64,000 nucleotides of DNA from Acidobacteriaceae bacterium. Lineage in GTDB: Bacteria; Acidobacteriota; Terriglobia; Terriglobales; Acidobacteriaceae. Below are positions 1 through 64,000 of the stretch, piece after piece. The notes under the pieces were generated by a model. That model saw only the letters and a program-made list of their open reading frames with translations. It was not told where the DNA came from and did not search any database. Where the stretch lies: NCBI GenBank assembly GCA_003131315.1, contig PKUV01000082.1, positions 1 to 64,000 on the forward strand, in the 5' to 3' direction. Every line of letters starts with the position of its first letter. The stretch's first letter is position 1. The position numbers and the translations under genes are program-made.

Positions 1-5
1 AAATT

Positions 6-68
6 TTAGCCGGACAGCAGTGTTAGAAGTGATATTCCGAGCAGGATAAGAGCGAGAAGTCTTACCAT
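6..68 (-). CDS. possible 20-residue hydrophobic peptide
   Basis: A short frame encodes MVRLLALILLGISLLTLLSG, almost entirely hydrophobic after the N-terminal arginine. A GGAGG lies about 12 bases upstream of the ATG, which is farther than ideal. It could be a one-segment membrane micropeptide or chance. No family was recognised and the window edge prevents reading its downstream context. Confidence 0.25.
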   Translation of the reverse strand: MVRLLALILLGISLLTLLSG

Positions 69-439
69 GGCAATCGTCGGCCTCCATTCCACCGCTCCAG
101 AAAACAGCAACAGCAATTCAACAAAAGACATTAACTGCTATTTCAATTTCGGAAATGCAGAATTGTAATAACGAAACCGCTGCGGGCGGGTGGCCCAGGC
201 TTTTGATCTCGCGGGCACTACTAACGCAGGGGTGCCCCATCCTTCGCGCACTTTGCGAAGGGTGGGAATGGGAATGCTCACACAACGGAACGAACACATG
301 TCGTATCGGCGGCATCGCTACCCGCCCTTGCAAAGAACGCAAGGACGGGGCACGCACAGTCGTGTCATTGGAGAGGAAACCAAAACCGCAAGGGTGGGGG
401 CACCCGCCTCCGCTACCCGTGAGTTACGCACCGGTATTG

Positions 440-685
440 CTACGACTTTCCACTAGGACCTTTCAAGGAGCCTCGCGCAACTGGCTTATGCCAGACGGCT
501 TGCGTGGTCCGCTCCGCATAGAAGCTCCATCCGGCCTGTCTTTCCTCGTCCGTCAATCTGCCCCTATTTCGCTCAGCTATCCCTGCCGCAACCGATTCCC
601 CCTTCACGACATCCTCGACGGAATGTGCTCCAGTGCGATGATTGGTTTTGATAATGGCGTAGTTGTACTTCTCGCCTTGTAGCAT
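440..685 (-). CDS. small hypothetical protein (81 aa)
   Basis: This frame encodes a charged, soluble small protein whose composition (many E, K, R and T residues, start MLQGEKYNYAIIKTNHRTG) looks like real coding sequence. The ATG is preceded by GGGAG with a 6-base gap, a good ribosome binding site. No domain or membrane segment is visible and I do not recognise the family. Frames on the other strand over the same bases are rich in C, P, W and R and look like shadows. It stands alone, with no close neighbour in the same direction. Function is unknown. Confidence 0.5.
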   Translation of the reverse strand: MLQGEKYNYAIIKTNHRTGAHSVEDVVKGESVAAGIAERNRGRLTDEERQAGWSFYAERTTQAVWHKPVARGSLKGPSGKS

Positions 686-1070
686 ACGAATCTCCCGTAG
701 CTAGTTTATCCCCAGGCTGGCCCGGCCCATCGCAATCATTTGAAATCCGGAGCGTGCCCCGTACAAGCTCTGCTTGGGCGGGGATTTTGACTGAGATCAT
801 CGCAGCGTGTCTTCCGGCTCGGGTGCGACCTTGGGCGCGGGTCGTTAATGTTGAAAACCTCTTGAGGCGACACCTCCCGCAATCTGACCTCTGCCCTTTT
901 TCATCACAAACATCCTGTGTGCAGCGTCACAGACTTCTAACCGGACGTCGGCGACAATGAAGATCGACCTGTGTGTCAGGGCTGAGGTGTGTCCGTCTCC
1001 AAAGACGGTCCTCGAAGCTGCCCCAGCCTCATTTGTCGGCGCTCTTTGAAAACACCAATTTGGGACAATG

Positions 1071-1088
1071 AGCGGGCGTCAGCCCGCT
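1071..1088. repeat. short palindromic hairpin
   Basis: The arms AGCGGGC and GCCCGCT are perfectly complementary around a GTCA loop. No T-run follows, so this is more likely a REP-like repeat than a terminator. Confidence 0.6.
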
Positions 1089-1119
1089 ACCGAAATCCTG
1101 CGCAAAGCGAAAATGCGAG

Positions 1120-1171
1120 CTAAGTCATTGGTTCTCAAAGACTTTACCTCTAAGTCATTTAAACTCAAAGA
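1120..1171. repeat. tandem 22-bp imperfect direct repeat, 30-bp period
   Basis: Two copies share CTAAGTCATT, then four variable bases, then CTCAAAGA (18 of 22 positions identical), at 1120-1141 and 1150-1171. They could be paired regulator sites or a degenerate dispersed repeat. There is no evidence for a specific regulator. Confidence 0.55.
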
Positions 1172-1339
1172 TCTAGCGGGAATTTCTTCCTAACCCCATG
1201 ATTCCAAAAGACTGGGGGGAGGGGGGGTACCCATACATTGGCAATCTTTGCCAACCCTATAATTGTAATATCGATCCATAACAGGCATCCTCACCCTCTG
1301 CAATGGCACTACTGTTGAAAGCGGCGCTAAAATAAATTC

Positions 1340-1570
1340 ATGGAACCGGAATCCGACAGCCGGTCCGGCTTCAGCCTGAGGGGATCGGCGGGCCTTATCG
1401 TCGCGGTCGTTGTCGTAGCGATTCTGCTGATCGCACTCCCAGCTTATCGCTGGTTCTTTCTGATCAGCGTTCTCATTGGCCTAATCATCGCGGGCGGGCT
1501 CGCGCTCTGGCACAAACTGCATCCGATTGAGGAAGAGGACGTGGAGCCGAAACGTCCCCTCGGCCTTTAG
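1340..1570 (+). CDS. small two-segment membrane protein (76 aa)
   Basis: After an acidic N-terminus (MEPESDSRSG), residues about 17-34 and 38-57 form two hydrophobic segments separated by a short turn containing YRW. The C-terminus is charged (HKLHPIEEEDVEPKR), so both ends are probably cytoplasmic. No strong Shine-Dalgarno sequence is visible before the ATG. The gene lies 59 bases upstream of engB on the same strand and may be co-transcribed with it. The family was not recognised; similar short hydrophobic proteins upstream of engB are not known to me as a conserved functional pair. Confidence 0.6.
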   Translation: MEPESDSRSGFSLRGSAGLIVAVVVVAILLIALPAYRWFFLISVLIGLIIAGGLALWHKLHPIEEEDVEPKRPLGL

Positions 1571-1629
1571 CGAACTTATTTTTCCCGCGGCGCTTGCCAT
1601 GCGCGACCCAAACGCTGGAAACTGTCTGC

Positions 1630-2232
1630 ATGCGGATTCTGGCGCGATTCATGCTGTCGGCGAGTGACTTGACGCACTTCCCTTCCCCTACCTTGCCGGA
1701 GATCGCTTTTCTAGGACGGTCCAACGTCGGGAAATCGAGTGTGATCAATTCGCTGGTGGGCGCGAAGCTGGCCCGCACCAGCAATACTCCCGGGCGCACG
1801 CGAAGCATTAACTTTTATGAAGTCCGCAGGGCCGGGCAGCCGCGGCCCGAGTTGCTTTTCGCCGACCTGCCGGGATACGGCTATGCGAAGGTCTCGCGCG
1901 AAATATCCGACGACTGGGCGCGGTTTGTGGATCCGTATCTGCACCAACGCTCGAGTCTGGCGCTTTGCCTGGTGCTGGTGGATTCGAACATTGCTCCCCA
2001 GGAAAGCGACGGCCAGTTGCTGGAATTTCTGGCGTCCAAAGGACGGCCGCATGCGATTGTGGCCACCAAGTGCGACCGGCTGTCTGGCAACGAGTTGCGG
2101 CAGGCGATGCGCACACTCGGGCAAGCGTATGGCGGGGTGCCTATCGTGGCGTTTTCGGCCAAAACCGGAGCCGGCAAAGAGGAATTGTGGAGCCAGATTC
2201 GCGCTTCTTTGTCGCAATTTCCGGCGGTCTAA
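1630..2232 (+). CDS. engB: ribosome biogenesis GTPase EngB (YihA/YsxC)
   Basis: This is a GTPase of the TRAFAC/EngB family needed for assembly of the large ribosomal subunit in the cytoplasm. All G motifs are present: P-loop GRSNVGKS (residues 29-36), TPGRT (53-57), DLPG (79-82) followed by YGYAK, TKCD (146-149) and SAK (176-178). The length of 200 aa is typical. An ATG at 1594 is also in frame, but the chosen start gives the usual family beginning, with MLSASDLTHFP before the first beta strand. The stop lies 56 bases before the PilZ gene, suggesting a shared transcript. Identification is secure; only the start is uncertain. Confidence 0.93.
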   Translation: MRILARFMLSASDLTHFPSPTLPEIAFLGRSNVGKSSVINSLVGAKLARTSNTPGRTRSINFYEVRRAGQPRPELLFADLPGYGYAKVSREISDDWARFVDPYLHQRSSLALCLVLVDSNIAPQESDGQLLEFLASKGRPHAIVATKCDRLSGNELRQAMRTLGQAYGGVPIVAFSAKTGAGKEELWSQIRASLSQFPAV

Positions 2233-2288
2233 AGTTTTTCCGCAATCTTCCGATCCAACTAAGAGAAGCATACTGTTCGGAGGCGCTC

Positions 2289-2939
2289 GTGGACCCGCAT
2301 ATCTATCCCGGACAACCTGGCTTGCCACCAGACTCCAGTGACGGCGAAGAGGGCGTGAACTATCTTCGCCGGCTAAAAGGAGAAGCGGCGGAAGGTGCGC
2401 CCGCGGATGCAACTGCAAAGGGCGGCGGAAGAGCTCCAGCAGCTACGACTACTATCGAGTGGGAAGAGCGACGGCAAAGCCCGCGACTTCGTTGTTCGGG
2501 CAGCGTGGAGTTTCGAGCCGAGGGCAACGACGTGCGCATGTGGGGAACCCTCACCGACATCAGCCTGCACGGATGCTATGTGGAAATGAACACCACGTTT
2601 CCCGTCGGCACGAGACTGGATCTTGTACTCAAATCGTTCGGCATCCGGATTCAGGCTCCGGGCACGGTTCGCGCCTCGTACCCTTTCGTGGGCATGGGCA
2701 TCTGCTTCGCGGGAATCGAACCAGGACAAGACCTGCAACTGAAGCAACTCCTCGCCGCACTGGCTGGGCACAGCACCGTCTCCAATGGCGGATCGACTCA
2801 GAGGAATCGCATGAAGGATACCCTGGGATCGGCCGACCCGAGAGCCTTTCTCGATGAGATTACGGAGTTCTTTCAGAAGAAACACCTGCTCTCCCGCGAA
2901 GAGTTCCACCAGATCGCCAAACGGGTTCGCCGGTCCTGA
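2289..2939 (+). CDS. PilZ domain protein
   Basis: A 216-aa cytoplasmic protein with a PilZ domain at about residues 57-150. The c-di-GMP signature is visible as an arginine cluster (RRQSPR, 61-66) followed by DISLHG (90-95), matching RxxxR plus D/NxSxxG. The N-terminal 50 residues are low-complexity and probably disordered. The C-terminal 50 residues contain a predicted helix (AFLDEITEFFQKKHLLSREEF) after a linker. A much longer frame exists upstream but overlaps engB. The GTG at 2289 has a GGAGG five bases upstream, which decides the start. It probably responds to c-di-GMP. The target is unknown, but the polysaccharide genes nearby are a plausible output. Confidence 0.85.
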   Translation: MDPHIYPGQPGLPPDSSDGEEGVNYLRRLKGEAAEGAPADATAKGGGRAPAATTTIEWEERRQSPRLRCSGSVEFRAEGNDVRMWGTLTDISLHGCYVEMNTTFPVGTRLDLVLKSFGIRIQAPGTVRASYPFVGMGICFAGIEPGQDLQLKQLLAALAGHSTVSNGGSTQRNRMKDTLGSADPRAFLDEITEFFQKKHLLSREEFHQIAKRVRRS

Positions 2940-3059
2940 ATCCGTCCTCCAGGGATTTAGCGGTGGGCGGGCCGTTTGGCGGGCTCCGGAACAAAAGTTA
3001 CTCTGGTGACGGGGGATCCTGGGCCTGGTGGGCAATCCATCCGTTATCATTAAAAGCAT

Positions 3060-4016
3060 ATGGCCAAATACCTCGTGACCGGCGCCGCCGGCTTCATCGG
3101 GTCCTCGCTGGTTCGCGCACTGCTGGAACGCGGCGAGCAGGTCCTGGGCATTGATAACTTTGCCACCGGCAAACGCGAGAACCTGACCGAAGTGCTGCAC
3201 CGGATGGACTTCCGCGAAGCTGACATTCTCGATCTGGATGCGATGCACAAGGCGTGCGCAGGCGTCGACTATGTGCTGCATCAGGCGGCCATACCGTCAG
3301 TCCCGAAATCGGTGCTGGACCCTATCGGCAGCAACCGCGCCAATGTCGACGGCACGGTCAATGTGCTGGTCGCGGCGCGCGATGCGAAAGTGAAGCGGGT
3401 CGTGTATGCCGCGTCATCCTCGGCTTATGGGGATACGCCGACACTTCCGAAGCATGAGGCCATGGCCCCCAACCCGATCTCGCCATACGCAGTGGCCAAA
3501 CTAGCCAGCGAGCTTTACATGGTGTCGTTCTACCGTTGCTATGGCCTCGAAACCGTCTGCCTGCGCTACTTCAATATTTTCGGGCCACGGCAGGATCCTT
3601 CTTCGGCATACTCCGGCGTACTCGCCAAATTCAGTATGCAGATGCTGCGTGGGGAACAGCCCACGATTTTTGGCGATGGCGAAACCAGCCGCGATTTCAC
3701 CTACATCGACAACGCGGTCTCGGCCAATCTGCTGGCCTGCTCGGCCCCGGCGGCGGAGTGTGGCGGGCGCGTTTTTAACTGCGCCACCGGCCGGCGCACC
3801 ACGCTGAATGAAACTTTCCACGCTTTGAAACCACTGACTGGCTACCAGGGCAGCGTCAAGTACGGCCCTGAGCGTGGTGGGGACATCAAGCATTCGCTGG
3901 CGGACATCACTCAAGCGCAAAAGCATTTGGGATACAAGGTTCTGGTGAACTTTGAAGACGGCCTGCGCCGTACGGTGGAGTGGTACAAGAGCCAGGGCCA
4001 GCCGGTCGGAGCCTGA
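3060..4016 (+). CDS. UDP-sugar 4-epimerase, WbpP-like (extended SDR)
   Basis: An NAD-dependent extended short-chain dehydrogenase/epimerase of 318 aa. The Rossmann motif TGAAGFIG is at residues 7-14 and the catalytic YxxxK is Y143-K147 in SPYAVAK, preceded by an SSS run (119-121). The segments HQAAIPSVPKSV, RYFNIFGPRQDP and GDGETSRDFTYIDNAV closely follow WbpP-type UDP-GlcNAc/UDP-Glc(NAc)A 4-epimerases rather than GalE. It probably makes a UDP-GalNAc-type donor for the surface polysaccharide encoded downstream. It stands alone on the plus strand, 120 bases after the PilZ gene. Exact substrate (UDP-GlcNAc or its uronate) cannot be settled from sequence. Confidence 0.88.
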   Translation: MAKYLVTGAAGFIGSSLVRALLERGEQVLGIDNFATGKRENLTEVLHRMDFREADILDLDAMHKACAGVDYVLHQAAIPSVPKSVLDPIGSNRANVDGTVNVLVAARDAKVKRVVYAASSSAYGDTPTLPKHEAMAPNPISPYAVAKLASELYMVSFYRCYGLETVCLRYFNIFGPRQDPSSAYSGVLAKFSMQMLRGEQPTIFGDGETSRDFTYIDNAVSANLLACSAPAAECGGRVFNCATGRRTTLNETFHALKPLTGYQGSVKYGPERGGDIKHSLADITQAQKHLGYKVLVNFEDGLRRTVEWYKSQGQPVGA

Positions 4017-4039
4017 GCGGCGCGACCGGAGCGGACGGT

Positions 4040-4115
4040 CATGGGGCGGTCGTTCGTCGTTGGTCGTTAGCTTGATGCAAAAGCTGTCAGCTATCAGCTC
4101 TCAGCCGTCAGTGAA
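4040..4115. repeat. degenerate simple direct repeats
   Basis: Two runs of short imperfect repeats lie between convergent genes: a GTCGTT-type run (about 4048-4068) and a CAGCT/TCAGC-type run (about 4083-4113). They look like dispersed intergenic repeats. A related TCAGGTCTCAGG pattern occurs near 46,430. Confidence 0.5.
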
Positions 4116-4136
4116 AACGTGCCCTGGCTGAAAGCC

Positions 4137-4475
4137 TCAGTGGGCGTTGGAAGATGACGCCGGGCGCTGCCCATCCGCTGCGGGATGGGATTTCGGTTTC
4201 GTGGACTTTTCCCAAGCGATGAGTTCGTTCAGGTCATAGCGGAACGGGCCATACGCGCTGAAGGTGTTCTCGTCGAACAGCCGCTTGGCGCCGCAGCTCA
4301 GGCAAACCTGGTAGGAATATCCCTGCACGCCAATCGGCCAGCTCATATTGCCGTGCCAGCAGCCTCGGAACGCCACCACAGCCGCCCCAGCCAGGCTGGT
4401 TGCCACGACTCCGGGCCACCACCAGTTGGATTTCTTGAGTTTTTCGGGTTTTTCCTGCTCGACTGCGTCGGTCAT
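4137..4475 (-). CDS. small membrane-anchored protein with CxxC motif (112 aa)
   Basis: The protein has a charged N-terminus, one hydrophobic segment at about residues 18-38 (WWWPGVVATSLAGAAVVAF), then a C-terminal soluble part containing CLSCG and FDENTFSAYGPFRYDLNELI. The CxxC could bind metal or act in redox chemistry, but only one pair is visible. The ATG at 4475 is preceded by GGAG with a five-base gap, while the GTG one codon earlier is not. The gene is convergent with the WbpP-like epimerase and divergent from the amidase gene. The family was not recognised. Confidence 0.6.
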   Translation of the reverse strand: MTDAVEQEKPEKLKKSNWWWPGVVATSLAGAAVVAFRGCWHGNMSWPIGVQGYSYQVCLSCGAKRLFDENTFSAYGPFRYDLNELIAWEKSTKPKSHPAADGQRPASSSNAH

Positions 4476-4827
4476 CACATCTCCGGGGCTGCTTTTTGGG
4501 GCTGCTTTTTAACGATAGGACGAATCGAGGCGGAGGGCAAAATCTGAAGGGTCGTAGCTCGGGCATCCCGACCTCCGGCGGCGTCGGTTGCGCGTCCCAA
4601 AGCCGCAATCGGACGTGTACTAACGGACATTGCGGTACCCCCCGAAAGACTATTACGCTGGAAATTGGAGTTGTGGCGGTCGTTCGCGGGTGAAGATCGC
4701 GGGTGAGGGTCGCCGGTCGAACGTGCACCGGTGAAGCTTGGCCGGTTGAACCAAGAGCGGCAATGAGCCTTCCGACGAGCCACGGATACGATGAACATTG
4801 GTTTTTTGTGGTCCTGACAGCGCAAGC
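4476..4827. promoter_or_regulatory. divergent intergenic region, 352 bp
   Basis: The region separates the minus-strand small membrane protein from the plus-strand amidase and must hold both promoters. Repeated CGGGTGA/CGGTCG-like words occur at about 4678-4740, with no clear hairpin or -35/-10 match by eye. No gene was supported inside it. Confidence 0.4.
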
Positions 4828-7347
4828 ATGAGTGCCAATCCAACCCGAGTTGACTGGGAAGCGCCGGCGACAGCCGACCCCGGCTCACCACTGCAGGAGG
4901 GTAACCGCGTCCTCGAATCGATTGCGCGCCAGGAAGCGCTGCGCGCACTGCTCGCCTTCTCGGAACTCCACGAGCAGATACGGAACCGGCGTGTGGCTAC
5001 GGGACGCGCCTCCGATCGCGACTTGTTTGAGACGGAACGCTTCATCCTGGACGAAGTACTGCAATTGATCTGCGACCGCGCTCAGGCCATCACACAGGCC
5101 GACGGCATCGTGGTCGCGCTTGCGGAAGGATCAGAGGCAGGAAGATCGGAGCAGAAAAGACCGGAGGCGGAAGGATCGGAGATGGTGTGCCGCGCAGCCG
5201 CCGGACCGCTCGCCGTCGAGCGCGGCGTTCACTTGATCGGCGAATCCGAGTTTCTGCAGGACTGCCTGGAATCGGGGCGCATTCTTCGTTGCGACGATTG
5301 TGAAACCGACGCTCGCGTTGAACTGGACTTCGCTCGCCAGATGGGAGCTTGCTCTACCGTGCTGGTTCCGCTGCGTGGCCGGCGCGAGCAACTGGGCGTG
5401 CTGCAAGCGTTTTCAACAACTGCTCGAGCTTTCACGGATCACGACGTTCGCTGTTTCGATCTGTTCGCTGAGCTGGTTCTTGCCGCGCTCAAACCCGAGG
5501 ATCAGGATCGGCGCATCAATTGGCTGTCGGATGTGGCTGGCGAAGTCCTGCAGGCGAAACCGGCTGCGGCAGCGCCGGTTGTTGCCGACGCGGCGGCGAT
5601 CGAGACTCCTAAAATCGAGCCCAGTAGAACCAGCGTAGAGACGGGGCTTGCCCCGTCTCCCTTTCCCGCGACCGAGCAAGCTCCACCTGCAGCGCTTCCA
5701 GTTCCAGAACTAGTTCCAGAACTGCCATTGTTGGCGCAGCTTGTGGTCATTCCCGCAGCCTTGGTCGAGTTGCCTGAGCTTAGCGTCGCGGACGAGCCAT
5801 TTGAGACCGAAGAGTCGACGACTCCCACGCAATCGCCTCACTTCTTACCATTTCTGCACCGTCTTTCTCTTCCCGGCAGTTCGCGGCCGGGATTGAGTGT
5901 AGTGCTCGGTCTGGTGGCAGTGGCCGCGTTATTTTCCGCCGGAGCGTGGTGGGGCATGCAGGTTCATGGGAAGACGGCGGTCGCAAGGACCGAAGCAACA
6001 GAGATTGCAGCCACCAAGACCGCGATCCCGCCACCTTCGGTAACGACACCGCCCGCGCCCCCGGCGGATGTTCTATCTCCCGCAGTCTCCGACAATCTGA
6101 TGAATCCGGCGAAGCTCGGTTCCGATGCCGCGCCCCTCACCGCCGTGGCGGAAAACAAGTTGGCGGCACTGCCGAAAATTACGGGGGTGCGTCACTGGTC
6201 TTCGTCCATGGGAAGCACGGTGGTCATTGACATGGAAGACCAGGTTCCCTACGAAGTACACCGTTTGATGTCGCCGGAGCGGATCTACTTCGATCTGCAC
6301 GACACGGTTCTGTCGCCCGAACTGGACGGAAAGACAATGGACGTCGGCGATGTTTCGCTGACTCGTGTGCGGGTGGCTCAGCCCGTCGCCGGCGTAACGC
6401 GAATCGTGCTCGACACTAAAGACGGATCGAACTTCTCCGTCAGTATGGAGTCGAGCCCCTATCGCCTGGTGGTTGAGCTGCGCGGCCGCGAGAAGACTTT
6501 GGCTACGAACCACATGGATCCGAACCGCATGACTCCGAACCGGACTTCCGCGTCCGTGGACACAGCGTCGGCCCCAGTGAAAGCGGCTCCTGTGGCGGCA
6601 TTGGCAGCGAAGGCATCCGACCAACCTTTACCGGCGAGAACCGGCAAATTTCGAATCGTGCTCGACGCCGGGCACGGCGGCTGGGACTTGGGCACGGTTG
6701 GACGGCAGGGATTGCTGGAAAAGGATCTGGTGCTCGACGTGACCCAGCGTCTGGGCAAGTTGCTGCAAGCGCGATTGGGGTCGGAAGTAATGTTCACGCG
6801 GACCGGCGACGCCTACCTACCCCTCGATCAGCGCGCCGACTTTGCCAACCAGACGCAGGCCGATCTGTTCGTCTCCGTTCACGCCAACTACAGTAGTTCG
6901 GCGGCGGCGCGCGGCGTGGAGACCTACTACACGAATCTGTTTTCGGCGCCGGGGTCGCGTGAAGTCGAAAAGCACGACGATGGCACCTTCGCCAAGCTGA
7001 CGCCGGTATCGTTATCGGCCGGAGGGTTGCACGAAAAAATCGAGGAGTCGCGCCGTCTTGCGGCAAGTGTCCAGCGTTCTCTCTACGCCACCCTGGCCGT
7101 GAATAGCCCAGACATTCGCAACCGCGGCATCAAGGACTCAGCTTTTGCTGTGCTGACCGGCACGACCATGCCCGCCATTCTTACCGAGATTTCTTTTGTA
7201 AGCAGTCCCGCGGACGAGCGCAACCTGCAGAGCGCAACTTACCGCCAGCAAATCGCGGAAGCGCTTTACAAGGGCATCGCCGGATACCAGCAATCTTCCC
7301 CACGCGCGAGAGTTGCCCAGCTACAAACGGCCGCCGCTCGCCGGTAA
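4828..7347 (+). CDS. N-acetylmuramoyl-L-alanine amidase with GAF and AMIN domains
   Basis: An 839-aa protein that should cut the amide bond between MurNAc and the stem peptide of peptidoglycan. Order: a GAF-type sensory domain (about residues 25-225), a long Pro/Ala-rich linker, one transmembrane segment (about 354-378, ending GAWWGMQV), an AMIN domain (about 448-555, KITGVRHWSS to RLVVELRG) and an Amidase_3 domain (about 609-830). Amidase zinc ligands and catalytic residues are visible: His in DAGHGG, Glu in LLEKDL, His in SVHAN and Glu in ILTEISF. A TTG at 4798 is an alternative start. The GAF domain is therefore cytoplasmic and the amidase periplasmic, which is unusual. A palindromic repeat lies inside the linker coding region (5638-5659). 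Confidence 0.9.
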   Translation: MSANPTRVDWEAPATADPGSPLQEGNRVLESIARQEALRALLAFSELHEQIRNRRVATGRASDRDLFETERFILDEVLQLICDRAQAITQADGIVVALAEGSEAGRSEQKRPEAEGSEMVCRAAAGPLAVERGVHLIGESEFLQDCLESGRILRCDDCETDARVELDFARQMGACSTVLVPLRGRREQLGVLQAFSTTARAFTDHDVRCFDLFAELVLAALKPEDQDRRINWLSDVAGEVLQAKPAAAAPVVADAAAIETPKIEPSRTSVETGLAPSPFPATEQAPPAALPVPELVPELPLLAQLVVIPAALVELPELSVADEPFETEESTTPTQSPHFLPFLHRLSLPGSSRPGLSVVLGLVAVAALFSAGAWWGMQVHGKTAVARTEATEIAATKTAIPPPSVTTPPAPPADVLSPAVSDNLMNPAKLGSDAAPLTAVAENKLAALPKITGVRHWSSSMGSTVVIDMEDQVPYEVHRLMSPERIYFDLHDTVLSPELDGKTMDVGDVSLTRVRVAQPVAGVTRIVLDTKDGSNFSVSMESSPYRLVVELRGREKTLATNHMDPNRMTPNRTSASVDTASAPVKAAPVAALAAKASDQPLPARTGKFRIVLDAGHGGWDLGTVGRQGLLEKDLVLDVTQRLGKLLQARLGSEVMFTRTGDAYLPLDQRADFANQTQADLFVSVHANYSSSAAARGVETYYTNLFSAPGSREVEKHDDGTFAKLTPVSLSAGGLHEKIEESRRLAASVQRSLYATLAVNSPDIRNRGIKDSAFAVLTGTTMPAILTEISFVSSPADERNLQSATYRQQIAEALYKGIAGYQQSSPRARVAQLQTAAARR
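5638..5659. repeat. palindromic repeat inside amidase coding sequence
   Basis: Perfect 10-bp arms GAGACGGGGC and GCCCCGTCTC flank TT. The element is in frame within the disordered linker of the amidase, coding for part of SVETGLAPSP. It resembles an intergenic REP-type element that entered a tolerant coding position. Confidence 0.65.
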
Positions 7348-7362
7348 GGGCACCGGCCCAAG

Positions 7363-7466
7363 CTAGTGCCGTGACCGCGTGATAAGTCATACGGTGGAGG
7401 GACGGCCGTCTCTCCATCAGCAAGCTTGGATCGACAGCAGTAACAATCACGCGGTCGCGGCACTAG
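7363..7466. repeat. 104-bp inverted-repeat element between convergent genes
   Basis: Arms at 7363-7383 and 7446-7466 match at 20 of 21 positions (CTAGTGCCG[T/C]GACCGCGTGAT read inward) and enclose 62 bp. The right arm supplies the TAG stop codon of the S9 peptidase gene. An inner palindrome GGAGGGAC/GTCTCTCC is also present. It may work as a bidirectional terminator or be a MITE-like element. Confidence 0.75.
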
Positions 7467-9628
7467 TTCGTGCCCGTCACGCCGCCATATTTCGTCAGCC
7501 ACTTCAACTCTTCCCTTACTTTGATCTTTCCGTGCCATGGATTCTTCGCGAGCGAGTGTCCCTCGCCGGGAAAGATCAGCAGGTCACTCGGAACATTCAG
7601 CTCGTGCAGAGCGCGATCAAGCAGGTAGTCCTCGAGCACCGCAACCCGAATGTCGTCCGCCCCGCCGACCATGTGGGTCGGCGTGCGGACTTTATTGAGC
7701 TGGTAAATCGCGCCTTCGCTGCGATAGCGATCGGCGGTTTCCCAGGGCAGCCCGCCGAGGAAATAGGCGTCGTCGAAAGTGGTGTCGTCGTTGCCCCAGT
7801 TGGCGACGTGCTCCACCGCGCCCGCGCCCGTAACTGCGGCCTTAAAGCGAGTGGTCTGGGTGATCAGCCAGTTCGTCATGTAACCGCCGTAGCTGTAGCC
7901 GCCTATGGCCAACTGGTTCGCGTCGGCAATCCCGTCTTTCACGAGCGCATCGACGCCAGTCAATATATCTTTGCCGGGCCGGGAAACAATTTCAGGGACG
8001 ATCTGCAGCGTGAACTTGTCTCCGTACCCGGTCGATCCGCGATAGTTCGGCTCGAACACCAGCCAGCCCGCGGTGGCGGCCAGGCGATCCCACTGATACC
8101 AATCTGCCTCGAAGTGGTTGCCATCGGCATCCTGCGGCCCGCCGTGGATGAACACAAACATCGGCAGCTTCTTCGCCTCAAACTTTCCTGGCGGATACAT
8201 CAGCATGCCCTCCACGGGCGTGCCGTCGTCGGAGGTCCAGCGATAGGGCTTGGCCAGGGGCAGGTCTCGCTCGGTGAACAGCTTATTGAAGGAAGTGATG
8301 GGCCGTGCCTGCGCCAGTTTGTCGGGGCCGTCGGCGATGTAAACTTCCGTGGGCCGCTCGATGGCCGAGTATGCAAATGCAATACGCGTGCTTTGAGATT
8401 GCGCCGCGGCAGAGGGGATTTCATAGGTTCCAGCCCATCCCTCGCGCTTCACGAGGGCGGCTTTCGGATTCGCCTGCGACACCAGTTGCACCTCAGTCCC
8501 CATGCGGCAGGCGCACAGTACTGAGCCGTCGGGAAGCGGCGTGTAACGCACGACTTCGCCTGGGTAGTCGGCAAACCAGCGCTGGACTTCGCTTTTGCCT
8601 TGCGTGTCGCCGGCGTCGACCCAGTAGAGGCGCGGTTGCGGATCTTCATACTTTCGTTCCAGCGATCCCAGGTTGACCTGAAAAAACAGATGCCGATTAT
8701 CCGGAGCCCATTCCAGATTCAATTCCACGGCCTCGTTATGGGTCAGGCGGATGGGCGTGGCTTCCGCTGCACTGTTAACTAAGTTGACGAGGTAGAGTTC
8801 GATGTCCTCGACCTTCTCCTGACGCTCGGACACCGACGAAGTCACGAAGGCCAACCGCTGGCCGTCGTGCGAGATGCTCATTTGCCCCACACGCAGAGGC
8901 GTGCGCGCAATTGCGACTGCGCCTAGCGTTGCGCCGGAATCTTTTTCCGCGTCAGTGATTTCTTTGGAGCCGAGCGCGGCGTGGCGGGCCAGGGTTTCAT
9001 CGAGAGTGATGCGGAAAATCACGTCGCCGCGCTCATCGCCGCGGTAACGGATCACGTCCTTCCAATCTTTTTTGTGATCGTCGTTCTGCTGCTTGGTCCA
9101 GGGTTGGCGGGTGGCGAAAACGATTGCCTTCGAGTCCCGAGACCAGGCAAAGGCGTGGACTTCGTCCTCGCCTGAAGTGATGGCAAAGGCCTCGCCGCCG
9201 CTGGGCGAAATCAGAAACAGCTGGGCGACGTCTTTTTCTTTGTCTTTGCCGTCTCCCGCGTCTGCATCGTTGCCATCGGCGGCTTTGCGTTCCGAGAGGA
9301 ACGCGATCCACTGGCCGTTGGGCGACCATTGCGGCGAGCCGTCATGCCCGGATTGCGTTAACTGCGTCAAGCTTCCGCCGCTGGCCGCGGTCCGATAGAG
9401 CCAGAGTTCTTTGCGGAAGATCTGCCGATCCCAGTCGGCCTTTTCCGTTCCGATGACGACGGAGTTGCCATCCGGCGAAACTTTCACCGCGGGGAAGCTC
9501 ACCGAGTTGAAGAATTCATCGAGCGTGAGCTTCGGCTTTGCGGTTTGGGCATGGGTAAAGATCGAAGTGGAAATCACGGACACAAGGGAGACCAGCAGGA
9601 CTGATCGTCGCATAGAAGATCGTCGCAT
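7463..9628 (-). CDS. secreted S9 family peptidase (prolyl oligopeptidase/acylaminoacyl peptidase type)
   Basis: A serine peptidase of 721 aa. The N-terminus carries a Sec-type signal (RRSVLLVSLVSVISTSIFTHAQ), so it is exported, probably to the periplasm. A WD40-like/beta-propeller region follows (repeated SPNGQWIAF-, SRDSKAIVF- and SHDGQRLAF-like blades, about residues 40-430), then an alpha/beta hydrolase domain (about 460-715). The catalytic Ser is in GGYSYGGYMTNW, the Asp in GGADDIRV and the His in GEGHSL. A TTG at 9652 and an ATG at 9613 are alternative starts; a 14-bp duplication (TATGCGACGATC-type) around the start created two candidate ATGs. It is probably a monocistronic scavenging peptidase, ending in the inverted-repeat element. 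Confidence 0.9.
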   Translation of the reverse strand: MRRSSMRRSVLLVSLVSVISTSIFTHAQTAKPKLTLDEFFNSVSFPAVKVSPDGNSVVIGTEKADWDRQIFRKELWLYRTAASGGSLTQLTQSGHDGSPQWSPNGQWIAFLSERKAADGNDADAGDGKDKEKDVAQLFLISPSGGEAFAITSGEDEVHAFAWSRDSKAIVFATRQPWTKQQNDDHKKDWKDVIRYRGDERGDVIFRITLDETLARHAALGSKEITDAEKDSGATLGAVAIARTPLRVGQMSISHDGQRLAFVTSSVSERQEKVEDIELYLVNLVNSAAEATPIRLTHNEAVELNLEWAPDNRHLFFQVNLGSLERKYEDPQPRLYWVDAGDTQGKSEVQRWFADYPGEVVRYTPLPDGSVLCACRMGTEVQLVSQANPKAALVKREGWAGTYEIPSAAAQSQSTRIAFAYSAIERPTEVYIADGPDKLAQARPITSFNKLFTERDLPLAKPYRWTSDDGTPVEGMLMYPPGKFEAKKLPMFVFIHGGPQDADGNHFEADWYQWDRLAATAGWLVFEPNYRGSTGYGDKFTLQIVPEIVSRPGKDILTGVDALVKDGIADANQLAIGGYSYGGYMTNWLITQTTRFKAAVTGAGAVEHVANWGNDDTTFDDAYFLGGLPWETADRYRSEGAIYQLNKVRTPTHMVGGADDIRVAVLEDYLLDRALHELNVPSDLLIFPGEGHSLAKNPWHGKIKVREELKWLTKYGGVTGTN

Positions 9629-9652
9629 AGAATTTTCGATAACAGTTTTCAA

Positions 9653-9936
9653 GAACTACGAGGTATACACTGCGCGCCTTGCTGGTGGCAAACGTTCGCC
9701 TGAGATCTTCATTCTGAAAAACGCCTTGCTTTTCTCGGATTGCCGACAAACTCGTGTTGCGCGCCGCAGTCGCCCTCAGCGGCTGAAGCCGCCGTTCATT
9801 TTGCGGCACTTACGACGCGGCTGAAGCCGCGCCCCTTCAAAACAAAGTCAAAACCCGAGTTTTTCCGCAGCTTGTGAAGTCGTGCCCTTCCCAAAAACCT
9901 GCGTGAATCAGAGTTTTTCAGCAGCTTGCTTTTCTT
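9653..9936. repeat. repeat-rich intergenic region
   Basis: Two copies of the hairpin GCGGCTGAAGCCGC (9779-9792 and 9817-9830) lie 38 bases apart around TGCGGCACTTACGACG. After them, GAGTTTTTC[C/A]GCAGCTTG occurs twice (9857-9874 and 9911-9928). Both motifs recur elsewhere in the window: GC[A/G]GCACTTACG near 10,640 and the TTTCCGCAGC motif inverted near 54,950. No gene was seen. The S9 peptidase promoter must lie at the left end. Confidence 0.7.
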
Positions 9937-10548
9937 TTACGGTGCGGTGGGTTGAGCGTTGCGCAGCGCCTCATCGAGCGGCTGGTTGCTCGGTACGGTT
10001 TGTTCTACAACGCGCCACCCGTCGTCATAGCCACGGAATCCGACGGTCGAGCGGTAGTGCACTCCGCTGTCGTAAAGCGCCGCGCCAACCTGATTAATGG
10101 AAACCCAACGCCAGGTGAACTCAACCTCGGCGAAGTTGCCGGCCTTGCTGATTCCGTCAATGCTCAGCAGTTCGCGGCGCGCGACTTGGATCCCGATCGG
10201 GCCATTGTCGGGAAGCGCACTCGAAATCAGGGGCCGTATCGTATCCACTCCGAGCGGGGTGAGCAATACGTCCCAGCAGGGCGGAGGGTCGACTTCGGCG
10301 GGACACTTCTGCTCGGTGCCAATGATCCATCCGCGGCGCTGTAACACCATGAAGTCCGGAGAACTGAAATCCTTGTTGGAAACGATGCCGGTCGTGAGCC
10401 AGAACAATTGGGGCGCCTTGAATGCGTCGGAGGCCGAGATCAAGTCGGCGGCGAGCCGGCGCGTCAGGAAATCGCGCGGAGAGCAGCCCAGGCCCAGACA
10501 CAACAAGACCGCCAGCAGCAATGTTTTTGTCGCTTTTGTCGGGCGCAT
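9937..10548 (-). CDS. putative lipoprotein of unknown function (203 aa)
   Basis: The N-terminus is a lipoprotein signal: positively charged MRPTKATKTL, a hydrophobic stretch, then lipobox LGLGC with Cys22 as the lipidated residue. The mature part has no recognised domain. It contains two further cysteines (KCPAEVDPPPC) that could form a disulfide, and a C-terminal beta-rich stretch (FAEVEFTWRWVSINQVG, YRSTVGFRGYDDGWRVVEQ). It is probably anchored in the outer membrane or inner membrane leaflet. It is monocistronic and flanked by repeats on both sides. Confidence 0.75.
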   Translation of the reverse strand: MRPTKATKTLLLAVLLCLGLGCSPRDFLTRRLAADLISASDAFKAPQLFWLTTGIVSNKDFSSPDFMVLQRRGWIIGTEQKCPAEVDPPPCWDVLLTPLGVDTIRPLISSALPDNGPIGIQVARRELLSIDGISKAGNFAEVEFTWRWVSINQVGAALYDSGVHYRSTVGFRGYDDGWRVVEQTVPSNQPLDEALRNAQPTAP

Positions 10549-10613
10549 GAATGTTGATTATTGTCGCGAGAGGATTTTAACAGCCCGTGGTGAAATTCCA
10601 ATCCCCGGCCGCA

Positions 10614-10676
10614 GCGCCTGAAGGCGCTCCCATAACGCAGCACTTACGGCATCGCTAAAGCGATGCCCTGATACGA
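10614..10676. repeat. double-hairpin REP-like element
   Basis: Hairpin GCGCCTGAAGGCGC (10614-10627) is followed by GCAGCACTTACGGC and hairpin ATCGCTAAAGCGAT (10651-10664), then GCCCTGATACGAA. The second half is the reverse complement of part of the element at 54,966-55,053, so both belong to one dispersed family. Confidence 0.75.
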
Positions 10677-10679
10677 ATC

Positions 10680-11822
10680 TCACTTGTACCACGGACTGTT
10701 CACCAATTGCGCCCGCCTGCGGGGCAGAAAAGGCGCGGCCGCAATCTGGCCGTCAAATTTCTTCGACCAGCGGCCGGGGATCGGCGCGTGGCACGCCGGG
10801 CAATCGCCTTGCGGAGTCAACTTGTACTGCTCGATCGAATATCCATAGCGCTGGATCAGCAGTTCGCCGCACCGATGGCAATGAGTATCTTCGAGGCCCT
10901 CCACCCGCCCGGAAAGGTTGCCAGCGTAGACGTAGTGCAATCCTGCTTCACGGCCAATGGCGGCGGCGCGCAGCAGGTCTTCGGGACGCGTATCGGCGGG
11001 CGAAGTCATTTTGTAGTTCTGGTGAAAGGCGGTCACGTGCCAGGGGATGTCGGGCGAAACGCCGGCCAGAAATGCGGTCAGGCTCCGCAGTTCGTCGTCG
11101 CTGTCGTTGAAGCCTGGAATGAGTAAGGTGACGATCTCCAGCCACACGCCCATCTTGTGCAAACTGCGGATGGTATCGAGGATCGGCTGCAGGCGTCCGC
11201 CGAGTTGGCGATAGTGGCGATCATCGAAGCTCTTGAGGTCCACCTTGTAGAGATCGATCCAGGGATGGAGATACTCGAGCACCTGCGGAGTCCCGTTGCC
11301 GTTCGAAACAAACGCGGTCAGCAAGCCCGCCTGGCGGGCCTGGCGGAAAACCGCAACCGCCCACTCGCTGGTGATCAGCGGCTCGTTATAGGTGCTGACC
11401 ACAACCTTTGCGCCTTGTGCAAGCGCGTCCTTGACCATCAGCTCCGGATCGGCCTCGATCGGCGGTGAGACAGCGTGCGGGTCGCGCAGCGCCTGCGAAG
11501 TGACCCAGTTCTGACAATAGGAGCAGTGCAGGTCGCAGCCCAGCATTCCGAAGCTGTAAGCGAGGGCTCCCGGGTGCGCGTGGAAAAACGGCTTCTTCTC
11601 GATCGGGTCACACTGCACTCCAGCGACATAGCCCCAGGGAACGTAGAGTGTGCCACCGTGGTTGAAGCGGACCTTGCAGACACCGGGTTGACCCTCGGGA
11701 ATCGGGCAGCAGTGGCCGCAGGCATAGCAGCGTACTCGATTGCGATCCAGCTTTTCCCAAAGCGCAGGGTCGCCTTCGCGAACGCGCTCGTCGGCAGTGA
11801 GGATATCGCGCAGCGTGGCCAC
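10680..11822 (-). CDS. amrS: AmmeMemoRadiSam system radical SAM enzyme
   Basis: A radical SAM protein of 380 aa. The 4Fe-4S/SAM motif CDLHCSYC is at C96, C100 and C103. The N-terminal cysteine cluster (C32, C35, C38, C39, C49) and the C-terminal zinc-ribbon-like cysteines (CHRCGELL and CPACHAPIPGRW) are characteristic of the AmmeMemoRadiSam (PFL-activating-enzyme-like, formerly PflA-like) family. Motifs LGCDLHCSYCQNW, STYNEPLITSEWAV and YKVDLKSF match it well. In many genomes it sits beside MEMO and AMMECR1 genes, but neither is visible here. Its substrate is unknown. The gene lies alone on the minus strand with a REP-like element after it. Confidence 0.88.
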   Translation of the reverse strand: MATLRDILTADERVREGDPALWEKLDRNRVRCYACGHCCPIPEGQPGVCKVRFNHGGTLYVPWGYVAGVQCDPIEKKPFFHAHPGALAYSFGMLGCDLHCSYCQNWVTSQALRDPHAVSPPIEADPELMVKDALAQGAKVVVSTYNEPLITSEWAVAVFRQARQAGLLTAFVSNGNGTPQVLEYLHPWIDLYKVDLKSFDDRHYRQLGGRLQPILDTIRSLHKMGVWLEIVTLLIPGFNDSDDELRSLTAFLAGVSPDIPWHVTAFHQNYKMTSPADTRPEDLLRAAAIGREAGLHYVYAGNLSGRVEGLEDTHCHRCGELLIQRYGYSIEQYKLTPQGDCPACHAPIPGRWSKKFDGQIAAAPFLPRRRAQLVNSPWYK

Positions 11823-11925
11823 GACTCTATTTTACGGCTGTTTGAGGCGAGCGGGTTATGGGGAGGCGAGTTCTTTACCACCGGGGGCACGGAGGACACA
11901 GGGGAAACCAGAAATGATCTCCAGT

Positions 11926-13698
11926 TCAGTTCCTTGCGGGCTTTGCGGAGTTGTGCTGGCGAATCCAGACCTCGGCCTGCTGGCGCGCGGCGGAGACCTG
12001 CGCCCGGGTCATTTGGGAAGCCAAGCCTTCGAGTCGAGATTTGCTGTTCTCGTCACCCTGGGCGAGCGCGAGCGCAGACCAGAGGTAGGCTTTGGACAAA
12101 TCTTGGGGAACTCCACGCCCCGCCCAATAGTAGGCGCCGAGCGTAGCCTGCGCGGTAACATGCCCTTGTTCGGCGGCGCGCAGGAACCACTGCATGGCCT
12201 GCGCGTCATCGTGCGGAACGCCCTCTCCGTTGTGGTAGCGCACGCCCATCTGCCACTGTGCGTCCGCGTCTCCCCGATCGGCGAGCTTTCGCAAGTCTGC
12301 CAGGGACTTCGCTTGCGCGCCGCGATCGGTCGCGCTCTGCCCCGAAACCGTCGAGGCCGCCCCGGCCCCCTTGACCAACGACCGCTGCGACGCTTGCGGT
12401 GAGCGAGCCCAACGCTTCTCGATCATGGGACCGACTAAATAGCCGAAAACCATCGCCACCACTAGAATGGCCAGCCCGAGCAGTCCGAGATGAAGCAAAC
12501 GAGACGGAGCTGTGGGCGCGCTTTCGGGGACCTGCTCGGGAACTTGCTCTGAGACGATTTGTCCGTGGACCTGCTGCGAGACTTGATCGAGGACTTCAGG
12601 CTTCTGTTCCCACAAGCCCTCGCGAGTCGCATGGATCGAAACTAACTCCGAAGCAGGAGGCTGCGACACGCCTGACACGGCTTCTGGCCCGATCGGCGTT
12701 TCCGGTTGAGTCTTTTCAGGCCGAGTGTTTTCAGGCTGAGTGTTTTCACGATGGGTTTTGGGAATCATTTCGACGAGCCGGTCCAAAACCGTCCCGTGGG
12801 CCTTCGTGAAACCGCGCGGATGCGGAGAGAAAACCTCCAGCAGGCCGACCACCCGGAAATCGGACACGACGGGAGCGGCCATGAGCGAGCCTATGCCCAG
12901 TGTGCGACAGACTTCCGGATCGGTACGCGAATCGTTTTCCGCATCCTCGCACGAGACGAGGAGACCACCGCGAACGCATTCGCCAGACAGCCCTTGTTTT
13001 ACGTCCACGGGGGCTCCCAGCGGCGGCGCTGGTTCACCGGCTCGCGCCCGGCAGATCATCTTGTCATCCGTGAGAAACGCCAGGGCCGCGCCACTGGCTC
13101 CGGTGAGACTCAAGGCGCGCTCGGTGATGAGCTGCAAAACTGCATCGACGTCGTCACCGATCTCGCGGACCTCGCGGCGAACTGCTTCCACCGAAGAGAG
13201 CGTTCCGCTTCGATCGGAGATCGGGACGGCACTGCGGGCTTCACTGGCCGGCGCCGGCTCGGGCGATTTCTCTTCCTCGCGCCGCGCTAGTTGCTCGGTT
13301 CGAGCAGCGTGGTTGGAGCAGGCGATCAGCAGGTTGGCAAAAAGCCATTCTTTCAGTATTTGCCGGGAACTCTCAGGAAGCCCGGAAAACCGGATACCTC
13401 CGCGGCCCGCGTCATCGCTCCAGATCACCTGGCCACTGCCATGAATGTAACTTTTGGTTTCAGGCAGATCGAGACAAAGCGTTACGGCTCGGTTGATTTC
13501 CAGGCGTTCACTGGTTTGGACGGCGAAGCCGTCTTCGTGCAGGTCGAGCAATTCGCTCAGGTCCACAACCATGCCGGTCTGCGGACCATTGAAACTGGCG
13601 TAAACCGGAGTGTGGAGTTTTTGACGAACGCTGCGGCGCCGCTCTCCGTTGGGAGCCCCTGCAATTGGATCCGGCAATCTGAGAATGCTCCGATCCAT
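11926..13698 (-). CDS. PilZ-GAF-TM-Sel1 repeat protein
   Basis: A 590-aa multidomain protein. A PilZ-like domain (about residues 18-115; RRRSVRQKLH then DLSELLDLHEDGFAV) is followed by a GAF domain (about 160-310; LSLTGASGAALAFL, LIGSLMAAPV, GLLEVFSPHPRGF). A Pro/Glu/Thr-rich linker comes next (TQPENTRPEKTQPE), then a transmembrane segment (about 400-422) and two Sel1-like repeats (about 465-550; DAQWQMGVRYHNGEGVP and AQATLGAYYWAGRGVP). The start at 13698 has GGAGG five bases upstream; the ATG at 13710 is less likely. PilZ and GAF are cytoplasmic and Sel1 periplasmic. The PilZ RxxxR is present but the second motif is irregular, so c-di-GMP binding is uncertain. It probably links an intracellular signal to envelope proteins. 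Confidence 0.82.
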   Translation of the reverse strand: MDRSILRLPDPIAGAPNGERRRSVRQKLHTPVYASFNGPQTGMVVDLSELLDLHEDGFAVQTSERLEINRAVTLCLDLPETKSYIHGSGQVIWSDDAGRGGIRFSGLPESSRQILKEWLFANLLIACSNHAARTEQLARREEEKSPEPAPASEARSAVPISDRSGTLSSVEAVRREVREIGDDVDAVLQLITERALSLTGASGAALAFLTDDKMICRARAGEPAPPLGAPVDVKQGLSGECVRGGLLVSCEDAENDSRTDPEVCRTLGIGSLMAAPVVSDFRVVGLLEVFSPHPRGFTKAHGTVLDRLVEMIPKTHRENTQPENTRPEKTQPETPIGPEAVSGVSQPPASELVSIHATREGLWEQKPEVLDQVSQQVHGQIVSEQVPEQVPESAPTAPSRLLHLGLLGLAILVVAMVFGYLVGPMIEKRWARSPQASQRSLVKGAGAASTVSGQSATDRGAQAKSLADLRKLADRGDADAQWQMGVRYHNGEGVPHDDAQAMQWFLRAAEQGHVTAQATLGAYYWAGRGVPQDLSKAYLWSALALAQGDENSKSRLEGLASQMTRAQVSAARQQAEVWIRQHNSAKPARN

Positions 13699-13748
13699 AG
13701 TTGCCTCCATATTAACTCAGGGATCGAAAGGAAGGGAGCAAGATCCCA

Positions 13749-13874
13749 CGTAGGGACAGCCCCCCGGCTGTCCAGGTGAGCGTAGCTCGCCTGGGGTTTC
13801 GTTTGTCCATCCTTGTATTCAAGAGCGGGGCGGGGCTTCGCTCCGCCGGACAGCCGGGGGCAGCTGTCCCTACG
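13749..13874. repeat. complex palindromic element, 126 bp
   Basis: Outer arms GTAGGGACAGCCCCCCGGCT (from 13751) and its near complement ending at 13874 differ by a 2-base indel. Inside are a second palindrome, CCAGGTGAGC/GCTCGCCTGG (13772-13794), and a GC-rich hairpin around GGGGCTTCGCTCC. It sits between the WecA-like gene's 3' end and the PilZ-GAF-Sel1 gene. It is probably a dispersed repeat. Confidence 0.7.
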
Positions 13875-13902
13875 TTCGCTTCGATCGGTCTTGCGAAAGC
13901 CG

Positions 13903-15447
13903 TTAGAGGTTCGCGGCCAGAAACTGGGTGTCGCCTTGCGCAGCCGGCACGAGAACCTCGGGCATGGACAGCACTCGATCAAGCGCGTCTGCGAGGGTAG
14001 CGGGAAATTCGGAAGTCAGGAGGTTGACATCCAATTGAAGATCACGGGGGCTGTAGATGCGGTAGACAACGAGTGAGCCGCGGCGCCGGTTCGAAGTTGT
14101 CACCAAGTCCAGCGTCAGCTTCCACGAAGGCTGGCTGGAAATTGCCGTCATGTGAGGAAACTTGCTCCAGTGAAAGTGACGGTTGGTTTCGCCGGGCGCC
14201 GCTTGATCGCCGGGAAGCGACTTGAGTTGCAATTCGAACGCATCGAAATCGTTGCTATCGAAGGCGGCGACCAGCACGCTGCGCACCTGACCGAAATCAC
14301 CGACCACTTTGAGTTCCTCGACCGCGCGGCGCACCGAAAGATTGTTGATCACGATCTGCCGCTGTTCCATGGTGCGGTGCGCGACTCGCCGCAGTTCGCC
14401 GAACTCGAGATAGTTCAGATGCTGGACTCCCAGCCAGACGCCGGTCCCGACGACCGCCAGCACGAGTCCCAGGGTGCTGCCCGTCGGCCAAAGCAGGAAC
14501 AGGCTGAGCATGGCAAACACGGCGGAGACGGCGTAGAGAACGATCACCACCTGGCGATGCGAAAAACCCATCTGCAGCAACTTGTGGTGGATGTGTTCGC
14601 GATCGGCGGTGAAAATCGGGCGCCCGCTGATCAGCCGTCGCAGGATGGAGAGCAACGTTTCCAGAATCGGCAATCCGAATGAAACCACCGGGATGGCCAC
14701 GGCCACGAAAGTCGGCGCTTTCTGCGCTCCTGCCAGAGCCAGCGCGCTGAGCATGAAACCGATGAACAGGCTGCCCGAATCACCCAGAAAAATCGTGGCC
14801 GGATTGAAGTTGAAGCGAAGGAATCCCAGGATGGCGCCGGCGAGGGTCACGCTCATCAGGGAGCCGAGCCATGAATGATCGACCAGCGAGACGACAAAAA
14901 ACACAATCGTCGAAAACAGGGCCGATCCGGCGGCCAAACCATCCAGGCCATCGATAAGATTGAAGGCATTGGTAACCGCAACCACCCACAATACCGTGAG
15001 GGGCAATCCGACGAACCAGGGCAGCGAGTGGGATCCGAAGATCAGCGGCAGATCGAGAACGCGCATTCCGCCGGCGAAGAGCATCGCCGCGGCGATCGCC
15101 TGCACGGCAAACTTCAAATACGGGCCTGCGCCGCGGAGATCATCGTAGATGCCGAGACAAAAAATCAGGCAGGCCGGAACATAAATACGGAGAAGCGTGG
15201 TGGGAGCGAGTCCATCGAGCAGGCGGGGAAATACGAGGGAGAGCCCCAACCACACAATCAAGCTGACCGAGAAAGCCAGGAAAATCGCTACGCCCCCCAA
15301 ACGGGGAAGCGAGGCCTGGTGGGCTTGCCGTCCGTCTCGCGGCACGGAAACCCAGCCTCTGCGGGTTGCCAGGTCTCGCACTTCACGCGTAGCCACAAAC
15401 GACAGAGCCAGCGAGAACGCAAATAACCCAAAGAACAGGAGCGTCAA
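13903..15447 (-). CDS. WecA/MraY-family undecaprenyl-phosphate sugar-1-phosphate transferase
   Basis: A polytopic membrane enzyme of 514 aa that transfers a HexNAc-1-phosphate from a UDP-sugar to undecaprenyl phosphate, the first step of a lipid-linked glycan. Motifs: GIYDDL (about 98-103), NAFNLIDGLDGLA (about 160-172), FLGDSGS (about 220-226) and the histidine motif ADREHIHH (about 286-293). The core spans about 330 residues with roughly ten membrane segments. A C-terminal extension of about 165 residues (from YLEFGELRRV) is soluble and not part of MraY or WecA, and may regulate activity. It diverges from the Wza-like gene. It is the likely initiator of the polysaccharide made by this locus. 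Confidence 0.9.
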   Translation of the reverse strand: MTLLFFGLFAFSLALSFVATREVRDLATRRGWVSVPRDGRQAHQASLPRLGGVAIFLAFSVSLIVWLGLSLVFPRLLDGLAPTTLLRIYVPACLIFCLGIYDDLRGAGPYLKFAVQAIAAAMLFAGGMRVLDLPLIFGSHSLPWFVGLPLTVLWVVAVTNAFNLIDGLDGLAAGSALFSTIVFFVVSLVDHSWLGSLMSVTLAGAILGFLRFNFNPATIFLGDSGSLFIGFMLSALALAGAQKAPTFVAVAIPVVSFGLPILETLLSILRRLISGRPIFTADREHIHHKLLQMGFSHRQVVIVLYAVSAVFAMLSLFLLWPTGSTLGLVLAVVGTGVWLGVQHLNYLEFGELRRVAHRTMEQRQIVINNLSVRRAVEELKVVGDFGQVRSVLVAAFDSNDFDAFELQLKSLPGDQAAPGETNRHFHWSKFPHMTAISSQPSWKLTLDLVTTSNRRRGSLVVYRIYSPRDLQLDVNLLTSEFPATLADALDRVLSMPEVLVPAAQGDTQFLAANL

Positions 15448-15819
15448 AATCAGACTTCCCTTCCGGCTGAAACACCCGGCATCTCAGACCACGTGCGCTG
15501 CGCGGAAGTTTCAGTCAATTTAGCCGCCGGACGGGGACCCATTAGTTTCTCCCGTTGCAGTAATATCACATGCCAATTTTGATGGTCCGTTGGGCATCGC
15601 ACATACGCAGAAGATTCTTGTTCGTTTTTGGTGGCGCCAGTGACGAATCAATGTTGGTTTTCTGGAACTATACAACTCGGGGCCGTCGCTGAGCAACTGT
15701 TTGGCGCATTTCTTCGTTAAAGTTGATGGTCGCAGGGCTGTGAAACAGAGCGTTCTGCGCCGATTTTACTGGGTGGCGTGTGTTAAACTCGACGCACGCA
15801 TAAATCCAGGAGTCTGAGT
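15448..15819. promoter_or_regulatory. divergent promoter region between wecA-like and wza-like genes
   Basis: This 372-bp region is AT-richer than its surroundings, especially 15,540-15,670, as expected of promoters. No definite -35/-10 pair was assigned. A CCAGGAG ribosome binding site (15806-15812) lies seven bases before the wza-like ATG. No gene was seen. Confidence 0.45.
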
Positions 15820-16803
15820 ATGTCCGGGCGGAATCGGCGCTTCCTTTTGCGAAGCGTGTACGTGCTTCTTGTTGGTTTGTGCAGCCTCCACCTTCTGGCC
15901 CAGACACCGGCCACGGGGGAGGCAAAGCAGCCCGCACCTGCGAACGAAACCGCTTCGCCCCAATCGCCTCGTCTACTTGCGAATTCCAATGTGAAGCTGG
16001 GCATCGGCGATCTGATCGAGATCAGTGTGTTCGGAGTGCCCGATCTCTCGAGCAAGACGCGCATCAGTGGTTCCGGAGACGTCTACCTTCCACTGATTGA
16101 CTATGTTCACATTGCCAACCTGACAACCGATGAAGCGCAGGAGTTGATCCAAAAGCGGCTGGAGGATGGAGGCTTTGTCCGCGGCCCGCACGTTTCCATT
16201 TTCGTGGACGAATCCGCCTCGCAAGCCATCACGTTGGTGGGAGAGGTCAGTCACCCCGGGGCCTACCCTGCGATTGGTGAGCGCCGGCTTTTCGACTTGA
16301 TCTCGGCGGCGGGAGGATTGAGCGACAAGGCGGGCCGCAACGTGACCATCGAGCATCGCGGAGATCGCGGTCAGAAGGTTGAGCTTCAGCTATCTTCCAA
16401 TCTGGCAGAAGATACCCAGAACAACGTGGATGTGTTTCCGGGAGACACGATCATTGTTTCTCGCGCCGGAATCGTTTACGTCGTCGGCGATGTGAACCGT
16501 CCCAGCGGCTTTCGGATTGAGGACAACGCCCTCAGTGTTCTCAAAGCTCTGGCGCTGGCTGGCGGCAGTACCCGCACGTCTGCCTTGAGCAAAACCAGGA
16601 TCCTGCGCCAGACGCCGAGTGGGATTCAGGAAATTCCCGTCAACCTCAAGAAGGTACTTTATGCTAAGGCGCCGGATATGGCGCTGGTGAAAGGCGACAT
16701 ATTGTTCATACCCGGAAGTGCGGCCAAAGCTGCGGCATATCGCACTGCGGATGCAGCCATGTCGCTGTCCACATCCTTGGCAATCGTGGCGGTTCATCCT
16801 TAG
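15820..16803 (+). CDS. Wza-like polysaccharide export protein (Poly_export + SLBB)
   Basis: A 327-aa exported protein of the outer-membrane polysaccharide export (OPX) family. The N-terminal signal (RRFLLRSVYVLLVGLCSLHLLAQ) is followed by a Poly_export domain (about residues 62-140; LGIGDLIEISVFGVPDLS, GDVYLPLIDYVHIANLT) and two SLBB-type segments (about 145-195, ITLVGEVSHPGAYPAIGERR; and 215-270, VYVVGDVNRPSGFRI). There is no cysteine at the signal cleavage site, so it may not be a lipoprotein like Wza. The C-terminus (MSLSTSLAIVAVHP) is weakly hydrophobic. Together with the Wzc-like protein at 60.5 kb it should carry the polymer across the periplasm and outer membrane. Confidence 0.88.
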   Translation: MSGRNRRFLLRSVYVLLVGLCSLHLLAQTPATGEAKQPAPANETASPQSPRLLANSNVKLGIGDLIEISVFGVPDLSSKTRISGSGDVYLPLIDYVHIANLTTDEAQELIQKRLEDGGFVRGPHVSIFVDESASQAITLVGEVSHPGAYPAIGERRLFDLISAAGGLSDKAGRNVTIEHRGDRGQKVELQLSSNLAEDTQNNVDVFPGDTIIVSRAGIVYVVGDVNRPSGFRIEDNALSVLKALALAGGSTRTSALSKTRILRQTPSGIQEIPVNLKKVLYAKAPDMALVKGDILFIPGSAAKAAAYRTADAAMSLSTSLAIVAVHP

Positions 16804-16883
16804 GGCGTGTGGCGCGGACACTCTTGTCCGCGGCCGTTGCATTTGCCCCGCTTTCGCGGACAAGAGTGTCCGCGCTACACGCC
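16804..16883. repeat. 29-bp-arm inverted repeat at gene junction
   Basis: Arms at 16804-16832 and 16855-16883 match at 28 of 29 positions; each holds GCGGACACTCTTGTCCGC in one orientation, itself a palindrome. The element starts directly after the wza-like stop codon, and its right arm encodes the last residues and the TAG stop of the convergent glycosyltransferase gene. It may terminate transcription from both sides. Confidence 0.8.
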
Positions 16884-18113
16884 GAGCCCTTCAAGCACAG
16901 TGATGTAGTCCCGCGCCGTTTTTTCACGGGAACATTTGTTGACGATGTATTGCCGCCCACTGGCTCCCATTCGTCGTCTGCGCTCGGAGTCCTCCGCCAG
17001 GTCGAGGATCGCTTTCACCAGAGCTTTACTGTTCTCGGGTTCCACAAAAACGCCGCCGCCGGCTTCTTCGACAATCTGTCGGGCCTGCCCGTCGACAGCG
17101 ACGACGACCGGCCGCTCGCACGCCATGTATTCGAGGAGCTTGGTGGGAATCACGGTCTTGAACAGCTCAGTCTTCTTCAGCATGACCAGGCAGAGATCGG
17201 CAGCCGAAACATAGGCGGGAATCCGTTCTCGCGGCTGCTGACCAAGGAAGTGAATGTTGGTGAGTCCGCGCGCAGCGGCGAGTTCCACGATCCGTTGCTT
17301 TTCTGCCCCTTCCCCAATCAGTAAAAACATCGCGTTCGGCAGGGCTGTCTGTAGTTCTTCGGCAGCGGCAATCAAGGTCTCCAGTCCATGCGCATTGCCC
17401 ATCGTGCCGATGTAGCAAATCAGAAACCGATCCTCGAGATTCAGTTGCTTTCGCACTTCCATTGCTGCCGGGTCGAGCCGGAACAGATCGGTCTCCACTC
17501 CATTCTCGACAATGGAAATCTTTGCTGCGGGAACGTTCCAGTACCGCATCAGGTGGCCCTTGAAGGCTGGCGACACGACAACGATGCGGTCGGCGCGACG
17601 GTAAAGAAATCCGGCGATTGCGCCCAGCATGCGATGGAGCAAGGTTCCCTCGCTGCCTGCGCCGACGGCCGCGAGCGATTCCGGCCAAAGATCGCGCACT
17701 TCGAAGACGAAGGGGACGCGCTTCCACCACGCCAGCCACCATCCGGAAAGCGCGCACAGCAATTGCGGAGACGTGGCAATGATCACGTCCGGCGTATGCA
17801 GAACCAATCCGCTGACCGCCGCCGAGACGCAGAACGACGCGTAGTTGCGGATTCTTTCGTGCGCTTTTCGGTTCGGCAAAGGCCAGAGCCACGTGCGAAC
17901 GACGCGCACCCCATCGACAGTCTCCGTGTAGCGAAGGCGGTGGAATCGCGAGCGCCAATCCTCGGGCACGACGCCGGTCGGATGATTTGGAAATCCGGTG
18001 AGGACAGTTACTTCATGCCCCATCCGCGCCCAATGCCGGGACAACTCCACGGCACGCGCAGCGGGCGCTCCCATTTCAGGCGGAAAATATTGCGAGACGT
18101 AGAGAATTTTCAC
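16875..18113 (-). CDS. glycosyltransferase family 4, WbuB-like
   Basis: A GT-B fold retaining glycosyltransferase (GT4) of 412 aa that acts at the cytoplasmic face of the membrane on the lipid-linked glycan. The N-terminal domain begins VKILYVSQYFPPEMGAPA and includes MGHEVTVLTGFPNHPTG, typical of WbuB-like transferases. The C-terminal donor domain has IVENGVETDLF, GTMGNAHGLETLI and EYMACERPVVVAVDG with the family Glu-containing motif. The GTG at 18113 gives the standard family N-terminus; TTG at 18140 is an alternative. It is the last gene of the minus-strand locus. Its stop codon lies within the inverted repeat. Donor and acceptor sugars cannot be read from sequence. Confidence 0.87.
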   Translation of the reverse strand: MKILYVSQYFPPEMGAPAARAVELSRHWARMGHEVTVLTGFPNHPTGVVPEDWRSRFHRLRYTETVDGVRVVRTWLWPLPNRKAHERIRNYASFCVSAAVSGLVLHTPDVIIATSPQLLCALSGWWLAWWKRVPFVFEVRDLWPESLAAVGAGSEGTLLHRMLGAIAGFLYRRADRIVVVSPAFKGHLMRYWNVPAAKISIVENGVETDLFRLDPAAMEVRKQLNLEDRFLICYIGTMGNAHGLETLIAAAEELQTALPNAMFLLIGEGAEKQRIVELAAARGLTNIHFLGQQPRERIPAYVSAADLCLVMLKKTELFKTVIPTKLLEYMACERPVVVAVDGQARQIVEEAGGGVFVEPENSKALVKAILDLAEDSERRRRMGASGRQYIVNKCSREKTARDYITVLEGLGV

Positions 18114-18161
18114 GGGGCTCTGGACAGAAATCCTTGACAAGCGCGCTGGGGACCAAAGTCC

Positions 18162-20369
18162 CTATTCTTTGAAACGATGGCTCTGAAGTCCTCCGACCGA
18201 AATGGGCTGACCTGAAGAACGCGACTCCTCCAAGGCAAATGTGGCCAGCATCGTGGTCACAATCTCCGCGAGAGGGAGGGGACAGTCTCCTCCAGTGCGA
18301 AGGGCGGCGACAAACGCTTCCCATTCACCACGATGACCTTTGTCCTGACGCCACAGTGATCGAAACACTTGCTTCCGCCCCCGGCAAACGAGTTCCAGCC
18401 GGCGAAAATCCTCAAGCACAGCCACCGCGCCACCGCCGAAGACTTCAACCCGTTCTTTCGAATACGATTTATCGCCGTTGGCCAAATAGCTGATCGTGCC
18501 TTGCGACCCATCCGCGAAGCGAAGCGAACTGACCACGTTATCGTTGCTGTATTTACCAGGATTGGCAAGGCTGTGGGCTTGCACCTCAATCGGGGCGGCG
18601 CCCACCAGGAAAGTCAGGAAGTCCACAAAATGGCAGACTTCCCCGATGACGCGGCCACCACCTTGTTCCGGATCATTCAGCCAATGATCGGCAGGAATGA
18701 AGCCGGCATTCACGCGGTAATGCAACGCCAGTGGCTCATGAATCCCTCGAAGAAAACTCTTGAGTCGAAGCGCGAGAGGAGCGAACCTGCGGTTGAAACC
18801 GACCATGAGAAGCGGCTTGCCACCCGATTGCTGGTCCTCGTAGACCCGCACGATGTCGCGCAACTCATCTTCATTCAGGCACAACGGCTTTTCACAGAAG
18901 ACGTGCTTACCGGACTTCAGGGCTGCCAGCACCTGTCTGGCATGCAAATGATGACGGGTGGCGACTACGACGGTGTTGATCGCCGCATCGCCGATCAAGC
19001 TGTCTTCATCGGTGGCACTGTAGTGAAATCCAAACTTCTTCGCGGTGTGATGGGAATGGGAGCCATTGGCGGCGCACACACCGACCAATGTCACACCACC
19101 CACTCGTTTTGCCGCCGGCAATAGTGTGCTGGTGGCGAAGTTGCCCGCCCCCAGCAGTCCGATGGCAACCGATTTCGCGGCGGCAACAGCGGTTGCTTTA
19201 CCGTTCCAGGCCACTGTAACGCGCCGGGTTTCCTCGGCCAGCTCCGGGTAAGTAATCAGGACTCCGAGGAAGGCTTGCTGAGATTTCCCCGTGATGAGGT
19301 CATATGCCGACTGCGCCTGGTCAATCGGAAACCTGTGCGTAATCAAAGCGCCCACATCCACTTTGGCATCGGCGAGAAGCTGGAGAAAAGCCTCCATGTT
19401 GCGAGTCTCCGTCCAGCGCACATAGCCAATAGGGTAATCCACGCCTTTCTGTTCGTACGCTGCGTCATACCGCCCGGGCCCATAGGAGCGGGAAACGCGG
19501 AAGTCCAGTTCCTTCTCGTAAAAAGGCCTGCGCTCGAGGGCCATGCCCACGGTGCCAACCGCGACGATGACGGCGCGGTCCCGGGCCACTTCGGCGGCTA
19601 GATTGACCGGATCGCTGCTGGTCGTCTGCGCTGCAATCAGGACGGCATCCGCGCCACGCCCGCCGGACTGTTGCATGCACGCGTCGCAGAAGGCAGTGGA
19701 GGAGGCACTGGCAGCGTCAGCACCCAGACGCAGCGCCAGGTCGACCCGTCCGCGGTCGATGTCCATCCCTACGACGCGGCAACCTCCCGCCTTGAGAATC
19801 TGCACCAGTAGTTGTCCGAGCAGGCCAAGTCCAATCACAGCGACAATGTCGCCCAACTTGACGTCAGCGGTTCGCACGCCATGCAAGGCGACTGCCCCGA
19901 CCGTAGTTGCTGCGGCGTGATCGAAGCTCACTTCCGAGTCGGGAGGGATCCGCGCCAGCAGCAGGCGCGGGATGCAAGCGAATTCGGCGTGCACGGCGTG
20001 GCCAGCGCCGGCGCAGGCTACTCGATCACCCGGGCAAATGTCAGTGACACCCTCTCCCACGGCGACCACGGTTCCGGCGCTGCTGTAACCGGGGGCGCTG
20101 GGCTGATCCATCCGGCTGCGGACTGCGGCCAGGGCCGCCGCCACGCCGTCCCGGCGGACCTTGTTCCAGACTTCGCGCACGAGGTCGGGACGCATCCTGG
20201 CCTTCTGCAGCAGGTTCTTCCGGGCGAACTCAGATGAGGCCCGCTCAGTCCCGACCGAAACCAAAGAGGCGGCAGTGCGGACCAATACGCAACCCGCAAG
20301 CAATTTCGGAGCGGGAACGTCGACCACTTCGATCTCGCCGCCGCTGACCTGTTGGAGAAGCTGTTTCAT
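18162..20369 (-). CDS. bi-domain oxidoreductase: alcohol dehydrogenase-like + Gfo/Idh
   Basis: A 735-aa fusion. Residues about 1-355 form an MDR/alcohol-dehydrogenase-like domain with APGYSSAGTVVAVGEGV, GDRVACAGAGHAVHAE and a Rossmann motif GLGLLGQLLVQ. Residues about 395-735 form a Gfo/Idh/MocA dehydrogenase with the nucleotide motif GLLGAGNFATST and the EKP signature in VFCEKPLCLNEDE. Such fusions are known from exopolysaccharide loci, often beside heparinase-like proteins as here. A coupled redox change on a nucleotide sugar or polysaccharide uronate is likely, but no substrate is established. The ATG at 20369 was chosen over GTG 20381. It follows the heparinase-like gene by 63 bp. Confidence 0.87.
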   Translation of the reverse strand: MKQLLQQVSGGEIEVVDVPAPKLLAGCVLVRTAASLVSVGTERASSEFARKNLLQKARMRPDLVREVWNKVRRDGVAAALAAVRSRMDQPSAPGYSSAGTVVAVGEGVTDICPGDRVACAGAGHAVHAEFACIPRLLLARIPPDSEVSFDHAAATTVGAVALHGVRTADVKLGDIVAVIGLGLLGQLLVQILKAGGCRVVGMDIDRGRVDLALRLGADAASASSTAFCDACMQQSGGRGADAVLIAAQTTSSDPVNLAAEVARDRAVIVAVGTVGMALERRPFYEKELDFRVSRSYGPGRYDAAYEQKGVDYPIGYVRWTETRNMEAFLQLLADAKVDVGALITHRFPIDQAQSAYDLITGKSQQAFLGVLITYPELAEETRRVTVAWNGKATAVAAAKSVAIGLLGAGNFATSTLLPAAKRVGGVTLVGVCAANGSHSHHTAKKFGFHYSATDEDSLIGDAAINTVVVATRHHLHARQVLAALKSGKHVFCEKPLCLNEDELRDIVRVYEDQQSGGKPLLMVGFNRRFAPLALRLKSFLRGIHEPLALHYRVNAGFIPADHWLNDPEQGGGRVIGEVCHFVDFLTFLVGAAPIEVQAHSLANPGKYSNDNVVSSLRFADGSQGTISYLANGDKSYSKERVEVFGGGAVAVLEDFRRLELVCRGRKQVFRSLWRQDKGHRGEWEAFVAALRTGGDCPLPLAEIVTTMLATFALEESRSSGQPISVGGLQSHRFKE

Positions 20370-20432
20370 ATCGTGTCGCACGGGACGTCGCCCAGCCGCT
20401 CAAAACCTACAACATCCGCAATTGTACGACGG

Positions 20433-22625
20433 CTAACCGCTCGTTCTCACGGTTTGCACGGGCGCCAGACTCACTTGATAAACTTGCGAAGCGTCGCGCG
20501 ACAAGACCAATTGGCGATCGCTCTGCCGAAGCTGAAGCGCTTCGCCGGCCAGAATCACGGTGACAATTCGAACCGGCAAGGGCGCTTGCACATGGTGGAG
20601 GAGAGAAATCGCCGGACAGCGCCCGCCGTAGGTGGGCGATTCCCAGCCCAGCAACTCCTTATCTCCGCACACGATGTTCCCCGCCAGATCCTTTCCGCCG
20701 CGGATGATGGCAGCGCTCCCCGGAGAGCTGGAAAAGACGTTCCAGCGAAAGCGCATCTTTCCCGCTGAGAGGACCGCGCAAAACGGTGAAGCGGCAATCA
20801 CCTCGAACGGCAGGTCTGGCAGCAGCCAGTGCAACCGCAACTCGTGCTCACCCGCACCCAGCAGATCATCCACGATGACCCAGGCGTCTTCAGTGACGCA
20901 CTGGACCATCCGTCGATGTTTCACTCCGAGGCGCCGGTAGCCGTCGTGCTCGCCCTCAAAACAGTCCGGGGAATCCGCGCTCGTGGTGGAGCAAGACGTG
21001 GAGAAAGACGTGGAGAAAGATCGGCCCGATGCCTGGGCCCAATCCACCCAGAGAAAACGGCCGGCGCGCCGCATCTGGTCGCGGCGATCCACCATGACCG
21101 TGTTGTGAACGGCGGTGCCGGCAAGGCCGTTGTTCCAAGGCGGCTCGCCGTTGTAGAGATACGTCCCGGCATCCCGTGCCAGATTGAGGCCGTGCCACCA
21201 CAAGTCCACGTGCAGTTGATCGGCTTGAAAAGGACGGCGCGTGTAGCGCCCTGCTCGCACCAACGCCCAGGAGTTTTCCGTGCCAAGGCGGTGATAGCCC
21301 GCAGTGGAAGAAACCGTGTAAGCAAGTTCGCGCTCCGCCGATTTCGCGGACTTACCGCAAAGCCATAGCGCAGCCTCGTCCCAAGGTCCCGGCTGGAGCG
21401 CGGTCGGACGATCCAGAACGCAGCTTCCAAGCCGCTCCAGAGGACGGAAGTCGCCGTAGTCGCACGCGGCCAACGGAAGTATGTAGCTGCCGTCATTCGA
21501 GCCATGATTGGGTGCGTGTCCGGACTCTGAGTCCACAAACTCACCGATGAACTCGAAGGCTGCGGCCGTGCGCGTGCGGATCTCCGGGTCGAGGTGGATT
21601 TTGTGAATTTCCGAGAGGCGAAGCGTCCAGAGCAGCAGGTGAAGAACCATCCGCTGATAGTTGAATGAATTCTGGAGATAAGCCCCTTCCGGCGTGATCT
21701 GGTCGAGGACCGCTTCCCGCAAGAGCCGTGCACCCTGTTTCTGCCAAGCGGCCGCGTCCCTCAGTTCAGGGTAGAGAGTTCCGGCAGTCCATAGGCCGGC
21801 GGCTTCGCTGAATAGATGATTACTGCGCTGCGATCGTGCGTAGCCCACGGTTTGCATGGTGCGCCAGGCATGCGCGGCGATCATCGACAGCAGCAGCGCT
21901 ACTCGTTGCGGCGTCGTAGCGGGCGAACCGAGGAATGCGTAAAGAGCGAAGGACCACGCCAGAATCCGCAGCGACGATTCCTGCCCACAGATCCAGAGCG
22001 GACCAGACATGGGTGGGCTGTTGCCGGCCCAGTTCTCGGTCGCACTCCAGAAGGCTTCGGGAAACCGCTCGTCGCCGCTGATGGCATAGGCACGGGCCAG
22101 CGGGTAGACGAACAGGAATCTGGACGGTTCCAGAATGAACTTGAGATCGCCGTAGTCGTCGGAGGCAACCCCGGAGGCAAACCCGGAGGCAAACCGCATC
22201 CGTGTCCACGGACGGTCGGGCGAGACGCGCTGGCCCGTAACCGGGTTCTGGAACCATTGGGGAGGAAAACCGCAGGCAAATGACAGCCGGCCAAAGAAGG
22301 GCAGGCTACCTTCGAGAATTCTGTTCGCTTCGGCAACGGCTGATTCTTCGCCGTCCGCGCCGAGAATTTTCTTGAGCTCAGGTGCCAGACTGCGAGAATC
22401 CGAGAAGAAGAAAGGGCGGCCGCCCTGGCGACGAATGCTCAGAAGATCTTCCGGCGAAGTCTTCGGAGCGATGTGTTTCAGGTCCCAGGACTCCCAGCCC
22501 CGGACCGATTGCATGCGGCGCGACATCAGCCCGCTACCGCGCTGCAGTTCATATCCCAAGCGCAAGATACCGTCGCGCACCCCAAATGTCCGGCCGATCT
22601 GCAACAGGGTGCCGAGCCTACCCAT
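20433..22625 (-). CDS. heparinase II/III-like (alginate lyase family) protein
   Basis: A 730-aa protein with an N-terminal alpha/alpha toroid (about residues 120-400; YPLARAYAISGDERF, SNHLFSEAAGLWTAGTLYPE) and a C-terminal heparinase II/III-like beta-sandwich (about 440-700; FQADQLHVDLWWHGLNLARDAGTYLYN, TAVHNTVMVDRRDQM). His, Tyr and Asn residues of the lyase site (LHVD, AVHNTV) are visible. No signal peptide is seen, although relatives act in the periplasm. It may trim or edit a uronate-containing polysaccharide. Its start overlaps the formyltransferase stop by 8 bp, indicating co-translation. A small Ser/Thr insert (FSTSFSTSCSTTSADSPD) is low-complexity. Confidence 0.85.
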   Translation of the reverse strand: MGRLGTLLQIGRTFGVRDGILRLGYELQRGSGLMSRRMQSVRGWESWDLKHIAPKTSPEDLLSIRRQGGRPFFFSDSRSLAPELKKILGADGEESAVAEANRILEGSLPFFGRLSFACGFPPQWFQNPVTGQRVSPDRPWTRMRFASGFASGVASDDYGDLKFILEPSRFLFVYPLARAYAISGDERFPEAFWSATENWAGNSPPMSGPLWICGQESSLRILAWSFALYAFLGSPATTPQRVALLLSMIAAHAWRTMQTVGYARSQRSNHLFSEAAGLWTAGTLYPELRDAAAWQKQGARLLREAVLDQITPEGAYLQNSFNYQRMVLHLLLWTLRLSEIHKIHLDPEIRTRTAAAFEFIGEFVDSESGHAPNHGSNDGSYILPLAACDYGDFRPLERLGSCVLDRPTALQPGPWDEAALWLCGKSAKSAERELAYTVSSTAGYHRLGTENSWALVRAGRYTRRPFQADQLHVDLWWHGLNLARDAGTYLYNGEPPWNNGLAGTAVHNTVMVDRRDQMRRAGRFLWVDWAQASGRSFSTSFSTSCSTTSADSPDCFEGEHDGYRRLGVKHRRMVQCVTEDAWVIVDDLLGAGEHELRLHWLLPDLPFEVIAASPFCAVLSAGKMRFRWNVFSSSPGSAAIIRGGKDLAGNIVCGDKELLGWESPTYGGRCPAISLLHHVQAPLPVRIVTVILAGEALQLRQSDRQLVLSRDASQVYQVSLAPVQTVRTSG

Positions 22626-23445
22626 CGGACCTGCCAGCCACGGAATTCAACCGGCCTTCCTTCAGCCGGCGCGTGGCCACAGCCTTCAACTGCTCATGCA
22701 TCACAAAGAATTGACAATCTTTTTCCCGTCCGGCCTGCGGGACTGGCGCGATCGTGCCGCGGTCAAGGCCGGCCACGGCCTCTGCGATTAACTCGATCCC
22801 CTCGGCGATCATTCTGTTGCGCAAGTCGGCCAGCGAGTCGCAGTCGGCGGCGCCTGCGAATTCGCGGCGCAAGAGGATGGGGCCAGTATCAATGCCGCTG
22901 TCCATGAAATGAATCGTTATGCCAAGGGGAACTCCACACAGGAGAGACCATTCCGGGCTGCTCATGCCGCGGATTTCGGGGAGCAGGGCAAGATGTGAGT
23001 TCAAAATGCCAAGGCGAGGAACTTTCAGCACCTGGTCTCGCAGGATGTTTCCGCCGGTGAAGATCGCCAAATCGGGGGACCACTGCTTTAGTTGCGCTAC
23101 GGCACGCGGTGAGTTCTGATCGCCGCATGTCACGACCGGAAACCCATAGGTACGCGCCACCTCCCGCAAGCCGCGGAATACTCCGTCTCCATGCCGCAAT
23201 GCCCTCTCGAGATAGGGATTCAGCACCTGCTTCCGAAGCGTGGACTTGCCCGGGGCCAGTTTGGCAATGGCATAGTGGAGCGAATCGCGCAGGCCCCATT
23301 GTCCAAGCTTGCGCAACAGCGTGCTGCGGTCCCAGGATGGCAGCGTCAGCGCTCCAACCGGAACGTATCCGAGTTGCGCCAGGCGAGCACTGACGGCACA
23401 GCCGGTTTCGCTGTACGGACTCGAACAGAGAATCGCTACGCGCAT
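22618..23445 (-). CDS. formyltransferase family protein (sugar N-formyltransferase type)
   Basis: A 275-aa protein with a 10-formyltetrahydrofolate-dependent formyltransferase core at about residues 85-240. The catalytic triad of the family is present: Asn and His in GILNSHLALLPEIRG and Asp in SGIDTGPIL. The C-terminal tRNA-recognition domain of Fmt is absent, so a role on an amino sugar is more likely than on Met-tRNA. The N-terminal 80 residues are unusual (TLPSWDRSTLLRKLGQWG, a positively charged helix). The gene overlaps its neighbours by 8 and 10 bp. The ATG starts MRVAILCSSPYSETGC. An amino-sugar substrate is implied by context only. Confidence 0.8.
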   Translation of the reverse strand: MRVAILCSSPYSETGCAVSARLAQLGYVPVGALTLPSWDRSTLLRKLGQWGLRDSLHYAIAKLAPGKSTLRKQVLNPYLERALRHGDGVFRGLREVARTYGFPVVTCGDQNSPRAVAQLKQWSPDLAIFTGGNILRDQVLKVPRLGILNSHLALLPEIRGMSSPEWSLLCGVPLGITIHFMDSGIDTGPILLRREFAGAADCDSLADLRNRMIAEGIELIAEAVAGLDRGTIAPVPQAGREKDCQFFVMHEQLKAVATRRLKEGRLNSVAGRSDG

Positions 23446-24722
23446 CCCGATGCCTCGAACTTTGCCTCGAACTCACGCGTAAGACGCTGCTCCAGCATGA
23501 GCGCGTCGGCCAGGAACTTGCATCCCCAACTGATGAACCGCATCGGTTGGTAAGCTCCCCAAATGGGATACGATCCAGCTACCCCGCCCACCACTCCGCG
23601 GCGGCCCTTGATCGGGAGCAAATGCTTCAGCATCTCGTTCATCTTGAGGGCCGCGTTGAGATAGCGCAGATCGCCAGTCACCTCGAACAAACGCAGCCAG
23701 ACGCAGGACATCTGCGCATTCCCGGTGAGACATGAAAACCGTTGACCGCCTCTAAAGTCCGGCTCGTATGTCCCCAACAATCGCTTGTGGGTCTCAAACT
23801 TGCGTAGTAGAACCCAAGCCGGCTTCGCGGCTGCCTGGATCACGTCGTCGCGCCGGCGCAGGATCCCGCACTCGAGCGTCCCCTGGATCGCGTAAGCGAT
23901 GAAGTGCAGGTACGCAGGATGTCCACGCAGGTTGATACCGTCAATCCAGCCGCTGGGCTGGACGTGTGCCAGCACCCAGTCGATGTTTCTGTCCGCCGCC
24001 GCCGCGTGACGGGGATCGCTGGATTCGGCGGCCAACTGCGCCAGGGCCCACGAAACCATACTGTAGTAGGTGTGGGCGGCTCCCTGATAGGCAGCGTGCC
24101 CGGTCCAGGAGCCATCCGCCTGCTGGATCGCTGCCAACCAATCGCCGGCAGCCACGGCGCGTTCCAGGATTTCCGCGTTTCTGGTCTCGGTGTGCGTTTC
24201 GACGAAGGCGCGAACCAGTCCCTGCAAAATCTGACCGGTATTGAACACAGAGGGCTGGGCGTCGCTGTCGGGGCCACGGAGTCCGCCGGGAAAGGCGCCC
24301 GATGGCATTTGCAGCGAAAGCAGCCAGTGGGTAGCACGTTCAGCGGCATGGCGCGCGGTTGGATCGCCAGTCAGGCGGCCAAAATCGTACAGCGTTGGAA
24401 TGATGTAGCCGGTCACCTCAGGATACAACTCGGAATATCCAGTGAGGAGACTGTAGTACGCTGCGATGCCGCCGTCGGGACGTTGCGCATGGAGAATCCA
24501 GTCAACCACCGATCGCAGCGCATCCGCGACAGGAATGGTTGCGGCCGCGTACGAATAGAGGTGCCGATGTTCGAATGTCGTCCGCAGTTCGTCCGAAGCG
24601 AGCTTAGAAAACAGCTGGACAACACGTTGTGGTGCGCGCAGCAGACCCGCGGCTTCGTTCAGCGCGCGAACGGTTCTGGTGGCCATGAAGTTTCGGCTAG
24701 AACTGGACTCGGGACTGTTCAT
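23436..24722 (-). CDS. alpha/alpha-toroid protein of unknown function (polysaccharide-locus associated)
   Basis: A 428-aa soluble protein of repeated helical hairpins (WILHAQRPDGGIAAYYS, THWLLSLQMPSGAFPGG, WLAAIQQADGSWTGHAAYQ, WVLAHVQPSGWIDGI). The QxxDGS/SG turns resemble terpene-cyclase or six-hairpin glycosidase-type toroids. No signal peptide is seen. No catalytic acid motif (such as DxDD of squalene cyclases) was found. It is co-encoded with the heparinase-like and formyltransferase genes (overlaps of 10 bp or less), so a role in handling oligosaccharide is likely. A TTG at 24755 would give a 4-bp TTGA overlap with the asparagine synthase gene. The ATG at 24722 was chosen but either is possible. 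Confidence 0.7.
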   Translation of the reverse strand: MNSPESSSSRNFMATRTVRALNEAAGLLRAPQRVVQLFSKLASDELRTTFEHRHLYSYAAATIPVADALRSVVDWILHAQRPDGGIAAYYSLLTGYSELYPEVTGYIIPTLYDFGRLTGDPTARHAAERATHWLLSLQMPSGAFPGGLRGPDSDAQPSVFNTGQILQGLVRAFVETHTETRNAEILERAVAAGDWLAAIQQADGSWTGHAAYQGAAHTYYSMVSWALAQLAAESSDPRHAAAADRNIDWVLAHVQPSGWIDGINLRGHPAYLHFIAYAIQGTLECGILRRRDDVIQAAAKPAWVLLRKFETHKRLLGTYEPDFRGGQRFSCLTGNAQMSCVWLRLFEVTGDLRYLNAALKMNEMLKHLLPIKGRRGVVGGVAGSYPIWGAYQPMRFISWGCKFLADALMLEQRLTREFEAKFEASGCA

Positions 24723-24751
24723 CTGGGTCTGCGTTCGCTCGAAGCGTCCGC

Positions 24752-26734
24752 TCAAGCGGTCGTCAATTGCTGTGCTCCAATCTGCCGCTGCGCGAACGAA
24801 CGCGCACCACCATCGAGAAACAGTTGCATCCAGATCTCCAGCGTCAGCAATTGCCAGATCTGCATGGACCAGTCTTCCGCACCACGGCGGTGCTCGTCCA
24901 CATAGCGGCGCACTACTTCTGGCCGAAACAGTCCACGCTTGCGGACCTGGCTCTCCGACAGCAGATCGTCCACCATGGGCCGCAAATCGTGCGCCAGCCA
25001 GTAGTCTACCGGCGCCGCGAAACCCGCTTTCGGCTGCCGCATGACCTCTTCTGGCAGCATACTACGCATGGCTTCCCGGAAAATGTGCTTCGTCACCGGA
25101 CGCCATTTCCCTTTCAGCTTCCACTCTGGCCTGACGTTCCAGGCAACAAATTCGGCAAGCTGCCGGTCCAAGAACGGCACCCGCACCTCGACCGACGACG
25201 CCATGCTCATTTTGTCGTTGTAGGTCAGATTCAGCGTGGCCATGAAGATCTTGGTATCCAGATAGAGCATCTGGTTGAGAAAGTCCGCGTGCCGCACTTT
25301 GTCGAACGCCGCCAGATGCTGGCCGTCAGGATTTCCGTTCGCTGCCTGCGGCGATTTTGGAGCATATAAGTCGGTCTTCTGCTGCGCATCCAGATACGTG
25401 CAGTTTCTGATGAAAGCTTCCGCCGGGCTAAGCGCCGCGCTGCGCGCCATCTTCTTCGCCAGACGCACGGAGCCTTTCATGCGCGTTCCGCGCAGTGATG
25501 GCAATCCCAGCAGAACTCGCTCCGCGGCGGACCGAGCAAAGCCCGGGACGCGCTGATACTCTTCCGCCCACCCGTGAGCCACATGCTTGCGATATCCCGC
25601 GAAAATCTCATCGCCGCCCACTCCCGACAAGAGCACGGTCGCCTGCTTTCGCGCCTCGCGGCACACCAGATACGCCGTGATAATCGCCGGATCGGCCGTG
25701 GGCTCATCCATGTGCCAGGTCAAACTCGGCAGCAGACCGACCACGTCGGGCTCGACCACGATCTCATGATGCTCGCAGCCCAGCTTGCGCGCCAGGCGCT
25801 GCGGAACGCCGGGATCGTCAATCGTCGTCTCGCCCACGCGATATTTTTCTGGAAACGTGATCGTATAAGTCCGCACCGGCTGCTTTCGCGCCATGGCCGC
25901 CACGATGCTCGAAGAATCCAGCCCCGCACTCAGAAAGGCGCCGATCGGCACATCGCTCACCATCTGTCGCTCGACCGATGCGCAGAACCTCTCCCGGATC
26001 TCGTCCGCCAGATCCGCTTCCGTTCGTTCGAAGCGATGTTCCGCCGGAGGAAACGTTAAGTCCCAATACTGTTCGATCTTGAACTCGCCGCGCTGCCAGA
26101 GCGCATAGTGGCCCGCCGGAAGCTTGCGGATTCCCTCGAACATCGTCAGCGGATCGGGCACCCACAGGAACGTCAGGTATTTGTCGAGCGCCTCCAGGTT
26201 CATGCTCGCTTCAATTCCCGGCACTTCGAGCAGCGCCTTGATCTCGGAAGCAAAAGCAAGTTTTCCGCCGCGCTCGCAGTAATAGAGTGGCTTGATTCCG
26301 AAATGATCGCGAGCCAAAAACAACTTCGGCGAAGCGCCGCGCAAGTCGCAGATCGCGATGGCAAACATGCCGTTCAGGCGATTCAGGCAGTCGACGCCGT
26401 ATTCTTCGTAGAGATGAACCACGGCTTCTGTGTCGGTGTGCGAACGAAAACGATGCCCTTTGCCTTCGAGTTCGCGCCGCAAATCGGCGAAGTTGTAGAT
26501 CTCGCCGTTGTAGGTGATCCACACCGTCCCATCTTCGTTGCTCATGGGCATGTGGCCATCAGGCGAGAGATCGAGAATGGCAAGGCGGCGGCTTCCCAGT
26601 CCGATGTATCCTCCATCGGGGAAACGCCGCTCCCAGAGCCCGGAGTCGTCGGGACCGCGGTGCGTCTGCACGTTCGTCATCCGGGCGAGCGTCTCCCGGT
26701 CGCCGCAGTTCACGAGTCCGCTGATGCCGCACAT
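24752..26734 (-). CDS. asparagine synthase-like glutamine amidotransferase (first copy)
   Basis: A 660-aa class II glutamine amidotransferase plus ATP-pyrophosphatase protein. Cys2 (MCGISG) is the glutaminase nucleophile, with THRGPDDSG and the SNEDGTVWITYNGEIYN glutamine-binding region. The synthase domain has the PP-loop SAGLDSS (about 267-273) and LSGVGGDEIFAGYRKH. In O-antigen loci such as P. aeruginosa O6 the homologue WbpS amidates a uronic acid, and that role is more likely here than free asparagine synthesis. It is four bases after the GT2 gene. The end overlaps or abuts the toroid gene. Confidence 0.88.
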   Translation of the reverse strand: MCGISGLVNCGDRETLARMTNVQTHRGPDDSGLWERRFPDGGYIGLGSRRLAILDLSPDGHMPMSNEDGTVWITYNGEIYNFADLRRELEGKGHRFRSHTDTEAVVHLYEEYGVDCLNRLNGMFAIAICDLRGASPKLFLARDHFGIKPLYYCERGGKLAFASEIKALLEVPGIEASMNLEALDKYLTFLWVPDPLTMFEGIRKLPAGHYALWQRGEFKIEQYWDLTFPPAEHRFERTEADLADEIRERFCASVERQMVSDVPIGAFLSAGLDSSSIVAAMARKQPVRTYTITFPEKYRVGETTIDDPGVPQRLARKLGCEHHEIVVEPDVVGLLPSLTWHMDEPTADPAIITAYLVCREARKQATVLLSGVGGDEIFAGYRKHVAHGWAEEYQRVPGFARSAAERVLLGLPSLRGTRMKGSVRLAKKMARSAALSPAEAFIRNCTYLDAQQKTDLYAPKSPQAANGNPDGQHLAAFDKVRHADFLNQMLYLDTKIFMATLNLTYNDKMSMASSVEVRVPFLDRQLAEFVAWNVRPEWKLKGKWRPVTKHIFREAMRSMLPEEVMRQPKAGFAAPVDYWLAHDLRPMVDDLLSESQVRKRGLFRPEVVRRYVDEHRRGAEDWSMQIWQLLTLEIWMQLFLDGGARSFAQRQIGAQQLTTA

Positions 26735-26738
26735 GACC

Positions 26739-27647
26739 TCAGTTCCTCCCGACCCGCAGCTCGTAGATTTTGGCCTTGGAATGGAACATCTGCACTGCTT
26801 GAAAGGTGCAGTAGATCAGCCCCGGCACGCCATCGAGAAATCCCAGACGAAAGACATAACGATACAGGAAGAGCAGAACCGGAGAGCCCGGCAAGCGATA
26901 GAGATTTCGCTTGAGCCATCTTCTGCGCTGCGCCTGAGTGCCGAATAAGTCGGCGCGCATTTCTTCAGGATCGACCTCCGGCTGCAGAAGCACGCGCGCT
27001 TCCCAGTTCGAATACTCATTGTGCTTCAGGATGTAGCGCGACAAGGAATCGACATTGTGGTGGACCAGCGCATTGCGCAACTCTGCGGTGGGCCCATCCA
27101 CCACCACGTGTTCGTGGATCTCGATGTCGGCCATCGAGGCATCCTGATCCTTCAAGCGGCACTCAAAACGCCCTCGCCCTTTGCGGAACAGTGACAGCTT
27201 CCAGAAGCTCGCATCGCAATGCCGCAAGATCCTCCCGAGAAAATACATCTGCAGGCGGATGGAATATCCGTTCACTCGAGGGTTCAGAAGGGCACGCCGA
27301 ATTTCTTCAACCAGCTCCGGTGCCAGGACCTCATCCGCATCGAGCAGCAGAATCCAGTCGTACGCGAGCGGCAGAGTGTCCATGGCCCATTGGCGCTTCT
27401 TCGGCCAGCCCCCCGCATAATGAAACTGGACCACCTTCGCACCATGCGACTGAGCAATGGCAACCGTGTCGTCCGTGCTCTCGGAATCGATGACATACAC
27501 TTCACCGACGCCGGCGAGCGACTCCAGGCAGCGCGGCAGGTTGCGCGCCTCACTGCGAACCGGAACGATCACACTTACCGGGAGCACCTGCCGAGCGGCG
27601 CTTGAGTTCGACACCTCAGCCTCTGATTTTGCTTCGATCAAGTCCAT
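26739..27647 (-). CDS. glycosyltransferase family 2 (WaaE/KdtX-like)
   Basis: A GT-A fold inverting transferase of 302 aa. The N-terminal motif SVIVPVRSEARNLPRCLESL, VYVIDSESTDDTVAIA and the metal-binding DxD region in WILLLDADEVLAPEL are visible. The middle (GGWPKKRQWAMD and IHEHVVVDG) is typical of the WaaE/LgtF-like branch, which includes core-oligosaccharide transferases. The C-terminus has a short hydrophobic stretch (LPGSPVLLFLYRYVFRLGFLDGVPGLIYC) that may associate with the membrane. It is co-directional with the asparagine synthases on both sides. Confidence 0.87.
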   Translation of the reverse strand: MDLIEAKSEAEVSNSSAARQVLPVSVIVPVRSEARNLPRCLESLAGVGEVYVIDSESTDDTVAIAQSHGAKVVQFHYAGGWPKKRQWAMDTLPLAYDWILLLDADEVLAPELVEEIRRALLNPRVNGYSIRLQMYFLGRILRHCDASFWKLSLFRKGRGRFECRLKDQDASMADIEIHEHVVVDGPTAELRNALVHHNVDSLSRYILKHNEYSNWEARVLLQPEVDPEEMRADLFGTQAQRRRWLKRNLYRLPGSPVLLFLYRYVFRLGFLDGVPGLIYCTFQAVQMFHSKAKIYELRVGRN

Positions 27648-27798
27648 TCCGTTGGCAGGTAGAAGGTTCCACTATGTTAGCTGAACTGAGGACATTCTTG
27701 AACGCAAGATCGTCAACCCTGGATCGTTGACGCAAGATCGTTGGCGCAAGACCGTTCCTGCCCGACTTCCGCCGCCAGACGGGCGTGGGCGATGGCCT
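27648..27798. repeat. short intergenic region with repeated GCAAGATCGT
   Basis: The word GCAAGATCGT and close variants occur three times between about 27,702 and 27,752 (GCAAGATCGT, GCAAGATCGT, GCAAGACCGT), in a direct array with a spacing of 15-30 bp. No gene was supported here. Confidence 0.5.
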
Positions 27799-29700
27799 TC
27801 ACAGGTTCTGCTCGCACCAGCGGTTCAGTACGAAAAGTGACCACGGCCGCGACCAGGAAGTCTCCCCCGTAAGAAAGCGGTTCCACACTTCTCGCACAGC
27901 GCTGGCGCTGATAGAAATCCGATCCCAACTACTCTTTAGCAACGCGTCTTCGACGACCGGTCTCATCTCACCCCGCAGCCATCGCTCAAAGGGCAGTGTG
28001 AATCCGCGCTTGGGACGATTCACGACCTCCCTGGGCAACTCTACGCCAAGGCTCGCCAGCAGCAGGCTCTTCGGCAAGTCCCCTTGTAACTTCTTCTCTC
28101 CCGGAACACGGAAACAGGCTTCCACCAGCGCCCTATCGAGAAAGGGCACTCGCAACTCGAGGCCATGCGCCATGCTCATGAAATCGGAATCCCGGAGCAG
28201 TGTGTTGCGCATGTACCAATGCGATTCCAGATAGGAAACGCGATTGACTGGATCAAGAGATTGGCTTTCCGTGATCGATTCTTGCAGCACTCGATCAAGG
28301 GATTGCTGCGAAGCTTGGTAATCCGTTGTTGAAAACAATGCCTCGCGCTCCGCCGCCCCAAATAACATGCGCGCCAGGAAGTACGGATGAACGATGGAAT
28401 CATGTCCCGTGGCCAACTCGGCCAGCTTGCGGCTGCGATCGCCATTGCCTGCAAACAGCGCGATGGACGCGGAAAGTGGCCGTCGCGCCAGCCTCGGCAG
28501 TCGTCCAAATCGTTTAGAAAACGCTTCCATCCTCGGCACGCGGCGAAAATTCGAGTAGCCTGCGAACATCTCGTCGGCGCCCAAGCCAGTCAAGGCAACT
28601 TTCACTCCCGCCGCCCTCGTCTTGGCGGACACGAGATACGTATTGATGCCGTCAATGGTCGGCTGGTCCATCGCGCATAGAGCTTCGGGCAACACCGCCA
28701 GCGTGTCTTGCTGAGAAACTGGAATCTCATGATGTTCGGTGCCGAAGCGACGGGCGATTTCCCGCGAGTACTGCCCTTCGTTGAACTCCTCTTCCTGGAA
28801 TACCAGCGAGAAGGTATTCGCGCGCACACCATTGTGGCTGAGGACCGCGACCAGAGCGCTCGAATCGATTCCGCCCGAAAGAAACACTCCGACGGGTACG
28901 TCACTCACCAGGTGCGACAACACCGCATCGCGCAAGATCGAGGGCAGTTGAGCCGCGGTCCCGATCCCATTCCCCGATCGTGTTTCCAACTCGGCCCGCG
29001 AAGAAGACTGCAACGGATTCCAGTATTCGCGGCTGCTCACCGATCCGTTTTCTACGGTGAGCACATGTCCCGGCGGAACCGCCATCACTCCTTCCACGAT
29101 CGTCCATGGCTCGTACACGGAACCAAACGCCAGGTAGCTCAAAACCCCGGTAGGATCGGCCTTTCGCGGCACCAGTCCCGTCCGCAAAAGCGTTCGCACC
29201 TCCGAAGCAAAAATAAAAGCCTGGTCTGACTGGTGGTAGTAGAGCGGCTTGATTCCCATGGGATCGCGCGCCAACAGCAGCCGCTTTCGCGGCGCGTCCC
29301 AGAGGGCAAACGCGAACATGCCGCCCAGCCGCGTCAGGCAAGACTCGCCCCACACGCGATAAGCGGCCATGATCACTTCCGTGTCGGAATGACTTTTGAA
29401 TTCGACGCCGACGGCTTCGAGCTCCTTCCGCAGTTCGCGGAAGTTGTAAATCTCGCCGTTGAAGACGATCCAGTTGCCGGTGACCGGATCCTGCATGGGC
29501 TGATGCCCGAGGGGCGAAAGGTCGAGAATCGCCAATCGCCGGTGGCCCAAGCCGATCTCCAGCGACTCCGGTTGAGTTTCTTTTAACAGCACGGTACCGG
29601 AATCATCGGGCCCCCGGTGCGAGAGCGAACGCGTGGCTTGTTCCAGAACTGCAGGAGGGATCTGGGTTTTACGCGCCAGGATGCCAACGATGCCGCACAT
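27799..29700 (-). CDS. asparagine synthase-like glutamine amidotransferase (second copy)
   Basis: A 633-aa paralogue of the enzyme at 24.8-26.7 kb. Cys2 (MCGIVGIL), LSHRGPDDSG and VFNGEIYNFREL form the glutaminase domain. The synthase domain has LSGGIDSS (about 257-264) and LGADEMFAGYSNFRR. It is about as different from the first copy as from general AsnB proteins, so recent duplication is unlikely. The two probably amidate different uronic acids, or one may act with a carrier-bound substrate. It starts 44 bases after the methyltransferase gene. Confidence 0.87.
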   Translation of the reverse strand: MCGIVGILARKTQIPPAVLEQATRSLSHRGPDDSGTVLLKETQPESLEIGLGHRRLAILDLSPLGHQPMQDPVTGNWIVFNGEIYNFRELRKELEAVGVEFKSHSDTEVIMAAYRVWGESCLTRLGGMFAFALWDAPRKRLLLARDPMGIKPLYYHQSDQAFIFASEVRTLLRTGLVPRKADPTGVLSYLAFGSVYEPWTIVEGVMAVPPGHVLTVENGSVSSREYWNPLQSSSRAELETRSGNGIGTAAQLPSILRDAVLSHLVSDVPVGVFLSGGIDSSALVAVLSHNGVRANTFSLVFQEEEFNEGQYSREIARRFGTEHHEIPVSQQDTLAVLPEALCAMDQPTIDGINTYLVSAKTRAAGVKVALTGLGADEMFAGYSNFRRVPRMEAFSKRFGRLPRLARRPLSASIALFAGNGDRSRKLAELATGHDSIVHPYFLARMLFGAAEREALFSTTDYQASQQSLDRVLQESITESQSLDPVNRVSYLESHWYMRNTLLRDSDFMSMAHGLELRVPFLDRALVEACFRVPGEKKLQGDLPKSLLLASLGVELPREVVNRPKRGFTLPFERWLRGEMRPVVEDALLKSSWDRISISASAVREVWNRFLTGETSWSRPWSLFVLNRWCEQNL

Positions 29701-29744
29701 CTGAAATGTTTGCTCGCTTCCTTGCTCACCGAAATGAAATGCGG

Positions 29745-30401
29745 CTACTTGAATGCCTCGACGTATAAGGAATGCGGTAAATCCATCGCGTCTCCCGGTT
29801 CATACGGAGGAACGCTGCCGGCATACAACCGGCTCTTTCCTTCCGCGGATTTCTCGACCTCCCGGAATCCCGCTTCGCGAAGCACCTCGCTGAGATAACT
29901 GAAATCGAACGCGGTCCGGTGTTGTCCATCGCAGAAAACGAAATTCGAAAACCTGCCGCCCAGCGAATCGAAGTGACGTGGAAAGGAATCGTCGAACGAC
30001 TCGCTGCGCGCCTGAGTATACGCTCGAATCGCGCTCTCCAGGCTCGGAACGATGAGCCGGATACCGTCGCCGTTCTTCAACACTCGCGCACATTCCCGAA
30101 GCAGACGCTTGAGCTCATCCGGATAGAAGTGCTCGAACATGTGAGTGGAATAGATCGAGTCCACCGAATTCGGAGGAAACGGAAGTCCGTTTCTAACATC
30201 CAGCCAAACGTCAATCTTGTTCCAAGGATTGCCGTCAATATTCAGGAATCCGGGCAGGTATTTTGGACCACAACCAAGATGCAGATGACGGGCGCCGTTC
30301 CGAGGGCCCGGGCTCATCACATACCGCCGCAGGAAATAATTCGGAACCGTGGCCTTGGCAATGCCCCAAAACACGATGTCTTTGTAGCGCTGGTGAAGCA
30401 A
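29745..30401 (-). CDS. class I SAM-dependent methyltransferase (COG4627-like)
   Basis: A 218-aa protein with motif I HLHLGCGPKYLPGFLNID, then WLDVRNGLPFPPNSVDSIYSTHMFEHF and LLRECARVLKNGDGIRLIVPSLE. These are the usual segments of small methyltransferases found in glycan loci. The TTG at 30401 is preceded by GGAGG with a five-base gap. An ATG at 30317 would start closer to motif I. Likely function: O- or N-methylation of a sugar or of a transferred acyl group. Target unknown. Confidence 0.8.
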   Translation of the reverse strand: MLHQRYKDIVFWGIAKATVPNYFLRRYVMSPGPRNGARHLHLGCGPKYLPGFLNIDGNPWNKIDVWLDVRNGLPFPPNSVDSIYSTHMFEHFYPDELKRLLRECARVLKNGDGIRLIVPSLESAIRAYTQARSESFDDSFPRHFDSLGGRFSNFVFCDGQHRTAFDFSYLSEVLREAGFREVEKSAEGKSRLYAGSVPPYEPGDAMDLPHSLYVEAFK

Positions 30402-30565
30402 CCCATCCTCCGGTAACAACCGCGATTATGATGACCGCTATTATATAGAGCAGCCTGTCGAGCCATCTTTTGAGATGGGCTTGGTCGCGGAGGCGCCCAC
30501 ATGGTGGAGACTCGTCAGAGGCCAGGCCCGGAACTTCGGTCCAGCGTCCTCTCAAGGGATGGGAA

Positions 30566-31441
30566 TCAAGCGGGTCCACTCGCGCTTATGAAAATAAAGG
30601 CGCCACGTCTGGCCTGTGCCTTCCGTAAATAACTTTCCGGAACGATGGCCAGGGCCCAACGACGCAGCGGAGAGGGCAAAGGAATCGCATCTGATTCTTG
30701 GCCACAAACTTGCGATGAGACATCGTTGAAAAATGCTCGAAAGATGTCCTCGATCTGTTCACGAACATAAAAACGCGCGGAGAAACCGTCACACGATCGA
30801 TACAATGTTTCCTCAAAACTCTGCCGCACGAACCCGCCTTTTAGAATGTAGTCGCGAATGAAGCAAATACGAGCGGGCATGCCTTCCCGGTTATAAACCA
30901 TGACACGACATTTACCGGTGCGGTTCAGCACACGTGCAATCTCCCGAACGATGCGAGCGGTCCGCGAGGAATGATGGATTACGCCCCATGACCAGACAAA
31001 ATCAAAAACACCGGTTTCGAATGGAAGATTCTCCGCGTCACACTGCAACACCTGCGCTCGGAGACCCCTCAAAGCAATACGGCGGCTGGTGGCTTCAACC
31101 GCGGTTGAAGTGAGATCGATTGCGGTCACTTCGGCTCCGGCGGCTGCCATGGTCTGCGTGTGCAGACCCATGCCACAACCGATCTCCAGTACTCGGGCCC
31201 CGCGCAATTCTGGAATAGGAATAATTCGATCAAACGGTTCTTTCAATGTAGCAAAAAGCCGGCTTCCATATAGGAATTCAGCATCGATCGCCTCGTACCA
31301 CCCCTGAGAGAACCGGGGAAGCTCAATCTTTCCAGCCCAGTCGTAGGCCATCGGATTCCGCGTCCACCACGCCGAATTGCCGCGCTGAACTTCAACCGAG
31401 GAGAGCTCTTCCGAGCGCTTGTAACTCTTATCGATGGCCAT
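30566..31441 (-). CDS. class I SAM-dependent methyltransferase (Methyltransf_11 type)
   Basis: A 291-aa protein with a clear SAM-binding motif (RVLEIGCGMGLHTQTMAAAG), an acidic ligand in VTAIDLTSTAV, and WSWGVIHHSSRTARIVREIARVLNRTGKC (motif IV/V). An N-terminal part of about 75 residues (GNSAWWTRNPMAYDW, YEAIDAEFLYGSRLF) is conserved in methyltransferases of polysaccharide loci. The C-terminal region (residues about 200-290) is rich in aromatic and basic residues and may recognise the substrate. It lies between a glycosyltransferase gene and the other methyltransferase. Sugar methylation is inferred. Confidence 0.82.
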   Translation of the reverse strand: MAIDKSYKRSEELSSVEVQRGNSAWWTRNPMAYDWAGKIELPRFSQGWYEAIDAEFLYGSRLFATLKEPFDRIIPIPELRGARVLEIGCGMGLHTQTMAAAGAEVTAIDLTSTAVEATSRRIALRGLRAQVLQCDAENLPFETGVFDFVWSWGVIHHSSRTARIVREIARVLNRTGKCRVMVYNREGMPARICFIRDYILKGGFVRQSFEETLYRSCDGFSARFYVREQIEDIFRAFFNDVSSQVCGQESDAIPLPSPLRRWALAIVPESYLRKAQARRGAFIFISASGPA

Positions 31442-31507
31442 GTACCGGCACCCCTATCAAGCTCTATGTGCTACCCGGCCCACCTCATCATACGACGCTG
31501 GATTGCT

Positions 31508-32683
31508 TCATGCGATCGCTTGGCGGTAGATATTTGCCAGGCGCTGCGCCTGATCCGACAGGGTCAATCCGTTCAGGACCGTTTCGCGCGCGGCCCTCCC
31601 CATGCGAGAGGAAACATCGGCGGACTGGAGCAACGTGGAGAGCCCCTGAACCAATTCGTCGAGGCCATCGACTGGGATGAGCCAGCCGTTTCTTCCGTGT
31701 TCAATAATCTCTTCAATCCCTTGTCCGCGACAAGCGATTACCGGTTTCCCGCAAGCCATTGCCTCCAGGTACACACATCCAAGTCCTTCGTTGCGGCTCG
31801 GAAGCACAAATACGGAACAGGCTCGCATGGCATCGGCCACTGCGGCTCGGCTCTGACGCCCCAGAAACCGAACTCGCTGACCGAGTCCCAGTTCGCTCGC
31901 CAAGGCTTCCAATCGGGCACGATCGCGACCTTCCCCGATAATCTGGCATCGGAGGTGCGGAAAGAGAGTTCCCAAACGGACGATCGCCCTCAAAACGAGT
32001 TCCTGGCCTTTGCTGGCGATCAGGTTGCCGACGATAAGGATTTCTTTTTCGGGAGGGACAACCGCCACCGGTCCCGGCGAAAACAGTTCGGCATCGGTCC
32101 CGTTGTAAACCACAGCGCTGCGGACACCGCCCCCCATTCCGTCATGCATGATTTGCTGCACCTTCTCGCTGATACAGATGACGATCCGGGCGGCCTGATA
32201 AACGGCGATGGATTCCTGCCGCCTCCACTTCGCGGGAGTTCCACCGTGGAAGCAAGTGTTGAAAACGTCCAACCCGTGCGCGGTGACTACGAACGGAATT
32301 CCCAAGTGTCGCGAAAGCAAAGCAGAGGCATGACCACAGGGCAGCGCTCCATGTCCATGGATAACATCGACCGGCTTCACGCCGTGCAGTTTCCGTACCC
32401 GTCCCCGCAGACGGGCGTAGAGCAGCTTCCCCGCGCTTGAGAGCCCGAGATTTCCCGGAACTTGCGGATATCGCACCCACTCTGCCGCCGCCGATGAACT
32501 CGGTTGTTTTCGAGGATAGTAAATCGGGGATACTGCAATCACGCTGGAATCGACACCGAACTGCTCAAGCTGCTCGATCGGTTCCGCGATGAAGCAACCG
32601 CTCACCTCATTTCGATCCGACGGAAAAAATGGGGTGAGTGTCAGAACGTGCAGCGTTGAACCCACCTCCGCGGCTCGGGCCAT
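31508..32683 (-). CDS. glycosyltransferase family 4
   Basis: A GT4 transferase of 391 aa. The N-terminal domain has LHVLTLTPFFPSDRNEVSG, VIHGHGALPCGHASALLSRHLGIPFVVTAHGLD and the C-terminal domain VVYNGTDAELFSPG, GRQSRAAVADAMRACSVFVLPSRNEGLGCVYLEAMACGKPV and GIEEIIEHGRNGWL. The ATG at 32683 overlaps the upstream stop codon as TGATG, which indicates coupled translation; longer starts would sit inside the upstream gene. It is cytosolic and probably membrane-associated. Specificity is unknown. Confidence 0.88.
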   Translation of the reverse strand: MARAAEVGSTLHVLTLTPFFPSDRNEVSGCFIAEPIEQLEQFGVDSSVIAVSPIYYPRKQPSSSAAAEWVRYPQVPGNLGLSSAGKLLYARLRGRVRKLHGVKPVDVIHGHGALPCGHASALLSRHLGIPFVVTAHGLDVFNTCFHGGTPAKWRRQESIAVYQAARIVICISEKVQQIMHDGMGGGVRSAVVYNGTDAELFSPGPVAVVPPEKEILIVGNLIASKGQELVLRAIVRLGTLFPHLRCQIIGEGRDRARLEALASELGLGQRVRFLGRQSRAAVADAMRACSVFVLPSRNEGLGCVYLEAMACGKPVIACRGQGIEEIIEHGRNGWLIPVDGLDELVQGLSTLLQSADVSSRMGRAARETVLNGLTLSDQAQRLANIYRQAIA

Positions 32684-33864
32684 CAGTTTCGCCCACTTTC
32701 CGGCCGCACCAATTCTTCGGCGAGAACGATCAGGCGTTCCACATGCTCGCTCCAACTGAAGTCGCGCGCCCGCCGCACGCCATTGTGCGAGAGCCTTTCC
32801 GCTAACTCCGGCAATTCCTGAACCTGCAGTACCCGTTCCGCCAGCGCATCGGGCGAGAAACGAGGGAAATAAATTCCCGCATCTCCGCAGATTTCACGAT
32901 GCACAGCCAAATCCGAGGCCACCACGGGCAATCCACTCGACATCGACTCGATCAGCGGATGAGCAAAGGATTCGGCATAAGCCGGGGTTACATAGATGTG
33001 GCAGGCATGATAGAGGTGATGAAGTGACCGATAGGGAATGGTTCCAAGCTCCACGATATCCCCGCTTTCCTGAAGATCGTGGGCGAGCGATGCCGCAGAC
33101 TCGGCGCGATATGTCCCCGGATTCTCGCTGGAATTCAGGCGGCAGGTGAGAAACAGTTTCACCTTCTTTCCCTTGAGACGACTGCTCAAGATGGGCATTG
33201 CCCGGAATAATGTCTCGAAATTCCGGTAGTAATTGTAGTGGCTCACAAAAAGCAGACGGAGAGCGTCTTTTCCTTGCTCAAGCTGGGCTTTCGCCGCCGA
33301 TGGCAAGGGCGCTGCATCGCTGGTAAATGCATCCTGATCAAATCCATGGTGCACCGCAAGCACCTTCTTGCCACTCCACTGGCTGAGTTCCTGGGCAAAC
33401 GCTTCACTGGGAGCAACGGTGATGTCGGCGCAGCTTATGGATCGCCGCGCCAACCAGCCCTTGACTAAAGTGTCCGTCCATATCGCGTAGTCTCCGCGAG
33501 CACGAACGTCGCGGAGGAAATCGCCGGAAGTGTAAAGCGAGTTACGAGACAGGAGTATCTGGGGGACAGGAGAGTTCCAAAGCGCAAAGTTGCCCGCGGA
33601 AATCAAGACCTGTGCTCCGCTTCGCCGGATCAGTTTCGGCAGCACCGTTTGCTCATGAACGAACCGCCGGAACGCCCCGAAGGTTTCCGAGTTTTCCTCG
33701 AAGGAAATATCGGGCAATTCCCCAAATTCCCGGCGCATTGCCGAATTCAACAGTACCGTGGTTTGCGCATCGGCTCTCCGCGCGAGATGGGGAATCACAT
33801 TGCGCAGATAAGTAAGGCCACCGCCGGCACTCGCGGCAAGACCGTTGATAAACAATCTGATCAT
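32683..33864 (-). CDS. glycosyltransferase family 4
   Basis: A 393-aa GT4 transferase. Visible segments: LASAGGGLTYLRNVIPHLARR (acceptor domain), VLISAGNFALWNSPVPQILLSRNSLY, then VLAVHHGFDQDAFTS, LFVSHYNYYRNFETLFRAMPILSSRLKG and AYAESFAHPLIESMSSGLPVVASDLAVHREICGDAGIYFP (donor site). The gene overlaps its upstream neighbour by 4 bp (ATGA) and its downstream one by 1 bp (TGATG), so it belongs to a translationally coupled group with the ligase/polymerase gene. Donor and acceptor are unknown. Confidence 0.88.
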   Translation of the reverse strand: MIRLFINGLAASAGGGLTYLRNVIPHLARRADAQTTVLLNSAMRREFGELPDISFEENSETFGAFRRFVHEQTVLPKLIRRSGAQVLISAGNFALWNSPVPQILLSRNSLYTSGDFLRDVRARGDYAIWTDTLVKGWLARRSISCADITVAPSEAFAQELSQWSGKKVLAVHHGFDQDAFTSDAAPLPSAAKAQLEQGKDALRLLFVSHYNYYRNFETLFRAMPILSSRLKGKKVKLFLTCRLNSSENPGTYRAESAASLAHDLQESGDIVELGTIPYRSLHHLYHACHIYVTPAYAESFAHPLIESMSSGLPVVASDLAVHREICGDAGIYFPRFSPDALAERVLQVQELPELAERLSHNGVRRARDFSWSEHVERLIVLAEELVRPESGRN

Positions 33865-35285
33865 CGGTTGGGCACGACGGCTCCAAAATCGGCTGGCGAC
33901 CGGCGGGAAGTTCTGGAAACCACGACGGCCCCTGGGACGTTCACCGCATCAGGAATAAGATCCGAGAGTAGAAATACACAAAACCAAAAAAAGATACAGA
34001 GATAATAACCCACGGCAAAGAGCCAATCTTCGAAGCTGGCGTGAGCCAGGCCCGCTACCACCACCATCGCCAGCGGGATCGAGTAATGGCGTGGGTCGCG
34101 GGCTCGGCGCATCCAGGCGCAAACTTTCCATAGGTTCGACACCGTGACCGCCAGAAGCGCGACGAAAGGCAACCCACCCAACAGACCCACCCATTCCGCG
34201 ATGGTCATGTAGCTACTGCCGTGCTCACGATTCGTGGCGGCGTCCGACCTGACAGGTCCGAAAGACAGCCCGGGATCCACACCCGTTGGACTCGTGCCAT
34301 AACCCGTTCCAAACAGCGGATGCTCTTTGATCGTGGCGATCGACTTTTCCCAAGGTGTTCGCCGCGAACCCATCACGCCTGCATCCTTGTGTCCCTTGTA
34401 GAGCAGCGCATCCTTCAGGTCCCCCAGCTTCGTATCTAATTTTCCGGGAGCGAACACGCCAGTCACTGCAATCAGGGCCAGAACCAGCGCCGCCACCTTC
34501 ACCAGCAATTTGTACTGGTGCAGGCAAAAACAGAAGATAAGAGTTACAAGCACGATGGAAGCCATCCCAGCACGCGCCCCGCTGAAAAAAACCAGATACG
34601 TGCAAAAAAGGAGGGCGGCCAGCCTGCGTAACCTCACCCCAGGAACATCGCTGGTGAACCATCCCCACAACAGGATGGGGAACACCCCGACGCTCATCGA
34701 CGCGCCGAGGGAATTGGGATTACCCCAAATACTTTGGCCCAAGCCGAAATAGCAGATCGCCGTGATATAGACCGCGATCTCAGTTCCCCAGAGCAGCCCA
34801 TGGAAAAAACGGCCTTCCCGGCCCAGAACGGCCAAGCGAGCTCCCGAAGCACAATATAGAAAAAGAAGGAGCAGGCTCAAAGCCTTGAGCGACGCCATCT
34901 GCAAAAACGTAGAAACGGTGGCCGAGACAAACGCGGTGCAGATGCAGAACAAAGCGATCAGATGTAACGAGCCGAAAGGTCTCCGGGGAGCATTCATCCA
35001 GGCAATGCAGCCAACCGCTGCCCCCGCGGCCAGCACCAGCCAGCGTCCAGACGTCCAGGCGCCTTGCATGGGAACATGCAGACCGGCCCAGAGAAACGCG
35101 ATCATCAGCAGAACAAAAAAACGCCGATCATATTTCCAGAAGCTGGCGACGAGTACCTCCAGCAGCAGGATTCCGCCCAGGAAAGAAACGTTGCCGAAGT
35201 AGTACAAGTGGGTATAGGTAAAATACATTGTCAGGATCGCGCCCAGCCCGATGCCCACCCATTGCAGCGGTTTCACGGAATTCAT
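33861..35285 (-). CDS. O-antigen ligase/polymerase (Wzy-like) membrane protein
   Basis: A polytopic protein of 474 aa with about 11-12 hydrophobic segments. The segment GVMGSRRTPWEKSIATIKEHPLFGTGYGTSPTG followed by NREHGSSYMTIAEWVGLLGGLPFV is the large periplasmic loop signature of the Wzy_C/O-antigen ligase (RfaL/WaaL) family, with the conserved histidine in HGSS. It probably polymerises the lipid-linked repeat units in the periplasm or ligates the chain. A Wzx gene lies 7.6 kb away in the same direction. The C-terminus (VVVSRTSRRSPADFGAVVPNR) is soluble. Confidence 0.87.
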   Translation of the reverse strand: MNSVKPLQWVGIGLGAILTMYFTYTHLYYFGNVSFLGGILLLEVLVASFWKYDRRFFVLLMIAFLWAGLHVPMQGAWTSGRWLVLAAGAAVGCIAWMNAPRRPFGSLHLIALFCICTAFVSATVSTFLQMASLKALSLLLLFLYCASGARLAVLGREGRFFHGLLWGTEIAVYITAICYFGLGQSIWGNPNSLGASMSVGVFPILLWGWFTSDVPGVRLRRLAALLFCTYLVFFSGARAGMASIVLVTLIFCFCLHQYKLLVKVAALVLALIAVTGVFAPGKLDTKLGDLKDALLYKGHKDAGVMGSRRTPWEKSIATIKEHPLFGTGYGTSPTGVDPGLSFGPVRSDAATNREHGSSYMTIAEWVGLLGGLPFVALLAVTVSNLWKVCAWMRRARDPRHYSIPLAMVVVAGLAHASFEDWLFAVGYYLCIFFWFCVFLLSDLIPDAVNVPGAVVVSRTSRRSPADFGAVVPNR

Positions 35286-36433
35286 CGAGCCCTCGTAGCG
35301 GCGGAGATCGCGGCCGCGGCCAGGCCATCGGCGCAGGCTTCCGGCAAGTAGTTTCGAATTCGTTCCGAGCTGCGCGCGCTCATCCGCTGCTTAAGCTCAG
35401 GTTGCCGCACGAGAGAATTGATCGCCACGCTGAGTTTCTCCGAATCTCGGGGAGGCACGACGTAACCATTCCACCCGTCTTCGACCAGGTCGGCCGAGCA
35501 TCCCGCAACGCTGCTCACGATGATCGGAAGCCCGCACGCCATCGCTTCATTCACCACCAAACCCCATGGGTCGCTGTGCGTCGGCAGAACCAAGGTTTCC
35601 GCGAGCGCATATAGACCAGCCAGATCTTCCCGCTGCGCGAATCCCGTGAAACAAATCATCCCCGGGCTGATCCGTTTCGCCTGTTGCGCTAGTTCGTCTC
35701 TGGAGACACCATCGCCGGCAAACACCAAGCCCACCTCCGATCGCAGGCCGCTCTCTAGTTTGGCATAGGCTTCGAGGAGATCAAACACTCCTTTTTCCGG
35801 CACCAACCGGCCCACAAAAAGAATAAACCGCGAGGGCAATTTCAGTTTTTCTCGAAATTCAGTTGCATGGGCCCTCGTGTTCTCCGCCTGGGTCGCAAAC
35901 AACCTGTTATCGACGGCATTGGGCGCGGTCAAGATGCTTGCTTCCGGAGACCCAAGCGACCTGAGATACTCGAAGGAAGCCTTCCCGGGTACCACAAATC
36001 TGTCACAGTGCCTTAGAAAATAAGCCTTCAGGGACTCCACCCAGGCCCGTCCTCCACGAGCGTCATGGCTGTTGCTCTCCGACCACAACACAAACGCAAC
36101 CCCGCGGCGCCGCGCCCACAGGAGCGCTTCCCAGGAGGCGGCATAGTTGTATCCGCCACAGATGATAACCTGCGGACTCACCTTGTTTAAGGCGGACCAC
36201 AATCCTCGATTGATCAGGAAACTGCTCTTCCCCGTGCGCCACCGCCAGGACGGCAGAACCTGATGCGAAAAACAGATTTCGTCCTTATAGACACGCCACT
36301 GCCGAAGTGCCTCATCCGTCTCTGCGAAAAATATTACGTGCAGATCCAGTCCCGCCCGGCGTGCCAGAACGTTGAAAACCGGGATGCGGTAGGGAGCAAT
36401 GATCTCGGTGAGGATCGCGACCCGTTGTGTCAT
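35282..36433 (-). CDS. glycosyltransferase family 4
   Basis: A GT4 transferase of 383 aa. TQRVAILTEIIAPYRIPVFNVLARR is the typical N-terminus. The donor domain shows FILFVGRLVPEKGVFDLLEAYAKL, FTGFAQREDLAGLYALAETLVLPTHSDPWGLVVNEAMACGLPIIVSSVAG and a C-terminal ADLVEDGWNGYVV. It shares this layout with several family 4 members in this locus but its acceptor domain differs. Start ATG 36433 was preferred over GTG 36442. The stop overlaps the Wzy-like gene by 4 bp. Substrate is unknown. Confidence 0.88.
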   Translation of the reverse strand: MTQRVAILTEIIAPYRIPVFNVLARRAGLDLHVIFFAETDEALRQWRVYKDEICFSHQVLPSWRWRTGKSSFLINRGLWSALNKVSPQVIICGGYNYAASWEALLWARRRGVAFVLWSESNSHDARGGRAWVESLKAYFLRHCDRFVVPGKASFEYLRSLGSPEASILTAPNAVDNRLFATQAENTRAHATEFREKLKLPSRFILFVGRLVPEKGVFDLLEAYAKLESGLRSEVGLVFAGDGVSRDELAQQAKRISPGMICFTGFAQREDLAGLYALAETLVLPTHSDPWGLVVNEAMACGLPIIVSSVAGCSADLVEDGWNGYVVPPRDSEKLSVAINSLVRQPELKQRMSARSSERIRNYLPEACADGLAAAAISAATRAR

Positions 36434-36476
36434 ACACGCCACTCGTCCGAAATTCTGAATGAACGCCGCTCTTGCT

Positions 36477-37559
36477 TCATGCGATTCGCGAGACTCGCTT
36501 CCCTCGATGCGTATTATGGCGGACCACGGCCAACTCCAGAAGTTCCTGCCACTGTTCGGTGATCCGGTCCCAGTCGAATTTTTCGGCGTGCTTGATGGCC
36601 GCCGACGACATCTGAGCTGTGAGGTCCGGCTCCCGGATCAAACGGTTGAGCGCCTCACTCATCTGATCATCGGAAGACACCAGCAGCCCGGTAACTCCGT
36701 CGACGACGTAGTCGGGGTGGTAGGAACTCCGCGCCACGCACGGAAGACCGCACGCCGCAGCCTGCCCCAATACCTGGGGATGCCCTTCGATTTCGCTCGG
36801 GAAGAAGAATATGCGGGCACGACGCATCTCTTCGCCCAGTTGGGTAGCGTTCAGATGGCCGAGAAATACAACGTTGCCGCAGTTGAGATCTTGTGCCAAC
36901 TGGTGGCAAGCGCTCTGCTCTTCGCCCATTCCAGCAAGCCGGAATTCCCATTCCGGATGTTTGGCAGCCTCCCGAACCACGAGGTCGGCCCGCTTGTAAT
37001 GGCGGAAAGATCCCGCGAACAGCACGCGCGGCCGCCCGCACTCGGCTCTCGGTTCTGGAGGCGGATAGTAATAGCGCCGGTCGATGCCGTCGTAAACCGT
37101 TTGCACATTCCGCCCTCCGAGTCTCTCGACTGTCTCGGACATGTGACGGCTATTCCCCGCGACCACATCGCACTCCCGAATTGCGCGCCGCAGAATCGGC
37201 CGGTTCGTGTCCGGTTCGAGTCCCCCGGAAACTACGTAAGTGACCAACGCCGACTTCCAATGCAACTTCGCGCGGGCCGTAAGAAAAGCGGCATCGAGAG
37301 GGCCCTCCCTCGGAAAGAAGTAGACATCCGGGATATGGAACAGCATATGCCACAGAATACGCGCCGTATTCCCGCGTTTCTCCCACCGAAGAATTCTAGT
37401 ATTCGGGCGGGCGGCGATCCTCGGATCCGCCCCGCCGGAGCCGAGCATCACCACCCGAAAACGCGATGGATCCATTCGCGCCACGACTTCCTTCACCGTC
37501 AGGTTCTGGGCATTGGTATTGCTCTCGTCAGCGAAAGAGGGCGTGAAGACCGTAATCAT
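36477..37559 (-). CDS. glycosyltransferase family 4
   Basis: A 360-aa GT4-type transferase starting MITVFTPSFADESNTNAQN. The donor domain has TVYDGIDRRYYYPPPEPR, VLFAGSFRHYKRADLVVREAAKHPEWEFRLAG, GHLNATQLGEEMRRARIFFFPSEIEGHPQVLGQAAACGLPCVARSSYHPDYVVDGVTGLLV. The spacing to neighbours (43 bp to the next gene, 62 bp upstream) suggests the same transcript. A TTG at 37580 is possible. Its sugar specificity cannot be read, but the acceptor domain is distinct from the other four family 4 enzymes, so it should add a different residue. Confidence 0.87.
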   Translation of the reverse strand: MITVFTPSFADESNTNAQNLTVKEVVARMDPSRFRVVMLGSGGADPRIAARPNTRILRWEKRGNTARILWHMLFHIPDVYFFPREGPLDAAFLTARAKLHWKSALVTYVVSGGLEPDTNRPILRRAIRECDVVAGNSRHMSETVERLGGRNVQTVYDGIDRRYYYPPPEPRAECGRPRVLFAGSFRHYKRADLVVREAAKHPEWEFRLAGMGEEQSACHQLAQDLNCGNVVFLGHLNATQLGEEMRRARIFFFPSEIEGHPQVLGQAAACGLPCVARSSYHPDYVVDGVTGLLVSSDDQMSEALNRLIREPDLTAQMSSAAIKHAEKFDWDRITEQWQELLELAVVRHNTHRGKRVSRIA

Positions 37560-37621
37560 GCGGTTGGCAAAAGCTTGCAACGAACGGCAACATGTATGTC
37601 AGGGATCGTTGGACTTCCATT

Positions 37622-39103
37622 CTAGCCTAAGATCTCGCACCGAAGATCGCGCAACCGGGCCTGCAGCCGCATCACGGGATCTCGGGCTGAAACCGTTTTC
37701 TCCATGTGTTCACGGGCGGCTTGCAACAGTCGCTTTCGGGTTTCGAGTGCAGGCCCATCGGTGCTGGGACGCGTCTCCCCTGGGTCCGCTTCCAAGTCGT
37801 ACACTTCCTCAGTCGCCCCAGGCTCAAGCCGCATCACCAACTTGAAGCGGGTATCGCGAACCCCCAGCAGCCTCGGCGCGCTTCGGTTTTCTGCACGGAA
37901 GGGATTCGTGCAGCCGTAGGCGCACTCCATGATCGCGGGATCGGCCCAGGCAATCCCTCGCTGGAGGTTTGTCCACAGACTCCGCCCCTGAAACGCAGAC
38001 GGCGACGGCACACCCATGATCTCAAGCAGGGTGGGCGCCAGGTGCAGATGGCTCATCGGAAAAGCTGGAACTTTCACCCCTTGCTCTCCGGGAACACGGA
38101 TCAGGAGCGGCACATGAACGATCTCCTCACTCAGACGCACCGGCAAATGATAACGCCCGCCGTGTTCGAGAAACTCCTCCCCGTGATCTGCGGTCAGAGC
38201 CAACACACAATCGTCCCACCGATGCGTTTGCCTGAGACTGTCCACCAGCCGGCCGATCTGGCGGTCCACCCACCGAATGCCCGCGTCGTACAACTGGATA
38301 ACCTCATCCCGTTTTCCGCTCAAGCCGGAAGGCGTCAGATAGAAACGGTCCCAGTATGCATTCAGATAGCGGGCGCGGCCAGGCTCGATGTCTCTTCCTG
38401 CCAGTTCGCGAAACGCTTCACTCGGCGGATAGTAGGGCGAATGCGGATCCATCAGATGAAGCCAGAGGAAAAACGGACGCTGCCCGACCGATGCCAGCCA
38501 CGACTGCGCCTGGTCCACCAGAATGTCCGCGGCCGGGTATCTTCTCAGAGCGTCGACGCTCACGACCGCAGGTGCAATCTTCATGCAGTATTGAAAGTAC
38601 AGTTCGTTGTAGAGCCTACTGAGTCCGAGCGCTCCCGCAAAACTTCTTATCGATCGATTCAGCTTCCCACGAACCGAATCGCTAAACAGGGGTTCCGGAC
38701 TGACGGTCTTTTGGGTTGACTGCGTCTCGAAGTCGAGAAAATCGCGGAAGACCTCGAATCCCTGGTCGTAACCGAAGCGCGGCGAAATGTATGGATTGCC
38801 CGCCGAAAACGCGCCCGTGGCATAACCAGATTCACGCAACACGGTTGCGAGCGTCGTTTCGCCGGGAGCAAGCCCAATCACATCCCGTCCCAACGCCAAA
38901 GGCATACGCGAAGCAAGGATCGCCGGAAACGAATAGTACGTAGGCGCACCGGCAACGATAGCCTGCGGCACTACGAAAGATTCTGCCGCCAGCGAATCCA
39001 GGAAGGGAGTCGTGGGACGCGCGTATCCCATGAAGCCGACGTGATCGGCTCGCAAACAATCCACCGTGACGAGTAAGACTGACTTCTTCGGTCCCATTGA
39101 CAT
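37622..39103 (-). CDS. sulfatase-fold hydrolase/transferase lacking formylglycine Cys
   Basis: A 493-aa alkaline-phosphatase/sulfatase superfamily protein. Metal ligands are visible: Asp in VTVDCLRADH (about 13-20), DHGEE in LALTADHGEEFLEHGGRYH and a second metal His in that segment. The expected CxPSR modification motif is not present: the site reads TYYSFPAILASR (about 55-66), with Ser58 or Thr55 as possible nucleophile, as in phosphoglycerol or phosphoethanolamine transferases. No signal peptide or transmembrane anchor was seen. The C-terminal tail ends LQARLRDLRCEILG. It is 3 bases after the polysaccharide-deacetylase-like gene. It may add or remove a phospho-group. Confidence 0.75.
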   Translation of the reverse strand: MSMGPKKSVLLVTVDCLRADHVGFMGYARPTTPFLDSLAAESFVVPQAIVAGAPTYYSFPAILASRMPLALGRDVIGLAPGETTLATVLRESGYATGAFSAGNPYISPRFGYDQGFEVFRDFLDFETQSTQKTVSPEPLFSDSVRGKLNRSIRSFAGALGLSRLYNELYFQYCMKIAPAVVSVDALRRYPAADILVDQAQSWLASVGQRPFFLWLHLMDPHSPYYPPSEAFRELAGRDIEPGRARYLNAYWDRFYLTPSGLSGKRDEVIQLYDAGIRWVDRQIGRLVDSLRQTHRWDDCVLALTADHGEEFLEHGGRYHLPVRLSEEIVHVPLLIRVPGEQGVKVPAFPMSHLHLAPTLLEIMGVPSPSAFQGRSLWTNLQRGIAWADPAIMECAYGCTNPFRAENRSAPRLLGVRDTRFKLVMRLEPGATEEVYDLEADPGETRPSTDGPALETRKRLLQAAREHMEKTVSARDPVMRLQARLRDLRCEILG

Positions 39104-39106
39104 TGG

Positions 39107-40360
39107 CTAACGTTGGATCACGCTGTTCCTGGTGAATCTTCGCTTCGAGACTGCGACCTGCGCACTCCGGGACTCCGCGGCATAGGCGCCGAATTGCACA
39201 AGGTCGCAAAGGTCTCCATCGTGAAGATACAAGAGATCAGGATACTTGGCTTCCAGCGCCGAGAGGAACTCGTCGAGCAGGGTGAGGGTGCGAGAGCGGA
39301 AGTCCTTGACGGAGGAATGAAAGTTGATGGAGTGCAGCGAGACGATGAGGGGGAGGCCTTTGGCGAAGTACTCGCCCGCTTGGCGCACACACGCGTCGGC
39401 GGCCAACTCTTCGCCAAGGGCTGGCTCGAAATCCAACGAACGGTAGAGGTGCAGGATCCCGAAATCGTCGAGATGGGGCGGGGTGAACGTCCCGGTTCCG
39501 TTCTGGGCCACGCGCACCCCGTGCTGAGCCCATGCGCGATGCGTGTCCCGGTTGGCGCGATAGCCCGGAGCGCACGCAGAACGTGGAAGCGTGGCAAAGA
39601 ACTTGGCGAAGATCCCCACGGCTGCGCCGATCAGGCTGGCCTGAACATCGGCGGAGAGGAAGCGTTCGTCCGCGGGCAGCTCAGGATCCCAGTATTCGTA
39701 TCCGATCCACGGCATTCGCCAATGGATGTACGGGGTTCCCGCCTTCCACAGCGTTCGAAGCAAGGCGGGACGTTCGCCTCCAGCGGCGAGTTGGCGTTCT
39801 GCGGCTCTGCGGCAAAAATGCGTGCTGCCGTGAAGGGCCGGATAAAACACGCCTGCGTCGATCCCCTCGCGGTAGGCTTCGAATAGGCCCGGACGCTGCC
39901 AGGGATCGGGAAGGCCTTCCGTGATTGGGCGTAAATGAATCGTGCGAAAATCTTCGTCCGCCATACGGGCGAAGTCCAGATTCGCCGTGAGGAAGTTCAT
40001 ACCAAGGCAGGCGGGACGTCCAGTGGCATCGCGGTGACGCTTTAGAAATTGGCTCAAGGCGGAAAGGTCCTCGGCGGTTTCCAGCGTGTAGAGATCGTAG
40101 GGGTGCTCCCCCAAGCTCAGGCCGGCAGAGCCAAGTGCGTCGAAGCCCTCGCGATCGCGGAGTCCAACGCGTCCCCAGTCATCGCTCTGCAGCAGCACGA
40201 GTGGGCGGTCGAAGAAGAAACCCTGGACCGGCAAGAGATTTCGACATCGGTTCCAGATTTTTCGGGCGAGACTCATTGGGGGCGGTTTGCCGTTCCTTCC
40301 CGGAATTGAAAATAGAGAAACGGCTTCCACCGTCTCGTCGCCGTCGGAACGAATCCCCAT
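39107..40360 (-). CDS. polysaccharide deacetylase-like (NodB-fold) protein
   Basis: A 417-aa soluble protein with faint but ordered NodB-like motifs: LVLLQSDDWGRVG (motif 1, DD), YPALHGSTHFCRRA (motif 2, HxxxH), ACAPGYRANRDTH (motif 3, RAN) and PLIVSLHSINFHSS (motif 4, the His). A deacetylase that removes N- or O-acetyl groups from a glycan or glycan precursor is the best guess. No signal peptide, so it may act on cytosolic lipid-linked sugar. Alternative start ATG at 40276 (MSLARKIWNR) would drop a non-conserved N-terminus. Family assignment is remote and should be treated as tentative. Confidence 0.6.
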   Translation of the reverse strand: MGIRSDGDETVEAVSLFSIPGRNGKPPPMSLARKIWNRCRNLLPVQGFFFDRPLVLLQSDDWGRVGLRDREGFDALGSAGLSLGEHPYDLYTLETAEDLSALSQFLKRHRDATGRPACLGMNFLTANLDFARMADEDFRTIHLRPITEGLPDPWQRPGLFEAYREGIDAGVFYPALHGSTHFCRRAAERQLAAGGERPALLRTLWKAGTPYIHWRMPWIGYEYWDPELPADERFLSADVQASLIGAAVGIFAKFFATLPRSACAPGYRANRDTHRAWAQHGVRVAQNGTGTFTPPHLDDFGILHLYRSLDFEPALGEELAADACVRQAGEYFAKGLPLIVSLHSINFHSSVKDFRSRTLTLLDEFLSALEAKYPDLLYLHDGDLCDLVQFGAYAAESRSAQVAVSKRRFTRNSVIQR

Positions 40361-40442
40361 GCTTTCATTACCGCGTGCAGTGCCAGAGTACTACCTGACA
40401 CAGCCCCCCACACTATTTCGCACCGTGCCAGCGCACAGGCAT

Positions 40443-41516
40443 TCAGGCGTGAAATGGGGCGCGAACAGGAACTCCGTTCAGGTAAGACCGCCTCGCAAAT
40501 ACTTCGCGTATCGATAGCAGCGCCGCGATCGCAGTAATGAGAAAAAAGACGCTGTAATACCTTGGCTCATACGACGGATAAACAACGAAACGCAGTGCAG
40601 AATAGATCGCCGCGATGCCGAGAATCTGCCGGATGCCATTCTTCAGAGAACCGTAGGCTAAGAGCCAGAGGAGGCTGAAAATTGGGACGGAGCTGTGGAT
40701 CAGTTCATTTACACCTCGCAGCAGCGCCCGTGTATAGTCGACCCCCGTGAAATGCGGCACTCCGGTTGGATCTCCACCGAGAAAAGTGTGATCGTACAGG
40801 GCCCGCAGCCCGTACCCATAATGTGAAATCAGCGCTTCGCTGGCGAGTGCCAGCAGCAGGAGAATGATTGTCTGGCTCCTGCTAATCCTGCGGGAGGCAT
40901 ACAGGAACGCCAGAATCACGACACAAGCGATTACATTGTCCGGTCTCACCCACACGGAACAAACGATGGGCAAGATACCGATTTCCTTTTTCTTGATAAA
41001 CAGCACCCAAAGCCCGACTAGCAACAGGAACACGGACATCCCGTCTGGTTCGAGCGACTGCCCAAGGATCATCGCCTCGGGGAGTACCAGTATGACCACC
41101 GCAAAGAGTGAACTCGTGTAGAGCCACACCACGATAGCAATGCCGAAGAAGAAAAGCGCCGAGACAATCCGGCTCGCATCAATTACAGATGCACCCAACT
41201 TGTGCGCTGCCTCCATCGCGAGCACGTACAGTGGCTTCACCGAAAAATAGGGTAGGTAGGCGGCAGAGTAGTACGCGTCCGCGGCCCGTCTTCTCAATAT
41301 CTGCGCCAGTTCGTCGTCTTTGTCCAGGCCTCGCAGATGGGAGGTAAGTGGGTATTGGTACACAACGCGGTGAACCTGCACCGGATCACTCGTACCAAAC
41401 AGCGCCACGTTGCCAGCGTAGGAAAGCAGATCCACATCGTACATCGGGTACCGATAGCAGTGCGCCGTAATCAGTGCGGCGATGCCGACATAAATGACGA
41501 TACGCAGTTTTCGCAT
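40443..41516 (-). CDS. polytopic GT-C-like membrane protein of unknown function
   Basis: A 357-aa protein with about nine hydrophobic segments (e.g. IVIYVGIAALITAHCY, IVSALFFFGIAIVVWLYTSSLFAVVILVLPEAMILG, MSVFLLLVGLWVLFI). The loop after segment 1 has PMYDVDLLSYAGNVALFG, an acidic stretch like the first GT-C loop. Length is short for a complete GT-C enzyme. It may use a polyprenyl-phosphate sugar to modify the glycan in the periplasm. The ATG at 41516 (MRKLRIVIYVG) was chosen over 41573, which would overlap the FemAB-like gene. I do not recognise a specific family. Confidence 0.65.
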   Translation of the reverse strand: MRKLRIVIYVGIAALITAHCYRYPMYDVDLLSYAGNVALFGTSDPVQVHRVVYQYPLTSHLRGLDKDDELAQILRRRAADAYYSAAYLPYFSVKPLYVLAMEAAHKLGASVIDASRIVSALFFFGIAIVVWLYTSSLFAVVILVLPEAMILGQSLEPDGMSVFLLLVGLWVLFIKKKEIGILPIVCSVWVRPDNVIACVVILAFLYASRRISRSQTIILLLLALASEALISHYGYGLRALYDHTFLGGDPTGVPHFTGVDYTRALLRGVNELIHSSVPIFSLLWLLAYGSLKNGIRQILGIAAIYSALRFVVYPSYEPRYYSVFFLITAIAALLSIREVFARRSYLNGVPVRAPFHA

Positions 41517-41557
41517 CTGTGGCAGTTTACCACCGCATCTGAGAGCCCCCAGCCACG

Positions 41558-42589
41558 CTATGGCGTGCGCCATTTCGCTCTCGCCTTGTTTACGAAGTCC
41601 AATATCGAACAGAGTCGCCGGTTCAAAGGATACCTGTAGGCTGGGGAAAACTGGACTACGGCTTGGCAGAAACCTCGTTTGAACAAAGCCGGACCTGTGT
41701 TGACGCCCTCACGAAACCCTCCGAAGTCGTAATCGGCGCAACCATGCTCTTTCGCCCATCGAATCGCATGCCATTGGAGCAAATGGCCGGCGCTCAAACG
41801 GTCATCCTTGGTTGTCGCGCCAAAAACATACCAGGACCGGGTCGCCACCCTCACCACCAACGTACCGCCTAGCAGCGTTGCTTCCTTGAAAGCGAGCAAA
41901 AGGGATCCTCGGTCCTTCTCATTCACGATCCACCGCAATACGTGCGACAAATGGCTCGGCTCCACGGCAAGGAAGTTCTTCTTCTTGGCCATCTCAAAAT
42001 AAATACGCTGAAACTCCTGAAGGTCTCCCTCGTCCTGTGCGAACCTGATCACAATCCCTTGTTGCTCAGAACGCCGGATTTCGTATCGGGTTGCCTTCCG
42101 AAAGCTGCGCAGTAATTCGTCATTTCCAGCGGCCAAATCCAAGCGCAAAGAACTCCTGCGATCCGGGAGCAACTGCCACCCGTCGCCAGACAAGGCGCTT
42201 CCGACGCTCCATTCAGGGCGCTCAACCCAGTCAGGAGCGATCTCGACATACGCGAAGCCCAGTTCCTTGCTCTTTTCAACCAGGTTGCGGAGTCCGTACA
42301 GCGTCAGGTCGGCATCATCGCAGGCCGGCCCGCGGTAGACCATTAGACTGCGGATCGGTCGCAGCCATTTGCCCACGGGAAAAGTCACCCCACAGAGAGC
42401 GAACCAACGCATCTCGCCTTGTTCTCGCACGATGGCACAATACATGTCTTCACGCTCATCGCCGTTTCGTTCCCCCGTCCAATTGGGAAATTGGAACGGA
42501 TGGCTATTGCTCTGGCGGTCCAGAAACGCCTCGATCTCCCGGTGAATGGCGGGAGCTAACTCTTGTGTCTTAAGGAATTCAAAATGCAT
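41558..42589 (-). CDS. FemAB/BioF2-like acyl (aminoacyl) transferase
   Basis: A 343-aa protein with two tandem GNAT-like halves. The second half holds FRKATRYEIRRSEQQGIVIRFA, IYFEMAKKKNFLAVE, TLLGGTLVVRVATRSWYVFGATTKDDRLSAGHLLQWHAIRWAKEHGCADYDFGG. YDFGG and LLQWHAIRWA are typical of FemAB relatives used in polysaccharide loci. It probably attaches an amino acid or acyl group to a glycan or lipid-linked intermediate. Start ATG 42589 follows the small 66-aa gene by 64 bp. Substrate is unknown. Confidence 0.8.
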   Translation of the reverse strand: MHFEFLKTQELAPAIHREIEAFLDRQSNSHPFQFPNWTGERNGDEREDMYCAIVREQGEMRWFALCGVTFPVGKWLRPIRSLMVYRGPACDDADLTLYGLRNLVEKSKELGFAYVEIAPDWVERPEWSVGSALSGDGWQLLPDRRSSLRLDLAAGNDELLRSFRKATRYEIRRSEQQGIVIRFAQDEGDLQEFQRIYFEMAKKKNFLAVEPSHLSHVLRWIVNEKDRGSLLLAFKEATLLGGTLVVRVATRSWYVFGATTKDDRLSAGHLLQWHAIRWAKEHGCADYDFGGFREGVNTGPALFKRGFCQAVVQFSPAYRYPLNRRLCSILDFVNKARAKWRTP

Positions 42590-42653
42590 TGGCGGAGCAA
42601 AAGCGCAGAGCGATCAAGCGACAACCCACAATTTTCGGCACGTTTTCGGCACG

Positions 42654-42854
42654 TTAGATGTAGCCAAGGGCTTTCAATCTCTCTTCGATGATGCGCTGTT
42701 CCTCCTGGTCTAGTCTTACCGCATCCCGGCGGGTGACTTCCTCCAATAGAAACACGATCAGTTTTTCCAGGCTTGAAAATCGCTTCCCATAGAGTTCTTC
42801 CGCCGCCGAGCAGAGGTCCTCTGGCAGACTTACTTGTCGTAACGATGCTGTCAT
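42654..42854 (-). CDS. small 66-residue helical protein coupled to wzx
   Basis: The gene overlaps the wzx stop by 4 bp (ATGA), strong evidence that it is translated. The product is predicted largely helical: a basic/charged middle (CSAAEELYGKRFSSLEKLIVFLLEEVTRRD) and C-terminus QEEQRIIEERLKALGYI. No transmembrane segment. The C-terminal ERLKALGYI resembles the tails of some locus-associated sulfatase-like proteins, but that is a weak match. It could be an adaptor for Wzx or a neighbouring transferase. The family is not recognised. Confidence 0.65.
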   Translation of the reverse strand: MTASLRQVSLPEDLCSAAEELYGKRFSSLEKLIVFLLEEVTRRDAVRLDQEEQRIIEERLKALGYI

Positions 42855-44443
42855 CGGGCTTCAAGCCTCATCATTCCGAGCATTCCCCGTACTCTGGACC
42901 CTATGGCTCCGGCCACCAAGCGGTCATCCTCATCCAACCCGGCAAGTAACGCCAATAAGATGAAGGCGAGGTAGCCCAACGATAGGCTGGCCACGATTGC
43001 AAGAACTATATTGTGGAACAAACTTGCTTCCATCCTTACCAGAGCAACGATCGCTGCGCTACCCAACACCGGCAAAAACAGCCGGATGTAGCTTCGATTA
43101 TACGGAGTCAATCCCAAAATCGCCTTCACTTCACGCAAGTACAGGAGGTTGACCGCGGCATTCGTTGCCGCGGACACAACAATCGCCCCAATGATTCCCC
43201 AAACCGGTATGAGAACAAGGTTGAGGATGATGTTCCCAATCACGACCTTCACCTGCACTCGAACCAGACGGCCCTGGTGCCCGGACATAATGAGCAAAAG
43301 GCCCGCGGAACCCGTAGCGCAGTTGATCAATTGTCCGAGGCTTCCGATTACCAGGATTGGCCATCCCGCTCGAAACTCGCTTCCAAATATCTGCATCAGT
43401 GGCGCTGCAAAGACACAAACCACAATCGCCAACGGAAGAGTGAATCCAAAGATCCACTTGGTCAGCGTCTGGTAGAGCCGCCGCAAAAGATCTAGCTCCC
43501 CGCGCGCATGCAAATCCGCAATGGTGGGGGAAAAAATCTGATTCACCGATTGAAGCAGGATCGGCAGGAACGCTACGACCGAGCCCGCTACCACATAGAT
43601 GCCCACACTCCGGGCGTCGAGATAATAGCCCAGCACAATCTTGTCCAATGAAGCAAAAGTATATTCCAGCGCCTGCACGGCAAACAGGCTGGCAGAAAAC
43701 CGGATTGCTTCACGTTGCAAGCCTGGAAGTTCACCTGCCACGGAACGGTAGCCCGGCGGCATGAGCTTCCATGTTGTCAGCGCCAACAGGACGAGCGTGA
43801 TCAGGGCGGCGGCAATCTGCGCCAGCAAGTACCCGGAAAGGCCCATGCCAAGCATCAGCAGGCCGACGCCGAAGAGCATGTTAAGCGGACTGCCAATGAA
43901 GTTCGTGATGACCGTTCTACGAGCGACGTCCTTGAAGCCGGCAAGGGCCTGTCCAAAGAACGAGGTAAAGCTCCCCAATACCATCAATACGGCAAAAGCC
44001 CCCATGTACTTCGACAATGCCGGCGTGTGGTAGAAGCGATCCGCCACCCACCCGCTTATCAAGAGCATGACGGCAGCGACCATCAAGTTTGCGACAGCAA
44101 GGACCGCAAGGCCGCGCCACAGAAATCCTTTAAGCTCGCCATACCGCCCGGTTCCGTTGTAAACCGCCACGTATCGAGCCGCGGCCTGCGGAAGCCCCAG
44201 CGCCGCAATCAATCCGAGCACGCCGCCAACCGTCATGCCGAGTGCGTAGATACCCAGCGCCTCGGCGCCCAACACTCGCGCCAGGTAGATTTTGAAGAGG
44301 TATCCCGCGCCCGCGGTAAACAGGGTGCCAGCAAAGAAGACTGCCGAATGCCGCGAGATCTGTCCCATCTCGCCGCGAAATCGCGCATGACTGGTTGCGA
44401 GCGACGACTGCGAGGCTTCGAGGGCTGTATCGGGGATGTTCAA
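42851..44443 (-). CDS. wzx: Wzx-type oligosaccharide flippase
   Basis: A 530-aa polytopic membrane protein of the MOP/MATE-like flippase family, with roughly 12-14 hydrophobic segments. The start of the transmembrane core (SRHSAVFFAGTLFTAGAGYLFKIYLARVLGAEALGIYALGMTVGGVLGLIAALGLPQAAARYVA) is typical of Wzx/RfbX proteins. The protein should move undecaprenyl-diphosphate-linked repeat units across the inner membrane. The final segments (SYIRLFLPVLGSAAIVALVRM and HNIVLAIVASLSLGYLAFILLALLAG) complete the bundle. Its start follows a 204-bp gap after the GT-B gene; its stop is coupled to the small 66-aa gene. Confidence 0.9.
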   Translation of the reverse strand: MNIPDTALEASQSSLATSHARFRGEMGQISRHSAVFFAGTLFTAGAGYLFKIYLARVLGAEALGIYALGMTVGGVLGLIAALGLPQAAARYVAVYNGTGRYGELKGFLWRGLAVLAVANLMVAAVMLLISGWVADRFYHTPALSKYMGAFAVLMVLGSFTSFFGQALAGFKDVARRTVITNFIGSPLNMLFGVGLLMLGMGLSGYLLAQIAAALITLVLLALTTWKLMPPGYRSVAGELPGLQREAIRFSASLFAVQALEYTFASLDKIVLGYYLDARSVGIYVVAGSVVAFLPILLQSVNQIFSPTIADLHARGELDLLRRLYQTLTKWIFGFTLPLAIVVCVFAAPLMQIFGSEFRAGWPILVIGSLGQLINCATGSAGLLLIMSGHQGRLVRVQVKVVIGNIILNLVLIPVWGIIGAIVVSAATNAAVNLLYLREVKAILGLTPYNRSYIRLFLPVLGSAAIVALVRMEASLFHNIVLAIVASLSLGYLAFILLALLAGLDEDDRLVAGAIGSRVRGMLGMMRLEAR

Positions 44444-44647
44444 AATATGCCTGTGTGTGCTTGCTGAAGAATCGTTGTTCCGGATTATCTCAAACCTCCG
44501 CCATCGAGCCTTCCTATTCGATCTGGGCGAAAGACATTACCGATCCAAACGGGCAGCGCTCGATGCGATACTCCCGCAACTTCAGCGATTCAAGAACCGC
44601 GATCGACTCCCCCCGCCAATCTTTCGAATTCAGTTCATCGAACGCGA
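44444..44647. other. 204-bp intergenic gap inside the polysaccharide locus
   Basis: The gap separates wzx from the GT-B gene, both on the minus strand. It is larger than nearly all others in the locus and could hold an internal promoter for wzx. No hairpin with a T-run and no gene were seen. Confidence 0.35.
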
Positions 44648-46420
44648 TCACAGCCCTTTGGCATTCGAGGAAGAAGGTGCTTCAGCTGGTTGGCAGAGAA
44701 CTTCCGACAGGGCCTCCGGAGAAATCGCCTGCACCAGCCGGCGTGCGGTGTCCGAGTCGGGCATAACCGCGCACAACATACTTGGAATGCGCAGCAGGTC
44801 ATCCGGAAATTCGAGCATCCGTCCCACGCCGAAGCGGACATATTGAGGAGCATATCCGGCGTAAGCGTTCCGCAACCATCCGCACAGAAAAGCGGGGATT
44901 CCGACCGCTGCACATTCGAAGGCCACCGTCGATTCGACCGTCACCGCGCACCAGGTCTTCTGAAGAATCTCGCGAGACAGTGGCGCATCGGTCAAACTCA
45001 CCAACTTCCGGTCGTCCTCGCTCAAGATCCGTTTCACCAACCTCCGCCGCTGCCGGGCGCTCTCAAACGGATGCAGCTTCAAAACCACGGTCTTGCCCGA
45101 TCCGCGGGCAGCCGCACAGAGACGTGGCAACACCTCTCGATAAATCGTCTCCACCCGCCAGAAATCCGTTTCATACGGCTCGGTGAAAAACGTAATCCAG
45201 GGAGCACGTTCACTCCAGACTGAAGCATTCTCTCGCGGCGGAGACGACGCCGCTCCGATCCGAATCCGGCTGCCATCGACTCCGCAGATGCGTTCCAGAT
45301 AGTCACGCTCCATCTCACCTTTGGCCAGATAATTCGAAAACCGCGGATTCTTGAATGCCATGCGGCAATCGAGAGCTCCGTGATGGCACGCGACTGCCGG
45401 AATTTCCCGCTGCTCGGCCAGCAGCAGAGGAATCCGCGTGTATGGATTCGAATCGTCGGCGCTCAAGCAGCCGGCCACCGAGCGCGTCTCAAAAACCCGG
45501 ATCCAGGCATCGCGAACCGCGACTCCCCAGCGCAACCAACGCGGCCCCTTTTTCAAGATCTCGAGATGAACCGGCAACCTGAATGCCGGATGTTCTCCGA
45601 GCGACTGCTCCATCTGCTTCCAGCAGACTTCAAGTTTCTGCAATTCATTCTTGTCGCACCTCTTCGTTGCGAAACTTGCCAGACGCGCCGTCTGCACGTT
45701 TGCCGGAACCGGCGAGACTGCTGCGGACTCGCGGGCGAGAACCAGGAGGAATTTCTGCTCGGGCAAAATACCCGCGTAGCTGAGAGCGGTTTTCGTGACA
45801 TTCGAATAGGCCGACGGAAGTAGCACAACCGGCTCCGATTCCGCTGATTGCGCCGAGGATTGCGCCGCTGGCCCCGCCAGCTTCCTTCGCCAACGGTAGT
45901 GCGGGTCGTACTTGTCGTACACCACCTGCAGCAATTGCTCAAAGCTCAGGTTCCTCGCTGCGGTGACGCTGCGACGCAAAATCCTGGGCACCAGACGCCT
46001 CTGTAGTCTCCGGTGGAGCGCTTGCAGCGGTATTCCCAACTGGAGTCGCACAGCTTCTGCCGTCACCGACGGCCGGCTTACCGCCAGCGTGCGACATCCG
46101 CTGAGCTTCTCGGCCAGCCGAAGCGCGAGCCGCACGTCCTGCAATTCCGGCTGCAGCACCAGACTGATCACGTCCCACCAGTCGATGCCAAAACGGTCCA
46201 CAACGCGTCCCATGCCGAGTTCAAGCAGGCCGCGCCAAATCTGCATGTCCTCAACTTCGACGGCAAGGTCGAAAACGCTGGAGACCGGACAGCCCAGCGC
46301 GGCACTCCGTTCGTCATAAAAAGATTTTGGGGCTCGTCCCAGGTCGATCACCGAATCCCAATGCTGACTTGTCCACGAACCGTGGAAGTCATCGTCGGGA
46401 TGTAAGAGGAGAACTCGCAT
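44648..46420 (-). CDS. GT-B-like protein, candidate nonulosonic acid transferase
   Basis: A 590-aa cytosolic protein. The C-terminal half reads like a CMP/CDP-sugar-type GT-B transferase: TVVLKLHPFES (an HP motif, about residues 463-473), then WCAVTVESTVAFECAAVGIPAFLCG (an ST motif, about 504-528). Sialyl-/polysialyltransferase and CDP-glycerol transferase families have a similar HP and S-S/T pair. ACHHGALD (about 363-370) may be part of the acceptor site. The N-terminal half (LLLHPDDDFHG, WWDVISLVLQPELQDVRLALRLAEKLSG) is unlike known sialyltransferases. It lies directly downstream of the PseI gene, so transfer of the nonulosonic acid is the best inference. No family was recognised with confidence. 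Confidence 0.65.
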   Translation of the reverse strand: MRVLLLHPDDDFHGSWTSQHWDSVIDLGRAPKSFYDERSAALGCPVSSVFDLAVEVEDMQIWRGLLELGMGRVVDRFGIDWWDVISLVLQPELQDVRLALRLAEKLSGCRTLAVSRPSVTAEAVRLQLGIPLQALHRRLQRRLVPRILRRSVTAARNLSFEQLLQVVYDKYDPHYRWRRKLAGPAAQSSAQSAESEPVVLLPSAYSNVTKTALSYAGILPEQKFLLVLARESAAVSPVPANVQTARLASFATKRCDKNELQKLEVCWKQMEQSLGEHPAFRLPVHLEILKKGPRWLRWGVAVRDAWIRVFETRSVAGCLSADDSNPYTRIPLLLAEQREIPAVACHHGALDCRMAFKNPRFSNYLAKGEMERDYLERICGVDGSRIRIGAASSPPRENASVWSERAPWITFFTEPYETDFWRVETIYREVLPRLCAAARGSGKTVVLKLHPFESARQRRRLVKRILSEDDRKLVSLTDAPLSREILQKTWCAVTVESTVAFECAAVGIPAFLCGWLRNAYAGYAPQYVRFGVGRMLEFPDDLLRIPSMLCAVMPDSDTARRLVQAISPEALSEVLCQPAEAPSSSNAKGL

Positions 46421-46426
46421 AAAAGC

Positions 46427-46480
46427 AGGTGTCAGGTCTCAGGTCTCAGGAAATTCGCAACTCCCTGAGACCTGACACCT
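46427..46480. repeat. perfect 17-bp-arm inverted repeat between pseI and the GT-B gene
   Basis: AGGTGTCAGGTCTCAGG (46427-46443) and its exact complement CCTGAGACCTGACACCT (46464-46480) could form a hairpin, with an extra partial copy of GGTCTCAGG next to the left arm. It lies between two minus-strand genes. It may attenuate transcription into the downstream part of the locus, or stabilise the RNA. Confidence 0.75.
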
Positions 46481-46516
46481 AAGACCTGGGATCTCGAGGG
46501 CAAGGCTCGATTGAAT

Positions 46517-47572
46517 TTATCGTGCCACCAGCGCCCAACTCAGCGGCGTTCCCCGCTCCACATCGCAGGCCGAGCGTTTTCCCAGAACTTCTTGGAAGTG
46601 CCGTGGGTGCAACCCGTCCGCTGGACGAATCGAACGCACGTTCTGTTTCGTAAACAACTCGCCCTTCTTTATATCTTCGACCACAAACAGCGACCGCCGA
46701 AACTTGCGGCTGTTGGCCTCGCGCGGTCCGGAGGTAAACTGGACCGCGCCGAGAGCTTTCTCGGCTGTGCGCACCGCCTCCACCATCGCCTTGAATTCCG
46801 CGGGTTCGAGTGAGAACGCGCCGTCCGGCCCTCCATCCGCCCGTTGCAGACAAAGATGTTTCTCAATGATGCATGCTCCCAGTGCCACGGCGACGACTGG
46901 AACCGCGATGCCCATCGTGTGGTCGGAAAGTCCCACGGGACAACTGAAGCGTCGCGCAAGTTCCGGAATCGTGAGCAGGTTCGCCTCTTCCGGCGGCGCC
47001 GGGTAGGCGCTCGTACACTTCAACAGCGCAATCTGAGTCGCACCCGCCCCGCGCGCCGCCTCGACCGCTTCGGAGATTTCGTCAACGCTGGCCATGCCCG
47101 TGGACATAATCAGTGGCTTTCCGGTGCGAGCCATCTTCTGGATCAGGCCGATGTCCACCAGTTCAAACGATGCCACCTTGTGCGCGGGAACATTCATCTG
47201 TTCGAGGAAATCGACGGCACTGTCGTCGAACGCGCTCGAAAACAACTGCATCCCCAGTTCGTCTGCGATCTCTTTCAGTTTCGGCTGCCACTCCCAGGGC
47301 GTAAATGCCTCCTGGTAGAGGTCGTGAAGACTGCGCCCATCCCACAGTGTGCCGCCCGCAATCCGAAAACACTCTTTGTCACTGCGCAGCGTGATCGTAT
47401 CCGCCGTGTAGGTCTGGAGCTTGACCGCATCCGCGCCGGCGTCCTTGGCCGCTTCGATGATGCGCACTGCCTGGGAGAAGTCCTGGTTGTGATTGGCGGA
47501 CAACTCCGCAATGCAGTACGCGCGACTTCCCTGGCCAATGCGGCGCTTCCCGATCTCGATGTAGTCGGTCAT
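46517..47572 (-). CDS. pseI: pseudaminic acid synthase PseI (NeuB family)
   Basis: A 351-aa TIM-barrel enzyme that condenses phosphoenolpyruvate with a 2,4-diacetamido-2,4,6-trideoxy hexose (altrose form in the Pse pathway) to give the nonulosonic acid. Typical segments: RIGQGSRAYCIAELSANHNQ (SANHN), DAVKLQTYTADTIT, GRSLHDLYQEAFTPWEW (the DLYxEA.TPWEW segment is typical of PseI rather than NeuB), VGLSDHTMG and IEKHLCLQRADGGPDGAFSLEP. A C-terminal SAF/AFP-like domain (about 285-350) closes the active site in the dimer. The ATG at 47572 overlaps the PIG-L stop codon (TGATG). The Leg-type sugar cannot be excluded, but PseB and PseC support Pse. Confidence 0.92.
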   Translation of the reverse strand: MTDYIEIGKRRIGQGSRAYCIAELSANHNQDFSQAVRIIEAAKDAGADAVKLQTYTADTITLRSDKECFRIAGGTLWDGRSLHDLYQEAFTPWEWQPKLKEIADELGMQLFSSAFDDSAVDFLEQMNVPAHKVASFELVDIGLIQKMARTGKPLIMSTGMASVDEISEAVEAARGAGATQIALLKCTSAYPAPPEEANLLTIPELARRFSCPVGLSDHTMGIAVPVVAVALGACIIEKHLCLQRADGGPDGAFSLEPAEFKAMVEAVRTAEKALGAVQFTSGPREANSRKFRRSLFVVEDIKKGELFTKQNVRSIRPADGLHPRHFQEVLGKRSACDVERGTPLSWALVAR

Positions 47573-48267
47573 CAATGATTCACCGCCGGCCTTACCGAGC
47601 GGATCAGCTCGAATGCTTCCACCGCCTGCAAACCCACAACGCTGCCCCAGCGCGTAGCGATCGCGCGCAGCGCTTCAGCGGAGCGAGGGTGGGGAAATTT
47701 ACGAGTCTCGGTGTCGTAGCAGCCCATCGCGGCGATCTTCGTCTCAAGCGAATCCGCGATGTCCACGAAGACATTGGGACGGAATGACGGTCCGAGGCAC
47801 TGGAAGGCCCACTCGGTGGATGACGGAACCTCGAAGGCGTAGACATCGCGCACGCACTGCCCGCTCACAGGCCGCGTCGCCGTCAGGACGGCGCGGTGAA
47901 CCACCCCGTGGTCGACATTCAAGTCTCCAGGGTGATGCGTGTAGATGGTCTCGGGACGGAAGCGAGCGACGAGATCTTCGACCGTCTTCACGACGTCAAG
48001 TAGCGGTACAGTGTCGAGGCGGTTGTCGGGCAGCTTGCAAAGGACGAGTTCTTTCGCCCCGACCATGTCGGCAGCTTGCTGAGCCCGGGCGTGCAGGTGC
48101 TGCAGTTGGTGCTGGTCGGCGTCTTCGCGGTGCGCATAGCGCGAGGACATGCCTTCGGCGAGGATGGCGATACGCACTTCGTGACCCTCGCGGACGAGGC
48201 GCGTCATCGTGCCGCCACAGCCGAGGATCTCGTCGTCTGGGTGCGCGGCGACGACCAGAACGCTCAT
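47572..48267 (-). CDS. PIG-L family N-deacetylase
   Basis: A 231-aa zinc-dependent deacetylase of the LmbE/PIG-L family. The metal motif is in VVAAHPDDEILGCGG (HPDDE, with the His, Asp pair) and a second His in THHPGDLNVDHGVVHRAV. It should remove an N-acetyl group from an amino sugar. It is coupled to both neighbours: 4-bp ATGA overlap with the formyltransferase stop upstream and TGATG with pseI downstream. Its position suggests it acts on the Pse pathway intermediate or final CMP-sugar, exposing an amine for the formyltransferase. Substrate is not proven. Confidence 0.87.
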   Translation of the reverse strand: MSVLVVAAHPDDEILGCGGTMTRLVREGHEVRIAILAEGMSSRYAHREDADQHQLQHLHARAQQAADMVGAKELVLCKLPDNRLDTVPLLDVVKTVEDLVARFRPETIYTHHPGDLNVDHGVVHRAVLTATRPVSGQCVRDVYAFEVPSSTEWAFQCLGPSFRPNVFVDIADSLETKIAAMGCYDTETRKFPHPRSAEALRAIATRWGSVVGLQAVEAFELIRSVRPAVNH

Positions 48268-48968
48268 TCTTTCGGCTCCTTGGGTTCGACGGTGATTTGG
48301 ACGTCGGCCACGATTCGTCCATCGTACAGAGCGGATCGACTGAACTCGAAACGGTAGCCGGCGTGAGACAGGAAGGCGCGGGGGTAGCCTTCGGCGTCGA
48401 GCATTCGGATAAAGTCGTGGAGTTGTTCCAGAGAATCGAGTTTTGCGATCCGGCTTTCTTCCGGCTTTCTGCGCCTGAAGTTCACAGGTTCTCCCGTTTG
48501 CGGTAAAGGTTGCATTTCATCCTGCACGATTTGCTTGATCATGTCTGCCGAGAGCGTGCACGCACGGAGATAAATTTCCTCGGCGCCACCCTCGAGGGAT
48601 AGATTCCTTCTCAGATAGACTGGGCCCGCGTCAAACTCTGACGTCATTCTTAGCGCCGTCAGTTTGGTATTCCGGTGACCGCGAACAATCAGATTCTGGA
48701 GCGGACTCCCGCCGCGGCCATAGGGCACGTCCGTCATGTGGAAGCAGACGCACTCGACCTCGTCGAGAATCTCCGGGGGTACCTTCCAGGACCAGTGCAG
48801 AAAGAAGGCATAGCGCGGACGAAGTGCTCGAATGTTTTCGAGAGACAGTTGCTCCCGCTCCCCCACGTAGTGCCACTCCCCCTCAAGCTTACTCAGAACC
48901 TCGCCGAACACACGGCGATGCCAGGATTTGCATCCAGCCACGATATAGCGCTTGGGAGGCTGCGTCAC
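48264..48968 (-). CDS. formyltransferase in the nonulosonic acid operon
   Basis: A 234-aa formyltransferase-like protein. The core has CVCFHMTDVPYGRGGSPLQNLIVRGHRNTKLTALRMTSEFDAGPVYLRRNLSL: the catalytic His (FHM) and Asp (FDAGP) are present, but the Asn of the usual N-x-H motif appears as Cys. This form may be normal for this subfamily. No tRNA-recognition domain is visible, so it should act on a sugar amine. N-formyl groups occur at C-7 of some bacterial pseudaminic acids (e.g. in Pseudomonas aeruginosa glycans). It is coupled by 4-bp ATGA overlaps with PIG-L and with PseG-PseH. Confidence 0.8.
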   Translation of the reverse strand: MTQPPKRYIVAGCKSWHRRVFGEVLSKLEGEWHYVGEREQLSLENIRALRPRYAFFLHWSWKVPPEILDEVECVCFHMTDVPYGRGGSPLQNLIVRGHRNTKLTALRMTSEFDAGPVYLRRNLSLEGGAEEIYLRACTLSADMIKQIVQDEMQPLPQTGEPVNFRRRKPEESRIAKLDSLEQLHDFIRMLDAEGYPRAFLSHAGYRFEFSRSALYDGRIVADVQITVEPKEPKE

Positions 48969-50464
48969 TTCGCCGTCCGAACGTAATGAGTGGCGGTTTG
49001 TCCCTTTACAATCACCGTCTCCGTAGGCTTGAAGCCAGCCCTCTCAAAGGCTTTCGCGGAAGCAACATTCTCGGGCTTCACGAAGGCATTCAACTGCTTA
49101 AGGCCCCACTCCGTGAATGCCCAGTTGGTACCCAAGTCAATCAAACGGCTCGCGTAGCCCAAGCCCCGGAAACGGCCGTCCACAGTGATGTCGACGTCGG
49201 CGTGGCTCGCCCCGCGTTGGTCGAAGCGTATCTGTCCCGCCGGGACAGCCGAGGCATCCAGTGCCACGAACATACGGCAATTTCGATCGTTAAGCTTCTC
49301 GCGAAACCACGCGACGTGGTCATCCCAGGGGATAGGTTCGGAAGAAAATGCCGATGCCCGCACGACCGGGTCATTTGCCCATTCCCACAGTAGCTTACAG
49401 TCTCCATACTCCACAAGCCTAATGGAGAGTGATTCCCTCTTCAACGCGGACACGACTCTCTCGGCCCCACAACCGTCCACTAGGGCACGGCCGCGTTCGG
49501 ACATTTCCCGCCTGACAACAGGCGAGTCGGCCAAGTTCCGGAGTTGTGTGGCAATTGTGATCCGGGCAAGGTCGGAACCGCGGCCCAAATGCACCATGAT
49601 TCCCTGCTTGCCCAATTCGTCCGCAATCCCTTGCTGATTGTCCGCCAAGACAATCAGCAAAGCAGGCAGGCCGAGAAAGCACATTTCCCAACTGGTGGTC
49701 CCCGCGCCGGCCACCGCTACATCCGCCCTCGCGATCAGTTCGGGCATGCTCGAGGCGTTCTCCACCAACCGGACAGCGCGACCGGAATTGCCCACGAATT
49801 CGCGCAATCCGGCCAAGTGAGGATTGCTGCCACCTGCGACTATCGTCGCCTCGAAGTCGCCTTCCGGCAAAATCGCCTCGACCACCCGCTGCGTGACGTT
49901 GTCCGGATCGCTGCCCCCCATGGTCACCAGAACCCGGCGAGCCACTGCGGGAATCTCCCGCCTCCACCCGCGCCACGATGTAAATTCACGTCGCAGCATC
50001 GCAAAACGCGGACCCAGCAACAGGCGGGTGGACGCGTCTCGACTTGGATAGAAAGCCTCGCGGGCGTGCGCGTTCTGATTCAGCACGAGATCCGCCGAGT
50101 AGTGCCCGGCGTGGCCGTTGTCGTCGATGAACAGCACTTTGAAGCCGCGGCTTTTCAGACTCGCCTGGTATTCTGCGCCAAATTCGTAGCCGTCGACCAC
50201 CACCCACGACGCGCCAACTTTGTGCGCCAACTGGGCGGCTTCCTCCGCATCGGCGGCGCTCCCCACCCGAACAGCCGCTCGCGCAACCTCGAACCCCTCG
50301 TTTCGCAGCCGTTCTTCCACCGCAGGCGTGGCGTCGGCCATCATGAAAATGGCGTGCCCTCCCGCATCCTGCCAGGCTTGCGCCAGCGCCAGACAGCGCA
50401 TCACATGCCCCGTTCCTATCGCGAGACTGGCATCGGCCCGAATCAAAAGTACGCCTGGTTTCAT
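48965..50464 (-). CDS. pseG/pseH: PseG-PseH fusion: UDP-sugar hydrolase + N-acetyltransferase
   Basis: A 499-aa fusion. Residues about 1-345 are PseG (UDP-2,4-diacetamido-2,4,6-trideoxy-beta-L-altrose hydrolase), with the signature IRADASLAIGTGHVMRCLALA (catalytic His in GHVMRC), LVTMGGSDPDNVT and GAGTTSWEMCFLGLPAL. Residues about 350-499 are a GNAT acetyltransferase of PseH type (SIRLVEYGDCKLLWEW, IPWDDHVAWF, VDITVDGRFRGLGYASRLI, FVKPENVASAKAFERAGF). PseH would acetylate the C-4 amine and PseG then release UDP, consecutive steps of the pathway. ATG 50464 has GGAG just upstream; TTG 50473 is an alternative. Confidence 0.9.
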   Translation of the reverse strand: MKPGVLLIRADASLAIGTGHVMRCLALAQAWQDAGGHAIFMMADATPAVEERLRNEGFEVARAAVRVGSAADAEEAAQLAHKVGASWVVVDGYEFGAEYQASLKSRGFKVLFIDDNGHAGHYSADLVLNQNAHAREAFYPSRDASTRLLLGPRFAMLRREFTSWRGWRREIPAVARRVLVTMGGSDPDNVTQRVVEAILPEGDFEATIVAGGSNPHLAGLREFVGNSGRAVRLVENASSMPELIARADVAVAGAGTTSWEMCFLGLPALLIVLADNQQGIADELGKQGIMVHLGRGSDLARITIATQLRNLADSPVVRREMSERGRALVDGCGAERVVSALKRESLSIRLVEYGDCKLLWEWANDPVVRASAFSSEPIPWDDHVAWFREKLNDRNCRMFVALDASAVPAGQIRFDQRGASHADVDITVDGRFRGLGYASRLIDLGTNWAFTEWGLKQLNAFVKPENVASAKAFERAGFKPTETVIVKGQTATHYVRTAK

Positions 50465-50534
50465 CGACTCCAATGAAGTTGCATCCGATCGACCTTACAC
50501 CCAACGACCGCTCTGGATTCCCAAGCTGCGCGTA

Positions 50535-53500
50535 TCAGCGAACCTTGAATACCGGCTGAATCATCTCGCCTTCAAGATGCTCTTCCGGATGGGGTTCGCT
50601 CAGCCATTTCGACACTGTCTTGCACACTTCCGCATACACTCGCAGCGTCTGTTCAATCGCCAGCGGATCGTGCGCCGCTGTCATGTTATGCGTTGCCAGC
50701 AGCAGCACTCCGCGCTTCACGCATTCTTGCGCGAACAGACTGCGCACCAGAAGACTGTCCTTGCCATCGGCATCGAGGAACTTGATCAACGACCAGAAAG
50801 GATAACCGATGCACTGGATGCGATCCTGCAATCCCGCCTCTTTTGCCAGCGTGTTCAATCCCTCCTGCAGCACGCGCCCGTTCGCATTCATGCGGGCTAG
50901 CGCGTCGGTGGTTTCCAGCACGTCCAGCACCTTCATGGCCGCCGCCATCGACGCCACTTCGCCTCCGAAGGTGAAGCTGAAAAAAATATCTTCGAACACC
51001 TTCATGACGTCTGCTCTTCCCACCACGCACGCAATCGGGAATCCGTTGCCCATCGCTTTGCCAAAACAAGCCAAGTCGGGAGTCACACCGAACCTTTTCT
51101 GCGCGCCCCCCAGCCCGAAATGAAAACCGCTACAGATCTCGTCGAAGATGAGCAGCGCTCCGTGCTCATGCGCCAGGTTCCTCACGCCTTCCAGAAAGCC
51201 CGCGGCTGGAGGCCAGAAGTTCACCGGCTCCATGATGACGGCGGCGAAGTCGCCTTGGTGTTCGTTTAAAAGTTTTTGCAGTGATCCCAGGTCGTTGTAC
51301 ACGAACGGATGCGTCAAGGCCCGCACCGCTTGCGGAACGCCCGCATTTCGCGTCGTGCTGCCGATGTACCAATCCTGCCATCCGTGGTAACCACAGCAGG
51401 CGATTCGCTCGCGTCCGGTGAGGGCTCGCGCAGCGCGGACCGCTCCCGCAGTAGCGTCCGATCCATTCTTGCCGAAGCGCACTTTCTCCGCGCACGGGAT
51501 GAGACGCGTGAGCCGCTCCGCCAGTTCCACTTCCAGCGGGTGCGGCAAAGAAAAACTGTGCCCTTGTCCCAACTGCCCCGCCACCGCCGCATTTACCTCT
51601 TCGTGCGCATAACCGAGAATATTCGGCAGCAATCCCTGGATGTAGTCGATATATTCATTCCCGTCCACATCCCAAACGCGGCACCCTTTGCCCTTTGCCA
51701 GAAACATCGGCGCCACCCCGCGCACGTGCTGGTTCGCTCCCTTGCTGAACGTCTGCGAAGCACCAGGGATCACCTTCCCCGCCCGCTCCAGCCAGGCTTT
51801 CGATTTTTCAATCGGCCTTCGCGGCGCCGCCGCCGCACGCGCATCTTCGAAAAGGCTTTTGTAGTACCCGTGGTTCGAAACAATTTCCGAGTTCATTTTT
51901 TCCAGTCCCGGATTCTTCTCGATCAATTCAAAAACATCTTCCATACCGAAACTCTCCTTGTCGCGAAAAGCTTTGTACACCGCCCGGATGAACTCCAGGT
52001 CTGCCGCCTCGTCCACCGTCCAGCGATAATGCTGGTACAAGGATGTCGAATCGTTCTCCACGTTCGCAGTTCGAAATTTTTCCGAACGCAGGTACGGAGT
52101 CACGTGCTCGCGCTCCGAAGTCTTATTGGCCTCGTGCCAGGCCCGTTCCAGCGCGGAAAACGAAAAGATCTCCGTATCCAGACCATCTGGGTAGCTCCGC
52201 ACCATGGCATTGGATGCGTAATCCAGATCGCCACGTTGAAAGCGGCGCACCACTCGATCGATCACTTCCGGATCAATCAACGGGCAATCGGCCGTGATGC
52301 GCACCACGTACGCGGCTTTCTCTGCGCGCGCCGCGTGGTAGAAACGATCAAGCACATCGTGCTCGCTGCCCCGGTAACAGGCAACCCCGTTCTCCCGGCA
52401 CATCTTTTCGATGACGTCGTCCGCGGGAGCGGTGGAAGTGGCCACCACCACCCGATCCACCAACGTGGCCCGTTTCACGCGCTGAATCACGTGCCACAAC
52501 ATTGGCCGTTTTTCGATCTCCGCCAGGCTCTTGCCGGGCAACCGGCTCGACCCCATGCGCGCCTGAATGATCGCCACCACCGGTCCCTCGCTGGCTTCAC
52601 TCGTCCAATTCAGCGCCTGCGGCTTTCCCTCTTCCGACGACTTCTTGGCTGCTTCCACCACCCGGATCACATCCCGGCTTTGCTCCAGATCAACCATAGG
52701 CCCCGTTCCGCTCCCGAGAGACTCCAGGAAGTGAACCATCTCCGCTACATACATGTCGTTTGGTTCAAACACGTACGGGATACTGTTCCAACCTGGCTTC
52801 TCGGCCGAAAACCAGCGCACTTCCTGGACACTGAAATCCCAAAGCACAGTCCCCGTCTCACCCACAACTTTGCACGTGCGCGTGTACGCCCTCTGCACAA
52901 AGTCCAGATGCAGTTCCGCGCGCCGCCGCTCCGGAAAACTCAGGTAGATCCACGCCGAATCTTCCACATCCACGTCCAGACTGCTGAGATGCTCAGCCCG
53001 GCAAGTCACTTCCGTCGGACGCCCTAGAAGCCAGCAAATATAATCCAGTTCGTGTGACCCATCGAGGATGATGCCCCCGCCCAGTTCGTGGCGGGCGCTG
53101 TAGCTTTCACGATAGTTTTGCCACGGCCGCCAGTCGGGAAGGTATTGCCCCGCTTCCACGTTGAGCCACAGCACACGCCCAATCTTTCCCGAATCAATGA
53201 GCTCCTTCAATATCTGCAACCCGGGATGAAACCGCATGTTGTAGCCGATCTGGACATTCCGGTCGTGGCGGCGCGCTTCGGCAATCAGTACCTGGATTCC
53301 ACTCGATTCGTGCGAAAGAGGTTTCTCGATAAACACGTGGGCGTGAGCACGCAGCGCGGCCAGCGCCTCTTCCACGTGATACACCGGCGGAGTGCAGATC
53401 AGTACGATATCCGGTTTGAATTTCTCCAGCGCCTCGCCACAGCCGCCGAAAATCTCCCCGCCTAGCTCCTCACAGCATTGCTTCAGCGCTTCCGTGCTGG

Positions 53501-53621
53501 TGTCGCAAAAGCCAAGCTGCTGCACCCCCAGCGCCTTCAGATTCCTTGCGTGCCGGCGGCCAATCGAGCCACAACCGACTACCAGAGCCCGATATCCTAC
53601 CCATTCGGAAATTCTGGACAT
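50535..53621 (-). CDS. trifunctional fusion: Gfo/Idh oxidoreductase + CMP-sugar synthetase + class III aminotransferase
   Basis: A 1028-aa protein. Residues 8-335 are a Gfo/Idh/MocA dehydrogenase (Rossmann VVGCGSIGRRH at 14-24; EKP at 99-101). Residues 347-580 are an SpsF/PseF/NeuA-type cytidylyltransferase (IIQARMGSSRLPGK 351-364; RITADCPLID 441-450; YPDGLDTEIF), which should activate the nonulosonic acid with CTP. Residues 605-1028 are a class III (GSA-aminomutase-like) aminotransferase (GKNGSDATAGAVRAAR 717-732; FDEICSGFHFG from 826; PLP lysine K855 in FGKAMGNG). The linker at 336-346 is short. No internal stop or frameshift is seen. The gene is 3 bp after pseC. It supplies the only pseF-type activity visible in the window. 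Confidence 0.9.
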   Translation of the reverse strand: MSRISEWVGYRALVVGCGSIGRRHARNLKALGVQQLGFCDTSTEALKQCCEELGGEIFGGCGEALEKFKPDIVLICTPPVYHVEEALAALRAHAHVFIEKPLSHESSGIQVLIAEARRHDRNVQIGYNMRFHPGLQILKELIDSGKIGRVLWLNVEAGQYLPDWRPWQNYRESYSARHELGGGIILDGSHELDYICWLLGRPTEVTCRAEHLSSLDVDVEDSAWIYLSFPERRRAELHLDFVQRAYTRTCKVVGETGTVLWDFSVQEVRWFSAEKPGWNSIPYVFEPNDMYVAEMVHFLESLGSGTGPMVDLEQSRDVIRVVEAAKKSSEEGKPQALNWTSEASEGPVVAIIQARMGSSRLPGKSLAEIEKRPMLWHVIQRVKRATLVDRVVVATSTAPADDVIEKMCRENGVACYRGSEHDVLDRFYHAARAEKAAYVVRITADCPLIDPEVIDRVVRRFQRGDLDYASNAMVRSYPDGLDTEIFSFSALERAWHEANKTSEREHVTPYLRSEKFRTANVENDSTSLYQHYRWTVDEAADLEFIRAVYKAFRDKESFGMEDVFELIEKNPGLEKMNSEIVSNHGYYKSLFEDARAAAAPRRPIEKSKAWLERAGKVIPGASQTFSKGANQHVRGVAPMFLAKGKGCRVWDVDGNEYIDYIQGLLPNILGYAHEEVNAAVAGQLGQGHSFSLPHPLEVELAERLTRLIPCAEKVRFGKNGSDATAGAVRAARALTGRERIACCGYHGWQDWYIGSTTRNAGVPQAVRALTHPFVYNDLGSLQKLLNEHQGDFAAVIMEPVNFWPPAAGFLEGVRNLAHEHGALLIFDEICSGFHFGLGGAQKRFGVTPDLACFGKAMGNGFPIACVVGRADVMKVFEDIFFSFTFGGEVASMAAAMKVLDVLETTDALARMNANGRVLQEGLNTLAKEAGLQDRIQCIGYPFWSLIKFLDADGKDSLLVRSLFAQECVKRGVLLLATHNMTAAHDPLAIEQTLRVYAEVCKTVSKWLSEPHPEEHLEGEMIQPVFKVR

Positions 53622-53624
53622 GAC

Positions 53625-54899
53625 TTATTTTGATTGCCCGGTCTCGAGCAAATCCGAGCGCTCGCCTTTCCCTTCAGATTTCCCTTCATAGTGAGTCACA
53701 ACTTTACGCAGCGCGTGGATCACGTCTTCCACATCCTGCGCCGTCATGGAATGGAACATAGGCAGGCTGATCAGCCGCTCGTACGCGTCTTCGGCCACCG
53801 GATAGCCTTCTTTGGAATTGGACTTGAACCGCTCGCGGTAGTACGGATGTTGATGAACCGGAATGTAGTGCACATTCACGCCGATATTCTCCGCCCGCAG
53901 CGCGCGAAATATTTCTCCTCGCCCCGCCGAAAGCATTTCCAGTTTTAGCCGGACCGGATACAGGTGCCACGCCGGAACCACGCCATCGCGCACCGTGGGA
54001 ACCACAATCGCCGGCAAATCCCGGAACGCCGCCGTGTACCGCGCCGCAATTTCCCGCCGTCGTGCCAGGTTCGCCGCCAGCTTTTCCAGCTGTGACAGGC
54101 CCAGCGCACAGGCAATATCTGTCAACCTGTAATTGAAGCCCAGCAGGACCATCTCGTAAAACCACTGCCCGGATTCCTGCCGCTGCCGCGCTTCGCTGCT
54201 GATACCGTGATTGCGAAAGCGCCGCAGCGTCTCTGCCAGCCGGGCATCGTTGGTCGCAACCATACCGCCTTCCCCGGTGGTCAGGTGCTTCACCGGATGA
54301 AAGCTGAACACGGTCATGTCAGCAATGCCACCGACGCGTTTCCCCTGATATTCCGCGCCCAGCGCATGGCAGGCGTCTTCAATCAGGAGCGTTCGTTGTC
54401 CCTGCGTCTTCGCCAGTTGCCCCAGTTCATCAAGCGCCGCGGGATGTCCCGCATAATCGACCGCGATGATCGCCTTCGTGCGTGCAGAAAGTTTTTTGGA
54501 AACTTCGCCCGGATCAAGGTTCAGCGTGTCCGGCGAGACGTCCGCGAATACCGGCGTCGCGCCCTGGTACAAAATGCAGTTGGCGGTCGCGCAGAAAGTC
54601 ATGGGGGTGGTGATCGCCTCATCCCCCGGCCCCAGTCCGACGGCAAACGCCGCACCGTGCAAGGCGGCCGTGCCCGAACTGAAGGTGACCGCGTGCCGCG
54701 CGCCGATCCACGCCGCAAACCGCTCTTCGAACTCGCCGACCTTCGGTCCTGTGGTCAGCCAGTCCGACTTCAGCACCGCAACCACCGCCTGAACATCTGC
54801 GTCATCCAGGCTTTGCCGCCCGTACGGCAACAATTTTTCCCGCACGGGCGTACCCCCATCGATGGCGAGAGTTTCCAGCTTTGTGGGTAAGGCACTCAT
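53625..54899 (-). CDS. pseC: UDP-4-amino-4,6-dideoxy-N-acetyl-beta-L-altrosamine transaminase PseC
   Basis: A 424-aa PLP aminotransferase of the DegT/DnrJ/EryC1 family. It converts the 4-keto product of PseB into the 4-amino sugar with glutamate as donor. Visible motifs: IDGGTPVREKLLPYGRQSLDDADVQAVVAVL, TFSSGTAALHGAAFAVGLGPGDEAITTPMTFCATANCILYQGATPVFADV, and the PLP lysine in TVFSFHPVKHLTTGEGGMV. This arrangement is typical of PseC. The gene is 3 bp upstream of the trifunctional fusion and follows pseB by 162 bp, a gap that holds a REP-like repeat. Confidence 0.92.
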   Translation of the reverse strand: MSALPTKLETLAIDGGTPVREKLLPYGRQSLDDADVQAVVAVLKSDWLTTGPKVGEFEERFAAWIGARHAVTFSSGTAALHGAAFAVGLGPGDEAITTPMTFCATANCILYQGATPVFADVSPDTLNLDPGEVSKKLSARTKAIIAVDYAGHPAALDELGQLAKTQGQRTLLIEDACHALGAEYQGKRVGGIADMTVFSFHPVKHLTTGEGGMVATNDARLAETLRRFRNHGISSEARQRQESGQWFYEMVLLGFNYRLTDIACALGLSQLEKLAANLARRREIAARYTAAFRDLPAIVVPTVRDGVVPAWHLYPVRLKLEMLSAGRGEIFRALRAENIGVNVHYIPVHQHPYYRERFKSNSKEGYPVAEDAYERLISLPMFHSMTAQDVEDVIHALRKVVTHYEGKSEGKGERSDLLETGQSK

Positions 54900-54942
54900 G
54901 CTAGCAGTCCGTGGTGCAAGTGCGATTCGTTTCCGGGCATGC

Positions 54943-55060
54943 CTTCACAGGCTGCGGAAAAAAGTTTCGTATCAGGGCATCGCTTTGTTTCGTATCAGGG
55001 TATCGCTTTAGCGATGCCGAAAGCGCTTCGAGATCACCCGCCCCTTTAGGGGCTGCGCTC
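54943..55060. repeat. REP-like repeat block between pseB and pseC
   Basis: The block holds CTTCACAGGCTGCGGAAAAA (reverse of the motif at 9860-9880), two tandem copies of TTCGTATCAGGG[C/T]ATCGCTTT (54966-55010), the hairpin ATCGCTTTAGCGAT (55002-55015) and the hairpin GCCCCTTTAGGGGC (55040-55053). Parts are the reverse complement of the element at 10,651-10,676. It splits pseB from pseC and may have inserted into the operon. Confidence 0.75.
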
Positions 55061-55061
55061 G

Positions 55062-56072
55062 CTACGCCGACGTCGGAACCGCCTCCGCAGCGCTGGTTTC
55101 AGGCGTTACCAGTTCTTCCAGTTCACGCCGCGTCAGCCAGCGTTCGTTGGTGTCGCTCGAATACCGGAAGCCCTCCGGCAGCGGCTTCGCGTTCACCCAG
55201 TTTTCCGATTTCCACCACGGATGCGCCGGCTGAATCACGAACATGTCTTCGGTTTCGAGCGTTTGCCGTGACTCGTCTTCAGAGACCAGCACTTCGTGCA
55301 ACTTCTCTCCGGGACGAATCCCGATGTACTCCACCTGGCATCCGGGGGCAATGGTCTCCGCCAGATCCGCCAGTCGCATGCTGGGAATCTTGGGAACAAA
55401 AATCTCGCCGCCGTGCATCTGCTCCAGGCAGCGGATCACAAATTTTACGCCCTGCTCCAGCGTCAGCCAGAACCGGGTCATTCGAGGATCGGTGATCGTG
55501 ATCTTCCCGCGCCGGCGCTGTTCCAGAAAAACCGGGATCACGCTGCCCCGGCTGCCCACCACGTTCCCGTAACGCGCACAACTGAAACGCGTATTTCTCG
55601 CGCCGGCATAGGCATTGGCCTGCACAAACACTTTTTCCGCGCACAGCTTGGTGGCGCCGTACAGATTGATCGGATTCACCGCCTTGTCGGTGCTGAGCGC
55701 CAGAATGCGGCGCACGCCTTGATCGATAGCCGCATCAATCACGTTGCGGCCGCCCATGATATTCGTCTGGATCGCTTCGAACGGGTTGTACTCGCAAGCC
55801 GGCACCTGCTTGAGTGCCGCCGCGTGCACCACCACCGTCACGCCCGCCAGCGCGCGTTTCAACCGCTCCACGTCCCGAACGTCTCCAATGAAATACCGCA
55901 TGCTGGGATGATCGAAGCCCGACGTTCTCATCTCATGCTGCTTCAACTCGTCCCGGCTGAAAACCACCAGTCTTTGCGGCTGGTAGTCGCGCAGCATGAT
56001 CTCCACAAACTTCTTCCCAAACGACCCTGTTCCACCCGTTACCAGTATCGATTCCTGCGACCAATTGACCAT
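55062..56072 (-). CDS. pseB: UDP-N-acetylglucosamine 4,6-dehydratase (inverting) PseB
   Basis: A 336-aa SDR enzyme that starts the Pse pathway, making the 4-keto-6-deoxy-L-arabino (inverted C-5) sugar from UDP-GlcNAc. The nucleotide motif is TGGTGSFGKKFVE (N-terminus), the active-site region reads ALSTDKAVNPINLYGATKLCAEKVF (YxxxK), with the PseB/FlaA1-specific DERYFIGDVRD-like segment here as MRYFIGDVRDVERL and RYGNVVGSRGSVIPVF. The N-terminal MVNWSQESILVTGG fits family. AAGGG before the ATG is the ribosome binding site. As the first gene of the minus-strand locus it is probably transcribed from the 665-bp region upstream. Confidence 0.93.
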   Translation of the reverse strand: MVNWSQESILVTGGTGSFGKKFVEIMLRDYQPQRLVVFSRDELKQHEMRTSGFDHPSMRYFIGDVRDVERLKRALAGVTVVVHAAALKQVPACEYNPFEAIQTNIMGGRNVIDAAIDQGVRRILALSTDKAVNPINLYGATKLCAEKVFVQANAYAGARNTRFSCARYGNVVGSRGSVIPVFLEQRRRGKITITDPRMTRFWLTLEQGVKFVIRCLEQMHGGEIFVPKIPSMRLADLAETIAPGCQVEYIGIRPGEKLHEVLVSEDESRQTLETEDMFVIQPAHPWWKSENWVNAKPLPEGFRYSSDTNERWLTRRELEELVTPETSAAEAVPTSA

Positions 56073-56737
56073 TCTTGTCCCTTAGAAACCTCTTCTGTCG
56101 AATTACACGCCAAGCTTCAACGCCGAACCTGGAACTCTCGGCAAGCGCCGTCCGCCGCCCGCCAAGCCTTGACGGTTCCGTACTCCAGAAGAGTCTTCTC
56201 TTTTCGGGTAAGTTCTTGTGCTCCATAGTATAGCTGACCGAAGTGCCGAGGAAGTATAGCTGAGGATTTATCGCCGCGTCCGGCAGTGAGTCTGTTTGAA
56301 TTTTCGGTGGAACTCACTCGGAGCCTAGCAATTGGCGAGCATCCTTCCGAGGTCACGGAAGATCAGGGGCTAGGGGGCGGAGTTGGTCGCCTACTACTGA
56401 GCCGCCAACTGGGCTGCTCTCTGCTGGGCCTGGTCGACGGAGAATTCTGTTCACGGCCCAGGAGGCGAGAACCCGCATAGGGATCTTCGAGCCAAAAAGG
56501 GCCCCGGATCTGGTCAACGAGGCCGCAGCATCATCATCATCGGCGAATGTGATCTACTGGACGGTATACTCACATCAGACGAGCGATTAAGGCTGCTGCC
56601 CGTCGGATGGCAGATAAGGCTTTCAACCCGCTCGTGCCCCGCAAGAGCGGAGATAGCCTCTCTCGGGTCCTAGTGTCAGCGAATTTGCTTCTCCAACGCT
56701 TAAAATTGATATTGATTCTCTTGCTCACGATGACTCA
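56073..56737. promoter_or_regulatory. 665-bp divergent intergenic region
   Basis: The region lies between pseB (minus) and the GT-C gene (plus), and must contain the main promoter of the nonulosonic acid genes and that of the plus-strand genes. A 79-residue GTG-started frame on the minus strand (56117-56356) is open but not convincing. No definite -35/-10 pair or operator was assigned. The right end (56,680-56,735) is AT-rich. Confidence 0.45.
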
Positions 56738-58420
56738 ATGACATTCTTCTCGGGGTTTCTCGCGGCGGATTCAACTCAGCAAAGACGTCGCATCAGCGCG
56801 CTCTTCTTAGCGCTTACCTTTAGTTTCGGTCTGACGCAAATCTGGGCCTGCCGCTACGAATTGAACCCCGACAGCATGGACTATCTGGATATTGCGCGGG
56901 AAGCGGCAGCGGGTCACTGGGGAGCAGTGGCGAATGGCTACTGGGGCACGCTCAATTCCGTGCTGCTGGCTCCGTTGTTCTTCTTCCATCTGTCGCCGGA
57001 AAGAGAGCTGCTGCTGGCGCATTTGGAGGGGATCCTCATTTTGCTGGTGGCGTTCTTCTCGTTTCGTTTCTTCTTGGACTCCTGTCTCGGCACGATCAGT
57101 CTTCACAGGGATGCGGAGAAAGCGGAGTTGCGTTCGCCGCCGGAGTGGGCGCTGTGCGTGCTTGGGTATTCACTATTTCTGTGGTCGTCTCTGATCGTCG
57201 TTACGGTTGCGCTAATTGGCCCGGACTTGCTGGTTACAGCCTTCGTTTATCTGGCGGCCGGCATTTTATTGCGGCTGCGCCGGGAAGCCAATCTGCTGGG
57301 CTTCGTGGCGTTTGGAGTGACGCTCGGCGTGGGGTATTGGGCGAAAGCGATCATGTTTCCGATCAGCCTTGTGTTTCTGGCCGTCTCGATCCTCAAGGTG
57401 CGACATTGGAAACAGAATCTATGCAGTGTAGTGGCCTTCGCCGTGGTGGCGGCTCCTCTGCTGGCTGCGCTGTCCTTGCCTCGAGGCCGATTCACATTCG
57501 GCGATTCTGGGAAGCTGAATTATTCGTCGATGGTGAGCCCCGGTGGGCGTGTCATCAACTGGCAGGGTGATCCAGTTGCCAGCGGTGTGCCAAAACATCC
57601 GACGCGGAAGATCGCAGGCGATCCGCCCATTTACGAGTTCAATGGTCCGATTCAGGGCACCTATCCACCCTCCTACGATCCGTCGTATTGGAACGAAGGC
57701 CGCCGGGTTACGTTTAACCTCCGCTCGCAACTGAGCGTGATTGCACATCATGTGCCGCCCGTTGTTGATTTGTTCGTTGTGACCCAGCCTAGCTTAACCA
57801 CGGGATTCCTGTTTTTGTTGTTTTGGAACTCCAGGGGCTTTGTGGGCGGTTTGGCACGGCGCTGGGACTTGCTGACGATATCGCTGGCTATTGTTGGTCT
57901 CTACATGCTGGTGCATTTTGAGACGCGGTTTGTAGGAGCCTTCGTGGTTTTGATCTGGCTTTCCGTATTTCTTTCCTTGTGTTTACCCGCAAACAAGGAT
58001 TCGCAACGCATCGCGGGCCTGAGCATCGTTGCTTTGGTCGTGGCCATGCTACTTTCCTTTGCCAGCAACACCGCAAAAAAGATCGTGAACGGCTGCCCAG
58101 AGTCCGCTGAGAGCCATCTTGAGATGGCACGGCAACTGGCGCTTCCGCCGGGCACTCCGATCGCTGTGGTTGGAGCGGGCAACTTCTCCTATTGGGCACA
58201 TTTCGCGCAACTCCGAATCGTGGCGGACATCATGTTGCCCGACGAGCCTGATTTCTGGCGGCTACCGGAGGAGAAGCGCCAGGAACTGTACGCCGCTTTC
58301 CGGAAGACTGGAGCGCAATGGATCATCGGTCAACCGCCTTCGGCTCTCGCAAACCTGCTGGATGCGCGCTGGAAACAGGTTGGAACGACGGCGTACTACT
58401 GCTATTCGCTACGTCCGTAG
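56738..58420 (+). CDS. GT-C-like polytopic membrane protein (first of a pair)
   Basis: A 560-aa protein with about 12 hydrophobic segments. The first extracellular loop carries YELNPDSMDYLDIAREAAAG, with acidic residues after helix 1 as in ArnT/PMT (GT39/GT83) enzymes that use polyprenyl-phosphate sugars. Later, VHFETRFVGAFVVLIWL and a soluble C-terminal part (about 455-560) follow. It probably transfers a sugar to a glycan or protein on the periplasmic side. The gene is followed 58 bp later by a paralogue-like gene. Specific substrate is unknown. Confidence 0.7.
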   Translation: MTFFSGFLAADSTQQRRRISALFLALTFSFGLTQIWACRYELNPDSMDYLDIAREAAAGHWGAVANGYWGTLNSVLLAPLFFFHLSPERELLLAHLEGILILLVAFFSFRFFLDSCLGTISLHRDAEKAELRSPPEWALCVLGYSLFLWSSLIVVTVALIGPDLLVTAFVYLAAGILLRLRREANLLGFVAFGVTLGVGYWAKAIMFPISLVFLAVSILKVRHWKQNLCSVVAFAVVAAPLLAALSLPRGRFTFGDSGKLNYSSMVSPGGRVINWQGDPVASGVPKHPTRKIAGDPPIYEFNGPIQGTYPPSYDPSYWNEGRRVTFNLRSQLSVIAHHVPPVVDLFVVTQPSLTTGFLFLLFWNSRGFVGGLARRWDLLTISLAIVGLYMLVHFETRFVGAFVVLIWLSVFLSLCLPANKDSQRIAGLSIVALVVAMLLSFASNTAKKIVNGCPESAESHLEMARQLALPPGTPIAVVGAGNFSYWAHFAQLRIVADIMLPDEPDFWRLPEEKRQELYAAFRKTGAQWIIGQPPSALANLLDARWKQVGTTAYYCYSLRP

Positions 58421-58478
58421 GAGCCCGACCGTGCTAGATTGACTGGGATCGGAATCTGTCGAGAGGGAATCGGCCAGA

Positions 58479-60119
58479 GTGCCTTCCACGCATAAGCAGA
58501 GCATTTCCCGCTGGCTCCTTGCGGCTGCAGCTTTGAGCTGCTGGTCTCAACTCGTCTGGTTCGGCTCCAGGTGTTTTCATCAGATTGATATTGACGGTAT
58601 CGACTACATTGGGATTGCCCGGCATCTACGGAATCACCAATTCTATTCGGCGATCAATGATTTTCGCAGTCCACTGCTGTCCTGGATGATTGCTGCCGGG
58701 TCTTTTTTCGATGGAGACCTGGTGCGCGTGGGGAAAGTCCTCAACATCGGCAGCTATCTTCTCTGCGGGGTGCTGCTGTATTTTTTCGCGAAAAGTCTTT
58801 GGCATTCGGAGTTGGCGGCTGCTCTGGCCGTCCTCTGGTTTTCTCTAAGCCGCGGCCTCGCGCCGCAGGCCGTCGAAATGGTGACTCCAGATTTGCTCTT
58901 CGCAGCCTTGACGCTGGTTTATTTCATGGTGCTGTTGCAATGCTTGCGCACCGGCGAAAAAAGGCACTGGGGCTTACTCGGAGGCATTCACGCCCTCGCA
59001 TTTCTGGCCAAAGGATTTGCTCTGCCCTGGCTCGCACTGTGCGCGATGACTTCGATCCTGCTCTCCAGGCCCCGTAAGCCGTGGGCGGCGCGCCTTGCCT
59101 TGGCGGCCATCCTGCCGTTGCTGGTGGCCACGGCTTGGGCAGGAGCGCTGCACTTCAAATATGGCGCGTTCACGACCGGAACACAATTTAAGGTTAATTT
59201 TCTGCAGTGGACGGCGCACGCCTATAACAACCGGCCGGACAAAATCTACGCCGTGCTCGAGGATACGAAGCCGTTCATTGATGAGGACAACCTAGGCGAC
59301 CCAATGCCGCCCGGCTCGTGGCCGTGGCGCTATCGAATCGACCCGAGGCAGGCGGCGCCTGAACTTGCTAAACAGGAGGTGCACAACCTGCCGAAGGCGG
59401 TGAAAGAGCTTCTCATCGTCGTAACTCCTGGCGGGCTGGTCGCCTTCGTTTTCGTGATGGCGGTGCTGGCTCGACGAAGAGAGCAGCACCCCGCCGAATT
59501 TACCCTGGCGGCGGTGGTTGGGTTGGGGGTCGTCAGCCTCTTGCTGGCGTATTGCATGCTGGTATTCGATGGCCGCTATCTTTATCCGGTCATCCCGCTG
59601 GTGATGGCTGTAGCCGTAGGTTTCCTCGAACCCATAGGACCGGCGCTCCGCATTTGGCGAAGGGCGATGCTTGCTTTGATTGTGCTCGGGATATTTGTGT
59701 CGCTGGTATATTCCTCTTCTCCCTTCCGCACTCTGAGTCGCGATTTTCAGGTCTCGTGCTACCGGGCTGGCCAGAGCTTGAGAGCACATCTGGGTTCCAC
59801 GGTTGTAAGTGTCGGTTCTGGACCCTACCAGGAACACGGAGTGGGGTGGGAGGCAGGATATAAGTCGGCATATTTCGGAGATCGCCGGCTGATTGGCACG
59901 ACCGATAAGCTACCGAATTTAGAGCAGATTCCAGCGCTTCTCGGTGACATCTCCCAGGCGAGGCCAGATGCAGTGCTGGTGTGGGGAAAACCCGGCGACA
60001 CTCGATATGAAGCTTTAGTTCAACAGCTCAACCACGAATATGCTGGAGGTTCTCGCGAGGCTCTTATGGATCCCTTTTTCGGGGAGGTTGGCTCCGCAGT
60101 CTACGCGGGTCAACGTTGA
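58479..60119 (+). CDS. GT-C-like polytopic membrane protein (second of a pair)
   Basis: A 546-aa protein with the same architecture as its upstream neighbour: HQIDIDGIDYIGIARHLRNHQFYSAINDFRSPLLSWMIA forms the acidic first loop, and about 11-12 hydrophobic segments follow. Segments such as LVFDGRYLYPVIPLVMAVAVGFLE match the neighbour's FETRFVGAFVVL position. The start is GTG 58479 with GAGAGGG upstream at a long distance; no closer ATG serves. Together they look like an old duplication. A role in late modification of the surface glycan is inferred from the position only. Confidence 0.7.
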   Translation: MPSTHKQSISRWLLAAAALSCWSQLVWFGSRCFHQIDIDGIDYIGIARHLRNHQFYSAINDFRSPLLSWMIAAGSFFDGDLVRVGKVLNIGSYLLCGVLLYFFAKSLWHSELAAALAVLWFSLSRGLAPQAVEMVTPDLLFAALTLVYFMVLLQCLRTGEKRHWGLLGGIHALAFLAKGFALPWLALCAMTSILLSRPRKPWAARLALAAILPLLVATAWAGALHFKYGAFTTGTQFKVNFLQWTAHAYNNRPDKIYAVLEDTKPFIDEDNLGDPMPPGSWPWRYRIDPRQAAPELAKQEVHNLPKAVKELLIVVTPGGLVAFVFVMAVLARRREQHPAEFTLAAVVGLGVVSLLLAYCMLVFDGRYLYPVIPLVMAVAVGFLEPIGPALRIWRRAMLALIVLGIFVSLVYSSSPFRTLSRDFQVSCYRAGQSLRAHLGSTVVSVGSGPYQEHGVGWEAGYKSAYFGDRRLIGTTDKLPNLEQIPALLGDISQARPDAVLVWGKPGDTRYEALVQQLNHEYAGGSREALMDPFFGEVGSAVYAGQR

Positions 60120-60450
60120 ATGTTCGAATCGGCGCTTGTGGTTCATGCGGCGCCAGTTGATCCTTATACCTCAGACACCACCGGACGTGCAGTTTTCCGC
60201 ATCCGGCGCTTGAGTCCGGCGTTCATCGCGGCGTCCCCGTCCACACAGCGGAACCCAGTGCCGGAAACAATATCGGCAAGCTGTAAATTTTGGCTGGTTC
60301 TCGCTCCTGGGATGCTAAAATCAGGCAAATTCCTCATAACAGCCCGTTCTTGTCTGTCCGGCTTGCTGTGGGAAGGTCGGCTCGAGCGGAAACCTGTGTG
60401 TCGGGTGCGGCGCGCTGTCGCATCGAGCGTGTGGCGGCTAAGGAGTAACG
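60120..60450. promoter_or_regulatory. 331-bp region upstream of the wzc-like gene
   Basis: No supported gene lies here; a plus-strand frame spanning it has a poor start and composition. The region should hold the wzc-like promoter. The ribosome binding site AAGGAG lies five bases before the ATG at 60451. A 15-bp direct repeat GTTCCACGAAGT[G/A]AC occurs just inside the gene (60470-60500). Confidence 0.4.
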
Positions 60451-62790
60451 ATGGCATTGGGGCCCCTGGTTCCACGAAGTGACGTTCCACGAAGTAACGA
60501 CGGCTTGCGCGAACTGCAACCTGGCGAACCGGCTGAATTCCTCAGGCCGGTCGGCTCCGCGCTTTATAACGTGTTGCCGTCGCAGGAATCGACACTGCGC
60601 GAATACATGCGCGTTCTTATCAAGCGCAGGTGGATGGTGGCCGCGGTTGTGGCGGGCATCTTCATGGTTGTCGCCATTGCCAGCCTGCGCCAGACTCCCA
60701 TCTACGAAGCGAAAAGCCAAATCGTCATCAATAAGGCCGATCCCAACCTCTTTACCTTCAAAGACTCGATGCCGGTAATGGACTACTACGACCAGAGCGA
60801 TCTGGACACCGAAGTCCGCATCCTGCAGAGCGATCTGCTAGCGCTGCAGGTGATCCGGCAACTGAATCTGGATAGGCGTCCCGAGTTCGGCGGTCATTCC
60901 GAAAAGCAAGCCAACCTGGTCGCCGATCCGCTGCAGACCGATTCGAACCGCACCTCGGCTCTGCTGGCAGGCTTTCGGGGAAATCTCCACGTCACTCTTA
61001 TTCCCAACACCCGGATCATCGAGATTTATTTCACCAGCACCGATCCTCAGCTCGCCGCCAGCGCCGTGAATACCCTCGCGGCCACTTATGTCGAGCAGAA
61101 CTTCAAGACCAAATTCGAATCCACCATGCAGGCCTCCGACTGGCTTTCGAAACAGCTCGTCGACTTGCAGATGAAAGTGGAGACCTCTCAGGAGAAGCTC
61201 GTACGCTACCAGAAGGAGCACGAGATTCTCGGGATTGACGAAAAGCAGAACATCATCACCGAAAAGCTCGCCGAAGTTAACAAAGAAATGACAATGGCCG
61301 AATCTGACCGCATGCAGAAAGAAGCCGTCTATCGCCAGACACAGTCCAACGATCCGGTGGCGGTCTCGGCAGCGATCGTTTCCGATAGCGTGGGAGGCGG
61401 CACCGGCGCAGGTTCCACGCTTCTCGACAAGTTGCGCGAACAGCAGGTCAGCCTCAGAATCCAGATTGCCGAACTCAGCACCCAGTTCGGTCCCTCGTAT
61501 CCGAAAATCGCACAGCTCAACAATCAAGTGAAAGAGATTGACCGCCAGCTTCAATCGGAAACGAACAAGGCCGTCGACCACCTCAAGGGGCAGTACCTGG
61601 CCGCTTTGCAGCGCGAAAATATGTTGCACGACTCCTTTGAAAAGCAAAAACAGGAGGCGAACAAGCTCAACGAGAGCGCCATCGAGTACAGCATCCTGAA
61701 GCGCGACCTGGACAGCAACCGGACACTTTACGAGGGATTGCTGGAAAAACTGAAAGAAGCGGGCGTCACCGCGGGATTGCGCTCCAATAACTTTCGCATC
61801 ATTGATGCGGCCCGTGTTCCGACCTCTCCCAGCGAACCCAATATTCCGCGCAACCTTTCTTTCGCGCTTGTGCTCGGCGTCATCTCCGGCATCGGCTTGG
61901 CCTTCCTGCTCGAGAACATGGACAACACCGTCCGCACCCCGGAGCAGGCGCAAGCCATCTCAGGCCTTCCCTCTCTCGGGATGATCCCGCTCGGCTCTAA
62001 GTCAGCCCACAATGGAGCGACTGGCAAGCGGCTGGCTTTGACTGCATCGAAGGAAGTGGTGGAGACCGTAACCCAGGTTCGCCCCCAGTCGCAGATGGCC
62101 GAATCGTATCGCGCGCTGCGGACTTCGCTTCTGCTCTCCAATCTTGGAGCGCCGCCTAAAGTCATCATGGTGACCAGCGCGCTTCCGCAGGAGGGCAAAA
62201 CCACCACCAGCATCAACACCGCCATCGTGCTCGCGCAAAAGGGAGTCCGAGTTCTCCTGGTCGATGCCGACTTGCGCCGCCCCAGTATTCACAAGACCCT
62301 GGGCATGGGCCCGCGCAGCGGTCTCAGCAACGTGCTGACCGGAAGCGCCACTGCGCAGCAAACGATTACGACCTCTCCCATCCTGCCCAATCTTTTCATC
62401 ATGCCCGCGGGTACGCCGCCACCGAATCCTGCCGAGTTGCTGGCGTCCTCTAACATGCGGGACCTGCTCGCGGAGTTGCGCCAACAGTTCGACCACATCG
62501 TGATCGACACTCCCCCAACACTTTCCGTCACCGACGCGGTGGTGCTGTCACCCCGCGCCGACGCCACCATCCTGGTAATTCGCTCCGGCCAGACCACGAA
62601 ACAAGCACTGCGCCGCGCGCGCGATATCCTAACGCAGGTCAATGCTCACGTCGCCGGGGTTCTGCTCAACGCCGTCGACCTAACCTCCCCCGATTATTAT
62701 TATTATTATGAGTATCAGGGGAAATACAGTCACTACTATCAGGAAGAGCCTCCCCGCACAGGGAACGAAGCGGAACCGAAGGCGGTTTGA
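60451..62790 (+). CDS. Wzc-like polysaccharide co-polymerase/BY-kinase
   Basis: A 779-aa inner-membrane protein with a chain-length determinant domain and a tyrosine autokinase. Transmembrane segment 1 is at about 62-81 (RWMVAAVVAGIFMVVAIASL) and segment 2 at about 468-490. Between them is a long coiled-coil periplasmic region. The kinase has Walker A (SALPQEGKTTTS, about 575-586), Walker A' (VLLVDADLRRPS, about 600-612) and Walker B (HIVIDTPP, about 682-690). The C-terminal tail is very tyrosine-rich (SPDYYYYYEYQGKYSHYYQE), the autophosphorylation region. It should control polymer length and export with the Wza-like protein. Confidence 0.92.
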   Translation: MALGPLVPRSDVPRSNDGLRELQPGEPAEFLRPVGSALYNVLPSQESTLREYMRVLIKRRWMVAAVVAGIFMVVAIASLRQTPIYEAKSQIVINKADPNLFTFKDSMPVMDYYDQSDLDTEVRILQSDLLALQVIRQLNLDRRPEFGGHSEKQANLVADPLQTDSNRTSALLAGFRGNLHVTLIPNTRIIEIYFTSTDPQLAASAVNTLAATYVEQNFKTKFESTMQASDWLSKQLVDLQMKVETSQEKLVRYQKEHEILGIDEKQNIITEKLAEVNKEMTMAESDRMQKEAVYRQTQSNDPVAVSAAIVSDSVGGGTGAGSTLLDKLREQQVSLRIQIAELSTQFGPSYPKIAQLNNQVKEIDRQLQSETNKAVDHLKGQYLAALQRENMLHDSFEKQKQEANKLNESAIEYSILKRDLDSNRTLYEGLLEKLKEAGVTAGLRSNNFRIIDAARVPTSPSEPNIPRNLSFALVLGVISGIGLAFLLENMDNTVRTPEQAQAISGLPSLGMIPLGSKSAHNGATGKRLALTASKEVVETVTQVRPQSQMAESYRALRTSLLLSNLGAPPKVIMVTSALPQEGKTTTSINTAIVLAQKGVRVLLVDADLRRPSIHKTLGMGPRSGLSNVLTGSATAQQTITTSPILPNLFIMPAGTPPPNPAELLASSNMRDLLAELRQQFDHIVIDTPPTLSVTDAVVLSPRADATILVIRSGQTTKQALRRARDILTQVNAHVAGVLLNAVDLTSPDYYYYYEYQGKYSHYYQEEPPRTGNEAEPKAV

Positions 62791-62848
62791 GGTGGTGTGT
62801 TTCGATTGAGGTACACTCTTCAAATATTTGAGACGGCTGAACGTGACA

Positions 62849-64000
62849 ATGTCCATTCCACTTTCAAACCGGCGACGTTGGCAGTTGGCTGCCGGTCTGG
62901 CCTTTCTCGCCTGCGTCTATCTTTTTCTGACCGGCAAAGAGTACGCCGCCAGCGTCTTTGCTTCGCGTGCGGAGTTGCCATCGCTGCAGCGCGCGGTGCG
63001 CCTCTCGCCGGGAAATGCAGACTATCGCCATCGGCTCGGACGGTACTTTGCATTTGTTGCCGGTGATCCTCAGTCCGCCGTCGACAGCCTTCGAGCAGCC
63101 GTCGAGCTCAACCCCCACGATGCCCGCTATTGGTTCGATCTGGCAGCCGCATATCAGGTAACCGGGGACATCTCTGGCCAGCGAGCGGCGCTGGATCGCG
63201 CGTTGCAGGCCGAGCCCACCGCTCCCGATGTCGCGTGGGAAGCGGCGAATTTTTTTCTCATCGACGGCGATATCGACCGCGCCCTGCGCGAATTCCACGT
63301 CGTCATCGAGAACGACATTTCGCTGGTGGACGCCGCACTGCGCGCATGCTGGCGCGTGCGTCCTGACGCGGACGCTCTGCTCCGGGACGCGGTGCCGGCT
63401 CGCACCGATTCCCTAATTTCCTTTCTCGATTTGTTGACGAGCAAGCAGGAAACCGAGGGCGCCATCAAGACCTGGGAGCGGCTCGCCCAGTTGCACGAGA
63501 AATTTCAGAACCGCTATTTGTACGACTACGTGCGTTATCTCATTGCAGTGCGCCGTCCCGACGCCGCCATGTCTGCCTGGGAGGAAAGCGCGGACATTCT
63601 TGGCCTCACTGCCTATCTGCCCACGGAGGACAACCTAGTGGTGAACGGGGATTTCAGCCTCGACATCCTGAACGGAGGCTTCGACTGGACCTACGTCAAT
63701 CGAACCGGAGTGCGGCCATTGCTCGATCCGAGCGACTTCCACCAGGGTCATCGCTCTCTTTTCCTCACCTTCGAAGGCCCCGGTATCGACGACGCGGGAA
63801 TTCAACAACTGATTCCGGTGCACGGCGCAACCACTTACGACTTCTCCGCGTATTACAAGTCGGCGGACTTTGAGGGAGCGGGCGGGCCCCAGATCGTTTT
63901 GCGAGATGCCTACACGGGCGCGCCGCTGTATGCCAGCGACCCGCTCAACGATGCCGACTTCTGGAAGGAAGTTCACTCCAAAGTGACAACCCCGGACTCT
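62849..64000 (+). CDS. TPR protein with C-terminal carbohydrate-binding-like domain (partial)
   Basis: The reading frame is open from ATG 62849 (or GTG 62843) to the window end. After one hydrophobic segment (RRWQLAAGLAFLACVYLFLTG, about 9-29), three or more TPR-like helical pairs follow (SLQRAVRLSPGNADYRHRLGRY, AVDSLRAAVELNPHDARYWFDLAAAY, AALDRALQAEPTAPDVAWEAANFF). From about residue 250 a beta-rich segment (NLVVNGDFSLDILNGGFDWTY, GHRSLFLTFEGPGIDDAGIQQLIPV) looks like a CBM-type jelly roll. It may be a periplasmic scaffold for export of the polysaccharide. The C-terminus lies beyond the window. Confidence 0.75.
   Translation, partial: MSIPLSNRRRWQLAAGLAFLACVYLFLTGKEYAASVFASRAELPSLQRAVRLSPGNADYRHRLGRYFAFVAGDPQSAVDSLRAAVELNPHDARYWFDLAAAYQVTGDISGQRAALDRALQAEPTAPDVAWEAANFFLIDGDIDRALREFHVVIENDISLVDAALRACWRVRPDADALLRDAVPARTDSLISFLDLLTSKQETEGAIKTWERLAQLHEKFQNRYLYDYVRYLIAVRRPDAAMSAWEESADILGLTAYLPTEDNLVVNGDFSLDILNGGFDWTYVNRTGVRPLLDPSDFHQGHRSLFLTFEGPGIDDAGIQQLIPVHGATTYDFSAYYKSADFEGAGGPQIVLRDAYTGAPLYASDPLNDADFWKEVHSKVTTPDS

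Follow-up and report, generated by a model that had tools for sequence, protein, structure and literature searches.

Among the described systems closest to the one reported here are KdnB and KdnA of Shewanella, which make Kdo8N by oxidising a hydroxyl at C8 of an octulosonate and then transaminating it. KdnA is a DegT-type enzyme. Its partner KdnB is, in the excerpt available of the source, an iron-type alcohol dehydrogenase (PMC5125639). C8 is also where two proteins of Acinetobacter baumannii prophages act: EpaA, of 542 aa, and its 262-aa partner EpaB have been shown to convert pseudaminic acid (Pse) into 8-epiPse by inverting this carbon (PMC12053666). In Vibrio B9-25K2, a bifunctional protein made of an SpsF-like and an aldo-keto reductase (AKR) part comes after PseC in the part of the article at hand (PMC7371886). 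As for the group I islands of Aeromonas, the passages available list a reductase and a class III aminotransferase at corresponding places, in print without a function. On the chemical side, at least one 8-amino nonulosonate is already known as a structure: 8-amino-3,5,7,8,9-pentadeoxynonulosonic acid, with its three nitrogens, occurs in the O-polysaccharide of Flexibacter maritimus. Within the open-licence literature, no biosynthetic genes for 8-amino nonulosonates were found in print.

The DNA analysed here, a window of 64,000 nucleotides from an Acidobacteriaceae bacterium, encodes three enzymes in one protein of 1028 aa (50535..53621, minus strand): a Gfo/Idh oxidoreductase, an SpsF-like cytidylyltransferase and a class III aminotransferase (AT). 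An earlier, sequence-only reading had described a single 1028-residue frame with three domains, and the Pfam matches, all above cut-off, bear this out. That reading named no strand; the frame runs from 53621 to 50535, and on the plus strand the same stretch is interrupted by stops. The Gfo/Idh/MocA domain (residues 11-334, 52620..53591; PF01408, PF02894, PF22725) has its GFO_IDH_MocA match at residues 11-127, and the C-terminal domains extend to 334, so that both the Rossmann and the C-terminal parts are found; its closest solved structure is the dehydrogenase 3ezy (E 1.8e-22). The cytidylyltransferase domain (residues 349-579, 51885..52577) is classed as SpsF-like by its PF02348 (CTP_transf_3) match over residues 349-517, and is predicted to make a CMP-nonulosonate. 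It resembles the cytidylyltransferase 6oew (E 1.8e-40), with a fold comparison Z of 32.7 over residues 345-579. The AT domain follows at residues 605-1028 (50538..51809; PF00202, with the Aminotran_3 match spanning 637-991). The catalytic motifs named beforehand are all present, namely EKP (within HVFIEKP) in the first domain, QARMGSSRLPGK in the second and the PLP lysine 855 in the third, the latter invariant in 12 of 12 aligned AT sequences, the fusion included. In the AlphaFold model the cytidylyltransferase and AT domains are mostly good and the C-terminal half of the Gfo domain is poor, which was counted against the 8-amination proposed below; the list of solved folds for this model is taken up almost wholly by AT-domain matches.

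How does this protein compare with the described systems? The parallel with KdnB and KdnA that had been drawn from the sequence holds for the logic, oxidation of a hydroxyl followed by transamination on an ulosonic acid, and fails for homology: the protein families differ, and the Pfam scan found no iron-type alcohol dehydrogenase family in the fusion. EpaA is nearer, since in it, too, a CTP_transf_3 domain is joined to a redox domain, and the EpaA/EpaB pair acts on Pse. In that system, however, the redox domain is an AKR, the partner an SDR and the product the 8-epimer (PMC12053666), whereas the fusion has a Gfo/Idh domain, a class III AT and a predicted 8-amino product. The fusion thus falls outside the EpaA make-up, its cytidylyltransferase domain being joined to Gfo/Idh and AT with no aldo-keto reductase, and an EpaB-like SDR was not found among the ten cluster proteins scanned. 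The Vibrio protein shares a cytidylyltransferase joined to a redox enzyme after PseC; unlike the fusion, it is followed by a dehydrogenase, and the part of the article at hand mentions no class III AT (PMC7371886).

Is the fusion real? A frameshift or assembly artefact joining separate genes could be imagined, because the Gfo part stands as a gene of its own in relatives (L035, L040 and L303-L305). Full-length, single-frame copies are nevertheless present in nine of 300 family genomes, the own genome counted: seven further congeners (80-92% identity) and one member of another genus (49%). All three domains are under purifying selection, with dN/dS per domain of about 0.03-0.14 against the seven congeners (rough values, as synonymous sites are partly saturated and one value was not computable) and of 0.26-0.33, saturated, against the 49% copy. 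The full fusion is rare, the own genome being alone in carrying it among the 396 phylum genomes sampled. Elsewhere the domains also occur as separate adjoining genes: L035 and L040 keep the gene order of the window with Gfo separate and the other two domains fused, and further relatives have the cytidylyltransferase and AT as adjoining separate genes. In these counts, L302 and L077, L303 and L040, and L304 and L035 were treated as identical records.

The AT domain shares its fold and PLP lysine with HemL (glutamate-1-semialdehyde aminomutase) and FumI. Could it then be a housekeeping HemL? It scores 247.9 bits against TIGR00713, below the curated cut-off of 527.3, while the HemL of the same genome, at C147, reaches 621.6; it is also joined to two other enzymes. 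The SPVRAF and QFEA segments of HemL have a role in substrate binding, and both are present in the genome's own HemL and absent from the fusion AT. An artefact or a HemL is hence a practically negligible reading, already refuted on the present data. A subtler version, an aminomutase-like AT that shifts or exchanges an existing amino group (e.g. from C7 to C8) and adds no third one, is very unlikely: glutamate-1-semialdehyde aminomutase is among the nearest folds (2hoy, Z 34.9, among the matches listed), yet FumI, a plain aminotransferase, ties with it (6hbv, Z 34.6), the two HemL segments are lacking, and the known 8-amino sugar carries three nitrogens.

The genes around the fusion, all on the minus strand, form a Pse cluster in which PseB, PseC, PseG and PseI all exceed their curated cut-offs. 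PseB, the inverting UDP-GlcNAc 4,6-dehydratase (55062..56072), scores 499.5 bits with TIGR03589 (cut-off 407.75), and PseC, the 4-aminotransferase of the DegT family (53625..54899), 477.3 with TIGR03588 (cut-off 423.5). The PseG hydrolase (48965..50473; TIGR03590, 229.5 bits, cut-off 153.55) is fused to a PseH-like GNAT domain (PF13302), which stays below the curated PseH cut-off (TIGR03585, 36.7 bits vs 93.1). A formyltransferase-like protein (48264..48968; PF21553) and a PIG-L family deacetylase (47572..48267; PF02585) precede PseI, the pseudaminic acid synthase (46517..47575; TIGR03586, 499.4 bits, cut-off 340.25). Further along are a 590-aa protein (44648..46420) and a MOP-type flippase (42851..44443; PF01943). 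The 590-aa protein, without a Pfam or NCBIfam match and with an AlphaFold pLDDT of 42, is kept beside the cluster in relatives (L023, L040 and the family loci) and is a candidate transferase. The ten cluster proteins scanned (nine neighbours and the fusion) contain no second cytidylyltransferase; in the whole genome PF02348 occurs in three other places only, at 183.6, 34.7 and 22.4 bits, the last two weak and the first reading like KdsB. The formyltransferase and PIG-L were considered as parts of an amination step and set aside, as locus counts show no tie to the AT: PIG-L is found in 13 of 51 AT loci (among the matches listed) vs 7 of 34 AT-negative control clusters, and the formyltransferase in 10 of 51 (among the matches listed) vs 2 of 34.

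Judging from the genes, the fusion is probably an enzyme with three activities that both modifies and activates a nonulosonic acid of the Pse type, with 8-amination before CMP transfer. We infer the substrate, the C8 position, the order of steps, the amino donor and the product as follows. The Pse skeleton would be built by PseB, PseC, PseG (with its GNAT domain) and PseI. The Gfo/Idh domain would oxidise a free secondary hydroxyl with NAD(P)+, most likely that at C8, adjoining the C9 methyl; the AT would transaminate the methyl ketone so formed, an amino acid serving as donor; and the SpsF domain would move CMP onto the 8-amino-8-deoxy sugar. The sequence-only reading had proposed such a conversion of hydroxyl into amine followed by CMP activation, on a Pse- or Kdo-like substrate. 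The conversion gains support from cluster content, the near-exclusive pairing of the AT with Gfo or AKR, the repeated exchange of these two, the action of EpaA/EpaB at C8 and the existence of a natural 8-amino nonulosonate; as to the substrate, Pse is the most likely one, rather than Kdo.

The wider occurrence of the AT was followed in 92 loci (the best 80 of 578 relatives plus 12 loci, the window excluded), of which 85 exceed the AT threshold; the thresholds of our own HMMs were chosen after the scores were seen, and L072 and L073 have identical ATs. Content and pairing, like domain identity and conservation, are here direct observations. Among the matches listed, 51 AT loci also have PseB or PseC, and the redox partner is an AKR in 32, a Gfo in 15, both in one and neither in three (L085, L086 and L106, whose lack of a partner was counted against 8-amination). 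A stricter 5 kb rule leaves 48 such loci among the matches listed, with AKR in 25, Gfo in 14, both in none and neither in nine; most of these nine have a redox partner further away. Gfo and AKR were exchanged at least nine times on the AT tree (by a quick method), and even within the window's family they swap at the same position (L307). Such exchange is expected if both supply the AT with the same ketone. The Aeromonas loci L053, L066 and L071 resemble the fusion in having an SpsF-like cytidylyltransferase and an AT of the same family (52-54% identity) between PseC and PseG; they differ in that the genes are separate and an AKR replaces Gfo.

Where on the sugar, and on which sugar, does the pair act? 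The free hydroxyls of Pse are those at C8 and C4 only, and the presence of the second was counted against 8-amination. It is unlikely that the same chemistry aminates C4 of the nonulosonate, or a hexose before PseI: EpaA/EpaB act at C8, the single triamino nonulosonate found in the literature bears its amine there, and the fusion of cytidylyltransferase and AT in 19 of the 85 AT loci (among the matches listed) points to the free acid and not to a UDP-hexose. A slightly less probable reading assigns Gfo and AT to the synthesis of some other sugar or side group, unrelated to Pse, and leaves the SpsF domain alone in the Pse route. It draws on L310 and L311, relatives whose Pse clusters keep Gfo without the AT (also counted against 8-amination), and on AT-subfamily members outside Pse clusters, in 12 loci with transketolase halves and in L024, L025, L039 and L044. 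Against it are the CMP-AT fusions and the linkage of AT, redox gene and cytidylyltransferase in Pse clusters of many phyla, and also the rarity of the redox gene where the AT is lacking. In a control sampled by PseC alone, with five AT-bearing genomes left out (G000, G023, G397, G403, G398), 67 loci were collected (20 + 27 + 20 places, both sets of 20 being part of longer lists), and 40 of them are full Pse clusters. The redox gene accompanies the AT in 6 of 6 of these and is absent from 32 of the 34 AT-negative ones (2/34 with it; Fisher p 7e-6); over all 67 loci the figures are 8/8 and 2/59 (p 7e-9). Looser cut-offs raise the AT-negative count to 4/34 (p 5e-5) or 6/34 (p 2e-4), leaving 28 of 34 without the gene at the loosest, through Gfo-family genes in L263, L280, L267 and L268; the control is somewhat weaker for it. 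As a marker of the AT, the SpsF-type cytidylyltransferase is partial only: all six AT-positive clusters have it (NeuA-like 0/6), but so do 10 of the 34 AT-negative ones.

Of the two AT-negative control clusters with a redox gene, one, L214, encodes a 545-aa protein with CTP_transf_3 and Aldo_ket_red domains and a 263-aa SDR, a make-up that, in sequence terms, matches the published EpaA/EpaB. Close kinship of its AKR with the AT-linked AKRs was rejected (about 29-34% identity, a long branch and an unsure position), and this distance was counted against 8-amination. A phage search for EpaA-like genes with a single AKR query (from L053) gave no match.

Returning to 8-amination, the fusion would join three steps of one tailoring route in stages. 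By record names, Pse clusters with a redox gene, the AT and an SpsF-type CMP synthetase are spread over bacteria of twelve phyla and also occur in one archaeal MAG. They may, as we tentatively suggest, represent a widespread but so far overlooked pathway to 5,7,8-triamino nonulosonates, in which a swapped AKR or Gfo/Idh works with a dedicated class III AT and the synthetase, fused stepwise in the Acidobacteriota genus. Such a route would be a sister of the EpaAB 8-epimer route, with the same oxidation and the ketone aminated, not reduced. The pairing of redox gene and AT would then be a gene signature from which surface sugars with a third amino group could be predicted, and would assign a function to the Aeromonas genes in print without one.

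The same route would explain, and the pairing makes testable, a published glycan mass: the flagellin of A. hydrophila AH-1 carries an unexplained Pse-like sugar of odd mass, 403 Da. Only an odd count of nitrogen atoms gives an odd mass, and a third nitrogen would fit. The strain is placed in island group I or III, so that its AT gene is putative, which was counted against 8-amination. So were two points on the sugar itself: the formula ranked first by its authors, from low-resolution data, is nitrogen-free (C19H32O9), and acetamidino-Pse is by computation exactly isobaric with N-acetyl-8-amino-Pse. The computed shift from OH to NH2 is -0.984 Da, and some fragments of the 403 Da sugar differ by one m/z unit from their counterparts in Pse5Ac7Ac9Ac.

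The gene at 50535-53621, on the minus strand, encodes 1028 residues without a stop inside the frame, and Pfam places three enzymes along it, all over cut-off: a Gfo/Idh oxidoreductase (Gfo, residues 11-334), a CTP_transf_3 cytidylyltransferase (the CMP domain, 349-517) and a class III aminotransferase (AT, 637-991). The EKP motif, QARMGSSRLPGK and PLP lysine 855 were all found in the sequence. The sequence-only reading had described a single uninterrupted frame carrying three enzymes and their catalytic motifs, and this description holds. By sequence comparison, the closest solved structures are a Gfo/Idh dehydrogenase (3ezy) for the Gfo part and a cytidylyltransferase (6oew) for the CMP part; in a model whose Gfo part is poor, the AT ties between GSAM (2hoy, Z 34.9) and FumI (6hbv, Z 34.6).

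Could a frameshift or an assembly error have joined separate genes? This explanation is rejected, given nine full one-frame copies in 300 family genomes and a low dN/dS. Matches at E <= 1e-100 occur in 20 of these genomes, and the nine with the full fusion are its own, seven congeners (80-92% identity) and one from another genus (49%). Against the seven congeners dN/dS is about 0.03-0.14 in every domain, a rough value because of saturation; against the 49% copy it is 0.26-0.33. An Acidobacteriaceae MAG (L077) has a fusion with the same Pfam domains, apparently on the same contig as compared genome G994, and in one congener (L308) the fusion is broken by a frame change within the CMP domain. 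The parts also occur as neighbours: three family members (L303, L304, L305) have fused CMP and AT beside a separate Gfo, and in a fourth (L307) an aldo-keto reductase (AKR) occupies the Gfo position next to fused CMP and AT. These loci are intermediate states of the fusion. Since a sample of 396 genomes from the phylum contained the fusion in its own genome only, the fusion itself is rare.

The fusion belongs to a same-strand set with PseB, PseC, PseG bearing a GNAT domain, a formyltransferase-like protein, a PIG-L deacetylase and PseI. PseB, PseC, PseG and PseI meet curated cut-offs; the GNAT domain falls under that of PseH (36.7 vs 93.1 bits). No cytidylyltransferase besides the fusion was found among the ten cluster proteins scanned, and genome-wide PF02348 occurs in three places beyond the fusion, one strong and two weak, the strong frame reading like KdsB from its sequence. 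The CMP domain therefore most likely stands in for PseF. Downstream lie a flippase and a 590-aa protein (44648-46420) without a Pfam or NCBIfam match (AlphaFold pLDDT 42). Genomes of the family conserve this protein close to either PseI or the fusion, and it is a candidate Pse transferase.

As for the AT elsewhere, named genomes were scanned with an AT alignment; the best 80 of 578 relatives plus 12 earlier loci gave 92, of which 85 passed a threshold that we set. In this set, which includes the best 80 of 578, PseB or PseC was also found at 51 of the 85 loci, where the redox partner is AKR in 32, Gfo/Idh in 15, both in one (L047) and neither in three (L085, L086, L106); 46 of the 51 have an SpsF-like CMP, fused to the AT in 15. 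Both AKRs checked by Pfam are PF00248. By record names, the 48 partnered loci of this best-80-based set span twelve bacterial phyla, with Pseudomonadota supplying 25, and one archaeal MAG. On a Halorussus (archaeon) plasmid, Gfo, CMP and AT are direct neighbours, and a Pseudosulfitobacter plasmid carries pseB, pseC, an aldo/keto reductase, a CMP-AT fusion, pseG and pseI. In a quickly built tree of 98 ATs, the redox partner switches between Gfo and AKR at least nine times.

To avoid picking by AT, 67 control loci were chosen through PseC alone, excluding five genomes already known to be AT-positive; 40 were full clusters (PseB plus PseG or PseI). All six AT-positive full clusters have a redox gene (AKR five, Gfo one), whereas 32 of the 34 AT-negative ones have neither partner and two have AKR (Fisher p 7e-6); over all 67 loci the counts are 8/8 and 2/59 (p 7e-9). 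Setting the Gfo cut-off at 150 bits brings the AT-negative full clusters with a redox gene to 4/34 (p 5e-5), and very loose cut-offs bring them to 6/34 (p 2e-4). Two loci are exceptions at the first cut-offs. L191 has an AKR roughly 2 kb away from PseC; in L214, the genes after PseC encode a 545-aa protein combining CTP_transf_3 with Aldo_ket_red and an SDR of 263 aa.

L214 has the make-up of EpaA (542 aa; CTP_transf_3 5-192, Aldo_ket_red 239-525) and EpaB (262 aa, adh_short_C2), which together turn Pse5Ac7Ac into 8-epiPse5Ac7Ac, as seen by NMR after gene introduction (PMC12053666); a similar pair is reported from Vibrio B9-25K2 (PMC7371886). Thus, by analogy, a cytidylyltransferase-redox fusion beside Pse genes has a precedent at C8, and on this precedent C8 would be preferred to C4 as the site. 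The ketone would be met by a reductase in EpaA/EpaB but by an aminotransferase in the window. 8-Keto-Pse would be a methyl ketone, and some class III aminotransferases accept methyl ketones.

Two Pse clusters (L310, L311) have the same Gfo subfamily without AT, so the same Gfo can serve another use; both also have two adjacent NeuA-like cytidylyltransferases. Counting against Pse amination, too, is the presence of the AT family in other settings. One is a module of SpsF-like CMP, transketolase N and C halves, an AT of this family and mostly a NeuB-like synthase (L028, L091, L092, L094, L096, L100, L101, L108-L110, L113, L114 and L118, a plasmid). It occurs, without strong PseB or PseC, at 12 of the 85 AT loci of the set including the best 80 of 578; its ATs and three others form one supported branch of the AT tree. 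The module appears to be a pathway, so far undescribed, to a different ulosonic sugar.

Which glycans might carry the product of Pse amination? According to a review, the O-polysaccharide of Flexibacter maritimus contains an 8-amino-3,5,7,8,9-pentadeoxynonulosonic acid (PMC3210612), and the available part of a second source names a pentadeoxynonulosonic acid there without its position (PMC4052302). In Aeromonas Pse islands a reductase and a class III AT are in print, without a function in the portion available, and both are absent from two subgroups (PMC7874193); L053, L066 and L071 are Aeromonas clusters of this type. An odd molecular mass requires an odd nitrogen count. The flagellin sugar of A. 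hydrophila AH-1 has 403 Da (oxonium m/z 404.4), and its fragments include those of Pse as well as some shifted by one m/z unit. The authors did not account for 25 Da, and the formula that they ranked first, C19H32O9, contains no nitrogen (PMC4691044). By computed mass, three-nitrogen candidates fit 403.159 or 403.196, and acetamidino-Pse is isobaric with one such candidate. The available text assigns AH-1 to island group I or III without naming its AT, and gives 376 Da for A. piscicola AH-3 of group II, for which it lists no class III AT (PMC7874193). The A. caviae sugar has m/z 317.1, i.e., 316 Da (PMC9290775), and Shewanella oneidensis a 274 Da sugar with two nitrogens (PMC3765264).

The reductase and class III AT pair in Pse clusters is already published, with no function given in the text available, as are CMP+AKR fusions. 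In the open-licence literature, a scope outside which most subscription journals fall, no published description of a Gfo + SpsF + AT fusion turned up, nor any of genes for 8-amino nonulosonates. The reading of the fusion yields a specific, testable prediction.

Further arrangements were seen along the way. A 1035-aa protein (L030:9100-12204) combines a related AT domain, covering approximately residues 523-875, with further parts without assignment. A second trio, in which SpsF-like CMP and a DegT aminotransferase accompany a Gfo/Idh that is more distantly related, recurs in or beside Pse clusters (L067:15291-18333, checked by Pfam; L095:15018-18047; L216:16967-19984; L267:3591-6696). Finally, a B12-binding radical SAM gene lies between PseC and Gfo at L042:6629-8134 (Pfam) and L069:6597-8123 (our own HMM).
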